Below, in pieces: positions 1 to 64,000 of a stretch of 64,000 bases of DNA. Under the pieces are notes generated by a model. That model was not told the DNA's origin. It saw nothing but the letters and a program-made list of their open reading frames with translations, and made no database searches. Positions within the stretch are counted from its first letter, which is position 1, and the number at the start of each line of letters is the position of its first letter. Source of the DNA: Prorocentrum cordatum (lineage: Eukaryota > Sar > Dinophyceae > Prorocentrales > Prorocentraceae); contig CAUYUJ010015750.1 of the NCBI GenBank assembly GCA_963575745.1, positions 67,501 to 131,500 of the forward strand, in the 5' to 3' direction. Position numbers and translations under genes: made by a program.

Positions 1-17
1 ACGGAAGAGGGTCTTCA

Positions 18-112
18 TCCTCCTCCTCCTCCTCGTCCTCCTCGTCTTCGTCATCGTTGTCCTCCTCCTCCGCCTCCTCCTTCTCCTCCTCCGCCTCCTC
101 CTCCTCGTCCTT
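18..112. repeat. (CTC)n/(TCC)n microsatellite
   Basis: Imperfect CTC/TCC trinucleotide tract with GTC and TTC interruptions at the left edge. Low-complexity open frames here encode only Gly/Arg/Ser runs and are not counted as genes. Confidence 0.85.
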
Positions 113-854
113 TTTGCTTGCCCTGCACACGGCCCCCTGCATTTGAGCCCGCAGTGCCTGCGCTCGCCACAGTGACCATGACACCGCAACGTCCATATAC
201 TACACAATGCCCGTGTGCGCATTCAGTGCACGTATACACCACTCAGCGCCTGCAACTGCGAGAGCCGCGCTCCGACCGCCGCGCCAATGCTTCTCAGCAA
301 CATCACAACGCTGCGTCCCTGAGAACACCACGCGGCACGCACGCAAGCGCAACTTTCCCTCGCGAGTGCCACGGCGTCCCTGTGAGCACAACAACATGCC
401 TCTGAACATCACAGTAGCCCGCGAGCGCCACAGGACGTCCGCGGTCGTCACTGGGCGACCGCCGCGACGTGACTACATGGGGGGGGGGCGGGGCCGATCA
501 CGCGCGTGGCTTTTTCAAACGGGCTCTAGTCTGGTCCTGGGTCGTGATGGCGGCATGTGGGCCGTCTTGGAGTGAGGGGCACACCAGTCTCATGACCAGG
601 GATCGACTGGAGGGGGGGCGCCCGCCTCGTCGAAAGGAAGTCCCCCCCCTCCCCTAAAGTTGGACTGCCCCCTCCCCACACGCGATCCACTGGAGCGTGG
701 CAAGGTGACCCAAGATGGTTCCTTGATGTTCTCAGACGGACTCAGATGGCCTCCAATATGGCACACTACAGCTCTATGTGAAGTCCATCATGCCTCCCAG
801 AGGAGTGCACCGAGCGGCCCCAGAGCCTCTCAGGGTTTTCCTTGAGAGGTAATA
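113..854. other. Unassigned GC-rich sequence
   Basis: No recognisable gene, RNA or TIR element was found. Open frames on both strands are short and compositionally biased. A G/C homopolymer-rich stretch lies near 478-500 and 615-660. Confidence 0.5.
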
Positions 855-1401
855 ATCCCACCAGCCCTCTGGGCGTCGGTGGTTTAACGAGTTTCCTCTT
901 CCACCCCTCCGTCTTGCCCTTCGGGGAGGGGTTCACCCCTCCCCCTACCCCCTCCCCACTGACCTGGACAGGGGGGGCCGCGGGTAGTTAGAGCGTCCAA
1001 GAACGACCCCTGGGAGGGCTAAAATTCGACACCCCTCACGAGGATCGTGACTCCTGAGGGGGGGACTGGAATTAGGGAACCCCCCTTCGTTGATCGATCT
1101 CCTCCAAGATGGCTCCGAGGCCCCCCAAGAGGCCCCCAGGAGGCCCCCAAGAGACCCCCAAGAGGCCCCAAGAGACCCGCCAGAGGCACCCAAGAAGCGC
1201 CCAGGAGGCCCCAAGAAGCGCCCAGGAGGCCCCCAAAGGCCCCAAGATGGCCCCAAGAGGCCCCAAGAGGCCCCCAGGAGGCCCCAAAGAGGATCCCGAA
1301 CGGCCCACAGAGGCCCCCCCGAGGCACCCAAGACGCCGAGAAGCCCCTCAGGACGACCTTCTACTCGCCTGGGCGTCGTTTCTGGACGGGCTGGTGGGGA
1401 T
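855..1401. mobile_element. Composite TIR-like element, copy 1
   Basis: The left end carries ATCCCACCAGCCC (855-867) and the right end its inverse GGGCTGGTGGGGAT (1388-1401), one base longer. The interior has a C/T-rich segment (about 895-960) ending in CTGACCTGGAC, then CTCCTCCAAGATGGC and a degenerate CCCCAAGAGGC minisatellite (about 1113-1340). The same order of parts recurs at 26767-28264, and about 40 bp around the right end (1380-1421) are identical there. A third left-end copy is at 47726. No transposase is encoded, so a non-autonomous element is an inference from the repeated ends. No target duplication was identified. Confidence 0.5.
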
Positions 1402-1639
1402 ACGCGAAGCGTCTAGAATTCGGTAATAATTGTTCAGCAGCCTCAACATGTTCGGTGATGTTCGTCGTCTCGCCCTTTCGCTGCTGGTGGGCTCCTGGGG
1501 TAGCACGATGGCTCCAACATACCCCCAAGAGGGGCCCAGAAGGGCTCCAAGACGGCCCCGTGCGCTCCCAAGAGCGCCAAACATAGCGTTCTAACAAAGC
1601 CCCAACATGCGTTTTGTCGGGCTCCATCGAGGACTCCTC

Positions 1640-1770
1640 CCGTTTCTAATCGATGGTCCCCCATGATGGTCCCAAGGAGGCCCCAAAGGCCACCCACGAG
1701 GGCCCCAAGAGACATCAAAGAGCGCTTCAAAGGCCCCTTACAGGGCACCAAGAGAGCTCCAAGATGCCTC
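1640..1770. repeat. CCCCAAGAGGC-type minisatellite remnant
   Basis: Short run of CCCAAGGAGGCC / CCCAAGAGAC units. It resembles the interior of the composite TIR-like element just upstream and the arrays at 27-27.9 kb and 56.1-56.4 kb. Confidence 0.5.
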
Positions 1771-3016
1771 AAATAATGTTCCCATGGATCCATGCATGCA
1801 CCACTGTTGACCTCTATTCTTCATTGTGTTTTTATATACGCCCCTACTCCCGACAGCTCTCCTTGACATAAATTCTGGATGGGCTGATGCTTGAATGCGA
1901 GAAGCGTCAAAAGCTTCCCTTATCCGAGTCAACTCACTGCGCGCCTTCGAGAAGTGCAAAATGCGACGTGCGACGCGCGGTCATCTTCACTACCCCGCCC
2001 CCCCCCCCTCTGGAGAAGGGCAACTCTCCAGCCCGACTAGGCCTCATTCGCGTGTTTGAGTGCGACAGCGAAACAGGTACATATGGAGATGGCGAAAGTT
2101 GTGACTGAATCGTGCACCACCCTCTGGCGGTCACAAGTGAAGGCTCTGTACATTTGAACTTGTGCGCGAGATCGTCGTTCCTCCCAGGCGTGCCAAACAT
2201 GAGGTCGGTAGCTCGCCCAGTCATCCGTCCTAACTCTCCGTCAGGCGCACTCTCCAGACCAGGCCGCGCAGCGCACAGCGCGGTTGTGCTCTCTCCCCTC
2301 CCTGCGGGTGACAACGCACTGCCGCCCAGAGATTGGCCTCGTCGATGGGGAGCTCGCTGTGTGTTTTCCGCTCGCAGCAGTCCTTGGTCAGGTCTGGCGC
2401 ACTAATTGCACCGATACGCGCTATTTAAATCCGAAGGTGACTTGCCAACAGGGCGGGCCGGGACTGTAGCAAACGGAACCGCTCGTGCCAACAATGAGGC
2501 GGGGACATGGGGACATAGGTTTGGCGAAGGCCTGATGGCGCCCAGCAAACGGTCACTCCGGCACAAACGATTCTAGCTGTTACCTACGCGCTGGGGAGTC
2601 ACACAGTACGCTGCACGGCGTGCGAACATGCGACGGCGTGTACAAGTGCGCACAAGGGCGGCAACTGCTGATGCAAACGCGACCAGGAAACGTGTTTGGA
2701 CCACTGTAGCCGAAATGACCTTACGAATCGTCAGGGGTGCCTGCCATATGCACTGGGTGGAAGCGTTTACCATGTGCCAACACTGATCTAGAGCGCACAC
2801 ACATGCACGCACACACACACACACAGTCACACACGGGGTGCTCAACCGTTCGGGTGGGGCAGGAGGAGTATCCACTTGCACGCTTACGGAGTACAGATCA
2901 TCGCCAGTGATCGTCAAATCTCCCCACAGCGAATCTAACGACAGCAACCTTGAGAACAACGCCAGCAGCGAACGAGTGCACACGACTGCCACTTGAAAGA
3001 TCACAGCATAATTGAA
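1771..3016. other. Unassigned sequence with a short (CA)n tract
   Basis: No gene recognised. Contains an interrupted CA/GT tract at about 2794-2833. Open frames are short and show no family motif. Confidence 0.45.
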
Positions 3017-3174
3017 GGGGCCCTGGGACACACAAGTACATACACACAAATAAAAAGGATTCCCAATCTTTTCATATATTTTCTGAGTTTTTGTCTTCCC
3101 CCCACTTCCCATATGTTCCCATATTTTCCTGGGAGTGGACGATTAATTGTGCCTGTGTGTTTTTTCCCCTCCTG
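3017..3174. repeat. Dispersed AT-rich repeat, copy 1
   Basis: About 158 bp starting GGCCCTGGGACACACAAG and ending CCCTCCTGA. It is the clear homologue of 52029-52187, sharing ATACACACAAATAA, TTCCCCCCCACTTCCCATAT and CGATGAATTGTG-like blocks. At 52 kb the same segment sits inside another element, which defines its ends and suggests it is a mobile unit. Confidence 0.6.
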
Positions 3175-3280
3175 AATAATAACGATCACATTATTTGATG
3201 TAATTATCTGCCGCCGTGCCGCAGGCACGCGCTAAGCGCCCGCATGTCCTCAGCCCTTCGCCGCGTGGAACACTGCATGC

Positions 3281-3281
<1 letters not shown>

Positions 3282-3344
<63 letters not shown>
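3282..3344. repeat. (CA)n dinucleotide microsatellite
   Basis: Uninterrupted CA/GT run of about 31 units, followed by CAAACACACA. Confidence 0.97.
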
Positions 3345-3351
<7 letters not shown>

Positions 3352-3834
3352 AAGGGCCCCACACCCAACACTCCCGGGCGCTCTCGCGCGCTCCTGGCGC
3401 CAGCCTGGCGCCCTGCCCCGAGGCCTCGAACATGGTCTGGGCCCCAGCTTCGAGACCGTGCCCCGAGGTGGCACCAATGGGGCCCCAAGGTTTCGATCTG
3501 GGAGCTGTCTCGGGGGCCTCCTCGGCTGCGGCTGCCCCGGAGGCCCTGGGGCCCAGCCCCGAGAGCCCAAGTTTGTTGAAGCACCTTGGGCCTGCAGGTC
3601 TGCGCTGGGCCGGACCGCGACATCGGATCGGATCCAGAGCGGATCGAGTCGCCAGCGATCCGTCCCGCATCGGGTCGGTGTCGACTCGCCGCGCCTTTGC
3701 TCCCGGCCGGCCCTGGCCGATGCTGGTGAGCAGAGCCGGGTCGCCTCGAGTCGGAATCGCGGCCCCGGCGGTCGAATCGAGTCGCATCGAATCGGACCGT
3801 AGGCGGCCCTGGCTTGTCCATAAGACCTGAGCAT

Positions 3835-4062
3835 TCTTTGGGTGCTCGTTCTGGGGACCTTCCTGCAGCCACTCGCTCCACTCGTGCGTCGAAGCTGCTT
3901 CGAACGTCAGTCGATGTGGGTCGACCCTGAGTCGAACCTGAGTCGAACCTGAGTCGAACCTGAGTCGAACTTGAGTCGAACTTGAGTCCAACTTGAATCG
4001 AACTGGGGTCGAACAGATCCGTTAGGTGGGCTCCAGGAAGGTCCCCGAAACGAGCATCGAGC
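3835..4062. mobile_element. Inverted-repeat element enclosing a 12-bp minisatellite
   Basis: GCTCGTTCTGGGGACCTTCC near 3843-3862 is mirrored by GGAAGGTCCCCGAAACGAGC near 4034-4053. Between them lies a minisatellite of GTCGAACCTGAG / GTCGAACTTGAG units (about 3907-4015, roughly nine copies). Terminal inverted repeats around a minisatellite suggest a non-autonomous DNA element. No coding capacity is visible. Confidence 0.5.
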
Positions 4063-4127
4063 ATTCTCGTCTCTTCGATAGAAGCGCGGCACCACGACCA
4101 CCACATCATGGGATCGGCGGCGAGCGA

Positions 4128-4211
4128 GGGGGAGAAGCGAGGAGGAGAGGCCCTCCTAGGAGGCAGGAGGAGGAGGAGGAGGCAAGCGTACCACGACGAC
4201 GACGACGACGT
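4128..4211. repeat. (GGA)n and (GAC)n tract at the 3' end of LINE A1
   Basis: GGA-rich purine tract (4128-4183) then (GAC)n (4192-4211), ending four bases before the TAG stop (4217-4215) of the minus-strand LINE. The polarity (GGA on the plus strand) matches the tract at the LINE's other end (6339-6550). Confidence 0.85.
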
Positions 4212-4214
4212 CCC

Positions 4215-6314
4215 CTACCCGCGGAGCTCCTCGGCGATGGGCGCCGCGAGGTGCAGCTCGCGGACAGCGGCCGCTGCCGCGTCGAGATTCACTTGCGGAT
4301 GAAGGAGAGACGCAAGAGGAAGGTGACGGAGAGAGTGATAAATATGACATGCAATGAACACTTCCTCGAGAACGGGAACGGTGCAAATCGGGATCCCCCA
4401 TCTGGCCAATGGATCAGAGGACAACTGCCTATAACGTAGAACAATTGAAATAGACCAGGCAAGGCGAGGGCAGCTGGCGTAGTGCACTTGACGATCGGGC
4501 TCCCCCTCACATCCAAAAATGCATCCCCTACGACCACCTTCATTCAGTATACGATAAGAGGTGAGCCACGCTCCGCTCAAGGTTCTAATCCACGACCAGG
4601 CCCAAGAGGGCGGGACAACTCTGAGAACACTCTGGATGCTGGGCCAGACAATGGCCTGGATCATCGCGGCCTGCTCAGGCCACCACTTCAAGAGACGGGA
4701 CGCAAACAACTCTCCGAGGCCTTGCTGCGGCCAGCATTGGATACAGGCGATTTTGGCAGCACGCTGCGGCTTCACATCATTTGCAGAGCAGGCGGCTGCG
4801 GCAGCAACGTGCATTGGTCCTCCGACTCCATGCTCAGCGTCATGCAGATACTCAACGAAGGCACGGCACTTCCAGTGCCGCGGGCACCGTTTTCCTGCAG
4901 GCAACACTGTCAGGCGGCATTCGTCCAATTCCTGAGACATGGGCGTGTCTGTCATGCGCACCAGCCAACGATATACCCGATCATATTCAGGTAAAGTCAA
5001 CTTGGCCGTACGAGCGAGCGAAGCGATGCTGAGCACCTCCAACGGGCACACTCTAGGTGCATTCCACTCACGAAGACACGCCCAGTCCCGCGCACGGAAA
5101 GCACCAAGCGGGAGGCGGAACGCCTGAGCCAAGGCACCTTTCTCGGCGTCCTTCAGCTCTGTCGGCAACGGCACAAACTGCATGACGTAACTGAGGACAG
5201 ACACAGCACGCGTCGTGTACAGCACGGCCGACGATGATGCAGGCGTATTACCAACACCAATTGCCGCAGCACGATCACGGTACTTCTGGCGGGGGAGAGT
5301 CCAGGAGTCGATCAGCTCGGCCGCGGGACCAATCCACATACCCAGTTAAAACAGTTTAGCCTCAATTCGGAACTCGGACCACTCGGGAATGAACATGTTC
5401 AGAAACTTTTGGACTTGGGCTTTGAGAACAGGGGTAAACGGACCTGAGACTGGAGCCAAGACACACTTAGCTGGCTTGAGGCACAGGTGCGCGATCAGCT
5501 CAACGACTTCCATCACGCGTCTGAGCTGCAGCAGCAAACGGATGTCCGACAAGGCTCCACCCACGTCGTCCGCGCAAGCACGATTGATCCCCTGCCGCGG
5601 GATCTCGAAACTGCGGTTGAGGTCAATCAGCGCCGGCGTGAGGGCAATCGCGAACAGCGAGCCTGAAAGAGCACACCCCTGGATAATCCCAGAGCGAATC
5701 CAAAACGCATGAACCAGGATCCCCTGGACCGACATCACACCTTCGATACTGTCATACAGCGCCTCGACGAACATCAAAAACCCGATAGGACATCCCATTT
5801 TCCTCAAAACAAGGATCACGAACTCCTGAGACAGGCTCGGGAAAGCGTGGCCGTAGTCCAAGGCGTACAGCATTGGACAGCGGTCGTCAGCTTCAGGGCG
5901 GGCAGAGTGCACACGAGCGAGGGCGTCCACCTCTAAGATGTTCTGGCACAAGTTCCTGCCTTTTATGAACCCGCGCTGGCCCCGAGGAGCGAAACGATCG
6001 AGCGGTTTTCGGATCGCCATGTTCATGGTCGCAGTGAGAAATTTGATGCTGGTATCTCGAAGCCCGAGAACACGAACCGACGAAGCTTCTCCGTCGCAGT
6101 CGCCCTCTCTCGTGTCAGTGCTGGACTCTCCTTTCGGCAAAAAGGCTTGCAAGGTGACAGTCTCAGCGACAGGGATGCTGCATCCAGACATCATCCACCA
6201 GAGGAGGTCATGCAGCAGTATCAGTCCACTCGGGTGGGCCAGCCAGGCCGCATAACATAATCTGTCAACTCCTGGCGCTGAGTCGCTAACAGAGCGTGCA
6301 ACTCTCTTAAGCAT
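4215..6314 (-). pseudogene. LINE A1: 5'-truncated reverse transcriptase, nonsense-split
   Basis: Two same-frame blocks (6314-5346 and 5339-4215) form the C-terminal two-thirds of a LINE ORF2. Visible RT motifs are motif A (ALDYGHAFPS), motif B (GIIQGCALSGSLF) and motif C in the unusual form CADD (RACADDVGG) instead of Y/FADD. Near the C-terminus is CIFGC...H...C, a CCHC-like zinc motif. The blocks are separated only by TAA at 5348-5346, where the related LINE A2 has Tyr (KYLGMWIG), so this is probably a TAC-to-TAA nonsense change. The endonuclease and the front of the RT are missing: similarity stops about 25 bp before the (GGA)n tract at 6339. Role in an intact element: target-primed reverse transcription. 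This copy appears dead. It belongs to the same lineage as LINE A2. Confidence 0.9.
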
Positions 6315-6338
6315 CGCAAGAGACGGTGGCGGGCAGTC

Positions 6339-6550
6339 GGAGGAGGAGGAGGAGGAGGAGGAGGGGGAGGAGGGGGAGGGGGAGGGGGAGGAGGAGGAGG
6401 AGGAGGAGGAGGAGGGAGGAGGAGGAGGAGGAGGAGGAGGAGGAGGAGGAGGAGGAGAAGGAGGGGGAGGGGGAGGGGGAAGGGGGAAGGGGGAGAGGGA
6501 GAGGAGGAGGAGGAAGAGGAGGAGGAGGAGGAGGAGGAGGAGGAGGAGAA
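6339..6550. repeat. (GGA)n microsatellite at the 5' end of LINE A1
   Basis: Purine-only tract of GGA with GGGGGA and GAGGAA variants, about 212 bp, abutting the truncated 5' end of the minus-strand LINE. Confidence 0.95.
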
Positions 6551-7763
6551 GAACTTCTCAGAACTCCTCGCGCCTTCTTAGAGGTTTTTCTCGGTGCCTT
6601 CGGGGGAGGCTTCGAAAACTCCACGGAAGGCCAGGGGACTTCCGAGCCTTCCGAGAGGGCTTCCTGGGCCTCCTGGGCTTCAAAGGAGGGCCCATGGAGG
6701 CCCCCTAGGGCGGCCCCCGGCCAAACGAGGAGCCACCGTCGGACGGCTGCCAGCCTCTCCCCCCCAAGAGGGGCCCAAGACCCCGACGGGGATCCCCCGT
6801 GGGGCCTTCCAAGGCACCGCGCAGCCCCCAATCGGGGATCGCCGCCCTAGACAGTGCTGCTTTGTTTGTTGGTTTCGTGTTGTTTTCGTGTTGTTTTCGA
6901 TGTCCATCGTCTTGTCTTCAATGAACCTGTGCCGCAAAACGGGATCAAAACGAAAACGGTCCAGGAAATTGCCAAAGCACCGTTTAGGTCCAGACCTGTC
7001 CCTGAGGGGGGGGCCTTCAAAGCCCTAAGCAGCCCCCAATCGGCCCAGCAGGCTCTCATGAGGCCTCCAAGAATCCTTTAAGAGGGCTCCTCAAAAGACC
7101 CTCAGAGGTCTCCACAGAGTCTTTGGTCCACCCACTACTAGAGCGCAATGGCGGGGGTACGCTGGCCAGGATGGCCGAAAGATGGCAGAACTTCTCCGAG
7201 CTGGCCCACCGTGACCCAACAGAACAAGCCAGACGCACACTCACAACATCTAATGTGGTCGCCAGTCATGGGCGCCCAACAATATCTCTGCGTGGAAACC
7301 AAAAGAAACTAAAACACCCAATGCACGCCGACTCAAAGCACGTACAACTATAGAGCCCACTCGAACATACGCTGAAACAGACTGGCGCACGCACGTGCGC
7401 GGATACCTTGGTTAGACGCCTTGGAAAAGGCCCCCTGGGATGAGATGTGAATGGTCTCGTGCCCCACCAGGAAGTGACGGACACCGTTGTCGCCTTCCTG
7501 GTCTACGAGTAGCACACGTCGTCAACCGTGCACGCGACTGTCAACACTCCCATTGCTGGCACAGGATGAGCCACAAGCTCAGAAACTGCGCCCGAACCTA
7601 CCAGCCGTTTCGGCAGTAGGCAGGCCCGAAGCGGCTCGCACGCTCGGCGGGCGCGCACGCCGCAGTGGGGCGCGCAGCCCGCCGGCCATGGGCGGCCTTC
7701 GCAGCGAGGGCGCTGAGTGATACGCAGCTCATGTGAAGGGCAATGGGGGGCCAGGGCCCCTGA
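6551..7763. other. Unassigned sequence
   Basis: No gene recognised. The left half carries G/C-rich CCCCAAGAGG-like remnants (about 6760-6840) and a T-rich stretch (6856-6905). Apparent open frames are low-complexity Pro/Arg/Gly. Confidence 0.4.
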
Positions 7764-8008
7764 GTGGGCCCTGGAAACGACAGGGCCGTTTTTGTTACCG
7801 GTTCCGTTTTGCCGTGTTTTTGCCGGTTCCGACGCCGTTTTTTTACCGGCTCCGTCGCCGTTTCTTGAACGGTTCCGGCTCCAACTCCGATCCTGGAGCC
7901 GTTTTTCCTTGCCGTTTCCGGTCACCGTTTTTTTGTTGCCGCTCCCATTTTCAAGGGACATTGTTCTGGAAACGGTGAAAAAACGGCCCTGCCGTGTCAG
8001 GGGCCCAC
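7764..8008. mobile_element. GTGGGCCC TIR element, copy A (MITE-like)
   Basis: 245 bp beginning GTGGGCCCTGGAAACGAC and ending as the inverse of GTGGGCCCCTGACACGG. TIRs are roughly 30 bp and include CAGGGCCGTTTTT. The interior is built of CGG/AACC-rich units such as GCCGGTTCCG and CCGTTTTTTT. Homologous units lie at 40721-40961 and 55324-55565. Sequence to the right (8009-8150) is also repeated, inverted, at 55190-55323, so copies A and C belong to a larger duplicated segment. No coding capacity. Confidence 0.7.
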
Positions 8009-8932
8009 TAAGGTCTGGGGGCGACTCTTTGACGATTTCCCAGAAGTTCGGAGTAGTTGTTTGACCATGTTTAGAGTTTCGCCCAACCGGAAGAGCCCTC
8101 TCGGGGCCCCTCCGGGGCCGAAGAGGAGTGGCGCGAGAGAGGCTATACGGTTAAGTCCGGGGCCCACAAAGGCCGGGGCAAGGTCGGAAGGCATGGCTTC
8201 GGCACATCGGGTCGGGACGGGGAGCGGGCGTCGGGTCGGGCCGCCCCGGCACGGGGCCGCGACCGCCGGGCGGGCGCCCGGCTGCATCTGCGGGGGGCGC
8301 CCAAGAGGGGGGGGCGTCCGAGGTGGGGGGTCGCAAGTCCAGTCCCGAGGCACGTGCGCGGCAGGGGACGTGCTGTACAAACACCTGAGGCGCGATGACA
8401 CCTGGGGAGATTGCATGGCTCTGGCCATGATAGCCAACCCTCCTGAATCATCACCCCCCTATCAGGCAGCCCACAAAGGACGTACGCGCCCAGACATGTA
8501 CATGAGCACGGCCCCTCGATCCGCGAGACTGGCCGCGTGATACGAGCATTCGGGCAATGCGTACTCTCGAAACCAGCGCGGATTCATGTACGTGTACGTC
8601 CTTCTCTCGCTCCTGACCTCCTGGCCGCCCCCGAGCATCTGCTCGCCGGGATATCGGAGCGGTCGGACCGAAGTGGAGCCTGCAGGGCTGGAGCGAGACG
8701 CGCCCCTGCGAGCAGCCCTGGTGACCAAGGAGTCGGCAGAACGTCGTGGTCCCCTCGGAAGGAGGTGTTCGGAAGGAGCACAGGGAGGATATGGAGGGGG
8801 AGGCAGCGCAGCAAGGTGAAGGAGGACGAGGACGACGAGGCGCGGGGAGGAGGCGTGGGAGGGGAAACTGGAGGGGCGGGGGCAGGGCGGGCAAGAGGGA
8901 GGGAGGGGGGGGTGATAGGGGGAAACAGGAGG
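8009..8932. other. Dispersed-repeat fragments, no gene
   Basis: 8009-8150 matches 55190-55323 in inverse orientation. About 8398-8465 (CTGGGGAGATTGCATGG through CATCACCCCCCT) matches about 50848-50915. The rest is GC-rich without recognisable coding signal. Confidence 0.45.
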
Positions 8933-9056
8933 AGGAGGAGGAGGAGGAGGAGGAGGAGGAGGAGGAGGAGGAGGAGGAGGAGGAGCAGGAGCAGGAGGAG
9001 CAGGAGCAGGAGGAGCAGGCGGAGCAGGAGCAGGAGGAGGAGGAGGAGGAGGAGGA
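8933..9056. repeat. (GGA)n microsatellite
   Basis: GGA tract with GCA interruptions on the plus strand. It faces a (CTC)n tract of opposite polarity at 9295-9390 across about 240 bp of GC-rich sequence. Confidence 0.95.
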
Positions 9057-9294
9057 GCCCCGCGCGTCCCCGCGGGAGGGGAGCGAAGCGAGGCGGGAGG
9101 AGGCGCGAAACGAGGAGCCGGCGGGGAAGTCAGGCCTCACTCCGCGGGCCTCACCTCCGGGCCAGCGGAGCGGCGGGCCCCTGGCTCCCTTGGCTGCCCG
9201 GGTCAGCGGGGTTCAGGGGAGCCTCGGGGAGAGTCGCCAGCTCGACGAAGTACCGTATGCCGTCCTCGGGCGGACTCGGCGCGGCGACATCGCC

Positions 9295-9390
9295 ATCCTC
9301 CTCCTCCTCCTCCTCCTCCTCCTCCTCCTCCTCCTCCTCTCCTCCTCCTCCTCCTCCTCCTCCTCCTCCTCCTCCTCCTCCTCCTCCTCC
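9295..9390. repeat. (CTC)n microsatellite
   Basis: About 95 bp of CTC/TCC. With 8933-9056 it forms an inverted purine/pyrimidine pair. It is also the nearest tract on the 5' side of the PPR pseudogene. Confidence 0.95.
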
Positions 9391-9714
9391 CAGCAATTCC
9401 TCTCGATGAGGGGGCCCGGGGTGCATCAGCCAACTTGGGAATTGTAATGTTGATGTGAGCCGGCATTATGAAGGTGGGAGGCCCGCGCGGCTTCAGGTAC
9501 AACGTTGAGACCTTGCCCCCGCCGAGGCACGCGCGCACGATGGCATTTCTCTTGTCTGCTCCGCTTTCGTCCTCGCCGTCTCGTCCCTCCCCTTGTCATC
9601 AAGAATGCGACGCAAGCCACACCCCCAAGGGCGCTCCGAGTATCTCGAGGAGCGCACAAAGAGCCCGATGGCATCCTCCACAGCGATCGGCTCAGGGAGA
9701 GGAGGACGTGCGAG

Positions 9715-10965
9715 GCAGAGGAGCAGTGGCAGCAATGGCAGCAGGCCCTAATTAGCGTCACTCCCCTCGGAGTTCGACGTTAAGATTGGACCTTGCGACC
9801 CACCGAAGTTGGAGCCCAATGCCATCAGCCACAGTGCGGGCATCGGGACGTGCGAAAACCTGGGCAGTGGCAGCGGGCGCTGTACAGGCGAGAAGAGCAG
9901 GCAATGTGAGAAGTTGGAGGCAAAGATGGAGCCCGATCTAGCAGGCACCAGCGCCGACCACAGCACATGCGATAAGGGCGCGCAGTGGCAGCAGATGCTG
10001 GCGCAGCGAGAAAAGTGCAGGCGGGCCACGATCAGAGACAGCGCTGGGATCAGCTCGTGCGAGAAAGGGGCAGGCAGTGGCAGCAGGCGCTGGCGCTGCG
10101 GGAAGATGAAGGACGAGCCCGACGCTATCAGCTACAGCACTGGATGCAGGATCCGTCGAGGGCGAAGGCGAAGTTGGGGCCCGACGGCAGCGCTGGTCAC
10201 AGCACGTGCGACAAGTGGGCACCGCTCCTCAACGAGAGAGGGACGCCGAAGACACGAGCCCAACGTCATCAGCTACGGTGCTGGGATCAGGGCATGTCGG
10301 AGGCGAAGCTGGAGCCCGAGTTGGTCACTACCCGCGCTGAGCACAGCGCGTGCGAGAAGGGCGGGCAGTGGCAACAGGCCCTGGCGCTGCGCAGCGATAG
10401 GTGGAGGGCGACGGACGAGACCGACGTCATCAGCTACAGCTCTGGGATCAGGCCACAAAGCTGGAGCCACCCAACCTGTTCCCTCCTTACCGCTACTCTA
10501 AGGGTGGGTGAGGCGAAGATGGAGCCCGATGCTTTAGTCGTCCACTACGCCGTGCAAAGCGGCGGCGACAAGGGCGGGCACTGGCAGCAGGCTCTAGCGC
10601 AACTCAGTGAGAGGTGAAGGCGAAGCACAAGCCAAACGCCATCAGCTACGAAGTGGACGAAGATGGAGCCAGATATCACCAGTTATCCGCCGTTACACTG
10701 CGAGTAGTGGGAGGCGAAGCTGGCGCCCGAGCCAGATTAGCTACAACGCTGGAAGCAACTCGTGCGATAAAGGGGAAGACAGGCAGTGCCAGCAAAGGCT
10801 GCCAGGCGTGTCAGCAGTGGGGGCACGAGCGTACTGACTCAGCTACAACGCCGAGATCAGCTCGTCTGAGAAGCGCAGCCGTGCACCGAAGGGCCTGCGC
10901 GAGGGGGGCTCCTTTCATCAGCAGCTATTGTGCTGGCATCCAGCGCGTGCGAGAAACAGCCCCTT
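9715..10965 (+). pseudogene. Decayed pentatricopeptide-repeat (PPR) gene
   Basis: Repeated segments spell the dinoflagellate PPR signature in all three plus frames: KLEPNAISHSAGI, CDKGAQWQQMLA, ACEKGGQWQQALAL, DVISYSSGI and SACEKQPLM, at about 105-bp (35-residue) spacing. Intact PPR proteins bind RNA in organelles through stacked helix pairs. The reading frame changes many times and stops interrupt it, so no full protein can be made. Start and end are approximate because the flanks fade into non-coding DNA. The nearest microsatellites on both sides (9295-9390 and 11070-11133) are CTC on the plus strand. Family assignment is confident; function of this copy is unlikely. Confidence 0.8.
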
Positions 10966-11069
10966 ATGGGGGCTTCCCAGAGTTCTGGATCGGCTCGGGC
11001 ACGGCCCGAAGCGGCCACAATTCCCCCGGCGCGCAAGCGTAGGGGGTCACGATCCGAATTGGCTCGAAT

Positions 11070-11133
11070 CCTCCTCCTCCTCCTCCGCCTCCTCCTCATC
11101 CTCCTCCGCCCTCTCCTCCTCTTTCCTTCGCCA
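11070..11133. repeat. (CTC)n microsatellite
   Basis: Imperfect CTC/TCC tract about 100 bp beyond the last recognisable PPR motif. Confidence 0.9.
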
Positions 11134-11427
11134 CACTCTCCACCCTCCTCGATTCTCCGTCCGTCCTACTCTCCCTTCATCTCTTTCCTCCGGCACCTGT
11201 GCCGCTGGGTCTTCTTCCCAGGAAAACAAGCGGGTGGCAGCCCGATCATCACCCTGTCTGTGCCTGTCCGAAAGTTGTGGACAACCACGACGTTCGGCAG
11301 GAGCGGGCATTGGAGGGACTCCTGCTCCGCGTCGCCCGCTTCAGCCCTTCCGCTCCCCCCCGGCACGGGTCCCGCGCTCAGGCGAGCGTGGGGGAGGGCT
11401 GGTCTTGCTCGGGAGTTTACCAGCCTG

Positions 11428-11570
11428 GAACATATCCCTATCCCTATCCCTATGTTGGGCATCGCCTCATCACGATGGCGATCTTAGGGATCTCCTCAGT
11501 TTCTGAGGGGGTATCCCTAAGATTGTCATCTCCGTTTGGCGTGTCAATCTTAGGGATAGGGATAAGTTCG
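11428..11570. repeat. Inverted repeat with ATCCCT units
   Basis: TATCCCTATCCCTATCCCTA at 11430-11450 is mirrored near 11555-11570 (TTAGGGATAGGGATA). Inside, TATCCCTAAGATTG (11508-11521) and CAATCTTAGGGATA (11548-11561) form a perfect 14-bp stem, and ATCTTAGGGAT (11480-11490) can pair alternatively with ATCCCTAAGAT. Probably a foldback remnant. Confidence 0.55.
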
Positions 11571-11817
11571 ATGCTGGTGAGGAGTGGTGCTTCATGGAGG
11601 CTCATTGGGGCGGCACGCCGATGGGTGCGTCGCTGTTTGAGGGCAGTGCGCCTGCCGTCTCGGAGTGGTCAGAGCGCGCGGCGCGCCAAGGTGCGTGCCA
11701 ACCGCTGCCCAGAGGTCTGTGCCAGGGCGAGTCCTGTGGCGGAGGTGTGCCACTGTGCACGCTTGCCCCGGGGTCAGCGTGCAGCGCGTTCTCGTCGATT
11801 TCCTGCCTCTGGCATGC

Positions 11818-12417
11818 CTAGGGCCTGTGCAGGAATCGAGTTTCGCGCAGCCGTATTTCTTTCTGGTCAGTTCTTCGTGGTGGCCGATGGGCTATGGCTC
11901 CTCGCTCGCGGTCAGGTGTGTTCGCGAGTACAGGGGTGTAGCACTTCGTGTAGCTGTCCAATATCACCCTGTTGTGCTGGACTTCATCGAAGAACTGATC
12001 ATGCTTAGACAAATCCTCTGGTCCTGTCCATCCTCTCCTCCCCTTCCGCAGTCCCACCACGAATTCGAACATACACTCATTCGGGAATTCCGATTCCATT
12101 AGATCGACAATCGCCCGGAATCTGCTTCTCACGTGCGCCATTGACCAAACGTGCTCGTTACCAGGCGAAAGAGCTGTCCACGTTCGGTCGAAATCTACAC
12201 GACGCCCACACGTTCCGAGCACTCGGGCTACGAACGCCGCGGAGCTTCGAAACTGTTTCAGGTTTCGTGCGCTGCAATCGAATGGGGCTCGATGTACACA
12301 CCACGCCGTCTGGTCGGCCAAAGAGCTCCAGCTGCCCGCCCTGTGGGGCGCTGTAGCGTCTACGATCGGGAAATGTTGCTTGGCGTACTGCGGCGGCAGT
12401 GGCGGCCAGGGCGACAC
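11818..12417 (-). CDS. Hypothetical protein fragment
   Basis: 199-codon open frame, the longest sensible one in this stretch. The middle (roughly residues 85-150) has balanced composition, for example ESEFPNECMFEFVVGLRKG and DLSKHDQFFDEVQHNR, unlike the Arg/Pro-rich shadows around it. No family recognised, no signal peptide or transmembrane run. It could be an exon of an old gene or a chance frame. The N-terminal third is Ala/Arg-rich and less convincing. Confidence 0.3.
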   Translation of the reverse strand: MSPWPPLPPQYAKQHFPIVDATAPHRAGSWSSLADQTAWCVHRAPFDCSARNLKQFRSSAAFVARVLGTCGRRVDFDRTWTALSPGNEHVWSMAHVRSRFRAIVDLMESEFPNECMFEFVVGLRKGRRGWTGPEDLSKHDQFFDEVQHNRVILDSYTKCYTPVLANTPDRERGAIAHRPPRRTDQKEIRLRETRFLHRP

Positions 12418-13325
12418 GCAGATGTCCTGCGAGCTGATAGCGTGTCACTCCGCCTGGGGTGCGGCCCGCACCCCAGGCGGAGGGACGCGGGGAGGCTGGG
12501 AGTAGCTCGGGACGGTGACGCTTGCGAACGGGGACGTGGATAGCGTTTCGCACTCGCGGAGCGACACGCTAAGCCAACATGCCCGACCGGCCGATCCTTC
12601 GGATGTCAGGCTCGGCTTGGAAACAAATGGGCCTCGTTTTTTTACACATCGTTCCTTATTTCAGCAGCCCGACTATATAATTACCCGAACGCCTTCGCCG
12701 AACTCCCTGGCTCCGCGGCCGACAAAGCGACGTGGTGTGCACATCAAGCCCCTCCGATGTCGGCGCGAAGTCGGTGCTCGATGGGGCCCTCGCGCGAGTC
12801 CGAGGCGCCGCTGCTGCGGGCGCGGGACGGGCGCGCAGGAGTGCTCGGCCGCTTCGTGGGCAGGGGTGGGGAGGGGTGGGGGAGAGGACTGAGGAGGAGG
12901 GACGGATGGGGGGATGCGAGGATGAGGGCCAGACGCGGCGTCTCGAGGTAGAGAGTAGCGAGAGGGCTGCTGAGGCGGTGGCCAGAGGGCGGCCTCCACT
13001 CACTCCAGGACTCGCGGGGACCTGCCCCAGCCCCCTGGCCAGCCTGAGCTGGCAGCTGCGGGGCCCCGCGTCGAGGGAGGTTGGGGGCTGGCCCGGGGTG
13101 GGGTGCGGGCGGGGGACTCGAGAGGGGGGGGGGGAGTGGATGGTGGGCTCCGTGGGAACTCCTGGGAGCCTCCCAGTTCCAGACCGTCTCTTGCTGCTCT
13201 CGGCAGTCGGCGCTGATCGCCGCCAGCCGGCGCTGGCCGACGCGGGATATCGATGCCACGCGACGCCAAGTCGGAGCCCTCTCGTCGATCACCAGACGCT
13301 GGCGCAAGCCACTGCACTCTGATAG
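12418..13325. other. Unassigned GC-rich sequence
   Basis: No gene recognised. There is a short hairpin, GGGTGCGG / CCGCACCC, around 12456-12475, and a G-rich run at about 13080-13145. Confidence 0.4.
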
Positions 13326-13495
13326 GGCGACGAAATCTATACATATCCACTGCTCCCTGGCCAGGCCCATCCTCAACCCCGCAGCGGTGTATACGCCACG
13401 CCCTCCTGGCTTGGCCAGGAGGGCGCATACACAGCTCCTGGGTTCAAGATGGGCACGGTCAGGGAGCAGTGGATATGTATAGATTTCGTCGCCCG
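13326..13495. mobile_element. Foldback element, about 170 bp
   Basis: Left arm GGGCGACGAAATCTATACAT (from 13326) is mirrored by ATGTATAGATTTCGTCGCCC ending near 13495. The arms continue inward through ATCCACTGCTCCCTG / CAGGGAGCAGTGGAT and further imperfect pairing (GTATACGCCACGCCCTCCTGG / CCAGGAGGGCGCATAC) to a loop near 13412. Nearly the whole element can form one hairpin. No coding capacity. Confidence 0.75.
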
Positions 13496-13581
13496 ATCTG
13501 AAGGCGGAGTTGCGGGGACGTGCAAGGCACCCATGCCTTGCCGCCCAAGGCGGGGCAGCGGAGGAGCCGAACGGAGCGGCA

Positions 13582-13634
13582 GCGAGGCGAGGCGAGGCGA
13601 GGCGAGGCGAGGCGAGGCGAGGCGAGGCGAGGCG
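13582..13634. repeat. (GGCGA)n pentanucleotide repeat
   Basis: About ten tandem AGGCG units. Confidence 0.97.
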
Positions 13635-13811
13635 CGCGAGGTCGGCCAAGCGGGACCGGCCCCAGGCGGGCAGCGCGGCGGGGACGGAGCCCTCTCGGGA
13701 GCCACGGGGGCGGGGAGAAGCGGGCGCCGACGGCTGGTGGGCGCCGGGAGTCGGAGGCTGGAAGCTGGAGGTCGGTCGGTTCAGATGCCGATTCAAACAG
13801 GGCTAGGATCG

Positions 13812-14500
13812 GGATGAATCGCTCCGGAGCGTTCCGGAGCGCTCTCAGAGCGTTCCGGAACGCTCTGGAGCGGCGGCGGCGCCCAATACATCCTCCAGAC
13901 CCGCCGATTCTCAGAGATTTCGAGTTATCCCGATCCGATTTTGTCCCGATCTTCGCGTCGTTTTACCGATGGCCGGATGTCGACGGCCAGATGTCGATGG
14001 CTGGGTGTCGAACGCGGCCGAGGCGGGGGGGAGGCCGGGAAGCTGCACGCAGCCGCGCAAGAACCAGTTCCGCGCGAGGGCCAGCCTCCGAGCCGCGCGG
14101 CCGCGCGGTGGGCCAGGCGCAGGGAGGGAGGGAGGGCAGAGAGTGTGGGGGGGCAGCGGGAGGCAGGAGGGAACGCCGCGTCGAAGCGCCGACGGCAATC
14201 GGTCTGAAGAAATGCCTGTGAAGCAGAAGCAGCTCGGCCCACCCCCAGGTGGAACAGCAACCGATACGCGCACTGGGATCTTCCGGACGGGGTCAGGGGA
14301 GAGAGGAGAGTAGTAGTCACCATATTGTGTATCAGACGGGCCTCGCATCGAAGCAAATCGGTCCAGAGCGTTCCGGAACGCTCTTGCAGCGCTCTGGGAC
14401 GCTGCGAGACGGCCGCGGCGCCCGATAGATCCTCCCAGCCCGCCGATTCTCTGAGCTTCTCGACTTCGACCGGCCCGACCCTGTCCCGAGTCTGCCTTCG
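13812..14500. repeat. Pair of about 150-bp direct repeats
   Basis: 13812-13960 and 14344-14495 share a palindrome-rich head (GAGCGTTCCGGAACGCTC), then GGCGCCC, GATCCTCCC, GCCCGCCGATTCTC and a CGA/CCC-rich tail. The sequence between them is GC-rich and shows no gene. Confidence 0.65.
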
Positions 14501-14847
14501 ACTCACGAGAGGCCGCCACTGAGTCCCAGTGGAGCGACGCCACAGAAACGGGGCCGTCTGCGCCGACACCGGCGCACGAGCTGCCCGCGCAAGGCCGCGC
14601 GTGAGCGCCCTCCTCGTCTCCGCTGTGGCGCGCCGCGCCGGTTGCCAGCGCGGGCCACCGCGCAAGGGGGCTGCGTCCACTCGCCATGGCTTTCGGGGGC
14701 GAAGTCGGGGAGGCCGATCTCTGTGCGCGCTGCTTCTGCTGCTGCGGAGCCACGGGTGACGCCCGTGAGCCCGCGGCTCCCTGAGGCCGGGTGTGGAGCG
14801 CCCCACTGGCGCTGCGCTGCCACGTAGGCACGAATGGCATGTCGAGT

Positions 14848-15570
14848 ATATATATATATATATAATTGTGTAAATATGTATGCACGTACGTAAGACTGCA
14901 TGAATCCGAAAGCATCCATACATATACATGTTTGTACGCATGCATGCATGCATGTAGGTGTGCATGTGCATAGGTGTGCATGTATGGTTGCATGTATGCA
15001 TCCACATACATATGCATGGATGTGTGTGCACGCATGCATGCCTGCCTGCATGCATGAATGCATACATGTATGTATGAATGGATGCATGCATGCATGTATG
15101 TATGGATGTGTGCATGCATTCATGTATGTATGTACATGTGTACAGGTAGGTATGCATGTGTATGTATGTATGCATGCATGTATAGGTATGTATGTATGCT
15201 GTTGTGCATGCGTGCATGTGTGTAGGTCTGCATTACGTATGTATATGTATATATATATATGTACATGGAATGTATGTATGCATACATGCATGTATGTGTT
15301 GATGTGTGACTGAATGTATGTGTGACTGCGTGTCTGTGTATGCATATGTATGCATATGTGTATGTACATGTGATTGTATGTAAGCATGCATACATGTATG
15401 TAGATCTGCACGTATGGCTGGGAATGTAAACATGTATGTATGCATGTATGCATGCATACATGTATGTATGTATGTATGTATGTATGGAGGTATGTATGTG
15501 AATCTGTATGTGCATACATATATTTGCAAGCATGTGTATATGTTTGTATGCAGGTATGCCTGTATGTGTC
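14848..15570. repeat. Long GCAT/GTAT tetranucleotide array
   Basis: About 720 bp of interrupted GCAT, GTAT and GTGT units, with (AT)n patches at 14850-14862 and 15246-15260. Open frames on both strands through it are Cys/Met/His/Tyr-rich artefacts of the repeat. Confidence 0.95.
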
Positions 15571-15996
15571 CATCGAGAGAGGGATACACACCAAAGAGAA
15601 CGAGAGAGAGAGGGATAACGACAGAGAGAGAGAGACAAACAACATAAGGATAACGAGACACACGCACACTGACGGCTAAGTTGGCATGGCAGGCGCACTC
15701 GCGGAGGCCGCGTGCTGGACACACATGCGAGAGGCTGGCTGGCGCGTTACCTCCACCCGAGGGAGCGAAGCTGGAAAGGCATACGATCATACGCACAACT
15801 GGGTCTCGCCAGGCCTGGTCACGCCATGCATGTGCATCCAACTTCCTGGCACCTGTAGGGGCAGCAACCGAGAAACACTTTTGAATCGTGTAGCAATATT
15901 GCGCTAGTATGTGGGCATCCACGGCGTCAATCACTTGTATATGAGGACGCGTCGTCGGGCTAACTTGAAATAAGCGAGCTAACGCTGTATATCGGA
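15571..15996. other. Unassigned sequence
   Basis: Contains a GA-rich patch (15598-15635). No gene recognised. Confidence 0.4.
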
Positions 15997-16476
15997 TCAG
16001 GCAGACGACAAGACGGACTTGGGAATCAAACCGACGCACCGTGTTTTAAGGGTAGGTCCGATCATTTTGTGGATCCCTGCTTGTCCAGATCGTTTTCGAA
16101 CACTCTGGGTAGGAAACTTGGGTAAAGAGAGAAGGGCCCGACGTCTCTGCGGCCAGGTGAGCGGAGTGCAGCTTCCGTGGAGAAGAGCGGCGACGAAACA
16201 AGAGCTGCATGATCTCTGCAGAGGGGCAAACCGATCATGTTGCTCTAAAGTCCACATTGGTTGCCGCATCGTAATGGGCAAGACCAGGCGGCTAGAGGGC
16301 AACGGTTGGTCCTTCAGCTGCGCCTCCGTCACCTGACAAGCGTCGCAAGCGGGGGCACCGATCGGGAGGACACCCCAGGGAGAAGAGGACCAGGAGGATC
16401 TTACGGGTGCGAGGAGGATCCACATTCGAGACAAGCAGTTTGAACCATGCTGGCTCGCACGCACTTTATGAGACAC
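15997..16476 (-). CDS. Weak hypothetical open frame
   Basis: 159-codon frame of balanced composition with several Cys residues (ACDACQ, CSSC). The plus strand is also open over much of the same stretch. No family recognised; this may be a fragment or chance. Confidence 0.2.
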   Translation of the reverse strand: MSHKVRASQHGSNCLSRMWILLAPVRSSWSSSPWGVLPIGAPACDACQVTEAQLKDQPLPSSRLVLPITMRQPMWTLEQHDRFAPLQRSCSSCFVAALLHGSCTPLTWPQRRRALLSLPKFPTQSVRKRSGQAGIHKMIGPTLKTRCVGLIPKSVLSSA

Positions 16477-16732
16477 TCCCTCGGCGAGGGTATTTTCAGG
16501 ATCGGCTCCTACAGCAGTACTTACTCTCGGTGAGAGCCTTGATCTGGGAGGGGATGGGGTTGTGGGTATATGATGGGACCAGATGGGGGGATGATGGGGG
16601 TTGCCTTGCCGACGCCTGCAATTCGACTACTCTTTGCCCTCGCGTGCTCTCCACTGTTCCGCCTGCCCTTGCACCTCCTGCCCGCTTAGTTTGGACTCAG
16701 GCGCTGTACTGTTTTCCGGTGCCACCTGAACG

Positions 16733-17137
16733 CTACACGTCGGTCGGAAGAAGTAGGTAAAAACATGAAGTCGGAAGGCGGATTAAGTTGATTGGGTCCA
16801 GCCCCCCCCCCAGAGAATAACAAAACACAGCAAAGGCGCGTCGATTCTTAAAGTAGGAAGGCGCTTGAAGCAGATTGGGATCTGGGAATCCAAAAATACT
16901 TAATTTCAACGACCGGTCGTTGAAATTAAGTATTTTTTCTTTGGATTCTCAGATCGTTGGTCGTTGAAAGCATGTATTTTTGGATTCTCAGATCACAATA
17001 TACTTCAAGCGCCTTCCTCCTTCAAGAATCGACACGCCTTTGCTGTGCTCTGTTGTTCTCTGGGGGGCCTGGACCCAATCGACTTAATCCGCCTTCCGAC
17101 TTCATGTGTTTACCTACGTCTTCCGACCGACGTGTAG
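16733..17137. mobile_element. Long foldback element, about 405 bp
   Basis: Starts CTACACGTCGGTCGGAAG and ends with its inverse CTTCCGACCGACGTGTAG. Arms of about 190 bp pair almost throughout, including GAAGTCGGAAGGCGGATTAA / TTAATCCGCCTTCCGACTTC, AGCAAAGGCG / CGCCTTTGCT and GGAAGGCGCTTGAAG / CTTCAAGCGCCTTCC. Near the left-centre is a perfect palindrome, AATACTTAATTTCAACGACC with its mirror, followed by a partial repeat of the same unit. No coding capacity. Its structure is a foldback or long-TIR transposon. Confidence 0.85.
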
Positions 17138-17156
17138 TCATCCCCCCCTAGTTGTA

Positions 17157-17222
17157 AGTCGGGCGTGTCCCCCCACAGGGGGATGTTGGGCGAAAAATAA
17201 ACAAACACAAAAAAAAACCCAA
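17157..17222. repeat. GTCGGGC...TTGGGCGAAA repeat, copy 1
   Basis: AGTCGGGCGTGTCCCCCCAC followed by GATGTTGGGCGAAA. Related copies are at 54752-54800 and 55023-55065. Confidence 0.55.
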
Positions 17223-17384
17223 ACGCCCCAAAATGGTCAAAGAATCGTCCCCCTAGTCATCCGCCCCCCTCTTTGCCGCCCCCGAGCCCTGGCCAGGGCC
17301 GTCCGCGGCCCCGAGCCATGGCGCAGGCCCAGGCCGGGGAGGTCCACAGGCCGTGTCGAGGGGCACGGGATGGGCCCGCGCTGC

Positions 17385-18830
17385 CTCGGAGATGGGCGCG
17401 GCCTCGCGCGCGGACGCTGCCACTGAGGCATCCAGGGAGGAGCCCGATCTGGGGCCACGAATCGGGGAGACGTACTAAGACCCGGGTACGGGGGACTCGG
17501 AAATCCCCGACGAGGTCGTCAAAAAAATGACGAGGCCGAGCCTGCATTTTGACGAGGCCTCCCGCTGCAGACATCCCACGAAACTCCTCCTCGTCAAAAT
17601 CCGGGGCGCGGTCGTCAAAAAACGATGGCGAACCCGAGTCCTGGCAAACCCGGGTCTTACGCTCCCCCGAACGAAGCGCGCGGCAAGTTCGGCGAAATGG
17701 GTGAGGGGAACCGCGCGAACGCTACCACTGGGGCATCCAGGATTGGCCTGCGCTGCCTCGAGATGGGCGCGGCCTCGCACGCGGACGCTGCCACTGAGGC
17801 ACCCAGGGCTCTACGAGTCCGGCGGCAACCATGGTTGACGGTGTTTCGCCGGCTTCCAGTGAGAAGGAGGAAGAGGAGGAGGATGCCCACTCCCTGCCCT
17901 GTCCCTCAGGGGGCGGAAAAGGGGAGAAGGAGGAGGAGGATCCTGTCCCTTCTTTCCCTCGGGAAGAAAGAGGAGGTGGTTCCCTTCCCTTCCCTGAGGA
18001 GCCCGATCTGGGGCCACGAAGCGCGCGGCAAGTTCGGCGAAACGGGTGAGGGGAACCGCGCGCGGACCCTGCCACTGGGGGCATCCTGGAACTCCCCATG
18101 GGGTCACGAAACGTGTGGGAGGTGTGCCGAAACGGACGTGGGCACGCATGCGGACCCTGCCACTGGGGCCTTTGGTGGAGCTTCATTTGGGGCCGCGAAG
18201 CGTGCGAGAGGGGGGGGTGGGGGGTGGAGGCGACGTGTGCGCTGGGACGCATGCAGGTCCGGCCACTGGGGCCCTGGGTGGAGCTCCCCCAACGGGCCAC
18301 GAAACGCGTGAGGGCTGGGCCGACCTGTGCGCGGGCACGCGGTGCGAAGCCTGCCACTGAGGCCCTCGGTGGAGCTCCCGTGGGGCCCACAGGGGCACGG
18401 ACACGCGCGCGAGCCCTGCCACTGGGGCGGTCGGTGGGGCCCCCAAGCTTCGGCCGCGCAGCGCAGGGCGAGGAGGGGCGCGGACTCGCACGCGTATCCT
18501 CCCACGGGGGGCGCTCGGTGGAGCCTCCTGTGCGGCGACGGAGCGTGAGGGGGGAGCCACAGCGGGGGCGGGCACGCATGCGAACTCTGCCACTGGGGCC
18601 TGCGGGCGGTGGAGTTCCCTAAGCGGGCCCCGAAGCGTGTGAGGGGTGTGCCGACGCGGGCGCGGGAACGCATGGGAACTCTGCCGGGAACGCATGGGAA
18701 CTCTGCCACTGGGGCCCTCGGTGGCGCCCCAAATCTGGCCGTTCAGCGTATGACGAGCACGGGTGGGGGACGCATGCGAACCCTGTCACTGGGGCCTTCG
18801 TTGGAGCTCCCTATGTGGCCACGAAGCGTG
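17385..18830. repeat. Degenerate satellite array around CTGCCACTGGGGC
   Basis: The core GACSCTGCCACTGGGGCC recurs at about 17415, 17725, 17787, 18071, 18159, 18262, 18353, 18419, 18592, 18703 and 18788. It is followed by GGTGGAGCTCCC and GCCACGAAGCGTGTGAGG-like blocks. Spacing is irregular (about 65-110 bp). A 21-bp unit (CGGGAACGCATGGGAACTCTG) is directly duplicated at 18664-18705. No real gene lies inside. Confidence 0.75.
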
Positions 18831-18862
18831 TGAGGGGCGTGCGGACATGAAACTATTGACTG

Positions 18863-18953
<91 letters not shown>
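18863..18953. repeat. (ATG)n microsatellite
   Basis: About 30 uninterrupted ATG/GAT units. Confidence 0.98.
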
Positions 18954-18954
<1 letters not shown>

Positions 18955-20249
18955 CACATGCGGAGGGCTGAGGCAAGGATGGGAGGGAAGCAGCAGGGGA
19001 GAACGCGGGAAACTGCGGATTCAAAACGAGGGACAACCAAACAAGATGGTCGGGAGAAAACGAAAGGATGATGAATCCAGAAGTTCCTGGAACTGCTGCA
19101 CAGATTCCTGGAGGTCTCTGATCCCTCCGGTCTCTCGCGAGGGGGACGGACCAGAAGGATGAGGAGCTGGCATGCCCTGTAGGCAAAGGCAGCTGTCTGC
19201 TTTTTCTTCTTCTTCTTCTTCTTCTTCTGCTTGTCTGCAGAACTCTCCAGGGAACCCCGGCGCGAAACGTGTGTTCGGATCGGCGGTGAGCGCCCGACGT
19301 CAGGACAAGGAGGAGGGAGAGGAGGACAGGGAGGAGAAAGACCGCTACACCATCCTCTTCCCCCCCCGGCGTGCAGCTCGACCGCGCGTTCGCCGCCCCG
19401 CCCAGGCTGGGTCGCCTGTCCCCTCGGCGTCTCCGACGCGACGTCCACGTCCGCGCGTCGGATCGGCCGGTCCTCGGCGACGGCGCGGGGAGACAGTGAT
19501 GTCGGAGCCATCCCGTGCGTCTCTTCGTTCTCATCCGGATCAGGAGCGGGGGTCGGGGGTAGAAGGGGGGGGAGGGAGAGCACAGCATGGGAAGCAGAGC
19601 GAGGAGGGAGGGAGGGAGAAAAGAGGAGGGAACGGCGATGGGGGAAGAACACATGAGGGGGGAGGGAGGGGAGAGAAGAAACACCCCTCTCCCCTCCCTC
19701 GCCCCCTCCACCTCCTCCTCCTCCTCCTCCTCCTCCTCCTCCTCCTCCTCCTCTGCGTGTCTCCCCCCAGCAGTTGAGGAGCAACTATTGCTGCTGCAAA
19801 ACAGAATGGCCGTGTCCTCACTATGCATGCTGGCCCTGTTGCCCTGCAGCGTCGCGCCTCGTTTCAAACGGTCAGGCTAGGAACGCGTCTCAAGAATGTG
19901 TCCTACCTACTGCTACCTCCCCCCCCTCCTCCACCTCCCCCCCCCCCCCCCTCCTGGTCCGTGGCGAGGCCTAGACACGGCCCTTTGAGGGCTGTCTCGG
20001 AGCCCTGTCGGAACGTATTGGAAGAGCGCCCGTGTTCAGAGCCCATGCAGAATGCTCGTGCTCGATCCCAAGTTTTTGTTTGCGTTCTTGTTGTGCTCCT
20101 GTTGATCCGCCCCTGCCCAGTGTCCCATGGAATTTTCATCTGGAGTGCCCCACCCCAGGGCTCGCAACCAATTTCTCTGTGCCATAGGAAATCCAACTGT
20201 TCATGGCGGGCCCTCGGCCAACAAACAACGGCTCCCGCCTGATACGTTC
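18954..20249. other. Unassigned sequence with CTC, TTC and CCT tracts
   Basis: Contains a (TTC)n patch at 19205-19228, a (CTC)n tract at 19710-19752 and a C-rich run at 19918-19952. Long open frames here are low-complexity. No gene recognised. Confidence 0.45.
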
Positions 20250-20800
20250 TCGCAGGTTATTCAAAATCGCGCTCTCGCGTGGGACCACCCAAAAAACGTG
20301 CTCAGCATTCGGGTTCTCGCCTGGGACATCCTTACAATATTTTCTGGCGCCGCGCCCTCGACGCCCAGGGATCGTGCTCTCGCGCGAGAAGCCCTGGCAA
20401 ATTGCTCAGGACTCGCGCTCTCGCCTGAGGCTTCTTGGTTTTTCCCGCTGTTGCAAAACTCGCTCCAATGCCCCGCCCAGCCGACCTGCCCGTTGGGCCC
20501 CCCCCGACCCGCCCGTGAGGGTCCACCCGCTCGCTGGTTTGAGGCCCGCCCACCCGCTTCAATGTCCCGCCCGACCCGCTCGCGCGGGTCCGCCCGCCCG
20601 CCCGCCCGTTGGCGCCCGCCCGCCCGACCCGCCCGTTCGGGCCCCCCGCCCGACCTGCCTGTCACAGAGTCCGCCTGCCCGCGTGCTTGGGAGCCTTCCC
20701 GCCCGCTTCCATGCCCCGCACGGCCCGGCAGTTGGGGTCGGCCCGCGCGACCCGCCCGTCAGGGCCCGCGTTCCAAGATCAGTGCGCCCCTCTCCCCTCG
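20250..20800. repeat. CGCGCTCTCGC / CCCGCCCG repeat, copy 1
   Basis: A front part with recurring CGCGCTCTCGC-type units (20268-20430) is followed by a GACCCGCCCG-rich minisatellite (20470-20770). The same two-part structure occurs at 28285-28940, where it directly follows the composite TIR-like element. No gene. Confidence 0.6.
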
Positions 20801-20900
20801 CGGGTGCGAAATCTTCTTCGTCCTCATTCCTCCTCCGTCCCTTTGTTCCTCCCCCTCTCTCGTGTACTCCTCCTTTCCTCGCCCTCTCCCGTGAGCTTGT

Positions 20901-20936
20901 CTCTCCTCCTCCTCCTCATCCTCCTCCTCCTCCTCG
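20901..20936. repeat. (CTC)n tract at the 3' end of LINE A2
   Basis: CTC on the plus strand about 30 bp beyond the LINE stop codon. Polarity equals that of the tract at the LINE's 5' end (25906-25950). Confidence 0.9.
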
Positions 20937-20967
20937 AGCGTGCCAGGGGGGGCCGCGTCCGATGGTC

Positions 20968-23900
20968 TCAACCTCGAGGTGCGCCTAGCCTCGCGATGGT
21001 TGCGGGGCGGGCGACCTGGCGACGAACTGCACTTAGCACAGCTCGACAAGCTGCGGCGGAGATGGGGTGGTCAGGCAAAGTACGGAGAGCATCGCGCAGG
21101 CATGGCGCATGGACACAAACAATGAGAGATTCACGGGGGGGGGGGGGGGGAAGAAGCCCGAGACGGGCGATGGGACAGGAGGGAAGAGGGCGCTGGACAG
21201 CGAGAGCGAGGGCACGACAGAAATGAAGACAACGCCAAGTATGGGAGAAACTGTGGGGCTCGGGGCACCCAAATATACACGGGTTCTGCTCTTGAAAGCG
21301 TGTTGACGTGATCCACCCACCAGAAAGCGTCTTAAGGATTGCAAAGGACCAGGCTGGGGGAAGGGAGGAGAGGGCGGCTCTCACATCGCCCCAAGGAACA
21401 GAGTCAATTTCGGCAGCTTTATCTGGAAACCAACGATATAGGCGCTTGCGAAAAAGAATACGGAGATTGTCAGGATAAACGTTAAGGAGAGCTTCTCGAT
21501 AGAGGATACGTTGGGGGTGAAGAGCGCGCGGGGGAAGATGAGGACGGGCTTGCTGGACATCCCGAAGAGCATGGATGGCCTGGCGGAACAGAGGGTGGAG
21601 ACGATGCCAGTCGGGGAAACCACTCGCTGCCGCCTCCAGGTTCAGGGCGAGCGCGGGTGCCTGCCAGAATTCAGGCTACGGGCGCCCAGAGATGGCGCGC
21701 ACAAGGGAATATTCCTCAGCGCAGGTTCTGTGGGGCATCCTCGAGATCGGTTCCCAACAGGTAAACGTGAAAAGCGCAGCCCGAATAAGTTGAACAGCAT
21801 TGAGGATCCACAAACTCGGGATTTTCGGACCGCCCCACTGGGCTAAGTTGCTCCACGATCCTTGGCTGAAACAGCAAAACGGGAGGCGAAAGACCGAGGC
21901 CAGCACGCTGTGCTCACGCTGGCGGAGCTCTCGCGGTAGAACCTGAAATTGGCCGACATAGGACAGCGTGGTGGCCGCCCGTACAGCATAAAGCGAGGCA
22001 GCTGTCGATGTCGGGGCTCCAGAGCGGCCGATGCTTTTCGAACGATCCAGGAATTTCTCGAACGGGCTCTTCCAGGAGGTCTCAGGAGTGACTCCAGGGC
22101 CGATCCACATCCCAAGATACTTCACCATCGGAACAACGTCGATCGAGGTCCACCTGGGGGTGAGGGAGGCGATGCGGGTCTCGCACATACGTTCGAGCTC
22201 ATCAGTGTAGGGGCCCGCCAGGGGCACCAGCTTGCATTTGGGAGCTTTGAGGGTGAGGTGGGCGAGCTTCTGGGCGTCCCCGAAAACGTCGGCGAGGAAA
22301 GGGAGGGACCCCAGGCTCCTAAGCACCGCTCCCACATCATCAGCACATGCGCGAGATACGCCGCGGTCGGCGTCCTCAATCAGCAGGCGGAACGAGCGCA
22401 TGAATGGGTCCATGCCCCAAGCGAAGAGGGAGCCACTGGCGGGGCAGCCTTGGATGATGCCACTGAGCACCTGAAAAAGCACGCTGGTGTGGCCACCGAT
22501 CGAGCCGACGCAGACGACGTCCTGGCACAGAAACCGAAGAAAGGCCATGAGCGGTCCAGGAAGGTTCAGGCGTTGCAAAACCATGAACAGCCAGTCCTGA
22601 GACAGAGAAGGAAACGCCTGCCCGAAATCAAAACATTTCAAACTCGGAAGCGACGTCATCGGCGAGGGCTGCATACTGAATACTCGGGCGAGGCCGTCGA
22701 GTTCGATAATGTTGTCCCCGAACTGGCGATGTGGTACGAAACCGTTTTGGGCGGGGTCAGTATAACGGGAGAGTGATTTCGTAAGCCCACGGATGCAGAA
22801 ACCAGCCAGAATCTTGTTGTCGCAGTTCTTAAGGCCCAGGGGGCGGGCATCTCCAACGGCGCGCATGATTCCACCTCCCAAACTGTCTCCTGGTTCCTCC
22901 CCTTTCGGAATGAACACCCCAGTGAGGAAGTTAAACCCGTACAAGAGCGAGTGGCCCTCCAGGACCCGCTGGAGGCTCTCGTACAAAATCTCTGCGCCGA
23001 GCGGAGCCTTCAGCCAGGCGCTGTAGGGCAGCAGGTCGGGGCCTGGCGCGCTGTGACACAGCCTGTGCAGGTATCGCTTGAAGGGGCCGAACGCCGGCGG
23101 CGACAGGGCGTCGGACGGCATCGCGAGGTCGAAGCGATCCAGAAAAGCAGCGGCCGCTTCACCGTCAAAAGTTTTGGCACGAAACACAGGGGCCCAATGA
23201 CTAGCCAGGGCGCCCAGGATTTGCCGGGGACGATTTTCAACATGTAACTCTCCAGGGGTCCGAACTCCAGCCAGAGGCATCGTTTTTTCCAAATGGGGCC
23301 CACAGACGGTCTCGTTTCCGTTGGCGAGCGGCACGCTGTCTCGCACGAAGCAGTCGGTTGGGGTTCATCACCGCACCGTTCTCCGCCTGGAGCTTGCGCT
23401 CGGCGGACTGCGCCACTGCCCAGTGGAGCTTATTCGAAAGCTGTGCGAACGCGGCGGGATCGGCGAGCGAGGGAGCGCGGGCGCGGTGGTCAAGCAGGAG
23501 GTGTTCACGACTAAGAGGATGAGAACGATGGAGGAGAAGAGCAAGATCCCAATCACGACGAAATACCGCCCTAGCCATCCCCCGCATCATGAGATACTTC
23601 GCTAGAACACTATTCGGACGTTTCAGAATGATAGTATTTCTGGCATGTTGAGCAGCAGCTTTCATAAGGGATTTGTAGTAGTCAAGACGAAGAGCTGGAG
23701 AGAGATGATCGACAGGAGCCGCCTCCCAAGCCGCCAGCAAAAACTGCCGATACTCGTTAGTCAGGAAGATCTCCCGCGGGATAGGACGCTCCGCAGGAGG
23801 GAGGGGAGGGCGCACCTGGATCGTTGCCGACACCGCAGCGTGATCCGATACCCTCGACGCGTGCAGAACCTCGGGATGCTCGACGACCTCGCCCCCAGTG

Positions 23901-24667
23901 GCGCACTGAGAAAGGACCCATCCAGGGGCCGAACAAAACAGTCTGTCGATATGGGTAAGGTTTCGCTGCGCGTGATGGTAGTGAGACGGGGCAGAAAGCT
24001 GAAACTCCACCATGCGGTCCAGGACGTTTTTCCAGGGCTGAGGGAGGGGAACGGGTTCAGGAAGGGAAGGGTCACGATCGCCTCGAACAGGGGCGGGGAC
24101 ATGGGAGGGGAGGTTGAGGTCCCCCGTCACGTACACAACACGGTTCAATGGGTCGTCGGCGGCCGCGTCAAGCTCCATGAGATCTGCTCCAGAACCGCCC
24201 TCTTCTCATCCGCAGACGGGCCGAAGTTGCGCGCATTGAAATGCGAAACCCAGGAGGTATCATTGGCAGCACTGATCTTTGTGTGTAATACTCGTCCAGG
24301 AACCAGGGGAACCGACATGGTAAGGGGGAGGGGGGAGCCTGTGCACTTCAGCCTGTCCTCAGAGTAGGAAAAGGTGGGGATCAACGTCAACACGCCACCA
24401 GCATTAGAGATGGAGTGGGGGGAGAACTCAGCAGAGAAGGGGAGATTGAGCTGGTGAAGCAGATCGGCGACATCTGCAGGGTGGCCGTGCGTCTCTTGAA
24501 TTGAGACCAGCGATCCAGCCCTAAGAAGAGAGCGCAGATACCTGACCTTTCGCAATCTGATTGCGTGGTCATGGTGGAAAAGGGCACGGGCATTCCAGGT
24601 CACAACCCTCACTGGCGTACAGGTCGGTGACGCGGCGGCGGTTCCTGTCAGCAGAACGTGAGCTTGG
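20968..24667 (-). pseudogene. LINE A2 ORF2: endonuclease plus reverse transcriptase, broken
   Basis: Downstream of ORF1, three minus-strand blocks make up one ORF2. (1) About 24620-24150: start of an AP-type (EEP) endonuclease (VVTWNARAL, then IQETHG). (2) 24178 to about 23290: rest of the endonuclease with GDLN, HIDRLF and SDHAAV. (3) About 23290-20968: RT with motif A CFDFGQAFPS, motif B GIIQGCPASGSLF, motif C CADD, then LGMWIGP and a C-terminal CIFGC...H...C zinc-like motif, ending in TGA at 20970. Breaks: frame changes near 24150-24178 and near 23290, and TAG at 21678-21676, after which the same frame stays open for 236 codons. An intact product would nick DNA and reverse-transcribe the element RNA. 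Longest copy in the window and sister to LINE A1. Sequencing error cannot be excluded for the single-base breaks. Confidence 0.92.
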
Positions 24668-25696
24668 CTAGGAACGCCACTCAGTCGGCTGCATGTTGCC
24701 GCAGATTGCAGCCATGACCGATGCCTCGATGTCGGTGCGCTCGATGCCCACGGCCGTGAGGTTGGCGATGGACCATTGCACCGCGGGAGGCGATGTCGTG
24801 GAAATCGGAGAGATCTTGAGCAGCGGGCGCCAGTTGCACGAGACCTCACGAGTGTCCACATCCTTGTAGAACTTCTTGTTGGGGTAGCGCTCACGCAGAA
24901 GCTGTACAGCTGCCTTGAGCGCAATCTCCTTCTTGACCGTGCATGAATTCTTGTCCGAACCCACGAAGATGGGCCCAGGCTCGTTCGTGACGCTGTTGGC
25001 CATGAAGCGGCGGAACTCCCCGTTGGGCAGCCGCATGTTGCCCAGGCATTGTTGAACTTCCCGAGCTGCATAGCTCGGGGTACCCGCCATCTGTAGCACG
25101 TACTTGGTGCCCGTCGGGTCGCCCTTAATCTCGTAATCGTCGCTGGAGATGTTGCACGAGGCGAGCCACTGGTCAAGGGCTGCTTCAGCACGAGCCATGG
25201 CGGTCTGAAGCTTGCACCTGATGGTGATGATCGTCGGATCGGTGGGGCGGTTGAAGGACTGGTCGACCGACTTGGGCGCAGGGGTGGCCGTGCGGTCGAG
25301 CTCGAGTGCAGAACGAACGTCGCGGATCTCAGCCTCCACCTTGTCCATGGGCGACCCCTGGGACTTCTGAACGTGCTCGAGTGTGGCCATCCGTCCTTCC
25401 ACAGACTTCGCGATGTTGCCACATGTGGCAGACAAAGAGGACGTAAGAGTGGAAAGGCTGCTTGACATGGAGGATTGAGCGGCTTGAACAGAAGCAGTGA
25501 GCTCATCACGCAGAGCAGCAATCGCATCCCTGAGCTGCACGTTCGTGAGGGCCGCGTCGTCACACACCTCAAAGCCGTCCTCGTCTGTCTTGGATCTTTT
25601 GGCCGGCTGTCCGCGCTCGGGGGTGGGAATGCCTGTCGATCCACCTGGCGACGGCTCGAAAGACGAGAATGGAGTGGATGGTCCTAAAGACGCCAT
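24668..25696 (-). CDS. LINE A2 ORF1 protein
   Basis: 342 codons from ATG at 25696; this is the first ATG after the spliced leader, leaving a 187-nt leader-to-start region. N-terminus is Ser/Pro-rich with a basic PAKRSK stretch. Residues about 45-130 (ALRDELTASVQ through VEAEIRDVRSALEL) have heptad-like spacing, probably a coiled coil. The C-terminal half ends with KKEIALKAAVQLL, FYKDVDTREVSCNWRPLLK, resembling the C-terminal domain of L1-type ORF1 RNA-binding proteins (inference from pattern). In LINEs, ORF1 trimers package element RNA. ORF2 follows directly in another frame. This frame is undamaged, unlike ORF2. Function assignment rests on position and architecture. Confidence 0.8.
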   Translation of the reverse strand: MASLGPSTPFSSFEPSPGGSTGIPTPERGQPAKRSKTDEDGFEVCDDAALTNVQLRDAIAALRDELTASVQAAQSSMSSSLSTLTSSLSATCGNIAKSVEGRMATLEHVQKSQGSPMDKVEAEIRDVRSALELDRTATPAPKSVDQSFNRPTDPTIITIRCKLQTAMARAEAALDQWLASCNISSDDYEIKGDPTGTKYVLQMAGTPSYAAREVQQCLGNMRLPNGEFRRFMANSVTNEPGPIFVGSDKNSCTVKKEIALKAAVQLLRERYPNKKFYKDVDTREVSCNWRPLLKISPISTTSPPAVQWSIANLTAVGIERTDIEASVMAAICGNMQPTEWRS

Positions 25697-25883
25697 CTTC
25701 GCCGCGGGCACAGAATCTGTGAAGCGGTTCCCAAAAGAGGCGTGGCAGGGCCAAGGGAACTGGGCCGTGGAGCGATCTTGCCGCGGGCGCTGTGCCCCAA
25801 GCTGCTCGAGAGAGCAGGCTACGGACGGGCTCCGACCTAATCACTGGTTCTCGGGCGTCTATAGCCCTTCACAGCGTTTAAGT

Positions 25884-25905
25884 CTTGAGCCAAAATGGCT
25901 ACGGT
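25884..25905 (-). other. Dinoflagellate spliced-leader sequence at the 5' end of LINE A2
   Basis: On the minus strand this reads A, then CCGTAGCCATTTTGGCTCAA, then G: all 22 positions of the dinoflagellate SL consensus (first base D = A). It is directed into ORF1 and directly touches the (CTC)n tract at 25906. It is a copied mRNA leader rather than an SL RNA gene: no 5' splice donor or SL RNA body follows, and the next bases (ACTTAAACGC) run into the LINE 5' UTR. Confidence 0.95.
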
Positions 25906-25950
25906 CCTCCTCCTCCTCCTCCTCCTCCTCCTCCTCCTCCTCCTCCTCCT
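25906..25950. repeat. (CTC)n microsatellite at the 5' end of LINE A2
   Basis: Perfect 45-bp TCC/CTC run directly joined to the spliced leader. Confidence 0.97.
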
Positions 25951-26041
25951 ATGTTGGAGGCCGCGTTAAGTACACCTGGCAGACAGACAATGAAGATATA
26001 ACCTCATGTGGTGCACGGTCGACGACGAACAGGCTGGATAT

Positions 26042-26048
<7 letters not shown>

Positions 26049-26082
<34 letters not shown>
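26049..26082. repeat. (TA)n microsatellite
   Basis: Uninterrupted TA run. Confidence 0.97.
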
Positions 26083-26086
<4 letters not shown>

Positions 26087-26199
26087 CAAACATTATGAAC
26101 GACACGCGAACAACGAGGAGCGAGCAGTATTGAAATGTGCATTGCTCTTGTTGGTAAGTGCTCACTGCATCATGTTAGCCAGCGTGGGCTGCAATCAGT

Positions 26200-26400
26200 G
26201 TGGTGCAGCGTAGGTGGAGCAATCCATCAAGCTGCGCAATCCGTGTGGTGCAAAGCAGTGTAGAACAACGAACAGCAATGCAAAGCAGTGCGAAGCAACG
26301 CCATGCAATGAACAGCCGTGCAGAGCAGTACAGAGCAGCGCAACGCAGCGCAACGCAATGCCCCGCAACGCAACGCATTGGGAAGCACTGCGCCAGGAGG
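26200..26400. repeat. GCAACGCAAT-type degenerate array
   Basis: Tandem 5- and 10-mers such as GCAGT, GCAACGCAAT and GCAATGCAAA. Related runs are at 39800-39870 and 40105-40150. Confidence 0.8.
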
Positions 26401-26910
26401 GGGGAGGGGCACGGGAGGGGCAACGCGGGGTGGTGCAGCGGGGCGGCGGCAGCGGACGAGAAGGGGGGCCGCTGGGCCCGCAGACGGGCCCTTTTCTCTT
26501 AGGAGGCATGCGGCGGCAGCGGGCGAGACCGGGGCCGCCAGTCCCCGAGAACGGGCCAGGTTCCTTAGGAGAGGACTAAGAAAACCGAAGTGCAGGCACT
26601 GCTTGGGGGAATCATTGTCGGTCCTACCTCACCTGTGTTCCTTGGAACTCTCCATTGGAGTGCCACCCTGGGGCTCGCACCCTGTTTCTGGTCAGGGGAA
26701 TATGTCCACTAAACTGTGTTGGGTTCCTGTGCTGCAGCAACGATTCCCGCCGTAGATTGCCTCGCAATCCCACCAGCCCTTTAGGGCGTAGGTGGTCTAG
26801 AGAGTTTCCTCTGCCAACCCCCTTCTTCCCCTTCGGGGAGGGGTTTACCCCTCCCCTTACCCCTCCCCACTGACCTGGACGGGGCGTTCCGCGACGCGTT
26901 GGGACGTCCA

Positions 26911-27840
26911 AGATGGCCCAAGACAGCTCCAATAGCGAAAAGGCGAGAAAACACAAAACATTGATTTTACCTAGGTTTTGGAAGGATTTTGGCCTCTTGG
27001 GGGGGCCCAAGAGGCGGCTCGAGGCACTCTGGAAGGGCGAGGCTAATTGAGGCTACCCCCTTCTTTGATAGATCTCATCCAACATAGCCCAAAGAGCGCC
27101 CCGAAGGCTCCCAAGAGCGCCCCAAGAGCGCCCCAAGAGGGCCCCAAGAGACCCCAAGAGGCCCCCAAGAAGCCTCCAAGAGGCTGCCAAGAGACCCCCA
27201 AGAGGCTCCAAGAGAGTGCAAGATGGCCCAAGACGGCTCCAAGAGCGAAAAGGCGAGAAATCAACAAACATTGATTTTACTTAGGTTTTGGAAGGATTTT
27301 GGCCTCTTGGGGGGCCCAAGAGGCGACTCGAGGCACTCTAGAGGGACAACGCTAATTGGGGACCCCCTCTTCTTTGATCGATCTCCTCCAAGATGGCCCC
27401 AAGAACGCCCCGAAGGCTCCCAAGAGCGCCCCAAGAGCGCCCCAAGAGCGCCCCAAGAGGCCCCAAGAGGCGCCCAAGAGGCCTCCAAAAGGCTCCCAAG
27501 AGACCCCCAAGAGGCCCAAGAGGCTCCCAAGACGGCCCAAGACGGCTCCAAGAGCGAAAAGGCGAGAAAGCAAAAAACATTGATTTTACTTAGGTTTTGG
27601 AAGGATTTTGGCCTCAAGAAGGGCCCAAGAAGCGATTCGAGGCACTCTAGAGGGGCAGCGCTAATTGGGGACCCCCCCTTCTTTGATAGATCTCCTCCAA
27701 GATGGCCCCAAGAGCGCCTCGAAGGCTCCCAAGAGCGCCCCAAGAGCGCCCCAAGAGGGCCCCAAGAGGCCCCAAGAGGCCCCCAAGAGGCCTCCAAGAG
27801 GCCCCCAAGAGACCCCCAAGAGGCCACAAGAGGCTCCCCG
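26911..27840. repeat. 310-bp unit, three tandem copies
   Basis: Equivalent positions (GGCCCAAGACRGCTCCAA) fall at 26911, 27221 and 27531, exactly 310 bp apart. After about 27840 the third copy diverges. Confidence 0.85.
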
Positions 27841-27914
27841 AGATACGCAAGAGGCCCCCGGGACCGCCAAGAGGCCCCAAAGACGGCCCAAGAGGCCCCC
27901 AAGCTCGCCATTGT

Positions 27915-28125
27915 CCTCCTCCTCCTCTTTTTCTTCCTCCTCCCTCCTCCCCTCCTCCTCCTCCTTCTCCTCCTCCTTCTCCTTTTCCTCCTTCTCCTTT
28001 TCCTCCTTCTCGTCCTCCTCGTCCTCGCAGTCCTCCATCTCCTCCTCCTTATCTTCCTCCTCCTCCTCCTCCCCCTCCTCCTCCTGCTCCTCCTCCTGCT
28101 CCTCATCTTCCTCCTCCTACTCCGA
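27915..28125. repeat. (CTC)n/(TCC)n tract
   Basis: Pyrimidine-rich tract with TTC, GTC and ATC interruptions inside the composite element. Confidence 0.9.
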
Positions 28126-28284
28126 CGACGACGGCTCCTCCTACATCCTCCCCCTCTTGGGGTATATGGCGGCTCACCCCGCCCTTTGTTCTTCTGCATG
28201 CTCCCCCGCTTCCCTCATAACCTCCACTCCCCTGGGACTCATTTCTGGACGGGCTGGTGGGGATACGCGAAGCGTCTAGAATTT

Positions 28285-28940
28285 AGTCAGGGATCGCGCT
28301 CGCGCCCAAGACACCCTAACACGTTTCTCAAGGATGGCGCTCTCGCTTTGGACTTCCTGACACTCTACTCACGCGCCCAAGACTCGCGCTCTCGCGCGAG
28401 ACACCCTTACAATTTACTCAGGAATCGTGTTCTCGTTTGAACTTCTCCGCAAAAGCGCGCAATTCGCCCCAATGCCCCTGCCCGTCCGCTAAGGCCCGCC
28501 CGCCCGTGACGTCCGACCGTCCGATCCAGGGCCCGCCCGCTCGCCAGTTCAGGAAGGCCGCCCGCCCGCTTCGACGATCCCGCTCGGCTCGCCCCTCGGG
28601 GTCCGTCCGCCCGATCCGCCCGTCAGGGTCCGCCCGCCCGACCCTCTCGGCAGGGTCCGCCCGCCCGACCCGCCCGGCACGATCCACGCCTGGAAGCCCG
28701 CCCGCCCGCTGGAATGTTTGCAAAGCGTGCCGCGGCGACGGCCCCGGCGACACGCCATGCCATGCGAACGGCTGGCGTATCGCTCCGCTCCGCAGGGCGG
28801 GCGGCTCGGAAAAGCTCGGGACGTTGACGCTGGAGCGACGCCGGCCAAGAAGAACCCGACTGTAGAGTCCCGCCCGCGCAGCCCGACCATCAGGGTCCGC
28901 CGGCGCTGCTCGCCCGTTCGGGTCCACCTGGCAGCTCTCG
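28285..28940. repeat. CGCGCTCTCGC / CCCGCCCG repeat, copy 2
   Basis: Same organisation as 20250-20800: CGCGCTCGCGCCC and CTCGCGCTCTCGCGCGAGAC units, then ACCCGCCCG-rich minisatellite. No gene. Confidence 0.6.
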
Positions 28941-29064
28941 CACTGTGTGTCTCCCCCTCCTCCTGCTAAGTCGTTTTCCTCAATACTCACATCTCCCCCT
29001 TTTCTTCCGTCTTTCCGGAGGAGGGAGGCGGCAGAGGAGGGCCAAGCACCTGGAGGGCCTCTGA

Positions 29065-29160
29065 CCTGATTTTTTAGGTCGAGTGGATTTGTCCTAGAAC
29101 ATATTAGGACGACCTAAGATATACTAGGTCCGACCTAAAATTTTAGGTCGCGACGGCGTG
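29065..29160. repeat. AT-rich CCTAGAA/TTAGG palindromic repeat, copy 1
   Basis: Alternating TTAGGTC and GACCTAA words around CCTAGAACATATTAGG. Related to 40510-40600 (CCTAGAACATGTTAGG). Self-complementary throughout and flanked by GC-rich DNA. Confidence 0.65.
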
Positions 29161-29196
29161 CCGTCGGGCGACGGTCCACGAGCTGGCTACGGGGGA

Positions 29197-30225
29197 AGGA
29201 TGGAAAGGAGGAGGAGGAGGAGGAGGAGGAGGAGGAGGCAGAGGAGGAGGAGGAGGAGGAGGAGGAGGAGAAGGAGGAGGAGAAACAGGAGGAGGAGGAC
29301 GAGGAAGACGAGGAGGAGGAGGACGAGGAGGAGGAGGAGGAGGACCAGGAGGAGGAGGAGGAGGAGGAGGACGACCACGACGTCGCCGTCGCCGTCGCAG
29401 CCGCTGTCGTTTCGTCGTCGTCTTTATCGTCCGCGGTTCGTCGTTTCCGTCCTCCTCCTCCTCCTCCCTCCTCCGTCCACCTCCTCCTCCCTCCTCCCCC
29501 CCCCCCTCCTCCTCCTCCCTCCTCCTCCTCCTCCCTCCTCCTCCTCCTCTCTTCCTCCTTCCTCCCCTCCTCCTCCTCTCTGTTTCTTCTTCTCTTTTCT
29601 TTCTCCCCTCCCTCCTCGCTCCTCCTCTCCTCCTCCTCTCCTCCTCATTCTCTCCTTTTCCTCCTCATGTTTCCTCCTTCTCCTCTCTCCTCCTGTTTTC
29701 TCCTCCTTCCTCCTCCTCCTCCTCATCCTCCTCCTCCACCTCCTCCTCCTCTCTCTTGGCCCTCTCCTCCTCTACCACCACCTCCCCTCCTCCTCCTCCT
29801 CCTCCTCCTCCTTCTCCTCCTCCTGTTTATCCTCCTCCTCCTGTTTCTAACTTCCTCTTCCTGTTTCTCCTCCATCCTCCTCCTCCTCCTCCTCCTTTTC
29901 CTCCCCCTCCTCATCTCCCTCTCCTCCTCCTGCTCCTCCTGCCTCCTCCTCCATCCTCCTCCTCCTCCCCCTCCTCCTCCTCATGTTTCTCTCCTCCTCG
30001 CTCCTCCTCCTCCTCCCTCCTCCTCCTCTTCATCCTCATCTCATCCTCCTCCTCTCTTCTTCCTCCTCCTCCTCCTCCGCCCCCCTGTTTCTCCTCCTCC
30101 TCCCTCCTCCTCCTCCTCTTCCTCTCCTTCGCCTCCTCCTCCTCCTCCTCATCAATCACCTTCCCATTAACCATCACCATCACCATCACCATTCACCATC
30201 ACCACCATCATCATCATCTCATCAA

Positions 30226-30256
<31 letters not shown>

Positions 30257-30286
30257 CCATCATCATCATCAGCAGCATCGTCATCG

Positions 30287-30352
<66 letters not shown>

Positions 30353-31090
30353 GCATCAGCATCATCATCATCATCATCATCATCAGCAACATCAGCAGCA
30401 GCATCATCATCAACATCATCATCCTGTTTCTCCTCCTCCTCATCCTGTTTCTCCTCCTCCTCCTCCTCCTTCTCCTCCTCCTCCTCCTAGTCCTGCTTTT
30501 CCTCCTCCCCCTCCTCCTCCTTCTGATTATCCTCCTCTTCCTCTTCCTCATCATCCTCCTCATCTTCATCCTCATCCTCATTCTCCCGTTTCCCTTCCTC
30601 CTCCTCCCCCTCCTCCTCCTCCTCTCCTCCTCCTCCTCCTCCTCATCCATCATCCTCATCCTCATCCGCCCCTTCCTGTTTTCTCCTCCTCCTCCTCCTC
30701 CTCCTCCCTCTTCCCCCTCCTTTTCCTCCCTCCACCTCCTCCTCCTCCTCCTCCTCCTCCTCCTCTTTCTCTTGTTTCTCCCCCTACCCATCATCATCAG
30801 CAGTCGCCCCCTCCTCCTCATCCTCCTCATCCTCATCCTGTTTTTCCTCCTCCTCATCCTCCTCATGCCTCCTCATCAGCATCATCATCATCAGCCTCCT
30901 CCTCCTCCTGTTTCTCCTCCTCCTCCTCGTTCTCATCCTCCTCCTCCTCCTCCTCTCCCTTCTCCTCCTCCTCCTCCTTCTCCTCCTGTTTCTCCTCCTC
31001 CTCCTCCTTCTCTTCCTCCTCCTCCTCCTTCTCCTCCTCCTCCTCCTCCCCCTCTCCTCCTCCGCCTCCTCCTCCTTCTCCTCCCCCTGA
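29197..31090. repeat. 1.9-kb trinucleotide block with polarity switch
   Basis: GGA on the plus strand (29197-29380) changes across a CGT-rich bridge to TCC/CTC (29450-30150). It then changes to ATC/CAT (30165-30425) and back to TCC/CTC with ATC insertions (30425-31085). Apparent long frames are Ser/Pro/Leu/Ile or Arg/Glu runs. Confidence 0.97.
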
Positions 31091-31386
31091 ACGGGGACGA
31101 TGACAATGAGATGCGGACAGCGAGGACGATGCTGTCGGCGAGGTGGGCGATACGGAATGAACGATGCGGATGAGTGTGGTTACGACGGTGATGGTGTGCG
31201 TGCTGGTTATGGTGATAAGGATGGCGTTGATGACGATGATGATGGAAATGATTGTAAGGTTTGTGATGTGGTGGTTGATGGTGATACGGATTGGGTAGGG
31301 TTTCCCGCCGCAATCTTATCTGCGCCACTCGTCGTGGCCGTCATGACACTGCTCACAGTATCTGATGTATGAAAGCGACAGGCTGT

Positions 31387-32766
31387 TCAACTGAGCAGGC
31401 GCTCCTTCAGATCACGGGCGTCCGACTTTGTCATTTTGGACGCCTGCAGCTTCCCGAAAATCTCCGACGCAATCGATTGGTACTTGGGCGACTGCTTCTT
31501 CGTCACCTCCACGATCAACTTGAAGTTCTTCTCATTCGGGTCAGTCTTCCCCATGATGTAGTCCCGCTCGAAACCCTCCGTCGAGGCGTGGACCATCCTG
31601 ACCTCGACCAGTGGCTGCTTCCACCACTCGTGCTCGCAAAGCGGGATTCTGCCCCACGCCGACTTGGTGCTCCGTCCTTTCTGCTTACCCTTGGCGGCCA
31701 CGGGGGCAGCCATGAACTTCGTGCTAGCCTTCGCGGCCACGACCTTCTTGGCGTTCGTGGGGGCGTCGGGCTCCGTCACCTGCAGCTTCAGCTTGTTCGG
31801 GGGCGTGGCGAGGGCGGGCTCGGCAGCCGCTGGTCTCCCTTTGCGGGCCCTCTTCATCTTCGCGGCCTGCTTGAGCCTGCCAGCAGGCGGCTGGCCGCCT
31901 GCCATCGCCTCGAGCTCCAGGCTGTCCATCCCGATCATCATCGGGGATGGCTGGATCGGCGTGATCCCGGTCTTGCTGGTAGTGGACGGCGGGCACGTCG
32001 GCGCGCTGGGCGCAGTCGTAGACCGAGCGGGCGTAGCGGGCGTAGCGGGCGAACTCGTGTCGGACGCGTTGCCGAGCAGCGCCTCGAACGCCTCCGCCGT
32101 CAAGGTCAGGAACTCGGCGCTCGCGTCGTCCAACTTGCCTGCATCACTACAGGCGGGCTCGGGCGAGGCTGCCTTGGCACTGGGCTGGTTGGGGGCCGCG
32201 CCATTCGCGAGCAGGATCAGGTCCGACACCGCATCACGCGTTTCAGAACTCGCAGACGTGGACAACCGAAAGAAGCGGGCAGGCTCTTGCGCGAGCCACC
32301 TCAGGTCGTGCAGCATGAGGTGGTACTTGCACGCGAGCATGTTCGTGACCTCCACAGCCGACCCGACTGGGAATATGATCTCCAGGTCTTTCACGGTCTC
32401 ATGGAGGACCGCCCGAAGGTCACTCATGACGCACTGGCCGTCCCCGTCTTTGGTGATGCCAATCAGTGCCTGAATCAAGATTCTCTTTTTCGCAAGCCCC
32501 GCAAGGCGCGGCTTGGGCCCCTTGAGATCCTTATCCTTGTTCTTGTACACGTCGGGATCTAGGAGCGCGACCATCTTGTCATTGCTGTCGCCAGCGTGGT
32601 GCTTCACCTGCTTAGCGAGTTCCTTGGCGCTCATCGCGATGTCCATCCTCGGGAGCTGTCCTGGGCGGCGCACCAGCTGCACCCCCCGCGCCATATGGCC
32701 CCAAGTGTCGGAAACGCTGTCTTCGAAAGACTTTCCCGCGAGTTGTGCATCGAGCCAATGCGGCAA
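31387..32766 (-). CDS. Hypothetical protein, about 436-459 residues
   Basis: Long uninterrupted frame ending in TGA at 31389. The first ATG is at 32694 (436 codons). The frame is open to 32766 without an ATG, and that part (WLDAQLAGKSFEDSVSD) looks coding, so an upstream exon or alternative start is possible. The N-terminal half is globular (KQVKHHAGDSNDKMVALL; KKRILIQALIGITKDGDG). The middle is an Ala/Thr/Ser/Pro-rich linker with a Lys/Arg-rich patch (KMKRARKGR), possibly a nuclear signal. The C-terminus (CEHEWWKQPLVEVRMVHAS; KTDPNEKNFKLIVEVTKKQ) is globular again. No family recognised. It is the only long host-like frame in the window without a visible break. No spliced-leader relic was found upstream. 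Confidence 0.7.
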   Translation of the reverse strand: MPHWLDAQLAGKSFEDSVSDTWGHMARGVQLVRRPGQLPRMDIAMSAKELAKQVKHHAGDSNDKMVALLDPDVYKNKDKDLKGPKPRLAGLAKKRILIQALIGITKDGDGQCVMSDLRAVLHETVKDLEIIFPVGSAVEVTNMLACKYHLMLHDLRWLAQEPARFFRLSTSASSETRDAVSDLILLANGAAPNQPSAKAASPEPACSDAGKLDDASAEFLTLTAEAFEALLGNASDTSSPATPATPARSTTAPSAPTCPPSTTSKTGITPIQPSPMMIGMDSLELEAMAGGQPPAGRLKQAAKMKRARKGRPAAAEPALATPPNKLKLQVTEPDAPTNAKKVVAAKASTKFMAAPVAAKGKQKGRSTKSAWGRIPLCEHEWWKQPLVEVRMVHASTEGFERDYIMGKTDPNEKNFKLIVEVTKKQSPKYQSIASEIFGKLQASKMTKSDARDLKERLLS

Positions 32767-32881
32767 CGGTGCGGGAGGAGGACTGGGCCTCTGGTGCCCT
32801 TTTGGGGCCCGCTTAAATCAGGCCTGAGGCTCTTTTGGTGCGCACCCCTGGCTTTCCTGGAGCCCTCGGCGCTCTCTTGCC

Positions 32882-32964
32882 CCCCCTCCCCCCCCCCCCC
32901 CCCCCCCCCCCCCCTCACTGGGGGGCGGTCATATGTTCCACGCGGGGGGTGGGGGGGGGGGGGG
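32882..32964. repeat. Poly-C and poly-G homopolymer runs
   Basis: C-runs (about 32882-32915) and a G-run (about 32944-32964) about 30 bp apart. They can pair with each other, and the strand could also form G-quadruplex. Confidence 0.9.
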
Positions 32965-33062
32965 CTCTTTGGGCATCTCGGGCCTATTCATGGCGCCCTT
33001 GCGCTGCCCTTTTCGGCCTTCTCGTCGCCTCTCTGGGGGTGGGGGGGAGTGGGCAACGGGGC

Positions 33063-33350
33063 CCCAAGAGGGCCTCAAGAGAGCCCCAAATGCGCACGTA
33101 TACCTCACATGCCTCTGCAGTGCTCCCAGAGGGGTACCCAAGTACGTGGGTCTCTCGGGTCCTCTCGGTGCCTTCTTGGGGCCGTTGCGCGGCCCCTTTT
33201 GGGCCGTCTTGGAGCTTTTCTGGGGGGCCATCAGGGCCCCAAGAGAGCACCGCCGCGCATGCACTGCCATGCTTCTGCAGTGCTCCAACGGGGTACCCAA
33301 CTACGTGCGTCTTGGGGTCCTCTTGTGGCATGGTTGCGCTCCTCTTGGAG
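33063..33350. repeat. 160-bp tandem pair
   Basis: CTGCAGTGCTCC with the following GGGGTACCCAASTACGTG block falls at 33115 and 33275, 160 bp apart. Each copy is preceded by GCCCCAAGAG and GCGCAYG blocks and followed by GGGTCCTCT. Confidence 0.75.
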
Positions 33351-33667
33351 TCCTCTTGGAGCCCCCCTTCTGTATCTTCTGGCAATTTCACGGGCGTCCA
33401 AAAGTGACGCATCGAAGGACCCTCTCGCGGGGCCATCTTGAAACCCCTCGTCGTCGTCGGCGCCGTCGTCGGCGCCGCTGCCCCAGGGCCGCCCCGAGGT
33501 GGAGGGATGAGGGGGGGGGGGGGTGATGATGAGGAGAAGGATGTGCTCCAGGACACCCCCACCACCCGCCCAGGATCCTTAGGGTGGGGTTCTGTCAGGG
33601 GTGGGGTTGTGCGTTTCCCGTCCCTGGGCATCAATATCACGTTGTTTCTCGGTGGGGCATTTCTTCG

Positions 33668-33671
<4 letters not shown>

Positions 33672-33703
<32 letters not shown>
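33672..33703. repeat. (TA)n microsatellite
   Basis: Uninterrupted TA run. Confidence 0.97.
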
Positions 33704-33707
<4 letters not shown>

Positions 33708-33914
33708 AGCAAGTTCCCCGACACTTTCTGGGCCAAGTCGGGGCCCTTCTGGGCCCTCCCCCGCAAGTCAGCGATGGGTAATGTTTTGGGGCTCTGTAAA
33801 GTTGACGCCTATATCCTGCTGCTGATCTTGGCTGTTGCCAATTCCCCAGACCAAGTTACCCCCGCGGGAACAGAGCGTCGTCACCCCCAAAGGGGGTGGA
33901 AGCAAACTGCCACG

Positions 33915-34080
33915 TTCCAACGGACCATGGGCCAGTTGGCCCAGAGGCGTTCCAAGCAGACCATGGGCCAGATGTACCAGGGGCGTTATCACCCCCAACA
34001 GAGCTGGTCCTAGACACGGCCCAAACGGACCATGGGCAATTTGGCCCAGTGGCTTTCCAAAGGGACCTTAGCAGCAGAGA
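33915..34080. repeat. ACCATGGGC...GGCCCAG repeats
   Basis: Three units with CCATGGGCCAG followed by GGCGTTCCAA or GGCTTTCCAA-like ends (33925, 33960, 34028). No gene. Confidence 0.6.
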
Positions 34081-34660
34081 CGCATCAAATGGGATGGGGT
34101 GTTTTTCCTGCGGCCGCACGCCCTGCTAGGGCCACGCGAAAAAAAAAAAAACGAAAACGGACTGCGCGCCTGCGACGCCCGCCCACATGTCAGACACTGT
34201 CAAAGCGCACATATTCTCGATATTACTTGAGGGCGGGCGCGGGCCGCCCAATTTGCGCCAAACTTGAAACAGCCAAACAGTGAGCCCTAAACGTGGACCC
34301 TCTAATATTGAGCCCCAAGCTTGACCCTTCACGTTTGAGCTCAACTGTGGCGACGAGGGCATCGTTGGGGCCTTCCCCGTGGAGGTCCCACTGAGCCTTT
34401 AAGGACAACGTGGGATCGAATTGATCCCCTCCTCCCCCTGCCCTTCCCCCCTCCTCCCCCTCCTCCTCCTCGTCCTCCTTCTCCCCCCCCTCCACCTCCC
34501 ATGACCAGCCCTCCTCTCCCACGCCACCCTTCCTCCTCGCCATCGTCCTCGCCCAGTCGGCCGACGCCGCTGCGCGGGCTGGCAGCCCGACAGCGCTCCG
34601 AGGCCACGGCCCCAGCGACCTCAGAATCGAGCTCGGCCACAACCCGCAGATTTTGCCAAA

Positions 34661-35110
34661 ACAGGTGCAGACTTTGATAAAACGGACGGGCCCAGGAAAC
34701 CACGCATTGTTAAAACAGGTGCAGATTTTGATAACACTAACGGCCCCAGGAAACCTTGTATTGTTAAAACAGGTGCTGGTTTTGATCAAACGAGTTCGTG
34801 CTAGGTGAGCGACCGATTACATATTTTATCAAAGTATGCTTATTCTGAGGCCTAGCACCATGCATATTTTATTAAAACGTGCTTTTAGGCTGCAGGAATG
34901 ATTAAAACGCGTTTTCTAGTCTGTCGAAGTTGATAAAACCTGTGGCTTTTTTTGCAACCGTACGTTTTTTGTTTTTTTTTGTTTTTGTACCTGTTTTGTT
35001 AAAATCTGCGTTCAGTCCAAACCAGGATTTGTTAAAACATGCACCTGTTTTGTTAAAACGTGTTTTCGTATCAAAACATGTTCTGTTAAATCTAGCACCT
35101 GTTCTGTCAA
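34661..35110. repeat. AT-rich TTAAAACAGGTGC array with polarity reversal
   Basis: Three 52-54-bp units (34661-34800) contain TTGTTAAAACAGGTGCAG, TTTTGATAAAAC and CCCAGGAAACC. After scattered single motifs (34810-34940), the inverse motif GCACCTGTTTTGTTAAAAC appears repeatedly (34985-35110). This is an AT-rich island in a GC-rich window, with no coding signal. Confidence 0.75.
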
Positions 35111-35249
35111 AATATGCGGCCTCTGCGCGGCGCCAGAAATGCGCAGAAAATTGTCGCGCGCAGCTCTCGCTCCCGCCCCCCCCCCCCCCTCCCCTGCCCT
35201 CCCCTCCCACCTCCCCTTGTGCTCGGGGCGTTTGTTCCAACGCTGCTCG

Positions 35250-37141
35250 GCAAACGGCCGAGGGAATCAGAGTGCATGCGCAGTGACCTGCCAGCGATAT
35301 AATTATGCGCGATGCCGACCGACCGTTTCGCGGCAATAAGGCCATGGCGATTTGACTCGCCCAGGCCTTTCACAAGGCCCATGAAATCCTCATTGTTATA
35401 ACACCACATCACACGCAGCGACTGCCATTTGGCCTGGTCACCGCAATGCCAACTGCGATGAAATCTAGTCGGCATGTTCCACAGCATGCGCGGCGGGTCA
35501 GCAGCCAAGCTGTTATTGCACAAATAAGCATAGTGCAACAACAGCTTGTCAAAACCATCCTGGATTCTTTCAACGATCGGCATTGGATACACAAACCAGC
35601 GGTCGCCATCTGTATCTTTAGATGGAATGCGCTCGTACGCTGTTGTCATGTTGGCCAGGACTCCGGCAACGTGCTGCTCATATGAATTGCCTGGCCTCGC
35701 AACCGAATGCCACAACTTACTGAGGATGGGGGGCAGATGGCGTATCTGGCCAGCTCTGCCGCCAAGAATCGGGAAGTTTGAGTTTGGCTTGGATGGGTCA
35801 CAGAAATCTCCAACCATCTATTTTGGTGAACTGCGATGGCGTTTGTTCGTTGTGGTACGTTTCGTAAATGTAATCTGCAACCCCTGACATCTCACTGTGG
35901 GCGTTGCCATCGCCGATAATATCTGCAAATACCAGATGCCACAGCACGTTCCCGCATATGTGCGCCGATATCCCCAGATCTAGGCAATGAAGAACATCCA
36001 GGAATATAAACAAGCTTGTCAGGCCAAGGCCTCGACGATCACGCTCGGCAAATATCGGTATTGGTTTCTTTCCAACTGTCCTGCAATGACTGCGCCAAGC
36101 CCCAACGGGCCTTATGCTGAACCTCGTCGCTTTCCAAGGGGCCCCAGGCAAGACATTTCGAAAATTCAGCGGGCCCACCGCCAGGGTGCATTCACAGTCC
36201 TTACACGGATGAGCTGCACCCCAATGGCCTGGCACGTTTAGATAATTTGAAACATATTCGTAATCGCTTTTGATCCCAGCCACAACTAAGAAGTAGCCAC
36301 CAGCAATCTGTTCACCAGCGCTCTCCAAATCTGCGCCTGGGAACACTCCAGATTCGGCCGCCAGGAATGATACTATGATAGGTTGCCACAAACGTTCCTT
36401 TGTGCTTGCCCCTGCATTCGCGTGTTGAACGACCTCGGCGTGGCTCTAGTAGCCGCCGATGTAATGAATGTTGTCGGTGGCAGAGACGTTCTCAATTGCA
36501 GTGAGTGGTTCCCAGGCTGTGGCCACGAACGTCTGCCCCTTCACGCATGGAACACCATCGCCATACAAACAAACTGGGATCCCTCTGGTGCGCAAATCGT
36601 GACGGGCTAAGGCGGGCATGCGTGCGCGTCGAGGGTCGCCGATGCGAAAGCTATCACAGAATTTCTCCAGCGCTCTAGTTGGTCCCCTGATGACTCTTTC
36701 GAACTCGTCTGGGAACCGTGTGTATAGGAAATTCATCCACCTGTGTGGCTCCACGATGGCGGCATCAAATTCGTGCTCTCCTTTATTGGGGCCTTTCGTT
36801 GCGAGGAGCGGCGCCGTGAACGTCGTCGGCTCGAGCATGTCTGGGATAAGTTTGGCAATGTATCTCAGCAACTCTTGTCGGGCGTGGCCCGACCACTTCC
36901 CGCGCGTGCCCAGCGAAGCTAGTTTGCCCATCATCGCATTTGGAGCACCCCCCGATCGCTGAACGTCGTCGCATGCGATTCTCGCAAACCTCTGGACCTG
37001 CGATGCCGAAATGTGCCCGTGGCCGAACTCAACCAACGAACTCTCGCCTGGAGCGGACCGAGCCTGGGTTGGCGGGGTGACTCTGCGTTTCTTTCGACTC
37101 GCATGGCCTTCGAGGGCGTCGAGCCAACTGCCCGAATCCAT
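35250..37141 (-). pseudogene. Transposase-like retro-pseudogene, intronless
   Basis: ATG at 37141, two bases after a diverged spliced leader. Three blocks of one protein: 37141-36446, 36443-35798 in the same frame beyond TAG 36448-36446, and about 35815-35250 after a one-base frame change near 35800-35815. Motifs in order: RGIPVCLYGDGVPC (possible first catalytic Asp), CKDCECT (possible zinc pair), FIFLDVLHCLDLGISAHICGN (Asp/His cluster), then PILGGRAGQIRHLPPIL. The order D-G, C-x2-C, D-x2-H-x3-LG resembles Tnp2/Plavaka-type DDE transposases, but this is pattern memory and needs a profile search. Otherwise it is an uncharacterised dinoflagellate multicopy family. The leader, lack of introns and breaks indicate a processed retrocopy. 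The 3' end is approximate. Confidence 0.7.
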
Positions 37142-37142
37142 T

Positions 37143-37163
37143 CCCGAGCCCAAATGGCTACCG
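37143..37163 (-). other. Diverged spliced-leader relic
   Basis: On the minus strand it reads CGGTAGCCATTTGGGCTCGG then G, matching 17 of 21 positions of the dinoflagellate leader, directly before the ATG of the transposase-like pseudogene. Beyond it is a short (GGA)n run at 37167-37181, the same arrangement as at LINE A2. Confidence 0.7.
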
Positions 37164-37181
37164 AGCGGAGGAGGAGGGGGG
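37164..37181. repeat. Short (GGA)n tract
   Basis: GCGGAGGAGGAGGGGG adjoining the spliced-leader relic. Confidence 0.75.
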
Positions 37182-37374
37182 TAGTGGAATAGACGCTTGT
37201 TCGCCTCATGGGCTCTTGCGGGCCTCCGAAGAACTCTTGCGGGCCTTCAAAGAACTCCACGAGGGTGGGGGCGTGAAATTAACCACTGAGGGCCCTCGAA
37301 ACCATCCAGGGCGACGAGGTGGGCGGCAATGAGGAGTAGGATGAGGATTCAGATTTGGAGTCGGAAAGATTGCT

Positions 37375-37555
37375 GAGCAATAGACGTGACCATCAGACGC
37401 CCCAGGGAACCGTGATTCCAGATTTGATGCCACCAGACGCCCCGAAGCAATAGACGTGGCCATCAGACGCCCCTAAGCAATAGACGTGACCATCAGACGT
37501 GATTGCAGGTCACCAAGAAGAGTCATTCACTCTTCTTTTTGGTGGCCTGCATACA
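37375..37555. repeat. AGCAATAGACGTGACCATCAG repeats and a hairpin
   Basis: The unit AGCAATAGACGTG(A/G)CCATCAG with a CGCCCC tail occurs three times (about 37376, 37445, 37474), plus a partial CACCAGACGCCCC. Directly after the last unit, GCAGGTCACCAAGAAGAGT (37505-37523) pairs with ACTCTTCTTTTTGGTGGCCTGC (37529-37550) around a 5-nt loop. Confidence 0.65.
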
Positions 37556-37944
37556 ACTCCGAGGGGCCGACCCCGCAAGCAACGTGTTCTAATCTCAGAA
37601 CATTCACATCATGTGACCTCCTCCTCCTCTTCCTCCTCCTCCTACTCCTCCCGCCTCCTCCCATTCTAAACACGAGCTTGTGACATCCTCCTCATTCTCA
37701 TCCTTCCTTCCATTCCTTCCACCCTTGGATCGCGTGAACTCCTCCTCCTCCTTCTCCTCCTCCTCCCAACTCCTTCCTTTCATCAATGGCCCATGGCCCG
37801 TTTGGAACGTCTCTCCTCCCCCCTCTTCGTCGCCCTTCTTTAGCCCGATTTCTACAGGTGGCACTGCGGCGCAGCGAAGGGCATTGCGCAAGTATCCACG
37901 CGCGCACGGAGGGCGCCTACCCGCGAGGCCCGACGCGTTTAGAT

Positions 37945-38150
37945 CAGATCGTCGAAGTCCGAACCTTGGAATCGTCGCAGTTCGACTCTTAGGATCGTCG
38001 AAATGCGAACCCTGGGATCGTTGAAGTTCGAACTTTGGGATCGTCGAAGTTCGAACCCTGGGATCGTCGAAGTTCGAACCCTGGGATCGTCGAAGTTCGA
38101 CCCCTTGGATCATCGAAGTTCGAACCCTGGGATCGTCGGATCGCGCTCAG
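37945..38150. repeat. 23-bp minisatellite GATCGTCGAAGTTCGAACC
   Basis: About eight tandem copies of a 23-24-bp unit, GATCGTCGAAGTTCGAACCC plus TGG. It contains GTTCGAACC, which resembles a tRNA TpsiC arm or internal B box. Confidence 0.9.
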
Positions 38151-38192
38151 TTTCGACTGGCACGTCGGTCGAACGAGAAAGAGCCGCCATCC

Positions 38193-39589
38193 CCAAATAG
38201 CCTACTCCTCCATCGTCTTGGCCACCTGGATCGCACTCGCGATCTGCTGGCACAGTTTGCTGTCGATCGCGATGGCCTGCTTGATCAGGGCAGGCGTCGT
38301 GGCCGATGTGGCCCCTGGAAGGCTCTTGGTGCGCAGGAGGGTGTCGTACTTCGCCAGGATTGCCTCCAGGGGGGGCGCTCCTGTCCCCCGTCCTCCCCCC
38401 TCCCCCTCCCTCCCCCTCCCCCTCCCCGTGTCCTTTCCTCCTCCCCCTCCCCTCCCTCCGACCCCCCTTCCACCCCCTCGGGCAGATTAATTTGGAGGAT
38501 TGTACCGGTACTCCCGTTTTTTTGGGGGGGGGCGGGCTGGGGGGGGGCAATTGGTTTGCATAGCCATGTTTTGTTATTGTGTTTTATTCTGTGTGGTGTC
38601 TCACAAATGTGCACGTGTAGCTGTGTATAGATAACCATATTCGAATACATGTGAGCTTATGTATGCAAATGTGTATGCTGTATGCGTAATAGTATGGCTG
38701 CTTCTAAGCTGCAGTCTGTTTTGCCGCCGAGCCTGAATCACAGACTCCTTGTCGCTCAAGTGCGCCTTGACGAACGCGTCGTGCTTGCTGCCGTGCGTGC
38801 TGCCCGTGCACTCGAGGACCTTGAGGCGGAGCTTCGACAGGTTGCCCGATGCGATCTTCACCTTCTTGAGCGCTGTGGTCATCGGGTCGTCGTCGGCGCC
38901 AGGCAAGCGGTCTTCTTCGAGACGTGTGGGTCAGTGATGCTCAGGTCGTAGCCGTCCTCGATGCTCTCGAAGAAGCTCTCCATATTGAGCAGGAACCCCG
39001 ATACGTCGCCAGACACGTTGCCTGCTACCGTCAGGCCGCGGGAGCGGCGCATGTCCTTCCCGTGTTCCACGATGACGTCGTCGTACCTGTACCAGGGCTT
39101 GCCGTCAGGGTCCTTCGGGTTGGTGACGGCCACCGCGTCGCCCTCCTCGAGCGCCGCGATGGCTGCCTCCTCGCAGTTGTGGAACAGCTTCGCCTTCAAG
39201 ATGCTCCAGGGCATCGCCTTGTTACGCTCCGCCCTCTTCTTGCTCTCACTGTACTGGATGGTGTCCTGGAAGGTGGGATGGTCGAAGCCCTGCTCGACCC
39301 AAGCGCTGATCTTTTTGTTCAGTCTGGACATTTTGATCTTGCCGTATCCGAAATCCTGGATGTTCTTGATGTCGTCCAATATCGCTTGGTGGGCACGTCC
39401 TGCTTTCACGATCAGCATGAACTTCCACCTGTCCGCAGGGGTGGGCAGGGGACCCTCCAACTCGCTGACGTCCGCTGCCGAAGGCCTCGGGCGAATCGGT
39501 GGTGCTGCCGCAGGCTTCTTATTCATCACCGCCTTGGCCTTGGCCTTGGCGAACTTGCCCTGCATTCCCTTCACCCCCTTCGGTGCCAT
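38193..39589 (-). CDS. Hypothetical dinoflagellate protein gene with an intron
   Basis: First exon starts at ATG 39589 (MAPKGVKGMQGKFAKAKAKA, a basic Lys/Ala-rich start) and continues through KFMLIVKAGRAHQAILDDI, DHPTFQDTIQYSESKKRAE and a stretch ending DLSITD. The frame then moves by one base near 38920-38935 (an indel or decay) and continues as RLEEDRLPGADDDPMTTALK to SDKESVIQ near 38733. After about 350 bp of non-coding DNA with a CCCTCC tract, a last exon (about 38380-38193) reads LEAILAKYDTLL to QQIASAIQVAKTMEE and ends in TAG. The intron is inferred from the separated coding blocks. Splice sites are not standard GT-AG by eye; CAG|GC or CAGG|C donors and an ACAG|G acceptor are candidates. 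No function recognised. Confidence 0.65.
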
Positions 39590-39789
39590 CTCGCGGACCA
39601 GTTGAAGTGTGCTCTGCAGTCTTCGGATATCTGCAAAGATGCACGCGTTCTCCCGAGCAGCCAAACGGCTAAGCACGGAGTGCGGCAAGCCTAATCAGGG
39701 AAAGGACCGAAGGCATGTCCATCAGAGGAACACTGAGACGACGGAACAGCACGCTGAGGATGCGAAGCCATGCGTCGCAATCCCATGCT

Positions 39790-40150
39790 TAACCTAGCTG
39801 TGTCAAGCTGCGCAGTGCTATGCAACGCAATGCAACGCAATGCTACGCAATGTGGTGCAATGCGACGCTAGACGCATTCCCCGAACCGACAGCTTGAACG
39901 ACCAATCCGCGCGGCGCGTGGCCGACAGCACGTGAGATCTTTTCACTGACACGAATCGGGCCATACGACGCATGGGTTGTCATCCGACCCGAACGCCTTT
40001 GCGATCGGGCCCAAGGCACTCGCTGGCCCTTCGGGCAACGTGGCTTGCGAGCAATCCTCCGACCCGAATGTTCCTGGGATCGGGCCCAAGGCGCGCGAGG
40101 TACTCCCAATGCAATGCTACGCTATGCGATGCCGCACCATGCCACGCTAT
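39790..40150. repeat. GCAACGCAAT runs and a 35-bp direct repeat
   Basis: Decamer-like runs at 39815-39870 and 40105-40150. Between them CCGACCCGAAYG...GATCGGGCCCAAGGC occurs twice (about 39983 and 40060). Confidence 0.7.
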
Positions 40151-40179
40151 GAACATACATGCGCGTGTGTGCGTATATC

Positions 40180-40440
40180 GGTATGGTTATTTGCGTTCCG
40201 TGCTTTGATGCACTTGTAAACGTATATGTAAATGTGTATGTGTATGCACAAAAAATGAGTATGCACGCGCGCATAGATGCGTACATGTACATGTAATTGT
40301 AACCGTGCATGTAAGTGCCGTCCAACTATTACTGTGCTTGCACACCGCAAGTTGTAACAGGTCTAAGTACATGTAACCATAACTGTAAGTGTAAATGCGA
40401 GTGCACATGTTTATGTATGTGCATATGTATATCTAGGTGC
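40180..40440. repeat. GTA/TGTAA-rich low-complexity tract
   Basis: Loosely repeated TGTAAATGTGTATGTG and CATGTACATGTAA words. No gene. Confidence 0.6.
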
Positions 40441-40509
40441 GCATGTATTTGCACGGAAATAGCATCAACCCGATCGCCCAAGCGGTCGGATCGAATGCGC
40501 GGGTGCGCC

Positions 40510-40600
40510 GACCTAGAATATTAGGTTCCACCTAGAACATGTTAGGTTGACCTAAGATGTTTTAGGACAGTTCGGCCTGACCTAGAAATCTAGGTCAGCG
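40510..40600. repeat. AT-rich CCTAGAA/TTAGG palindromic repeat, copy 2
   Basis: ACCTAGAATATTAGG, CCTAGAACATGTTAGG, GACCTAAGATGTTTTAGG and CCTAGAAATCTAGG. Sister of 29065-29160. Confidence 0.65.
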
Positions 40601-40720
40601 GCCCTCCAGGCAGAGCCCGAGGCGCGCGGGCGACGCTGCCGGCAGCCCCCTCTCTCCGAGCTCCCTCTGCGTAGGCCCCTTGGCGATGCATCGGCGACGT
40701 CGGCGTGGGACCAAACCTTT

Positions 40721-40961
40721 GTGGGCCCCGGAAAAGGCAGGGCCGGTTTTTCATCGTTTCCGAAAAAAACGCCCCTTGAAAATGGAAACGGCAAAAAGAC
40801 GGCGACCGGAAACGGCAACAAAAACGGCTCCAGGATTGGAACCGGAGCCGGAACCGGCCAAAAAACGGCGGCTGAACCGGCAACAAAAACGGCGTCGGAA
40901 CATGCAAAAAACGGCAAACCGGAACTGGTTAAAAAACGGCACTGTCGCTTCCAAGGCCCAC
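40721..40961. mobile_element. GTGGGCCC TIR element, copy B
   Basis: 241 bp, starting GTGGGCCCCGGAAAAGGCAG and ending GCTTCCAAGGCCCAC. It has the same AACGGCAACAAAAACGGC-type interior as copies A and C. It lies between outer inverted sequences GCGATGCATCGGCGA (40684) and TCGCCGATGCATCGG (40995). Confidence 0.7.
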
Positions 40962-41010
40962 TGAGGACCAGACACTGGCCCCACATCGAGCCGAATCGCC
41001 GATGCATCGG

Positions 41011-41072
41011 ATGAGGAGGAGGAGGAGGAGGAGAAGAAGAATGAGGAGGAGGAGAACGAGGAACGGAACGGA
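41011..41072. repeat. (GGA)n tract at the 3' end of LINE B
   Basis: GGA/GAA purine tract on the plus strand, about 75-135 bp beyond the LINE stop (41145). Polarity equals that of the 5' tract (44409-44573). Confidence 0.9.
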
Positions 41073-41144
41073 ACGGAAGACCCGAAGGGGAGTGCACAGC
41101 ACTAAATATATAAGCAGGGCTTAAAATATTCGAACAGAACAAAC

Positions 41145-44100
41145 TTATATTATGGAATTGGCCGCTTTGGCCTGTTCCTTAAGACGGACCATTTCACATA
41201 AGGCTGACGCACGCTGCTCATAGGAGGGGGCCGTCCAGGAACTTGAGTGCGAGGCCCTCGCAACCGTCGGAGCGTCTGGGACAGGAGGGGCGGCGGATAG
41301 GCCAAGCCTAGCAAGAGGAAGCGCACGATCGAGAGCAGCCCGCACTCTGGGGTTCGGGCAATGGCCCTTCCTGAACTCAAGCAAAATCTCCAAACCTTTG
41401 CGAGACGGAGCCTCACGCTGACGGCCTGATTTCAAACCCCTCCCTTGGGACCAACCCCCGCAACGAAGACAGAGGATCTGCCCCCTGGACGGGCGCCGAC
41501 ACGACGCAGGCCTCGCACCAGGATGCGACCTAGATCCGACCATGGCGACGAGCTTGTGGCCCATGGAGTCAGGGAGCAGACCGCGGAAGAACGGCGGCAG
41601 CCCGCGACAACCATCCATCGGGACGGTATCGTAGCTGCCTTCAGCAACCCTGAAAAAGTTCCTGCACTGGAGGCCAAGCTCACTCTTTTTCCAAACGTGC
41701 CACGACACTTGTCGCCGCGACCTCGGGGCACTGGTTCGGTGAGGACTTGCCCACCGCACCCCGTTGTCAGAACAGGGAAGAACACTCGCTGCAAGCTTCA
41801 TGAAATGCCCCGCTCGTTCGCCAGCCAAATTCAAATCATTGATGAAGTCTGGCGTGGGGGCAGGGTGCATGCTGTCAGCAGCGGCATTGGCAATGGCAAA
41901 GACCTGTTCTTCGCCATCTAGGCCCTGAATCTCTGACTCATCTCTATGAGCCTTCACGTGCCGGATTTCCTGAATCAGGGCTGTGCCTTCAAGCTGCTGC
42001 GCAAAAGCTCGCACTCCAGCGTGCTAGCTGGAGAGGGCGAGCAGGTCATTCACATTTTTCTGACACAATCTGATGGCGGCTTCGCAGTCGGCCCCGAGAA
42101 CTGTAGGGCGCGAGGCTATCTGACCGCAAATCGCAATGCCACAGTGTTCGGCCATGGCTGGCGTCTGCGGCAGCACTCCTGGGACGATGCCTTTGACCAC
42201 CGCCACAGGATCCTCTCCCTCGTCTGGGCAGACAGCTACTGCCCATGCAGCCCGCTGCAGCGGCCGAATCCAAGGCTTCGTGCTCGAACCATCGGACGCC
42301 AATCGCAGCGGGAACTGGGAGGTTAAATCAGCGATCGATTCAGGCTCCATGTCCACCTCGTTTCCCTGCCCGTCATAGAGATACACCTCAGACGACATGG
42401 ACGGGCAAGGCAGCGAGCCATCTCCATACGTGTACACCGCGCGCGTGAAAATTGGGTTGTCGGGCTCGTCGCGCGCAGCGCTGAGGAAAGAAGCAGGCAC
42501 CTCAGATGTTGCGCGCGCCTCGAGAACTCGGGGAAACGCGCAGGAATAGAGCCTGTGGTGGACTGCGTCCTGCTCGCCACACCCACACAACCCGTCACAC
42601 AAGTAACACGAACGCCAAGCTCGCGCATGGGTCCGCAGTCCACCACATCCGCAGCTCTTGACTATGTACGTCTGAAATCGGTTTAACTTTCTGGCTTTCG
42701 GCCCCACGGCGTCCCGAATCAGGTCCCGAGTGGCCCTGGTTCCTGGGGGAAACCCGAGCTTCCGAGCAAAATCCAGCTCCCTCTCTCTCTCTCTCTCTCT
42801 CTCTCTGCAGTCCAGCTTCCATCTGTGCTGCTGAGAGGGCAGGGGGCGTCGCAGACAAATCAACTTGGAGACCTTGGTGGTCTATCCAAGAGGGCGGACC
42901 TTCAGCGTGCCAGCCAGCGTGCTTCAAACTCAGGACGGCTCTAGAAATATGCCCCTGGGACTTGTTCCAAGAGGGGCACTCGAGAGGCCTAGACAGCTCC
43001 CAAAGTTTCACAAGCTCAGCGTGTGAGACAAGAGATACATCAGTGCGCCGCAAAGCGGTCCATATCATCCTGCACCATTGCACAGCTGGGGCTATTGCAA
43101 AGCAGGCACTTCCGTCAGCAAACAAAACACCCTTAGCCGTTAGCGAAACGCCAATACCAAGGCATGCGACACTTGTCTTGCACACTGACAGAGGTAGGTG
43201 CAGTGCCGTGCACACATCTCTAGCAGGCTCCTTGGATGTGGACAGGATGGACGGCTTGCCTGGGTGCAGCTCAGCTTCCAGCTTAGCGCTGGCGGCCTTG
43301 AACTGGTTCATGCCAGCGACGGCCACCGACTTGGCTATCACGTAGTCGCTGGGCGAAACGTGGAACCCTGCGTCATCGATGTAGTTCTGGAAATCCACGA
43401 ATGGTGCCAGCTCTACGAAGGTGTCGAAGGCATCGACAGCATGGACCTTGATCGCAATGTCGCTGTAGCCGTCGCCTGCGAGCAAGCCGCGTGTGGCCAC
43501 TAGAGCCAGTTGAGCATGGTGCCTCCCGAGTCGGATGATCCTCGGGCACGCCCACATGTTAACGACGAGCTTCAGCCAACAAACTGGGGCTCCATGTCGC
43601 TGGAACTTGATGCGCAAGTCCTCCAAAGGAATCGACTCATAATATTTACTCCAGTCTGCAACAATCAGAACTCCGTACTTGTGCGCGGTCTGGTTGCTCT
43701 CAGACCGCGCCGCCTGCAGCCAAGCGCAATCAGTGGCAGAACGCCCACGACTAGCACCCCTGTAGCGTCGATCAAGTTCAGAGTGCATGTGGTCAACCAT
43801 GGGTTTGCGTGCTCGCTGCCACGTTCGATATACAGCTGCGTACAATATAATTAATCGATTGCCACCCGACGGTTTGCCTAACATCGGCATCTGGATCCAG
43901 CACAGCTGCTTGGGCAGCATCCCGATGGCCTCCGACGCCGACAGCAGCAGCGCTAGCGTGTCTAGGCCGTCATCGTCCAGCAGCATCAGGTGCCTGGGGT
44001 GGAAGTTATCGTGGCTCGCGGTCGTCCTTGCAGGGAAGGACTGCGCTGCCCGTCGTAGATCATCTGGCTTGAGTCGCGGACACATGGATCGATCAGTTGA

Positions 44101-44400
44101 TTAGAGACCGCGCCTGAGCAACCGTGGCATCCATACGCGCATTGAATCCTTGCCCTGGATAGGGCGAGATGGCAAACGTGGCGATCTCCTCTGAACACGT
44201 CATCATGGAATCATTCTTGCCATACAATGCTTGAATTGTAGTGATGGCGTTCTGAAGCCATTGCCATCCGTGAGAGATACTTTGAACATCGCTGCTGTCT
44301 TTGGTCGGGTGGGAAACTTTTACCCATCCTGGCTCCAGGTTCCTCGCATAGACTCCTGGCTCGCGCAGCTCCACTCCCGTGTTCTGCGCTATGTACCCAG
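41145..44400 (-). pseudogene. LINE B: reverse transcriptase plus RNase H, broken
   Basis: Blocks from 5' to 3': an N-terminal linker (about 44400-44093, TFAGYIAQNTGVELREPG), which ends in TGA and changes frame to the RT block at 44085. RT: LIVADWSKYYESI (motif A), then FQNYIDDAGF (motif C, YIDD). Within (CT)n at 42779-42806 the frame moves from one block (44085-42800) to the next (42800-42024). After C-x2-C...H...C-like zinc residues comes RNase H: ASDGS (Asp), AEH (Glu), GADCEA (Asp), then NAAAD (Asp). All four catalytic positions are present, but TAG at 42026-42024 separates the third from the fourth. The frame stays open to TAA at 41147. The endonuclease is absent (5' truncation at the GGA tract). 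Different lineage from A1/A2. Confidence 0.9.
42779..42806. repeat. (CT)n dinucleotide inside LINE B coding sequence
   Basis: About 28 bp of CT, coding Arg-Glu repeats on the minus strand, at the exact point where the LINE reading frame changes. Confidence 0.97.
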
Positions 44401-44408
44401 CGAATGTC

Positions 44409-44573
44409 GGAGGAGGACGAGGAGGACGAGGAGGAGGAGGAGGAGGGGATGCAGCGCCATGGGAGGAGGAGAAGGAGGAGGAGGAGGAGGAGGAGGAGGA
44501 GGAGGACGAGGAGGACGAGGAGGAGGAGGAGGAGGAGGAGGAGAAGGAGGAGGAGGAGGAGGAGGAGGAGGCG
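44409..44573. repeat. (GGA)n microsatellite at the 5' end of LINE B
   Basis: About 165 bp of GGA with GAC, GGGATG and GAA interruptions, directly adjoining the first recognisable LINE B residues. Confidence 0.95.
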
Positions 44574-44813
44574 ATGCAGCGGCGATGCGGCGCCATCCTC
44601 CGAGAGGCCCGGTGCGCGGCCGAAGGCCACGCGCCGGGGGGGGGGGGCGAGCGGGGAGCGCACGCGGCGCGCGGGGCTCACCACCGCGGCGGCAGCCGCC
44701 GCTGCAGCTCCGCGAGGCCCGCGTCGACGTCGCGGAGCGCGCGCGACTTCGGCGGCGGAGGCCCTGGCGACGGAGAGGCACTCGGACGGGGAACGACCCC
44801 ACATCACTGGTTG

Positions 44814-44957
44814 TAGGGGCCACATGCGAACCCTACCCCTACCCCCCACGATTTCTGAAGGGGAGGGTGGGGTTCACTTTGCTCGGGAGCTCCCGAACGA
44901 AGTGAACCCCACCCTGCCCCTCAGAAATCGTGGGGGGTAGCGGGTAGGGTTCGCATG
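44814..44957. mobile_element. Foldback element, ACATGCGAACCCTACCC family, copy 1
   Basis: Starts TAGGGGCCACATGCGAACCC and is mirrored by GGGTAGGGTTCGCATGC at the right. Arms of about 65 bp include CCCCCCACGATTTCTGA / TCAGAAATCGTGGGGGG and GGTGGGGTTCACTTTGCTCG / CGAACGAAGTGAACCCCACC. Loop near 44890. Sister of 46400-46527. Confidence 0.85.
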
Positions 44958-45065
44958 CTGGAGGCGGAACTAGTTACTTGCTCGCGTCGCGACGCAAATC
45001 ACGGCGGGACATCGTTTGCCGTCTCCGGCCCCTGCGGGCCCTGAGGCCGTCACACACACAGAGCT

Positions 45066-45265
45066 CGGCGGTAAGCGCTGGGGGAAAGCGAGAAGGGGAG
45101 CGCCTTCTCAGAAGGCTCGGAAGCCCCCCGGCCCCCGAGAAGTTTCCCGAGCCTTCCCAGAGGACACACAAGAGACCTCTCTCAGAAGGCGCAAGGGCTT
45201 CTGAGAAGTCCCGCTGCCTTCTGAGCAGGCCTTCTCCTCCTCACCTTCCCCCCCTCGCTCGCCGC
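45066..45265. mobile_element. CGGCGG...CCTTCTCAGAAGG TIR element, copy 1
   Basis: Left end CGGCGGTAAGCGCTGGGGGA with CGCCTTCTCAGAAGG. Right end CTTCTGAGCAGGCCTTCTC then CCTTCCCCCCCTCGCTCGCC. The ends are inverse to each other and to those of copy 2 about 150 bp away. Confidence 0.65.
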
Positions 45266-45415
45266 AGAAACAACGACGGCGGGAGAAAGCACAACAAAAA
45301 CGGTCCCAGCCGTGACGAGAGGAGGGCTCGGCGCATATCCGCGGGCCCGCCTCCGACCGCGACCGCACAAGGAGCGGGGGGGAACTGGCCCAGACGGGGG
45401 GGGAGCATCGAGTTT

Positions 45416-45617
45416 CGGCGGCGGGCGAGGGGGGGAAGGTGAGCAGGAGAAGGCCTTCTCAGAAGGCGGCGGGGCCTCTCAGCAGCCCTCGCGCCTTCTG
45501 AGAGGTTTTTTGCCTGTCTTCGGGGAAGGCTGAGAAAGCTTCTCAGAAGAGGGCCGGGGGACTTCCTTCTTCTGAGACGGCCTTCTCCTTCTCACTTCCC
45601 CCCCTCGCTCGCCGCCG
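45416..45617. mobile_element. CGGCGG...CCTTCTCAGAAGG TIR element, copy 2
   Basis: About 45-bp TIRs: CGGCGGGCGAGGGGGGGAAG...GAGAAGGCCTTCTCAG, and the inverse GACGGCCTTCTCCTTCTCAC...CCCCCTCGCTCGCCGCCG. The interior has CTCGCGCCTTCTGAGAGG. Non-coding. Confidence 0.75.
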
Positions 45618-45619
45618 AG

Positions 45620-46024
45620 AGCTGGAAGCAGCGATCCATCGTCGACGACAGATCGGCGATGCTTACTTGTTGCACCCTGTGTGCTCCTACTTGGCCTTCG
45701 CTCCTGGGCCGCCTTTGGCGGTCTTCGGACGATGCTCGGCGGGATCCGACGGTCTTCGGCGCTCTTCGCACGGTCTTCGGCGACCTTTGGCGGCTGCCTA
45801 CGGCTTTCGGCGCGAAAGCTGGATCGTTGCGGTCGACTCGGGCCGGGCGAAAGGAGGGGATAGCAAAGGGGGGGCCCAGGTTGAGAATCGGCTTACGTAG
45901 CTGATTGTTCCGGCGCCTCCCGGCGCCAGGAGGCGCCCATGTATCGAGGAATGGGCCCCTCGGTGGGGCCGAAACCAGCTGCATGCAGCACATCTCGTAA
46001 CCCCACCTTTCCCAATCCCCCCTT
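45620..46024. repeat. GGTCTTCGGCG-type degenerate repeat and unassigned DNA
   Basis: Recurring CGGTCTTCGGCG / CTCTTCGGCG words at 45715-45800. Otherwise no gene or element recognised. Confidence 0.45.
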
Positions 46025-46595
46025 TCGTCCGGCCCGAGAAGACCCAGAACCCGGAACTGTCCCCTCCTATAGCGTTGCCCCAGAGCCTCTACCCCTCCAA
46101 CGTTGCTACCCATTTCGGGCGTCCAGAGCTGGAAAGCACCCCGAGGCCGGAAAGCCGCCGGGAGCCGACGAGCACGCGCGAAGACCCCGAGCCCGAAACT
46201 GTCCCCTCCCAGCGTTGCCCCGGAGCCTCTACCCCTCCAACGTTGCCACCAAAGGCCCCTCGGGGGGGAAGGGGCGGGCCGGGCACCCCCGGAGGGATCC
46301 CTCGGCGAGGCGCAGCCGCTGGAGAAAGCACCCCGAGGCCGGAAGGCCGCCGGGAGCCGACGAAGACGCGCCAGGACCCCGAACCCGAAGCTGTCCCCTT
46401 AGGGGGCCACATGCGAAGCCTACCCCTACCCCCCACGATTTCGGAGGGGGAGGGTGGGGGTCACTTCGCTCGGACCCTCCCCCTCAGAAATCGTGGGGGG
46501 TAGGGATAGGGTTCGCATGTGGCCCTACCCCTCCTATCGCGTTGCCCCGGAGCCTCTGCCCCTCCAGCGTTGCTGCCAGAGGCCCTTTGGGGGGG
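46025..46595. repeat. Tandem units with AACTGTCCCCTCC...CTACCCCTCCAACGTTGC
   Basis: Units begin with GAAGACCCAGAACCC/GAAGACCCCGAGCCC/GGACCCCGAACCC and continue ACTGTCCCCTCC...GCGTTGCCCCGGAGCCTCTACC and GCACCCCGAGGCCGGAAAGC. Two complete units (about 46029 and 46190) are followed by a third (from about 46375) that is interrupted by the foldback element at 46400-46527. Confidence 0.75.
46400..46527. mobile_element. Foldback element inserted in a tandem unit, with 5-bp duplication
   Basis: 128 bp from TAGGGGGCCACATGCGAAGC to GGTTCGCATGTGGCCCTA, self-complementary over nearly its whole length. It lies between CCCCT (46395-46399) and CCCCT (46528-46532). The uninterrupted tandem unit nearby reads ACTGTCCCCTCCTATAGCG, so removing the element and one CCCCT restores the parent sequence. 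This gives the ends and a 5-bp target duplication directly. Confidence 0.88.
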
Positions 46596-46710
46596 GAAGG
46601 GGGCGGGCTGGCGGCCCGGCCGTGCAGAGAGGAGAGCGAAGGGCAGCATCGCGGGCCGCCTCGGGTCGAGACCGCGGTGGCGTTGCCGAGCTCTGTCTGA
46701 GCACATGCTC

Positions 46711-46834
46711 GCCATCGCTCGGACGTCCATTCCCTGTGTTTGTTCGGTTTCGTGCGTGGTTTTTCCACCAAATGATCAAGGATGCTCCTCGATGGTCCTC
46801 GCCGAAGGAAAAATGCACACGCCCGAGCGATGCC
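46711..46834. mobile_element. GCCATCGCTCGG TIR element, copy 1
   Basis: Left GCCATCGCTCGGACGT, right ACGCCCGAGCGATGCC (inverse with two mismatches). The interior has GTTTCGTGCGTGGTTTTTCC, then GGATGCTCCTCGATGGTCCT and GAAGGAAAAATGCACACG. Four copies lie between 46 and 56 kb, all in the same orientation. Confidence 0.75.
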
Positions 46835-47725
46835 AAGCATGCCGCAAGAAGGGATCCTTTGGCAACCCATGGGAGCCTCCCGTACCATCTCGGTCGCTCT
46901 TGCGAATCCACGCTCATCGCCACTAACTTACCCGGCGCCAGTCGACGCCAAATCGACGCCGAATCGACGCCAGTCGATGCTACCTCGGCGCTATCTCATT
47001 GACTACCAGACGCTAGTCGACGCTAGTGCACTCCACTCGAAACACCACATTGCGAGGGTATACGAGGCTCCACAGGCCCGCAAGAGGTCCTACAACTTCT
47101 CCTAAGCGGGGCCCCCGAAAGCGCCCCCTGAGAACTCTGACCCGCAACCCAGGCGCGGTGGCTCCCATGATTTACTAACCTATGTTTTGATATTGTTTTG
47201 GTTTCTCTCTATCCCTCTCTCTCTCTCTCTCTATTCGTCCTCCCTCCCTCCCTCCAAATCCGTTCCGCGTGTCCTCAGTCGACGCTCCTTCGCACCCTGC
47301 CAGCTGCCATGGTTCTGCAGGCGTCTTCGGCAGGGCTGGATCGAATCCTCGAGCGCATTCGAAAACACCCCGGCACACCGAGAGCCAGGGCGCCGTGTAC
47401 ACCGCCACTGTTCGCACATACTGCGCGAAACTCGATCTTAAAATCCGTGAGAGTTATAAGATGTCGACGATGTCCAGCATTCGCGCGAGACGTCGCACGC
47501 GTGCCACTTCTGTATACCTGTTGCAAGGGACTGTTGAGCACTGACGATTTGTGCTAAGCGAGTGCGCGCGCAAAGCAGGGTTTGTCAAGGATAAAGAGGG
47601 GAGGGGGTCGGTAAGGGCCCCCCCCCCAGGGATGATATGAATTCACACTGAAAGCGAGGGATGGGGCCGACTCAAATGTTGCACTATCCTGGGGGGGGCG
47701 AAAAAAACCGAGGGTGGGGAATCCA
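46835..47725. other. Unassigned sequence with short low-complexity tracts
   Basis: GTCGACGCCAAATCGACGCC-type repeats at about 46935-47035 recur at 56645-56725. A (CT)n patch is at 47212-47233. No gene recognised. Confidence 0.45.
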
Positions 47726-47845
47726 AATCCCACAAGCTCTGGGCGTAGGTGGTCTAAAGATAGATACGAGTTCTTTCCTCTTCCAAAAACCATCTCCTCC
47801 TTTGGGGAGGCGTGTATCACTTTTCCCTATTAATAAGCACCCCCT
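47726..47845. repeat. Left-end fragment of the composite TIR-like element
   Basis: AATCCCACAAGCTCTGGGCG then TAGGTGGTCTAAAGA and a CTCCTTTGGGGAGGCGTGT block match the left parts of 855-1401 and 26767-28264. The right end is missing. Confidence 0.6.
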
Positions 47846-47997
47846 CCCCCACCCAGCCGGCGGCCAACCCGGAACAACGCCATCCCCCCCACCACCCGTC
47901 AAAAAGCACTACAAAACACACTCTGCTGCCACATTCAGAGCATGCGCGGCCGCCCCGTGACCACTTTGCACTGATATTTTACAAGGACGGCCGGGGT

Positions 47998-48055
47998 GAG
48001 GAGGAGGAGGAGGAGGAGGAGGAGGAAGAGGAGGAGGAAGAGGAGGAGGAAGAGA
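47998..48055. repeat. (GGA)n tract at the 3' side of LINE C
   Basis: GGA/GAA purine tract on the plus strand, about 355 bp beyond the end of the RNase H block. Same polarity as the tract at the 5' end (50718-50800). Confidence 0.92.
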
Positions 48056-48409
48056 GAAGACCCAAGGAGGTCCAGGACGTCGGGGGCGGGGGGCTTCGAG
48101 TCAATGGCCAGACTCGAGCCCTGTTCAGTGTCGACGATATCTCTACTGAGCACTCCCCGGCCGCGATTTCGAGAATGCCGCTGACGAGTTTGAATTTCGT
48201 TATGTACGCATCTCTGCACCAAGACGGATGGGCATGGTACATGGCCCCCTGTTTCGCGAATTGATCAGCGAGGCGATGTCCTTCCTACCTCGAGAGGCCG
48301 ATGCGCTGCCGCTCAGCCCTCGTGGCGCGGGCCTCACCATGCAGAAAAACAAAAAAAACGGCCTCGGGCCGACGCCGCCGACGCCGCCGACAGCGGCCCA
48401 GATCTGGTC

Positions 48410-50717
48410 CTACAAGTCTTGGTGCTTGCGGCTCCTCCGATCCAGCGCCTGCGGCCCCTTGGCTAGGCCGTCCAGCGCGTTCTGGCAGTCCGTGAAGATA
48501 CGCAGCGGCGTAGTGGCAACTTTGATCGCCTGCAGCACTGCGTGCAGTACCGCTCGTGGAATGCTCTGCGGCCCTGGCAAAGGCCCGAAACAAGCGCGCT
48601 CCAGCTCGAGGTCGTCATCGATGCGGATGAATCCCCGGCCTGCGCGCCGCAGCGGTGCGAAGTCGCCGAACTGCCACGAGCCGCCGGTGTAGATGTCACC
48701 CGTCGCTAAGCCGCGCCACTCGCCCTCGGTGAGCCACGCGTCGCATGACTCGAGGTTCCACAAGCTTAGCTCCTCCGCAGGGTCACTGGTGATGCCGCGC
48801 CCCCACAATGCCTCGGCCCCTGGTCCAGGCCAAGGGTTGAACGATGCGTCGGCCTCCAACTCGCTCTCGATGTGCATGTCGAGCTAGACAGGCAAAAGTA
48901 CGGTGACGTTCTGTGCCTGCTGCCGTCCAGCATGCTCTGCAAATGGCATCTAGCGCCGCCCCCATCGCGTGGAGGCGCGCCTGTGGCCATGATCCGCCGC
49001 AGAACAGGACTCGTGCTCGTGCGCGGAGAGCTTGTGTCCAGCGTCCGCGTAGCGGCCTCCGTAGCAGCGCCCTCGCGGGCTCGATGAAGATAGAACCGAT
49101 GCCGTGGATCTGGCCCCACTGCTGAACCAACCCGTCCTTCAGCTGCTTCTCCGTCGCCGTGCGCACGAGGTGGTACAGCTCCTGCAGCAACGTGTAGCTC
49201 AGGTCGTACACCTGCCCGTCGACCGCGATGCTGTGGTCGGCCTGCGCCATCCAGCCGAGCCGCCTCACCGCGGCCACGAAGGCTCCAGCAGGGCCACGCA
49301 CAATCTGCCAGGGCACCTTGCTCTTGGCCACCTTCATGACCCGCGTCCCCCATGCGCTCTGCAGCTGATCCATTAGCTGCTTGTCGGTGTTGGCCTCCTG
49401 CCACGCGGTCACGATGATGGGCCCGCTGTTCAAGAGGCATCCTGGATCCACGTCGTCGCGCTCAGCAGCGTGAGGTTGGTGGACCTGTCCTTGGTGCAGC
49501 CTGGCATGGCGGTGGCCACTCTCGTCCGCAGCTCCTGCAGCTTGGAGTCCGCCATGCCCACCGTCGCCGAGCCGTAGAGCAGCGCTGGCACCTTGGCATG
49601 GCGCACCAGCATCTGCGTTGCTCCTCCTGCCCTTCGCACTACTGCAATCCGCGACTGCCTCGCCGCAAACTTCAGTGCGCGCATATTGGTGGCTCCAACT
49701 CGGCGTCGCCTGTCAGCCGCCGAGGTCACGCCGAGGTGCTTCTCGTGCATGACGACGCGCACCCCCAGGCGTCTGGAGCTCGTGTTGATGATGTCGCCCA
49801 GCGCGGTCTTGGAGGTCAGGGTGACCGTCATGACCTCCGCGCCGCGCGAGACTGCCATGTCCAGCCTCACTTCGAACATGTAGATCACTGCCGCGGTGAG
49901 CTTGGGGTGAAGGTGCTGGACAGACTCCCTGAGGCCATGCGTGGCCATGGCGAGGTCGTCGAAGAATAAGCAGGTGCCCGCCCAGGGATACCGGTTGACC
50001 AGGTCGTCCAGCTCCAGGATGATCACCATCTTGAGGCAGAACGGCGCGTAGTGGCTGCCGGCCACGATGCCCCGCTGCCGCGCCTTGCCCGTCGTGTAGC
50101 ACCCGTCGAGGACGATGCGCCGCACCATGTTGTAGATCCTCAGGACGACTCCCATGATGATGGGGTTGAAGCGCCACCGCCTCGCCGCCGCCCAAACCTT
50201 CTCGTGCGTGACCAACTCGAAGCACTTGACCGGGTCGACGTAGATCACCGCGTACTCGTAGCCGCCAGCTCGCGCTGCCTCGCAGCACAACGCCTGGAGC
50301 CAGGCTGCGCGCTCCGAAGAGCGCCCGCGCCGAGCCCAGTCATGGGCTATCTGGCCGGCCGCCTCCCAGCGCCTGGCGTACGGGATGCGGATGGTCTCCC
50401 ACACGCGCGCCAGCTCGGGGATGAGGCCGAGGTTGCGGTAGCCGCCTGCAGGTTTCGCCATCAGGTAGAACAGGATGGTCGCCTGTGCCAGCGGCCACGG
50501 CGCGCCTCGCTCCACTGCATTTAGAACGCTTCCCACGCGTGCCGCTCCGTGAACTCCTCCATGTCTCCAAAGGCGCGGGTGCCCGTCTTGGCGCGAAAGC
50601 GCCCGCACGCGTCCAGTACCTCCTTGGGCGTGATCCTCGGGACTGCGTACTCCTCGCGTTCCATGTCGCTCGGTGGCTGGCAACAGGGCGCGTCGGGGTC
50701 GTATTCGTCTGGACAAT
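48410..50717 (-). pseudogene. LINE C: reverse transcriptase plus decayed RNase H
   Basis: Four frame blocks. About 50717-50525: start of RT (YAVPRITPKEVLDACGRFRA). About 50525-49430: RT core with YAVIYVDPVKCFELV (motif A), GIVAGSHYAPFCL (motif B), CLFFDDLAMAT (motif C, FFDD) and LGVTSAADRRRR. About 49450-48900: connection (AQADHSIAVDGQVYDLSY). About 48877-48410: RNase H-like domain, where the usual TDGS Asp is Gly (DIYTGGSW) and the expected Glu near RAVLHAVLQAI is absent, while the later Asp is kept (FTDCQNAL). The endonuclease is missing; similarity begins immediately at the GGA tract. The catalytic losses make the RNase H inactive by inference. Third LINE lineage in this window. Confidence 0.88.
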
Positions 50718-50800
50718 GGGGGAGGTGGAGGAGGAGAAGGAGGAGGAGGAGGAGGAGGAGGAGGCGGAGGCGGAGGCGGAGGCGGAGGCGGAGGCGGACG
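50718..50800. repeat. (GGA)n/(GGCGGA)n microsatellite at the 5' end of LINE C
   Basis: GGA run passing into GGAGGC hexamers, adjoining the truncated LINE. Confidence 0.95.
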
Positions 50801-51173
50801 AGGGGGCGGGTCAGGGGACGCATCGAATGAAGAAGCGATGGCCGTGAAATCTGGGGAGATCTCACGGCCCTGGCCATGGTAGGCAACCTCTCCCCTGATC
50901 ATCACCCCCCTCTTTCGACGCCTGGCAAATTCGGGCCATAAGCAAAGCCTCCGGCGGCCGTTCGGGACGATCCACGCGCCTCCGCAAAGCCCTCGACGAG
51001 GCGCAGCTGCTTGGAAGCATCCCGAGGCTAGAAAACCTTGCTGAGAAAATGCGAAGTCAGTCGAGAGCTTCGATCTCCGAACGCCCGAACGCCATCGCCC
51101 GTCCCCCACCCCACACCGAGTCAACACCCCCCTCCTTGGACGACCCCGCACTCCCCTCCCCCCCGCCCCCCTT
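50801..51173. repeat. Dispersed-repeat fragments
   Basis: About 50848-50915 matches 8398-8465. About 50975-51040 (CGACGAGGCGCAGCTG, GCATCCCGAGGC) resembles the tandem-unit region at 46300-46350. No gene. Confidence 0.5.
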
Positions 51174-51306
51174 GCCATCGCTCTCGGACGTCCATGCCCG
51201 ATGCATGTGTCGGTTCCGTGCGCGCCTTCCTGTTTTCTCCCTAGATGGCCCAGGATGCTCCTCGATGCTCCTCGCCAAGGAAACACCCACACGCCCGAGC
51301 GACGCC
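51174..51306. mobile_element. GCCATCGCTCGG TIR element, copy 2
   Basis: Left GCCATCGCTCTCGGACGT, right ACGCCCGAGCGACGCC. The interior keeps GGATGCTCCTCGATGCTCCT. Most diverged copy. Confidence 0.65.
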
Positions 51307-51329
51307 AAGCCCCCTCGGGGATCTCCTGA

Positions 51330-51530
51330 CCCGGGTCAATCTAGACCCGGGTCAGCCAGGCCTGCAAAATCCTGAAAGATCCTGCAAATCCTGAAAAATC
51401 CTGCAAGATCCTGCAGGATCCTGCACCCAAGCCCGGGTCAGTGCACCCCTGGCTCTGCAGGATCCTGCAAGATCTGTCGCCCTGGCTGAACCCCCGTTTG
51501 CATTGACCCGACCCCCCTCTCAAGGCTCCC
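51330..51530. repeat. GGATCCTGCA / GGGTCAGCCAGG repeat, copy 1
   Basis: Begins ACCCGGGTCAGCCAGG, then tandem GATCCTGCAAATCCTGAAAA-type units, then GCCCTGGCTGAACCCCCGTT (inverse of the start) and CTCTCAAGGCTCCCG. A shorter relative with the same ends is at 58160-58265. Confidence 0.65.
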
Positions 51531-51894
51531 GCCCCCCCCGCCCACCACCCGCGCCTCCGGCGCCCGCGCTCGCCCGGGCGGCCTCGGGGCCCCCGGCGGC
51601 CGCGCACGCCGCAGCGAGCCGCGCCAGGTCTCCTCCGCGGGGCAGGGCCGGCCAGCGCCGGGCCGCGACGGCGCGCCGTGCTCGGAGGGCCTCGTCGGAT
51701 CGGTTCTGAGGCCACTGCTGTGTCAAGGGCTCCCAGCTTCGCGCTTCGCCCGGCGCGAAGCGCGAAGTGCGAATCACTTCGCGCTCTCGCCCGGCGCCTC
51801 CCAGGAGAGAAGAGGATGATGAGGAGGGAGCGGAGCCGGACCGCGAAGCGCGAAGCGCGAATGACTTCGCGCCCTCGAGGGCGCCCTTGTGTGT

Positions 51895-52261
51895 CGGCGG
51901 CGGGCGGAGGGGGGAAGGGAGAGGGAGAAGGCCTTCCGAGAAGGCGGCGGGACTTCTCAGAAGCCCTCGCGCCTTCCGAGGGGCTCTCTCTATGTGTTCG
52001 GGGCGGGCTTAGGACAACTTCTCAGAAAGGCCCTGGGACACACAAACAAATATACACAAATAAGAGGATTCCCCATATTCTTCCATATTTTCGGGGTTTG
52101 GGTCTTCCCCCCCACTTCCCATATTTTCCAATATTTTCTCGGGAATCGACGATGAATTGTGTCTATGTGTTTTTGTTCCCTCCTGATTCTCGGAAGGCCG
52201 GGGGTTGTCCGAGCCTCCTGAGAAGGCCCGCCCCTTCTCAGCCCTCCCCCCCGGGCGCCGG
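51895..52261. mobile_element. CGGCGG...CCTTCTCAGAAGG TIR element, copy 3, interrupted
   Basis: Left end CGGCGGGCGGAGGGGGGAAG then GAGAAGGCCTTCCGAGAAGG. Right end CCTGAGAAGGCCCGCCCC then GGGCGCCGGC. It is longer than copies 1 and 2 because of the AT-rich insertion at 52029-52187. Confidence 0.65.
52029..52187. repeat. Dispersed AT-rich repeat, copy 2, nested
   Basis: GGCCCTGGGACACACAAACA to CCCTCCTGA, homologous to 3017-3174, inside the third CGGCGG TIR element. Confidence 0.7.
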
Positions 52262-52382
52262 CTCCTATACTGGTCGAGGTCTTCCGCGGAATGCTTGAGG
52301 AGGAGCAAAGGGCCATTGGGGGGCTGCTGTGCGTGACTGAGCCGCGGATGACTGAGCATTCGCCTAAGGTGGAGGGCTCAGG

Positions 52383-52832
52383 GTGAAGTCCACATGGGCT
52401 TGTGCACCTCGAAGATCCATGTGTCTTGTGGTTCACCTCTGGCGAATTCAATCCTGGAACATCCATGGAAACGGCATTTCAGATGTCACCCTATGCCCTC
52501 CAACCAAAAAAAATGCTCGGGATGAGGCGGGACCAAGCCGGATGAAGCGGTGCTGGGCAGGATTGGGGAGAATTGCGCGGGATTGGCCCGGACTGAGCCC
52601 GAGTGCGGGCCAGGGCAGAGTCAAAAATTGGACCTCCCTGGAGCTGCATCCGAAAGACCACCGGGCTGCGTCGGTACGGAATCGGGCTCGAACCGGATCG
52701 GCTGCGCCGGGATGCACAGCGTTGCCATGCAGACATCGGGCCGCAACGGATCGTCGGAAGAGCAGGATCGAAGCGGATCGGGTCGACCCAAACCGACATC
52801 GAATCGGATTGATCGGATCGAAGTGGACCCTC
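52383..52832. other. Unassigned; GGATCG-rich stretch
   Basis: Contains recurring CGGATCG and GGATTG words (52545-52830). No gene recognised. Confidence 0.4.
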
Positions 52833-52958
52833 GCCATCGCTCGGACGTCCATTCCCTGTGTTTTTGCTGGGTTTCGTGCGTGGTTGTTTCGCCAAATGAT
52901 CCAGGATGCTCCTCGAAGGTCCTCGCCGAAGGAAAAATGCACACGCCCGAGCGATGCC
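52833..52958. mobile_element. GCCATCGCTCGG TIR element, copy 3, with flanking direct repeat
   Basis: 126 bp, GCCATCGCTCGGACGT to ACGCCCGAGCGATGCC. Flanks: GGATTGATCGGATCGAA (52806-52822) on the left recurs at 52962-52978 on the right. The match extends to 23 of 26 positions. Could be a long target duplication or local simple repeat. Confidence 0.75.
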
Positions 52959-53430
52959 AGGGGATTGATCGGATCGAAAGGGGCCCTGCGGAGGGGGGAG
53001 CTCCCAGAGCAGCAGGCTGCCCAGAAGCTGCAGCCAGGAGCCGCGCGCGAGCCTCCGGAGCGCCGCCGGGAATAGCCGAGGGGCTGGAGCCGAGGGTCCA
53101 GGAGGCGCTGCTTTTGTCAGCTGCGCAGGCGCTGGCCGCCCAAGTGTTTGGGAGCGGTTGCCAGCACACGCTGCAGCTTCCAGCAGCTTTCTCCGAGGGT
53201 GCCAGCTCGGCGGCCGTGAGAATGACGCTGGCTAGGCTGCTCCCCTGTGGCGGCGGGTGGCAGGTGGGCGGTTCCCGAAGAATCACAAGACAGCTGGCCG
53301 CTTGGGCCCCGCCGCCAGCCCAAACGGCGAGCATAAATCGGGCGTAGCCCCGCACGCATTCGAATGCCAACACTTCATCCTCGTACTACTCGTATTCCTC
53401 CCCGTCCTCCTCCCCATCCTGATCGTCGTC

Positions 53431-53515
53431 GTCGTCCTCCTCCTCCTCGTCCTTCTCATCCTCCTCGTCTTCCTCGTCTTCCTCCTGCTCCAGCTCCTCC
53501 TCGTCGCCCTCGTCT
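53431..53515. repeat. CTC/GTC trinucleotide tract
   Basis: Pyrimidine-rich CTC, GTC and TTC units directly before the LINE D remnant (sense strand CTC). Confidence 0.85.
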
Positions 53516-53519
53516 AGGA

Positions 53520-54620
53520 ACGTCTGCGTTCTCGGTGGCGCGTGAAATCCAAGCCGGCTCGGGAGCGAGCGGAGTCGTCGTCAAAGTTACGTCGGCGGCT
53601 GCCGAGTTGGGCATAGAGCGCGGCAGTGGCGTGAAGAGTTCCAAGCCTCGCCACTCTAAGCGCATTGCCTCGGCGCGTCGGCGCATGACTCGCATTCATA
53701 AGCTGGCTCGAGTGGCTTATATGACCTCCGAATTCAAAGAGGAAGTGTTCGATCGACGCACATCTCTGGGCTGGAGCCTCCAAGTTTCGCAATGGTCTAG
53801 GTGCTGAGAACGGCGTTGCTTTCACGGTCGTTCGCTGTCATCTAGCTAGCTTGCGGAAAAAGAATTTCCAGCAGGCTGGCAATTTGCGAGCGATTCTCAC
53901 AAGCGCAGTACGGACCCGCGCTCGCATCATCAGTGCGGGGGGAGACTCTGCTGAAATTTGCCCGAGATGTGGAGTTTCAGTGGAAACTGATGCTCACAGG
54001 TTCTGGGAGTGCCCTTGCAATTCGGAGTTCCAAGAGATCTCGGAGGCCTTCGCTCGACGAGGGGTCGCAGCTGCCAACGAGTGTCCTGTTCTCTGGCTCC
54101 GCGGCCTCACACCCAAGTCTTGGACCCACGTTCCTCCTTCCGAGTCGCCTCTCTTCGCTGCGTCAGGTGCCTTTCCCCAGGTGGAGGGGCGTCGCATCTG
54201 GGGAGCGGGGGACGCCAGTGGAGGGGAGTTCTCGAGGGATCGCAGGCTAAGGCGGGTGTCTTGGGGCATCGTGCTTTTTGGGCACAGTTCCGAGGAACTC
54301 CCCAATTCGGTTGCCGCGTCCAGCCTTGCCCTTGTCGCTGGAGGGGGCATTGCGGGTCAGCAAAGCGTGAACCGTGGGGAGCTCTGGACCCTTTCTGAAG
54401 TGTTTGGAGCTGAGCCCTGTGGGATCCCAAGGTGGCCATGTGGCCGTCTCGGCCAATGTCGCCCGAAATGGTCTCTCGCATTGCGGCTGGCACGTTTGCC
54501 AGCGTTTCGACCCACCGTGAGTTGTGGTCGCGTATGCGTGAGCTGCTTCGCATTAGGGACCTGCTCCTCGTCCGTGTGCCGAGCCACATTGAGACCAACT
54601 GACCGGACCTTCGGGAGGGC
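53520..54620 (+). pseudogene. LINE D remnant: zinc motif and RNase H end of ORF2
   Basis: Plus-strand blocks in several frames. 53540-53800: basic segment (KRIASARRRMTRIHKLARVAY). 53851 to about 54425: CPRCGVSVETDAHRFWEC (C-x2-C...H...C), then GRRIWGAGDASGG (RNase H first Asp) and QQSVNRGELWTLS (Glu). About 54425-54600 in other frames: THRELWSRMRELL and LLVRVPSHIE (late RNase H His region), ending at TGA. At least three frame changes. RT and endonuclease are missing. It is the only LINE fragment on the plus strand. No matching tract is seen at its 3' side. Confidence 0.75.
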
Positions 54621-54751
54621 AATCCAGCCGTGGCCACGAGACACAGCCCCAACAGGCACGACAGAAAAAGCTCCCGAACCTAGATCCTCGGTGCTCTATA
54701 TCCGCCACCTTGCCCTTGAGGCATGAGTTGGAGTGTCCCCAGGTCCTGGGC

Positions 54752-55323
54752 TTAGGTCGGGCATGCCCCCCTACAGGCGGATTCTGGACGAAAAGTAAAA
54801 CATACCCCAAACATGCCCCAACCTATACCCAGATATAATCCAAACAAAAATCCCCCGATTATTTTTTGGCTACCTTCGATCGAATGTTCCTCCTGTAGAG
54901 GGACAGGCCCGACTTGGTCCTGGGCCCGAATGAGGCCTCAGTCCTCAAGGGGGCCCGGGCCCCCAGCAGTGCCAAATCTTCTGGGGCGCGAGGCGCGGCC
55001 CCGGGTGGGCTCCCCGCAGCTTCAGGTCGGGCATGTCCTCCTACAGGCGGACGTTGGGCGAAACTTACTGAAGATAGTCAAACAGCTACTCCGAACTTCT
55101 GGGAAATCGTCAGAGAGTCGTCCCCAGAATATTGCTTGACTATGTTTGAATCTTCCTTCTGTAGAGGGACAGGCCCGACTTACCCGTAGCCTCTCTCGCG
55201 CCACTCCTCTTCGGCCCCGGAGGGGCCCCGAGAGGGCTCCTCCGGCTGGGCGAAACTCTAAACATGGTCAAACAACTACTCCGAACTTATGGGAAATCGT
55301 CAAAGAGTCGTCCCCAGACCTTA
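54752..55323. repeat. Nested copies of the TGTAGAGGGACAGGCCCG / GTCGGGCATG repeat
   Basis: GGTCGGGCATGCCCCCCTAC (54752) and GGTCGGGCATGTCCTCCTAC (55023) alternate with CTCCTGTAGAGGGACAGG-type copies in inverse orientation (about 54890, 55155). AGTCAAACAGCTACTCCGAA with GGGAAATCGTCA recurs at 55077 and 55267. The part 55190-55323 is inverse to 8009-8150. Confidence 0.7.
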
Positions 55324-55565
55324 GTGGGCCCAGGAAACGGCAGGGCCGTTTTTCACCGTTTCCGAAAAAATGCCACTTGAAAATGGAAACGGCAAGAAAA
55401 CGGCGACCGGAAACGGCAACAAAAACGGCCCCAGGAGCGGAACCGGAGCGGGATCCCGCAAAAGAACGGCGACGGAACCGGTGAAAACACGGCGTCGGGA
55501 CCGCCCAAAAAAACGGCAAAACAGAACCGGTAACAAAAAACGGCCCTGTCGCTTCCAGGGCCCAC
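55324..55565. mobile_element. GTGGGCCC TIR element, copy C
   Basis: 242 bp from GTGGGCCCAGGAAACGGCAG to GTCGCTTCCAGGGCCCAC. TIRs of about 30 bp. Interior units CGGAAACGGCAACAAAAACG. Confidence 0.75.
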
Positions 55566-55800
55566 GGAGCCCCAGACTACTGCTTGACTCTGTTGGAACC
55601 TTCCTCCTGTAGAGGGGCAGGCCCGCCTTCACCGTCGCTTCTCTCGCGCCGCTCCCCCCCACTAAGCCCCAGACTATTGCTTGACTATGCTCGAACCTTC
55701 CTCCTGTAGAGGGACAGGCCCGCCTTAGCCGTCGCCTCTCTCGCGCCGCTCCCCTTCGGCCCCGAGAGGGCTCCACGACGGCCCCCCGAGAGGGCTCCAC
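55566..55800. repeat. Two tandem copies of CCTCCTGTAGAGGGRCAGG
   Basis: Units at about 55576-55660 and 55670-55755 share GACTATTGCTTGACT, AACCTTCCTCCTGTAGAGG and CTCTCTCGCGCCGCTCCCC. Confidence 0.75.
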
Positions 55801-55945
55801 GACGGCCGGGCCACGGACCGCCGCGCGAGCGGCGCCAGACGCCCCGGATCGCCGCACCGATCGGCCCCAGACGCCCGAGATCGCCGCAAGATGGGCTCCA
55901 GACGCCCAAGATCGCCGCGCGATCGGCCCCAGACGCCCAAGACTG

Positions 55946-56073
55946 GCCATCGCTCAGACGTCCATTCCCTTTTTTTTTTGTTTTTTTTTTTAAAAAGTAT
56001 TTCTCGCCAGATGATCAAGGATGCTCCTAGATTGTCCTCGCCGCAGGAAAAATGCACACGTCCGAGCGATGCC
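55946..56073. mobile_element. GCCATCGCTCGG TIR element, copy 4
   Basis: 128 bp, GCCATCGCTCAGACGT to ACGTCCGAGCGATGCC. The interior includes T- and A-rich runs and GGATGCTCCTAGATTGTCCT. Confidence 0.75.
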
Positions 56074-56091
56074 AAGAATATGGCCCCAACA

Positions 56092-56445
56092 CGACCCAAG
56101 AAGCCTCCGAGGCGCCCCCTTAGAGAGCCCCAAGGGCCCTCCAGAGAGGGCGCCGAGCCAGAATCGGAGACGTTCCCCAGGATTTTCGGTGTTGCCGGGT
56201 TCCTCGGCGTTTCGAGCTTGTGGCGCTCCAAGACGGCCCACCAGGACGGCCCCAGAGGCGCCCAAGACGCCCCCAAGAAGGGCTCAAGATCAGGAACACT
56301 GGCCCACAAATCCGAATCTTCTGCCCCAATGTGATCCCAGGAGGCCCCAAGGAGGCCCCCCAGAGGCTCCAAAAGACCCCCAAGAAGGCCCCCAAAGACC
56401 GCCAAGAAGCCCCCAACACGCTCCAAGAGGCGTCAAAGCAGCCGC
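56092..56445. repeat. CCCCAAGAGGC-type minisatellite
   Basis: Degenerate GGCCCCAAGGAGGCC / CCCCAAGAAGG units. Related to the interiors of the composite TIR-like elements. Confidence 0.7.
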
Positions 56446-56959
56446 CAAGTAGCTTCGCCACGGCCCCCACCAAGCCCGTGAGATGCCTCCCACGACATAA
56501 AAAACGAAACATCCGAGAGGGTTATGACTCACAACCCAGGCACGGTCGCGGGATGGGGCGAAGGCCATTAGATATCCTCCTCCTCGGAGGTGGCTAGGCC
56601 AGTCTTCTGTGGCAACTCATGGGAGATTCCCATGCCATCTTGCTGGCTCTTGCGAGCCGATGCTAACCGACGCTAGCCGACGCTAGTCGACGCGAAATCA
56701 ACGCCCATCGACGCCAAATCGGCGCCTCCTCATCAATGGCCAGACGCCAGCGCACGGAATCGTACGAGGACGTACGAGGCCCCCGCGATCTGATACCGAA
56801 CCCGTCTCCTTGTATCTGCCGGAGCGCCTCCGCCCGCCCGACGGCCTCCAGCTCGAGGGGAGCCCCCGGCACCCGCCGGACAGCCTGCGGCTGCCGCAGG
56901 AGCTCTCCCGGGGCCTGCCGCGCGGACCGGCGACTGCCGCCGCCGACGCCCCCCCGCCA

Positions 56960-56963
56960 GGCC

Positions 56964-56996
<33 letters not shown>

Positions 56997-57058
56997 GCCC
57001 TCGCCGTCGCCCTCGCCGTCGCCCTCGCCGTCGCCGTCGCCGTCGTCGTCGTCATCGT
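56960..57058. repeat. (CGCCGT)n / (CGCCCT)n microsatellite
   Basis: CGCCGTCGCCGT and CGCCCTCGCCGT units ending in GTCGTCGTCATCG. Confidence 0.93.
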
Positions 57059-57386
57059 TGTCAGAGCTCCCCCGCCGCTTCCTCCTCCGCCTCCTCGCAG
57101 GGGCCCTCTCTGCCCCCGCCGCCCCCCGTCCCGCCCCGGGAGGCGGCCCGAGCGGTGTCAAGGAGTGCACAGGGCAGTTTTTGATACATGGGTTTTGTTA
57201 ACCATCTAGGATTTCTGATACATGACTAATGTATGCATAAATTTGTGCATGACCTCATCGTTGTTTTTGATGCTGAACCCCTGCACCTTCATACATGATC
57301 CGCATGCGGAGCACGCAATAAAAATGGCACTGTAGATCGGCTCCGCTGGTCGCGGCGCATCGCCGATGCACGGCCGCTGCATCGGT

Positions 57387-57475
57387 GATGCGGGACCGAC
57401 CTCTGGGCGGTGGCACGCCCGAGCGCCACACTGTGCCGGGTGACGCTCGGACGCGCCACCACCCAGGGGTCGGCC
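57387..57475. repeat. Hairpin GACCGACCTCTGGGCGGTGG
   Basis: Left GGACCGACCTCTGGGCGGTG and GCACGCCCGAGCG pair with right CGCTCGGACGCGCC and ACCACCCAGGGGTCGGCCCC around a loop of about 18 nt. Confidence 0.75.
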
Positions 57476-57736
57476 CCTTGCCGATGGGTTCTCGGTGGCG
57501 GTGGTGCATCGGGACTGGGAGGTGATGGGAAGGATGAGAAAGAGGAGAGGGGGGAATGAGTGCGGGTGGCCCCACCCCTCCTATCCCCCCATCCGGAACG
57601 GGACCGTCCATGCTTCTCCTCTGAAGAATGATCCCCCCTCCCCCCCCAAGAGATCCGATGCATGGACTACGTGGGTTCCTGGAGGCCGCGGCCCCTTGAC
57701 CAGGGCCAGATCTGCATCCAGAATTGTGGTTTACGG

Positions 57737-57993
57737 CCCAGGTTTGGGCGACCCAAAAGGGGGTCCAGCTGAAAGGGGTGTGTGTAATAGATTTGGGGCT
57801 ATTGCAACTGTATTGCGCCGGATGATTCCATTGCACTGTATTGCAAATAGCGCATCGCACGCGAAGATCCAGCAATACACTTGCGCCCCGAAACGCACTG
57901 CACGCCCCCACTGTACTGCAAGCCCACAAATCTATTGCACCAAATCCATGGCACCACCCCCTTGTCGCTGGACCCCCGTTCTGGGGCAACCCG
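57737..57993. mobile_element. Foldback element, about 255 bp
   Basis: Arms: GGGCGACCCAAAAGGGGGTC...AATAGATTTGGGGCT (left) and AGCCCACAAATCTATTG...GCTGGACCCCCGTTCTGGGG (right), about 70 bp with mismatches. The interior is relatively AT-rich. Non-coding. Confidence 0.65.
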
Positions 57994-58159
57994 ACCCGGG
58001 GCCTGGCGAGGGGGCCCCAAAGAGGCCCGAGGGCTGCGAAGCACCTCGGCACTGAATTGCTCACTGCGCGTTCGAGGTCGGGGTTCCCCTCGGGGCCCCT
58101 GCAACGCAGGTCTTCGCAAACCCGGGTCAGCCAATATGCGCGGCCGCCTCGCGGCCATG

Positions 58160-58265
58160 AGCGGCTCGCTAACCCGGGTCAGCCAGAGGGGGTCTTCGCA
58201 GGATCCTGCAGGATCCGGTGCCCTGGCTGACCTCCGTTTGCAGTGACCCCCGTCTCAAGGCTCCC
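58160..58265. repeat. GGATCCTGCA / GGGTCAGCCAG repeat, copy 2
   Basis: ACCCGGGTCAGCCAGAGGGG, GCAGGATCCTGCAGGATCC and GCCCTGGCTGACCTCCG, then GTCTCAAGGCTCCCG. Related to 51330-51530. Confidence 0.65.
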
Positions 58266-58290
58266 GATCCCCCCCTCGCCGCGACCGCCC

Positions 58291-59398
58291 GGCGTCGGAG
58301 CTCTCCCCATCGTCCTGCCCGGGCATCCGCCGAGACAGTCCTGCTCGAGCCGCGGCCCCAGAAAAACAGGGGGCAAACAAACCGACCTCGCTTTTGACCA
58401 CCCTCGCTTCCAAGAGATACCAAGCGATGCCAAACTCCGGCCTCTACTGGTCAGGCCGCTTGACGAGGAGGCGCGTGGCATGACGTGGTTTTGCCTGGAA
58501 GCGAAAGCGGGGTAGGTAATTCACGCTCTGAAGAAGGCTCTCCGGACCCCTCCTCCCCCGGGGGCCCGCACGGCATGGACGGAGGAAGCCCGCCACTGAG
58601 CATGTGCTACCAGATTTCTGGGCGCGCGCATCGCTCCTTTGGGGTTGACGCGCACGTCGTAGTAGCACATGTGTGGGCGATGCCGACCAAAATGCATCGG
58701 ACCGTCGGGTAGCACAGCCGAGTCGCACGATAAGGATGCGCCCTGATTGCGTTACCTCTTCCTCCTTTCCCCTGGGCCAGTGTTGCACCCCGGATCCAAG
58801 CGCTGTGGCCCCCGAGCCCGATGACGGGCCCGGGAAGCCGAAATCAAAGAAAAAAATGACGACCCCGTAGCTGGAGATTGCTCGTTTGATGAATGCTGTG
58901 TCGTCTTCGTGTTAACCCTATGTTTTCTAATCGGTCGTACTTGCGTACGGAGTATAAGGAATGTTGGTGTAATTATTTCGAGTTTGTGCTCTGGTTTTGT
59001 TTTGCAAAGAGAGGACCACGGCGAGGTCCTTCGTCTTCCCCAGGATATTCCAAGGAAAAGAAACACCGTATGAGATCCCGAGGAGAGCCCAAAGAGCTCC
59101 CAAGAGATCGATGCGGTGGCGGCGAAATCCTGGGGAATACGAAGTCGGAGAGTGCGAACGCCTTAGAGCCTCGGGAAGACGAGCAGCAGACGCAGGACCA
59201 CCGCGTGCTGCCAGATGTGCTGTTAGGAAGTGCTTGACCTCCTCCACCTCCTCCTCCTCCTTTTGCTCCTCCTCCTCCTTTTCCTCCTTTTCCTCGGTTG
59301 ATTTCAAACTCGTTTGGACAATAATTTATATTATAAAAAAAGACTGCCCCACATCCTCCTCAAAGTCTTCCTTATCCTCCTCTTCCCCCTCCTCCTCC
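58291..59398. other. Unassigned sequence
   Basis: No gene recognised. Contains a balanced-composition stretch at about 58870-59230 without a long frame and a CTC-rich start at 59238-59295. Confidence 0.4.
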
Positions 59399-59446
59399 TC
59401 CTCCTCCTCCTCCTCCTCCTCCTCCTCCTCCTCCTCCTCCTCCTCC
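59386..59446. repeat. (CTC)n microsatellite
   Basis: CTC run of about 60 bp, followed by C/T-rich DNA to about 59520. Confidence 0.95.
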
Positions 59447-59949
59447 TTCCTCTCCATACCTCCTTCCCCCTCCCTCCCTCCCCCTCTCTCTCCTCTTTCC
59501 CTCCTGTTCCTCCCAGTAGCACTGCCGCTGTCACTATCCATTGCCTTGGTCACTGCTGCCAGCGCCGATTTCCACGCCCGCCCACCGCCACAACCACGGC
59601 GCCAAAGCCTCTGCGCACCAGCAACACTGTCACAAGCAGCCAAGTCTAGCACAACGCACGACCTAGAGCACGAATGCAACTGCGACTTCAATTGCCTCAA
59701 CCGACATTCCGAATATAGCCACCATTGGAAGCCCTACTCCAATGACACATGCACGATTGCAACAATGAGCTCGCGATCCACCGCTGCCACCCCTACCGCT
59801 ACCCACGACTGCCTACTGCCACTGCTGTCGCTACAACAGCCGCCACTGAACATGCAACTATCATCACAACAACTACCACGATAATCATCCTTGTTGCTTC
59901 CACCTCGATCATACCGATGACATTGAGGAGGGAGGCGCACTCACGAAAA

Positions 59950-61480
59950 TGCTCTGCGATGGCCCCATTTCTCTCAGGGGCGGAAGCCTCAAGACTACAC
60001 CCGTGGCCCGTTTCCTCTACGTGGATGTCTGGTCGACGCGCGTGCAACGCCCTGCCACCGAGCGTAACCACACCTTCGTTGTCGTACCAATATTGCTCTC
60101 CTCATTGTAGCGTTGCAGAAAGCGTAAGCTCACACTTTGTGAAATCAATGGGATGGGGTGCGTCCGATGTATCTCAAGAGCGACGCTCCACGCCAACACG
60201 TTCACTCGCCGAGCAAAGCCCCTGCATGTCTGGTGGCTGCGGCCAAACTCTACCACAATTGGTTAAGCCTCTCGAGGGCGGGATCTGACATGCACATCGG
60301 CTCAAAGCAAATGATCGCATACAATTATGCGGGACACCGCGTGGCTGACATGCAAGCTTTGTTATATTTTCTAATTCAGCCCATGAACGATCTTATGGAA
60401 TATCGGTGCCGCAACCCTGGTGTTCCCAACTTCCACCGCTAGGCCACGAAAACGAAGCAAACCATCTACATTGAGGGGTACTGGCTGGAACTTGGGCAGT
60501 CGCTCTCAAATCCGTGAATGGTCTCTCGCTTCGGTTCGCCATGCATTCGCTGCGTGGCCCAAACCCACTGTAGTGAGGCAGGCCGATCTCGTTGCACCTC
60601 TCTTCCTCGTCCGCTTTTGCCACGAGCAAGACCCCTTTCCGCGTCGCGCCGTCGGGATCTTCGAGCTGCCGGCCACAGCACCCGCCGCCGCCAAAGCATC
60701 GAAGTCGGCGAGTATACCGGCCCAGCTCTCGGCACAGACCGCCGAATGCTGCTTTATGCCAAATGCGAACAAGGCTGCGTGATATTCTCGTCACCATGCG
60801 TCGCAGCGAGGCGAAAGATATGCACATGCAACTGTTAAGTTTGCGAAGGCTGAGCGGGATTGCGTGGATGAGGTCCTCCACGTCCTTCCCCTGCAAGCAT
60901 GGGTGGGCATTGGCCCACGCGCGCGATGTGGGACGGCTCAGAAACTCATTCCAAAACAAACAAGTTTTTCATTTCAAGGCCCCGAACCGCATACCAAAAT
61001 CTCGCTTATGGCGTTGGTGGAACGCACAAAACCATGTCGACGGATGGATGACGTCAGTGACGATCGCCCCCGGGGACCGAAATAATCAAACCATTGATGC
61101 AGCATTTGTTTTCCAGATACGCGTTGCCAGTCCATTGCTGACATTCTGTGCAGCACCAACGCTTGCGACAGTGAACATCATCGGGTGGTTGAAACCGTCG
61201 TCCAAAGCGCGTTGCATGTGCTGTCGTACTTGGGATGCATACGTGAATCCGTCGTACCAATTCAATAGATGGCCTGCGGCCAAAAAGGGAAATTGAAGCC
61301 GCTTCCCGAACGTGTGTCAAGTTCTTAGAGCCAGCCTCCGACGTGTCGTTTTTTTCCAGCAGGGGTCTTGCACCCCACCAGACCGTCAACACGATGTAAG
61401 CAGAGACTACATTGCGCAAGCACGCGTGCATTGTCAGATATGTAGTATCTTGTTTTTGAGCTAAATGGAATTTAATTGTT
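59950..61480 (-). pseudogene. Unrecognised decayed coding region
   Basis: Less GC-rich than its surroundings. Minus-strand fragments in different frames have natural composition: HLLNWYDGFTYASQVRQHM with DDGFNHPMMFTVASVGAAQN (about 61280-61086), NEFLSRPTSRAWANAHPCLQ and KDVEDLIHAIPLSLRKLN (about 60955-60840), and VALEIHRTHPIPLISQSVSL (about 60200-60140). Stops and frame changes separate them. Family not recognised. Introns rather than decay could explain the gaps. The plus strand is also open in places (60592-61296), so strand is a judgement. Confidence 0.35.
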
Positions 61481-61519
61481 CCCCGTTTCGCGCTCATGGC
61501 TTTCCGTATCGTTCGCGTT

Positions 61520-61710
61520 CCTCGTTCCGTCCGTTTCCTTTCCTTTCCCCTCCCGTCCTCTCCTCTCTTTTTCTTTCCCCTCCCCTCCCCTCCTCATCTC
61601 TCTTCTGCTCTCCCTGACCTGTTACTCTCCTCGTCCTCTCCCCCTCCCTTCTGTTCCCCATCCCTCCCCTTATTTCGCCCCTCACCTCGTTCCCTCTCCC
61701 CCCCCCTGAT
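61520..61710. repeat. Polypyrimidine tract
   Basis: Almost pure C/T on the plus strand with TTTCC, CCTCC and TCTCC words. Confidence 0.9.
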
Positions 61711-62339
61711 TGCCAAACTCAGACTTATCCAGAAGTGGTCTCTTTCTTGTCTGTAGAAAAAGGACCTGGGTTGGAGGGAGGCGTTGGCGCCCGCGGGGGA
61801 GGGAGCGACTGGGCGAGCGCGGATTTGGGGCCCAATGCTTTTCTGATCTCTCGAGCAACCCAACCAGTTGCAACCCGCGTATCTTCGGGGGGGCAGCCTG
61901 GATCCAATGCCACTTGAAGTGGGGGGACAGGGGTCGAATGACATGCGAAGCTCGCTTTAGGGGTCGGTGGCCACCCCAGTGGCAAATCAACTTGGATGCA
62001 ATCGTTCGTCCCGGACGTCACCCCTTAGACGGACGCGGTCGTTTGGAGGCGGTGGCAAGCCGGAGGCGCAAAACGCCAGTGCACGCACCGATCCCCCAAT
62101 CGCGCAGAACCCCACATTACCGCGTTATCTGCGCAACCCAGCCCTGAGGCGCCTCCCGACGAAGATGGGTAAGGGATGCGGAAGGACGAGGGGGAGGGAA
62201 GGAAGAGGCCGATCGGACATCTTGAAGGTGGCGGCGCAAACGCTTGGAATATTTGAAAGACATTAAACATGTTCAGATTCACGCATAATTCGCCTCCCGT
62301 TTGTTGGACATATGGCGCCTGTTCGGCCCTTCCCGTCAG

Positions 62340-62342
62340 AAT

Positions 62343-62373
<31 letters not shown>

Positions 62374-62640
62374 GGAGGGCGAAGAGGAGGAGGAGGAGGA
62401 AAAGGAGGAGGAGGGGGGGGAGAAGGTGGAGGAAGAGCATGGCGGGGAGGAGGAGGAGGAGGAGGAGGAGGAGGGGGAGGAGGTGGAGGAGGAAGAGGAG
62501 GTGGAGGAAAGGAGCAGGAAGCGAGAAGGTGGAGGAAGGGAGGAGGACGGGAGGAGGACGGGAGGAGGAATGGAGGGGGAATGGAGGAGGGAGACAGGAG
62601 GAGGGAGGAGGAAGGGAGGAGGGAGACAGGAGGAAGATAG
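62340..62640. repeat. (GGA)n purine tract
   Basis: About 300 bp of GGA, GAA and GGGA units on the plus strand. It lies about 190 bp downstream of the last recognisable exon of the minus-strand gene at the right edge. Confidence 0.95.
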
Positions 62641-62829
62641 CAGGAAGGAGGAAAAAGCCTTAAAAGAAACTCAAACAAAATTCGGAAATCTGATTGTTTC
62701 TGATGTTTCTTATTGCTTGCATATGTAATGTGAGATATCTCAGTAATCTGGAGACATCTGAATCTAAACGGCAGCCCAATCACCACCCCCACGTCTCTGG
62801 GCCAACACTCAGACCTCGAGTGCACCCCC

Positions 62830-64000
62830 CGTTGCGCACTTGGCGCAGCCTCTGCTTTCCGTCGCCGACGAAGCACGATTTCAGCGCCTGGCCCTTCTTC
62901 GCCGCCGCCTTCATCAGTGCCAGGATTTCCTCGCAAGCGCTGGCGGCCACGAGCGCATCATCGTCCGTCAGGACTTTCTGGTTGATACATTCCGTTTTGA
63001 TGGCGACAAGCTTGGAGTCCAACAGGGCTTCATCGAGGATGCACTGTTTCATGTCGGCCTCGAACTCGCCCCCCTTGGTGACATCGCACTCCCCGCTCTT
63101 GGCGATAAGAGCTTGGTAGTGGCGCTTGGTCCAATCACATTCGCTGTGGGCCTCCCGCACTGATGTGATGGCCTCTTTGCCCCTCTGCTCGTTTGGGTTG
63201 GTCCGCGGCGGCTGCGGGCTGGGGGCCCCGCAAGCCGCCTGGCCAACCTGGCGCGGGGAGGGGAGATTGCTCGATATAGCTCGGACAAGAGGGGTCGGAT
63301 CCCCACTGCGGCCCCTTCCCCCGCCCCCGGCGAACCTTAGGCCTATGGGAAATGGAAAGGGAATCTCAACCAACGAAGCCTCGTTAAGGCTGCTATCGCC
63401 CTTTGCTGTCCCCCCTCCCCCTGGGGCCAAGCAAACTCAGGACTGCTCGTCGCGTGAGCGGTGCTTGTGGAAAGGCCCCTGGTCCTCCCCTTCGTCCTCT
63501 CCTCCTTCTCTTTCGTGGAAGTTTAGCCCCTGTCGCCGTCGACGCCGCGGCAGGGGCACCGAGCTACTTGCTGGCCCGCTGTCTCAACCGGCTGCGGCCT
63601 CCGTCCGAAGCCGCCGCTGTTCCCCGAAGCATTTCGCCATCGGAACTCACGGCCTTCCTGTTGAGGATGTCTTTGGTGAATTCGGTGAATTTGACTAGTT
63701 GGTTACTGGGCCACGGGATTTTCGTGTCGTCGCGCAGCTTGGCGTTGAGGCGGGGCTCGACTGTCGGCGGTTTCGCCTTGACAGCCTCCGGCATCGCCTC
63801 CCCGCCGTGCTCCTCGCAAGCCTCCTTCCAAGACATCCACTCCCCCTCGATCCCCTCCTCCGTGACGTTCGTGATTTTGGTGACTGTCTCGAGCAGGCTA
63901 TCGGGCACCCCCTCCTTCGGCTTGAATGCGAGGATCTCCTCCACTAGCGCGCTGAATTCCTCGCTGCCGGGGTATTTTTTGATTTTGCCGTAGATCGCCG
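62830..64000 (-). CDS. 3' exons of a hypothetical gene running off the right edge
   Basis: Partial gene. From the edge, one frame reads AIYGKIKKYPGSEEFSALVE, EEILAFKPKEGVPDSLLETV, then EWMSWKEACEEHGGEAMPEA, LVKFTEFTKDILNRKAV (to about 63640). After an inferred intron (about 63600-63200), a second block reads KEAITSVREAHSECDWTKR, FEADMKQCILDEALLDSK and LVAASACEEILALMKAAAKK (to about 62870). The second block is alpha-helical and rich in charged residues. Style and spacing resemble the gene at 38193-39589, and both look like members of large dinoflagellate families without known function. Exon boundaries and the true stop are not resolved; the frame stays open to 62780. Confidence 0.6.

Follow-up and report, generated by a model that had tools for sequence, protein, structure and literature searches.

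LINE copies with the dinoflagellate spliced leader at their 5' end and GGA/TCC microsatellites at their borders

LINEs insert by a target-primed mechanism, and their copies often lose the 5' end. Their promoter usually lies inside the transcribed region. The SLACS and CZAR elements of trypanosomes insert into leader RNA genes. Spliced leader exons are also named as a LINE target in the accessible part of PMC4640811. In dinoflagellates, the spliced leader (DinoSL) is found in the genome as relics in retrogenes, and the excerpts available of PMC6050394 and PMC12014239 describe the studies by Slamovits and Keeling 2008, Jaeckisch 2011 and Song 2017. The element class behind these retrogenes is given as unknown by Song et al. 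2018, with LTR elements favoured (PMC6050394, in the part available).

The leader-tagged LINEs described here resemble the DinoSL-relic retrogenes, as far as the available text of the two papers goes, in having a genomic leader, tandem relics and a proposed origin in a reverse-transcribed trans-spliced mRNA. Those retrogenes carry host genes, and the element that makes them is given as unknown; here the cargo is a LINE, the leader is complete and the inserts lie at GGA/TCC-type sites. We will argue that several LINE families of this genome very probably move by inserting trans-spliced mRNAs at sites of the GAGGAG or TCC type, which would place them in microsatellites.

The window element and its 5' junction

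The window is the whole 64 kb stretch of DNA that was analysed. LINE A2 runs through it on the minus strand from 25905 to 20936 (4,970 nt), followed by (GAG)n at 20935-20903. The features are:

25905 to 25950, minus strand: (GGA)n microsatellite directly 5' of the LINE, TCC on the plus strand (tandem repeat finder, 100% matches; GGA upstream in 25 of 25 readable loci); best read as the left half of the interrupted target tract
25884 to 25904, minus strand: 5' terminus of the LINE, formed by an exact 21-mer of the dinoflagellate spliced leader, with the variable first base at 25905 (the 26 loci read start here)
25697 to 25883, minus strand: 5' UTR, 187 nt, without ATG
25837 to 25881, minus strand: structured RNA element just after the leader, two predicted helices, 13 pairs (alignment A3, model R1)
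24668 to 25696, minus strand: ORF1, 342 aa, predicted long coiled coil followed by an RRM-like domain, L1 ORF1p-like fold
24145 to 24663, minus strand: ORF2, N-terminal half of an apurinic-type endonuclease (Pfam Exo_endo_phos 1-80, E 0.0019, below the curated cut-off)
23237 to 24178, minus strand: ORF2, C-terminal half of the endonuclease and linker (Pfam Exo_endo_phos 136-225, E 0.008, below the cut-off)
21676 to 23346, minus strand: ORF2, reverse transcriptase up to the in-frame stop (Pfam RVT_1, PF00078, E 1.3e-8, above the cut-off; relatives P0001-P0006)
20968 to 21675, minus strand: ORF2, C-terminal part past the in-frame stop, from the translation, with a CCHC-like motif CX3CX7HX4C seen by eye
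20936 to 20967, minus strand: 3' UTR with the end ...TGGCACGCTC, a fixed 3' terminus (same in L060-L064 and 10 further copies)
20903 to 20935, minus strand: (GAG)n tract directly 3' of the LINE (the GAG tracts of L060-L064 differ); best read as the right half of the interrupted target tract
4183 to 6338, minus strand: LINE A1, 5'-truncated and diverged (36% aa identity over the reverse transcriptase part), with TCC on its own strand on both sides (6339-6548 and about 4163-4182)

The exact 21-mer CCGTAGCCATTTTGGCTCAAG at 25884-25904 is the only leader match in the whole window at up to three mismatches; none of 100 dinucleotide shuffles gave any match, and about 2e-8 exact matches are expected from the composition (G+C 60%). 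The earlier note counted all 22 leader bases. Twenty-one of these stand exactly, but base 22 (25905) is an A that is compatible both with the variable first base of the leader and with the (GGA)n run, so the window copy alone proves 21 leader bases. At 15 of the 25 sister loci read, a T or C occupies this position beside the same GGA tract, and base 22 therefore lies outside the tract at those loci. Along the minus strand the order is (GGA)n, the 21-base leader, ACTTAAACGC..., and the ORF1 ATG after 187 nt with no ATG between, the spacing that the earlier note had given. The uninterrupted repeat that it placed directly before the leader was likewise recovered as a perfect (TCC)15.3 at 25905-25950, with 100% matches, which is GGA on the LINE strand. 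A GGA-type repeat reappears at the 3' end of the LINE (20903-20935). No older internal leader was seen by eye inside A2; the only recurring piece, CCGTAGCC, comes from the end of the leader that is not expected in a relic.

The reverse transcriptase is accompanied by a fixed 3' end, 5' truncation and target-site duplication among the copies, and the element is a LINE on these grounds. The window copy is complete but decayed, as its ORF2 is broken by two frame changes (near 24178 and near 23300) and one in-frame stop. The relative P0001 holds a reverse transcriptase above the cut-off and an Exo_endo_phos match below it (E 0.021) in one frame, and a part similar to the C-terminal region of the A2 ORF2 is present in L014, L018, L020, L024 and L026. 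A search for ORF2 relatives in viral contigs and genome contigs found none. ORF1 is also open in five sister loci (L031-L035), and 15 relatives from other loci of the genome were aligned at 20-95% identity. The AlphaFold2 model of ORF1 (mean pLDDT 78, pTM 0.54) has a helix at 52-136 followed by a mixed domain, and the top three PDB matches by Foldseek are human LINE-1 ORF1p (probability 0.99, best E 7e-4). ORF1 is therefore predicted to be L1 ORF1p-like (coiled coil, then RRM) as a fold class only, with TM-scores of 0.23-0.41 and without a sequence match; a protein search found no homologue at E 0.001.

The 47 nt past the leader are predicted to fold into two helices in 19 loci, and the fold is common to diverged relatives. 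In alignment A3 (19 sequences) 97.1% of the cells are paired and three pairs have changes on both sides. The pairing percentage and the covariation score were reached by 4 of 500 shuffles and the number of further pair types by 185 of 500; the covariation is modest, and each double change is confined to one cell. A further match of model R1 lies in L019 immediately past the leader (E 0.001), where the downstream reverse transcriptase is of the LINE_D type. The sole match in an Rfam search of the 5' UTR was far below the gathering score. As a guess, the structure could bind the reverse transcriptase or ORF1p.

Several other features were observed in the window. Two ORFs bearing reverse transcriptases of other LINE types lie on the minus strand at 42595-44085 and 49430-51292. 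Each has a same-strand TCC tract within or close to its 5' part (44571-44409 for the first, 50764-50727 for the second), and their relatives stand behind leaders elsewhere. An imperfect TCC tract of 1.6 kb at 29450-31088 is the longest tandem array of the window and is free of leaders. An inverted repeat of 167 nt (7979-8145 and 55187-55353, 96% complementary, 47 kb apart) is an interspersed repeat.

Sister copies and their insertion sites

The 4.13 Gb host genome was searched with a query made of the leader, the 5' UTR and ORF1, and the leader in this query favours leader-bearing copies. Scoring 40 of the 387 candidates gave at least 44 matches in 30 loci; at least 37 of these matches begin within the first three query bases. 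Four of the 30 loci are internal fragments; the other 26, which include the window copy (L030) and are spread over 25 contigs, were read and make up 26 of the matches starting at base 1-3. The leader stands at the start of every one of the 26, exact in 20 and with one or two mismatches in 6; its first base is T in 12, A in 11 and C in 3, and a tandem leader was seen in none of these A-type loci. The earlier note had looked to other loci for independent junctions of leader and microsatellite, and these were found at many: a GGA repeat of at least 18 nt lies within 60 nt upstream in 25 of 25 readable A-type flanks, and TCC in 0 of 25. The 26th locus (L044) is at a contig end, where the flank is unreadable. 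Two pairs share their flanks (L049/L050, a 99.8% duplicate, and L039/L040, 86% similar), so the readable junctions include at least 23 independent ones.

Six full-length copies, the window copy and five sisters, measure 4,933-4,984 nt and run from the leader to ...TGGYACGCTC and directly into (GAG)n. All six share one 3' terminus. The proposal of the earlier note that A2 has its whole 5' end, and that ORF1 and ORF2 together make up the full design, is borne out. Conserved non-leader sequence upstream, which the earlier note had named as evidence against its reading, was looked for in the six full-length copies and not found; the sequence before the leader differs locus by locus but is always a GGA tract. 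A more diverged sixth relative (L065) enters a GGA-rich stretch near the expected end, although its alignment stops earlier, and L066, the seventh 3' stretch fetched, gave no match.

A search with the 3' end gave 20 matches, of which 16 reach the end (query 735 or more). These are the six complete copies and ten others, namely two long diverged copies (L147 and L148, whose 5' ends were left out of the reading) and eight short copies of 70-151 nt (L149-L156). GAGGAG follows GCTC directly in 16 of 16 copies that reach the 3' end. A GGA repeat of at least 9 nt within 60 nt downstream is found in five of the ten further copies and in three of the eight short ones. A GGA tract is not obligatory for insertion, and the constant part is GAGGAG.

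The short copy L153 is bordered by a perfect target duplication of 18 nt, GAGGAGGTGCCGGGACTG, which starts with GAGGAGG. L155 has a duplication of 14-15 nt that begins after GAGGA, a hint that the RNA may supply part of GAGGAG. Among the eight short copies tested, only these two and the in-tract copy L149 have duplications that exceed the swapped controls. The diverged candidates in L150 and L156 do not rise above those controls, and L151, L152 and L154 have no duplication exceeding them. The target core looks like GAGGAG, which is dense in microsatellites. The enrichment of tracts at complete copies relative to short ones could reflect annealing at the second junction or a bias of the search. 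Independent insertions with the same repeat on both sides are observed (25 of 25 5' flanks and six 3' flanks), as in elements that target microsatellites. A terminal motif GGT(T)ACG(T/C)T(C/T) was also noted by eye before the tract in L014, L026, L016, A1 and A2, which belong to diverged families; it reads GGC in the window copy, and L023 is without it.

Leaders across the genome and proposed renewal of the 5' end

Exact leaders number 14,218 in the 4.13 Gb genome (7,201 and 7,017 on the two strands), against 0 for the reversed pattern. The leader is common in this genome and not rare, and the striking point is its placement at the 5' end of a LINE. An uninterrupted run of 12 purines precedes 1,371 of the 14,218 leaders and one of 12 pyrimidines precedes 4,110, where about 3.5 of each are expected by chance at equal purine and pyrimidine frequencies. 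A sample of 100 leaders was read, which are the first listed (contigs C1-C114) and not a random draw. GGA/TCC lies directly upstream of 63 of these (44 TCC and 19 GGA) and any tandem array within 15 nt upstream of 80; the backgrounds, taken from one 64 kb window, are 1,132 of 18,274 positions (6%) and 163 of 1,318 pieces (12%), respectively. The sampled leaders without a preceding GGA/TCC are 37, and those without any tandem array are 20. Three leaders on contig C39 (L102, L103 and L104), 3-5 kb apart with near-identical flanks (ATACAAGCATCC...) and no upstream tandem repeat, are perhaps a tandem gene array.

The first 20 leader loci were read about 6 kb past the leader, and at least 14 have a LINE reverse transcriptase downstream in the same orientation; none was seen in L011, L013, L017, L021, L025 and L029 within the roughly 6 kb read. 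Pfam/NCBIfam scans of ten and one frames from the six unassigned loci gave only a KOW match in L017 and weak matches below the cut-offs. LINE_D phmmer matches in L013, L017 and L023 were set aside because the ORF holds low-complexity runs. In five of the 14 LINE loci (L014, L016, L019, L023 and L026) a tract of the same type recurs downstream at LINE-length distance. L022 and L024 have downstream GGA/TCC tracts only nearer than a LINE length, and no such tract occurs in the stretch read of L010, L012, L015, L018, L020, L027 and L028.

When the sampled leaders are grouped into families by the sequence after the leader, the strand of the tract tends to agree within a family. The largest example is a 15-member family with 14 TCC tracts and one CA repeat, while the A-type group in the 100-locus sample has four GGA and one TCC. 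A 5-member family (L020, L077, L086, L107 and L142, with 5' sequence like GCCATGAACCGTCCCGACGAC) has GGA/TCC at 0 of 5 loci, and its members follow an AT repeat (L020), a CA repeat (L142), a longer-unit repeat (L077), a short CACAGA run (L086) and no array (L107). Overall, 105 of the 111 pairs formed within families match in strand type, and most of the pairs come from one large family; the shuffled mean is 63.6, and 105 was reached in 2 of 5,000 shuffles. This agreement argues that the element, not the host, picks the tract.

The leader has two AG ends, an internal CCGTAG and the terminal CTCAAG, and a leader already in the genome could be used again at either. Splicing at the first AG would leave the common inner relic, whereas splicing at the second would replace the old leader without a trace, as A-type copies look. 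Relics in transcripts follow the same pattern, and TG has been suggested as a non-canonical acceptor for a shorter relic (PMC12014239, in the text available). The tandem relics that the earlier note had anticipated do occur: a perfect leader followed by CCATTTTGGCTCAAG makes 1,202 exact tandem leaders genome-wide, and the LINE loci include exact inner leaders in L018 and L023 and degenerate ones in L015 and L027. The 100-leader sample has 10 exact and 11 degenerate inner leaders, compared with 0 of 1,000 in the control. In some cases the inner leader is mutated beside a perfect outer one, the outer having been selected as exact. Renewal is seen in families other than the A-type only, and the use of the old leader as an acceptor would explain it.

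Proposed mechanism, alternatives and comparison with known systems

With a genomic leader heading an insert derived from mRNA, these copies belong to the DinoSL-tagged retrocopies. The earlier note took the template to be a mature trans-spliced LINE mRNA; our results favour the same template and extend it to further families, with trans-splicing of the LINE RNA, its transcription, the nicking specificity, the annealing of the RNA end and acceptor use of the old leader all inferred from DNA. The transposition template would be a mature, capped, trans-spliced LINE mRNA, which would receive the leader at an acceptor immediately ahead of the 5' UTR and from which ORF1 (L1 ORF1p-like) and ORF2 (endonuclease and reverse transcriptase) would be translated. 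The endonuclease would nick the strand opposite a site of the GAGGAG type. The 3' end of the RNA (...TGGYACGCUC, and perhaps GAGGAG as well) would prime at the nicked site, and reverse transcription would proceed to the first base of the leader. As (GGA)n tracts are dense in GAGGAG-type sites, complete copies are seen inside such tracts. For other LINE families TCC repeats would take this role, and for one family perhaps CA/AT-type repeats. Since the inserted leader ends in AG, it is usable as an acceptor when the copy is next transcribed, and the 5' end could then be renewed every round.

An alternative is a single capture of the leader, which the LINE would have passed on ever since, with a promoter at or before it and no need for new trans-splicing. 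The single leader on a conserved 5' UTR, without an inner relic, at 26 of 26 A-type loci fits one-time capture, but re-splicing at CTCAAG would give an identical single-leader junction. The same leader also stands on other LINE families and on one or more inserts in which no LINE sequence was detected (L017), its first base varies between T, A and C among relatives, and the 1,202 tandem leaders include mutated inner leaders beside perfect outer ones selected as exact; we consider a single capture improbable. Slightly less probable again is that the flanking GGA/TCC repeats are products of insertion (a repeat-type 3' tail, slippage or non-templated junction filling) and not the target. Many LINEs have simple-repeat 3' tails, and GAGGAG follows GCTC here even where the flank is without a GGA tract. 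Against this, the tract lies on both sides with locus-specific impurities, the duplication of L153 itself starts with GAGGAGG, so that the site was already in the target, and a second set of LINEs lies in TCC tracts on their own strand. An RNA-specific GGA tail was rejected as the whole story, as A1 and the L014/L016/L023/L026 group carry same-strand TCC.

The position of the leader at the element border would also suit insertion of a LINE within spliced-leader RNA genes in the manner of SLACS and CZAR, with the leader as flanking target DNA. However, next to the A-type leader comes ACTTAAACG or a sequence close to it and not a GT splice donor, the preceding sequence is a locus-specific microsatellite, and GT follows only 4 of the 100 sampled leaders. 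The microsatellite flanks and the lack of a GT donor after the A-type leader led us to reject this reading, which we regard as highly improbable. Chance or an assembly artefact is the least probable explanation and can practically be set aside: the window holds one copy only, but no shuffle in 100 gave a leader, 14,218 copies stand against 0 reversed, and the 26 family loci lie on 25 contigs.

The preferred reading, transposition of trans-spliced LINE mRNAs into GAGGAG- or TCC-type sites, can be extended tentatively. LINEs of several families might need no 5' promoter of their own, the leader serving as the next acceptor and each family aiming at its own repeat, and the same machinery might make, from host mRNAs, the leader-tagged retrogenes that are known from dinoflagellates. 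L017 bears on the last point. At 448-1529 it has a leader, a degenerate inner leader and an insert of about 1 kb, whose open frame matches a KOW motif (E 7.7e-5); TCC lies on both sides, and the insert is itself within the TCC tract behind the L016 LINE, a nested use of one target. We read it as a host-type retrogene without detected LINE sequence, and as it is leader-tagged and in the same repeat type, it points to LINEs as the makers of retrogenes. A separate observation is L001 (IMGVR_UViG_3300045993_001077, IMG/VR), a 7.2 kb contig filed as viral with two exact leaders on the minus strand (2746-2766 and 2893-2913), AT-rich DNA on one side, a GC-richer ORF on the other and an ATG about 60 nt past a leader. 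It could be a dinoflagellate mRNA retro-inserted beside AT-rich DNA. If LINEs move as trans-spliced mRNAs, the host supplies the 5' end after transcription and any copy that is read through could yield a proper mRNA. This would account for what may be thousands of 5'-complete LINEs, to judge from the 14 of 20 leaders that head a LINE and the 14,218 leaders, and the leader would be a tag for each insertion.

No report of LINEs with leader 5' ends or GGA targets was found in the open-licence literature searched, as far as its accessible text goes. R1 and Tx1 clades, HERO and Togen likewise insert into simple repeats or repeated sequences, but the available part of PMC4640811 mentions no GGA/TCC target or 5' leader for such elements. 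The SymbioLINE-Dnmt elements are also dinoflagellate LINEs with ORF1 and ORF2; their ORF1 has a DNA methyltransferase, and use of a 5' leader is not discussed in the portion of PMC5890265 available. The transcript of the C. elegans retroelement Cer1 can be trans-spliced to give SL1-bearing RNA, but Cer1 is an LTR element and its 8 kb RNA is apparently not trans-spliced (PMC3315495, available part). SLACS and CZAR are likewise LINEs tied to a spliced-leader sequence, whereas here the leader belongs to the copied RNA. L1Tc and ingi of trypanosomatids, according to the accessible text of PMC8190864, live in hosts that likewise have polycistronic transcription and spliced-leader mRNA, but they carry the internal Pr77 promoter and have unspliced transcripts, whereas the 5' end of the LINE described here is the leader itself.
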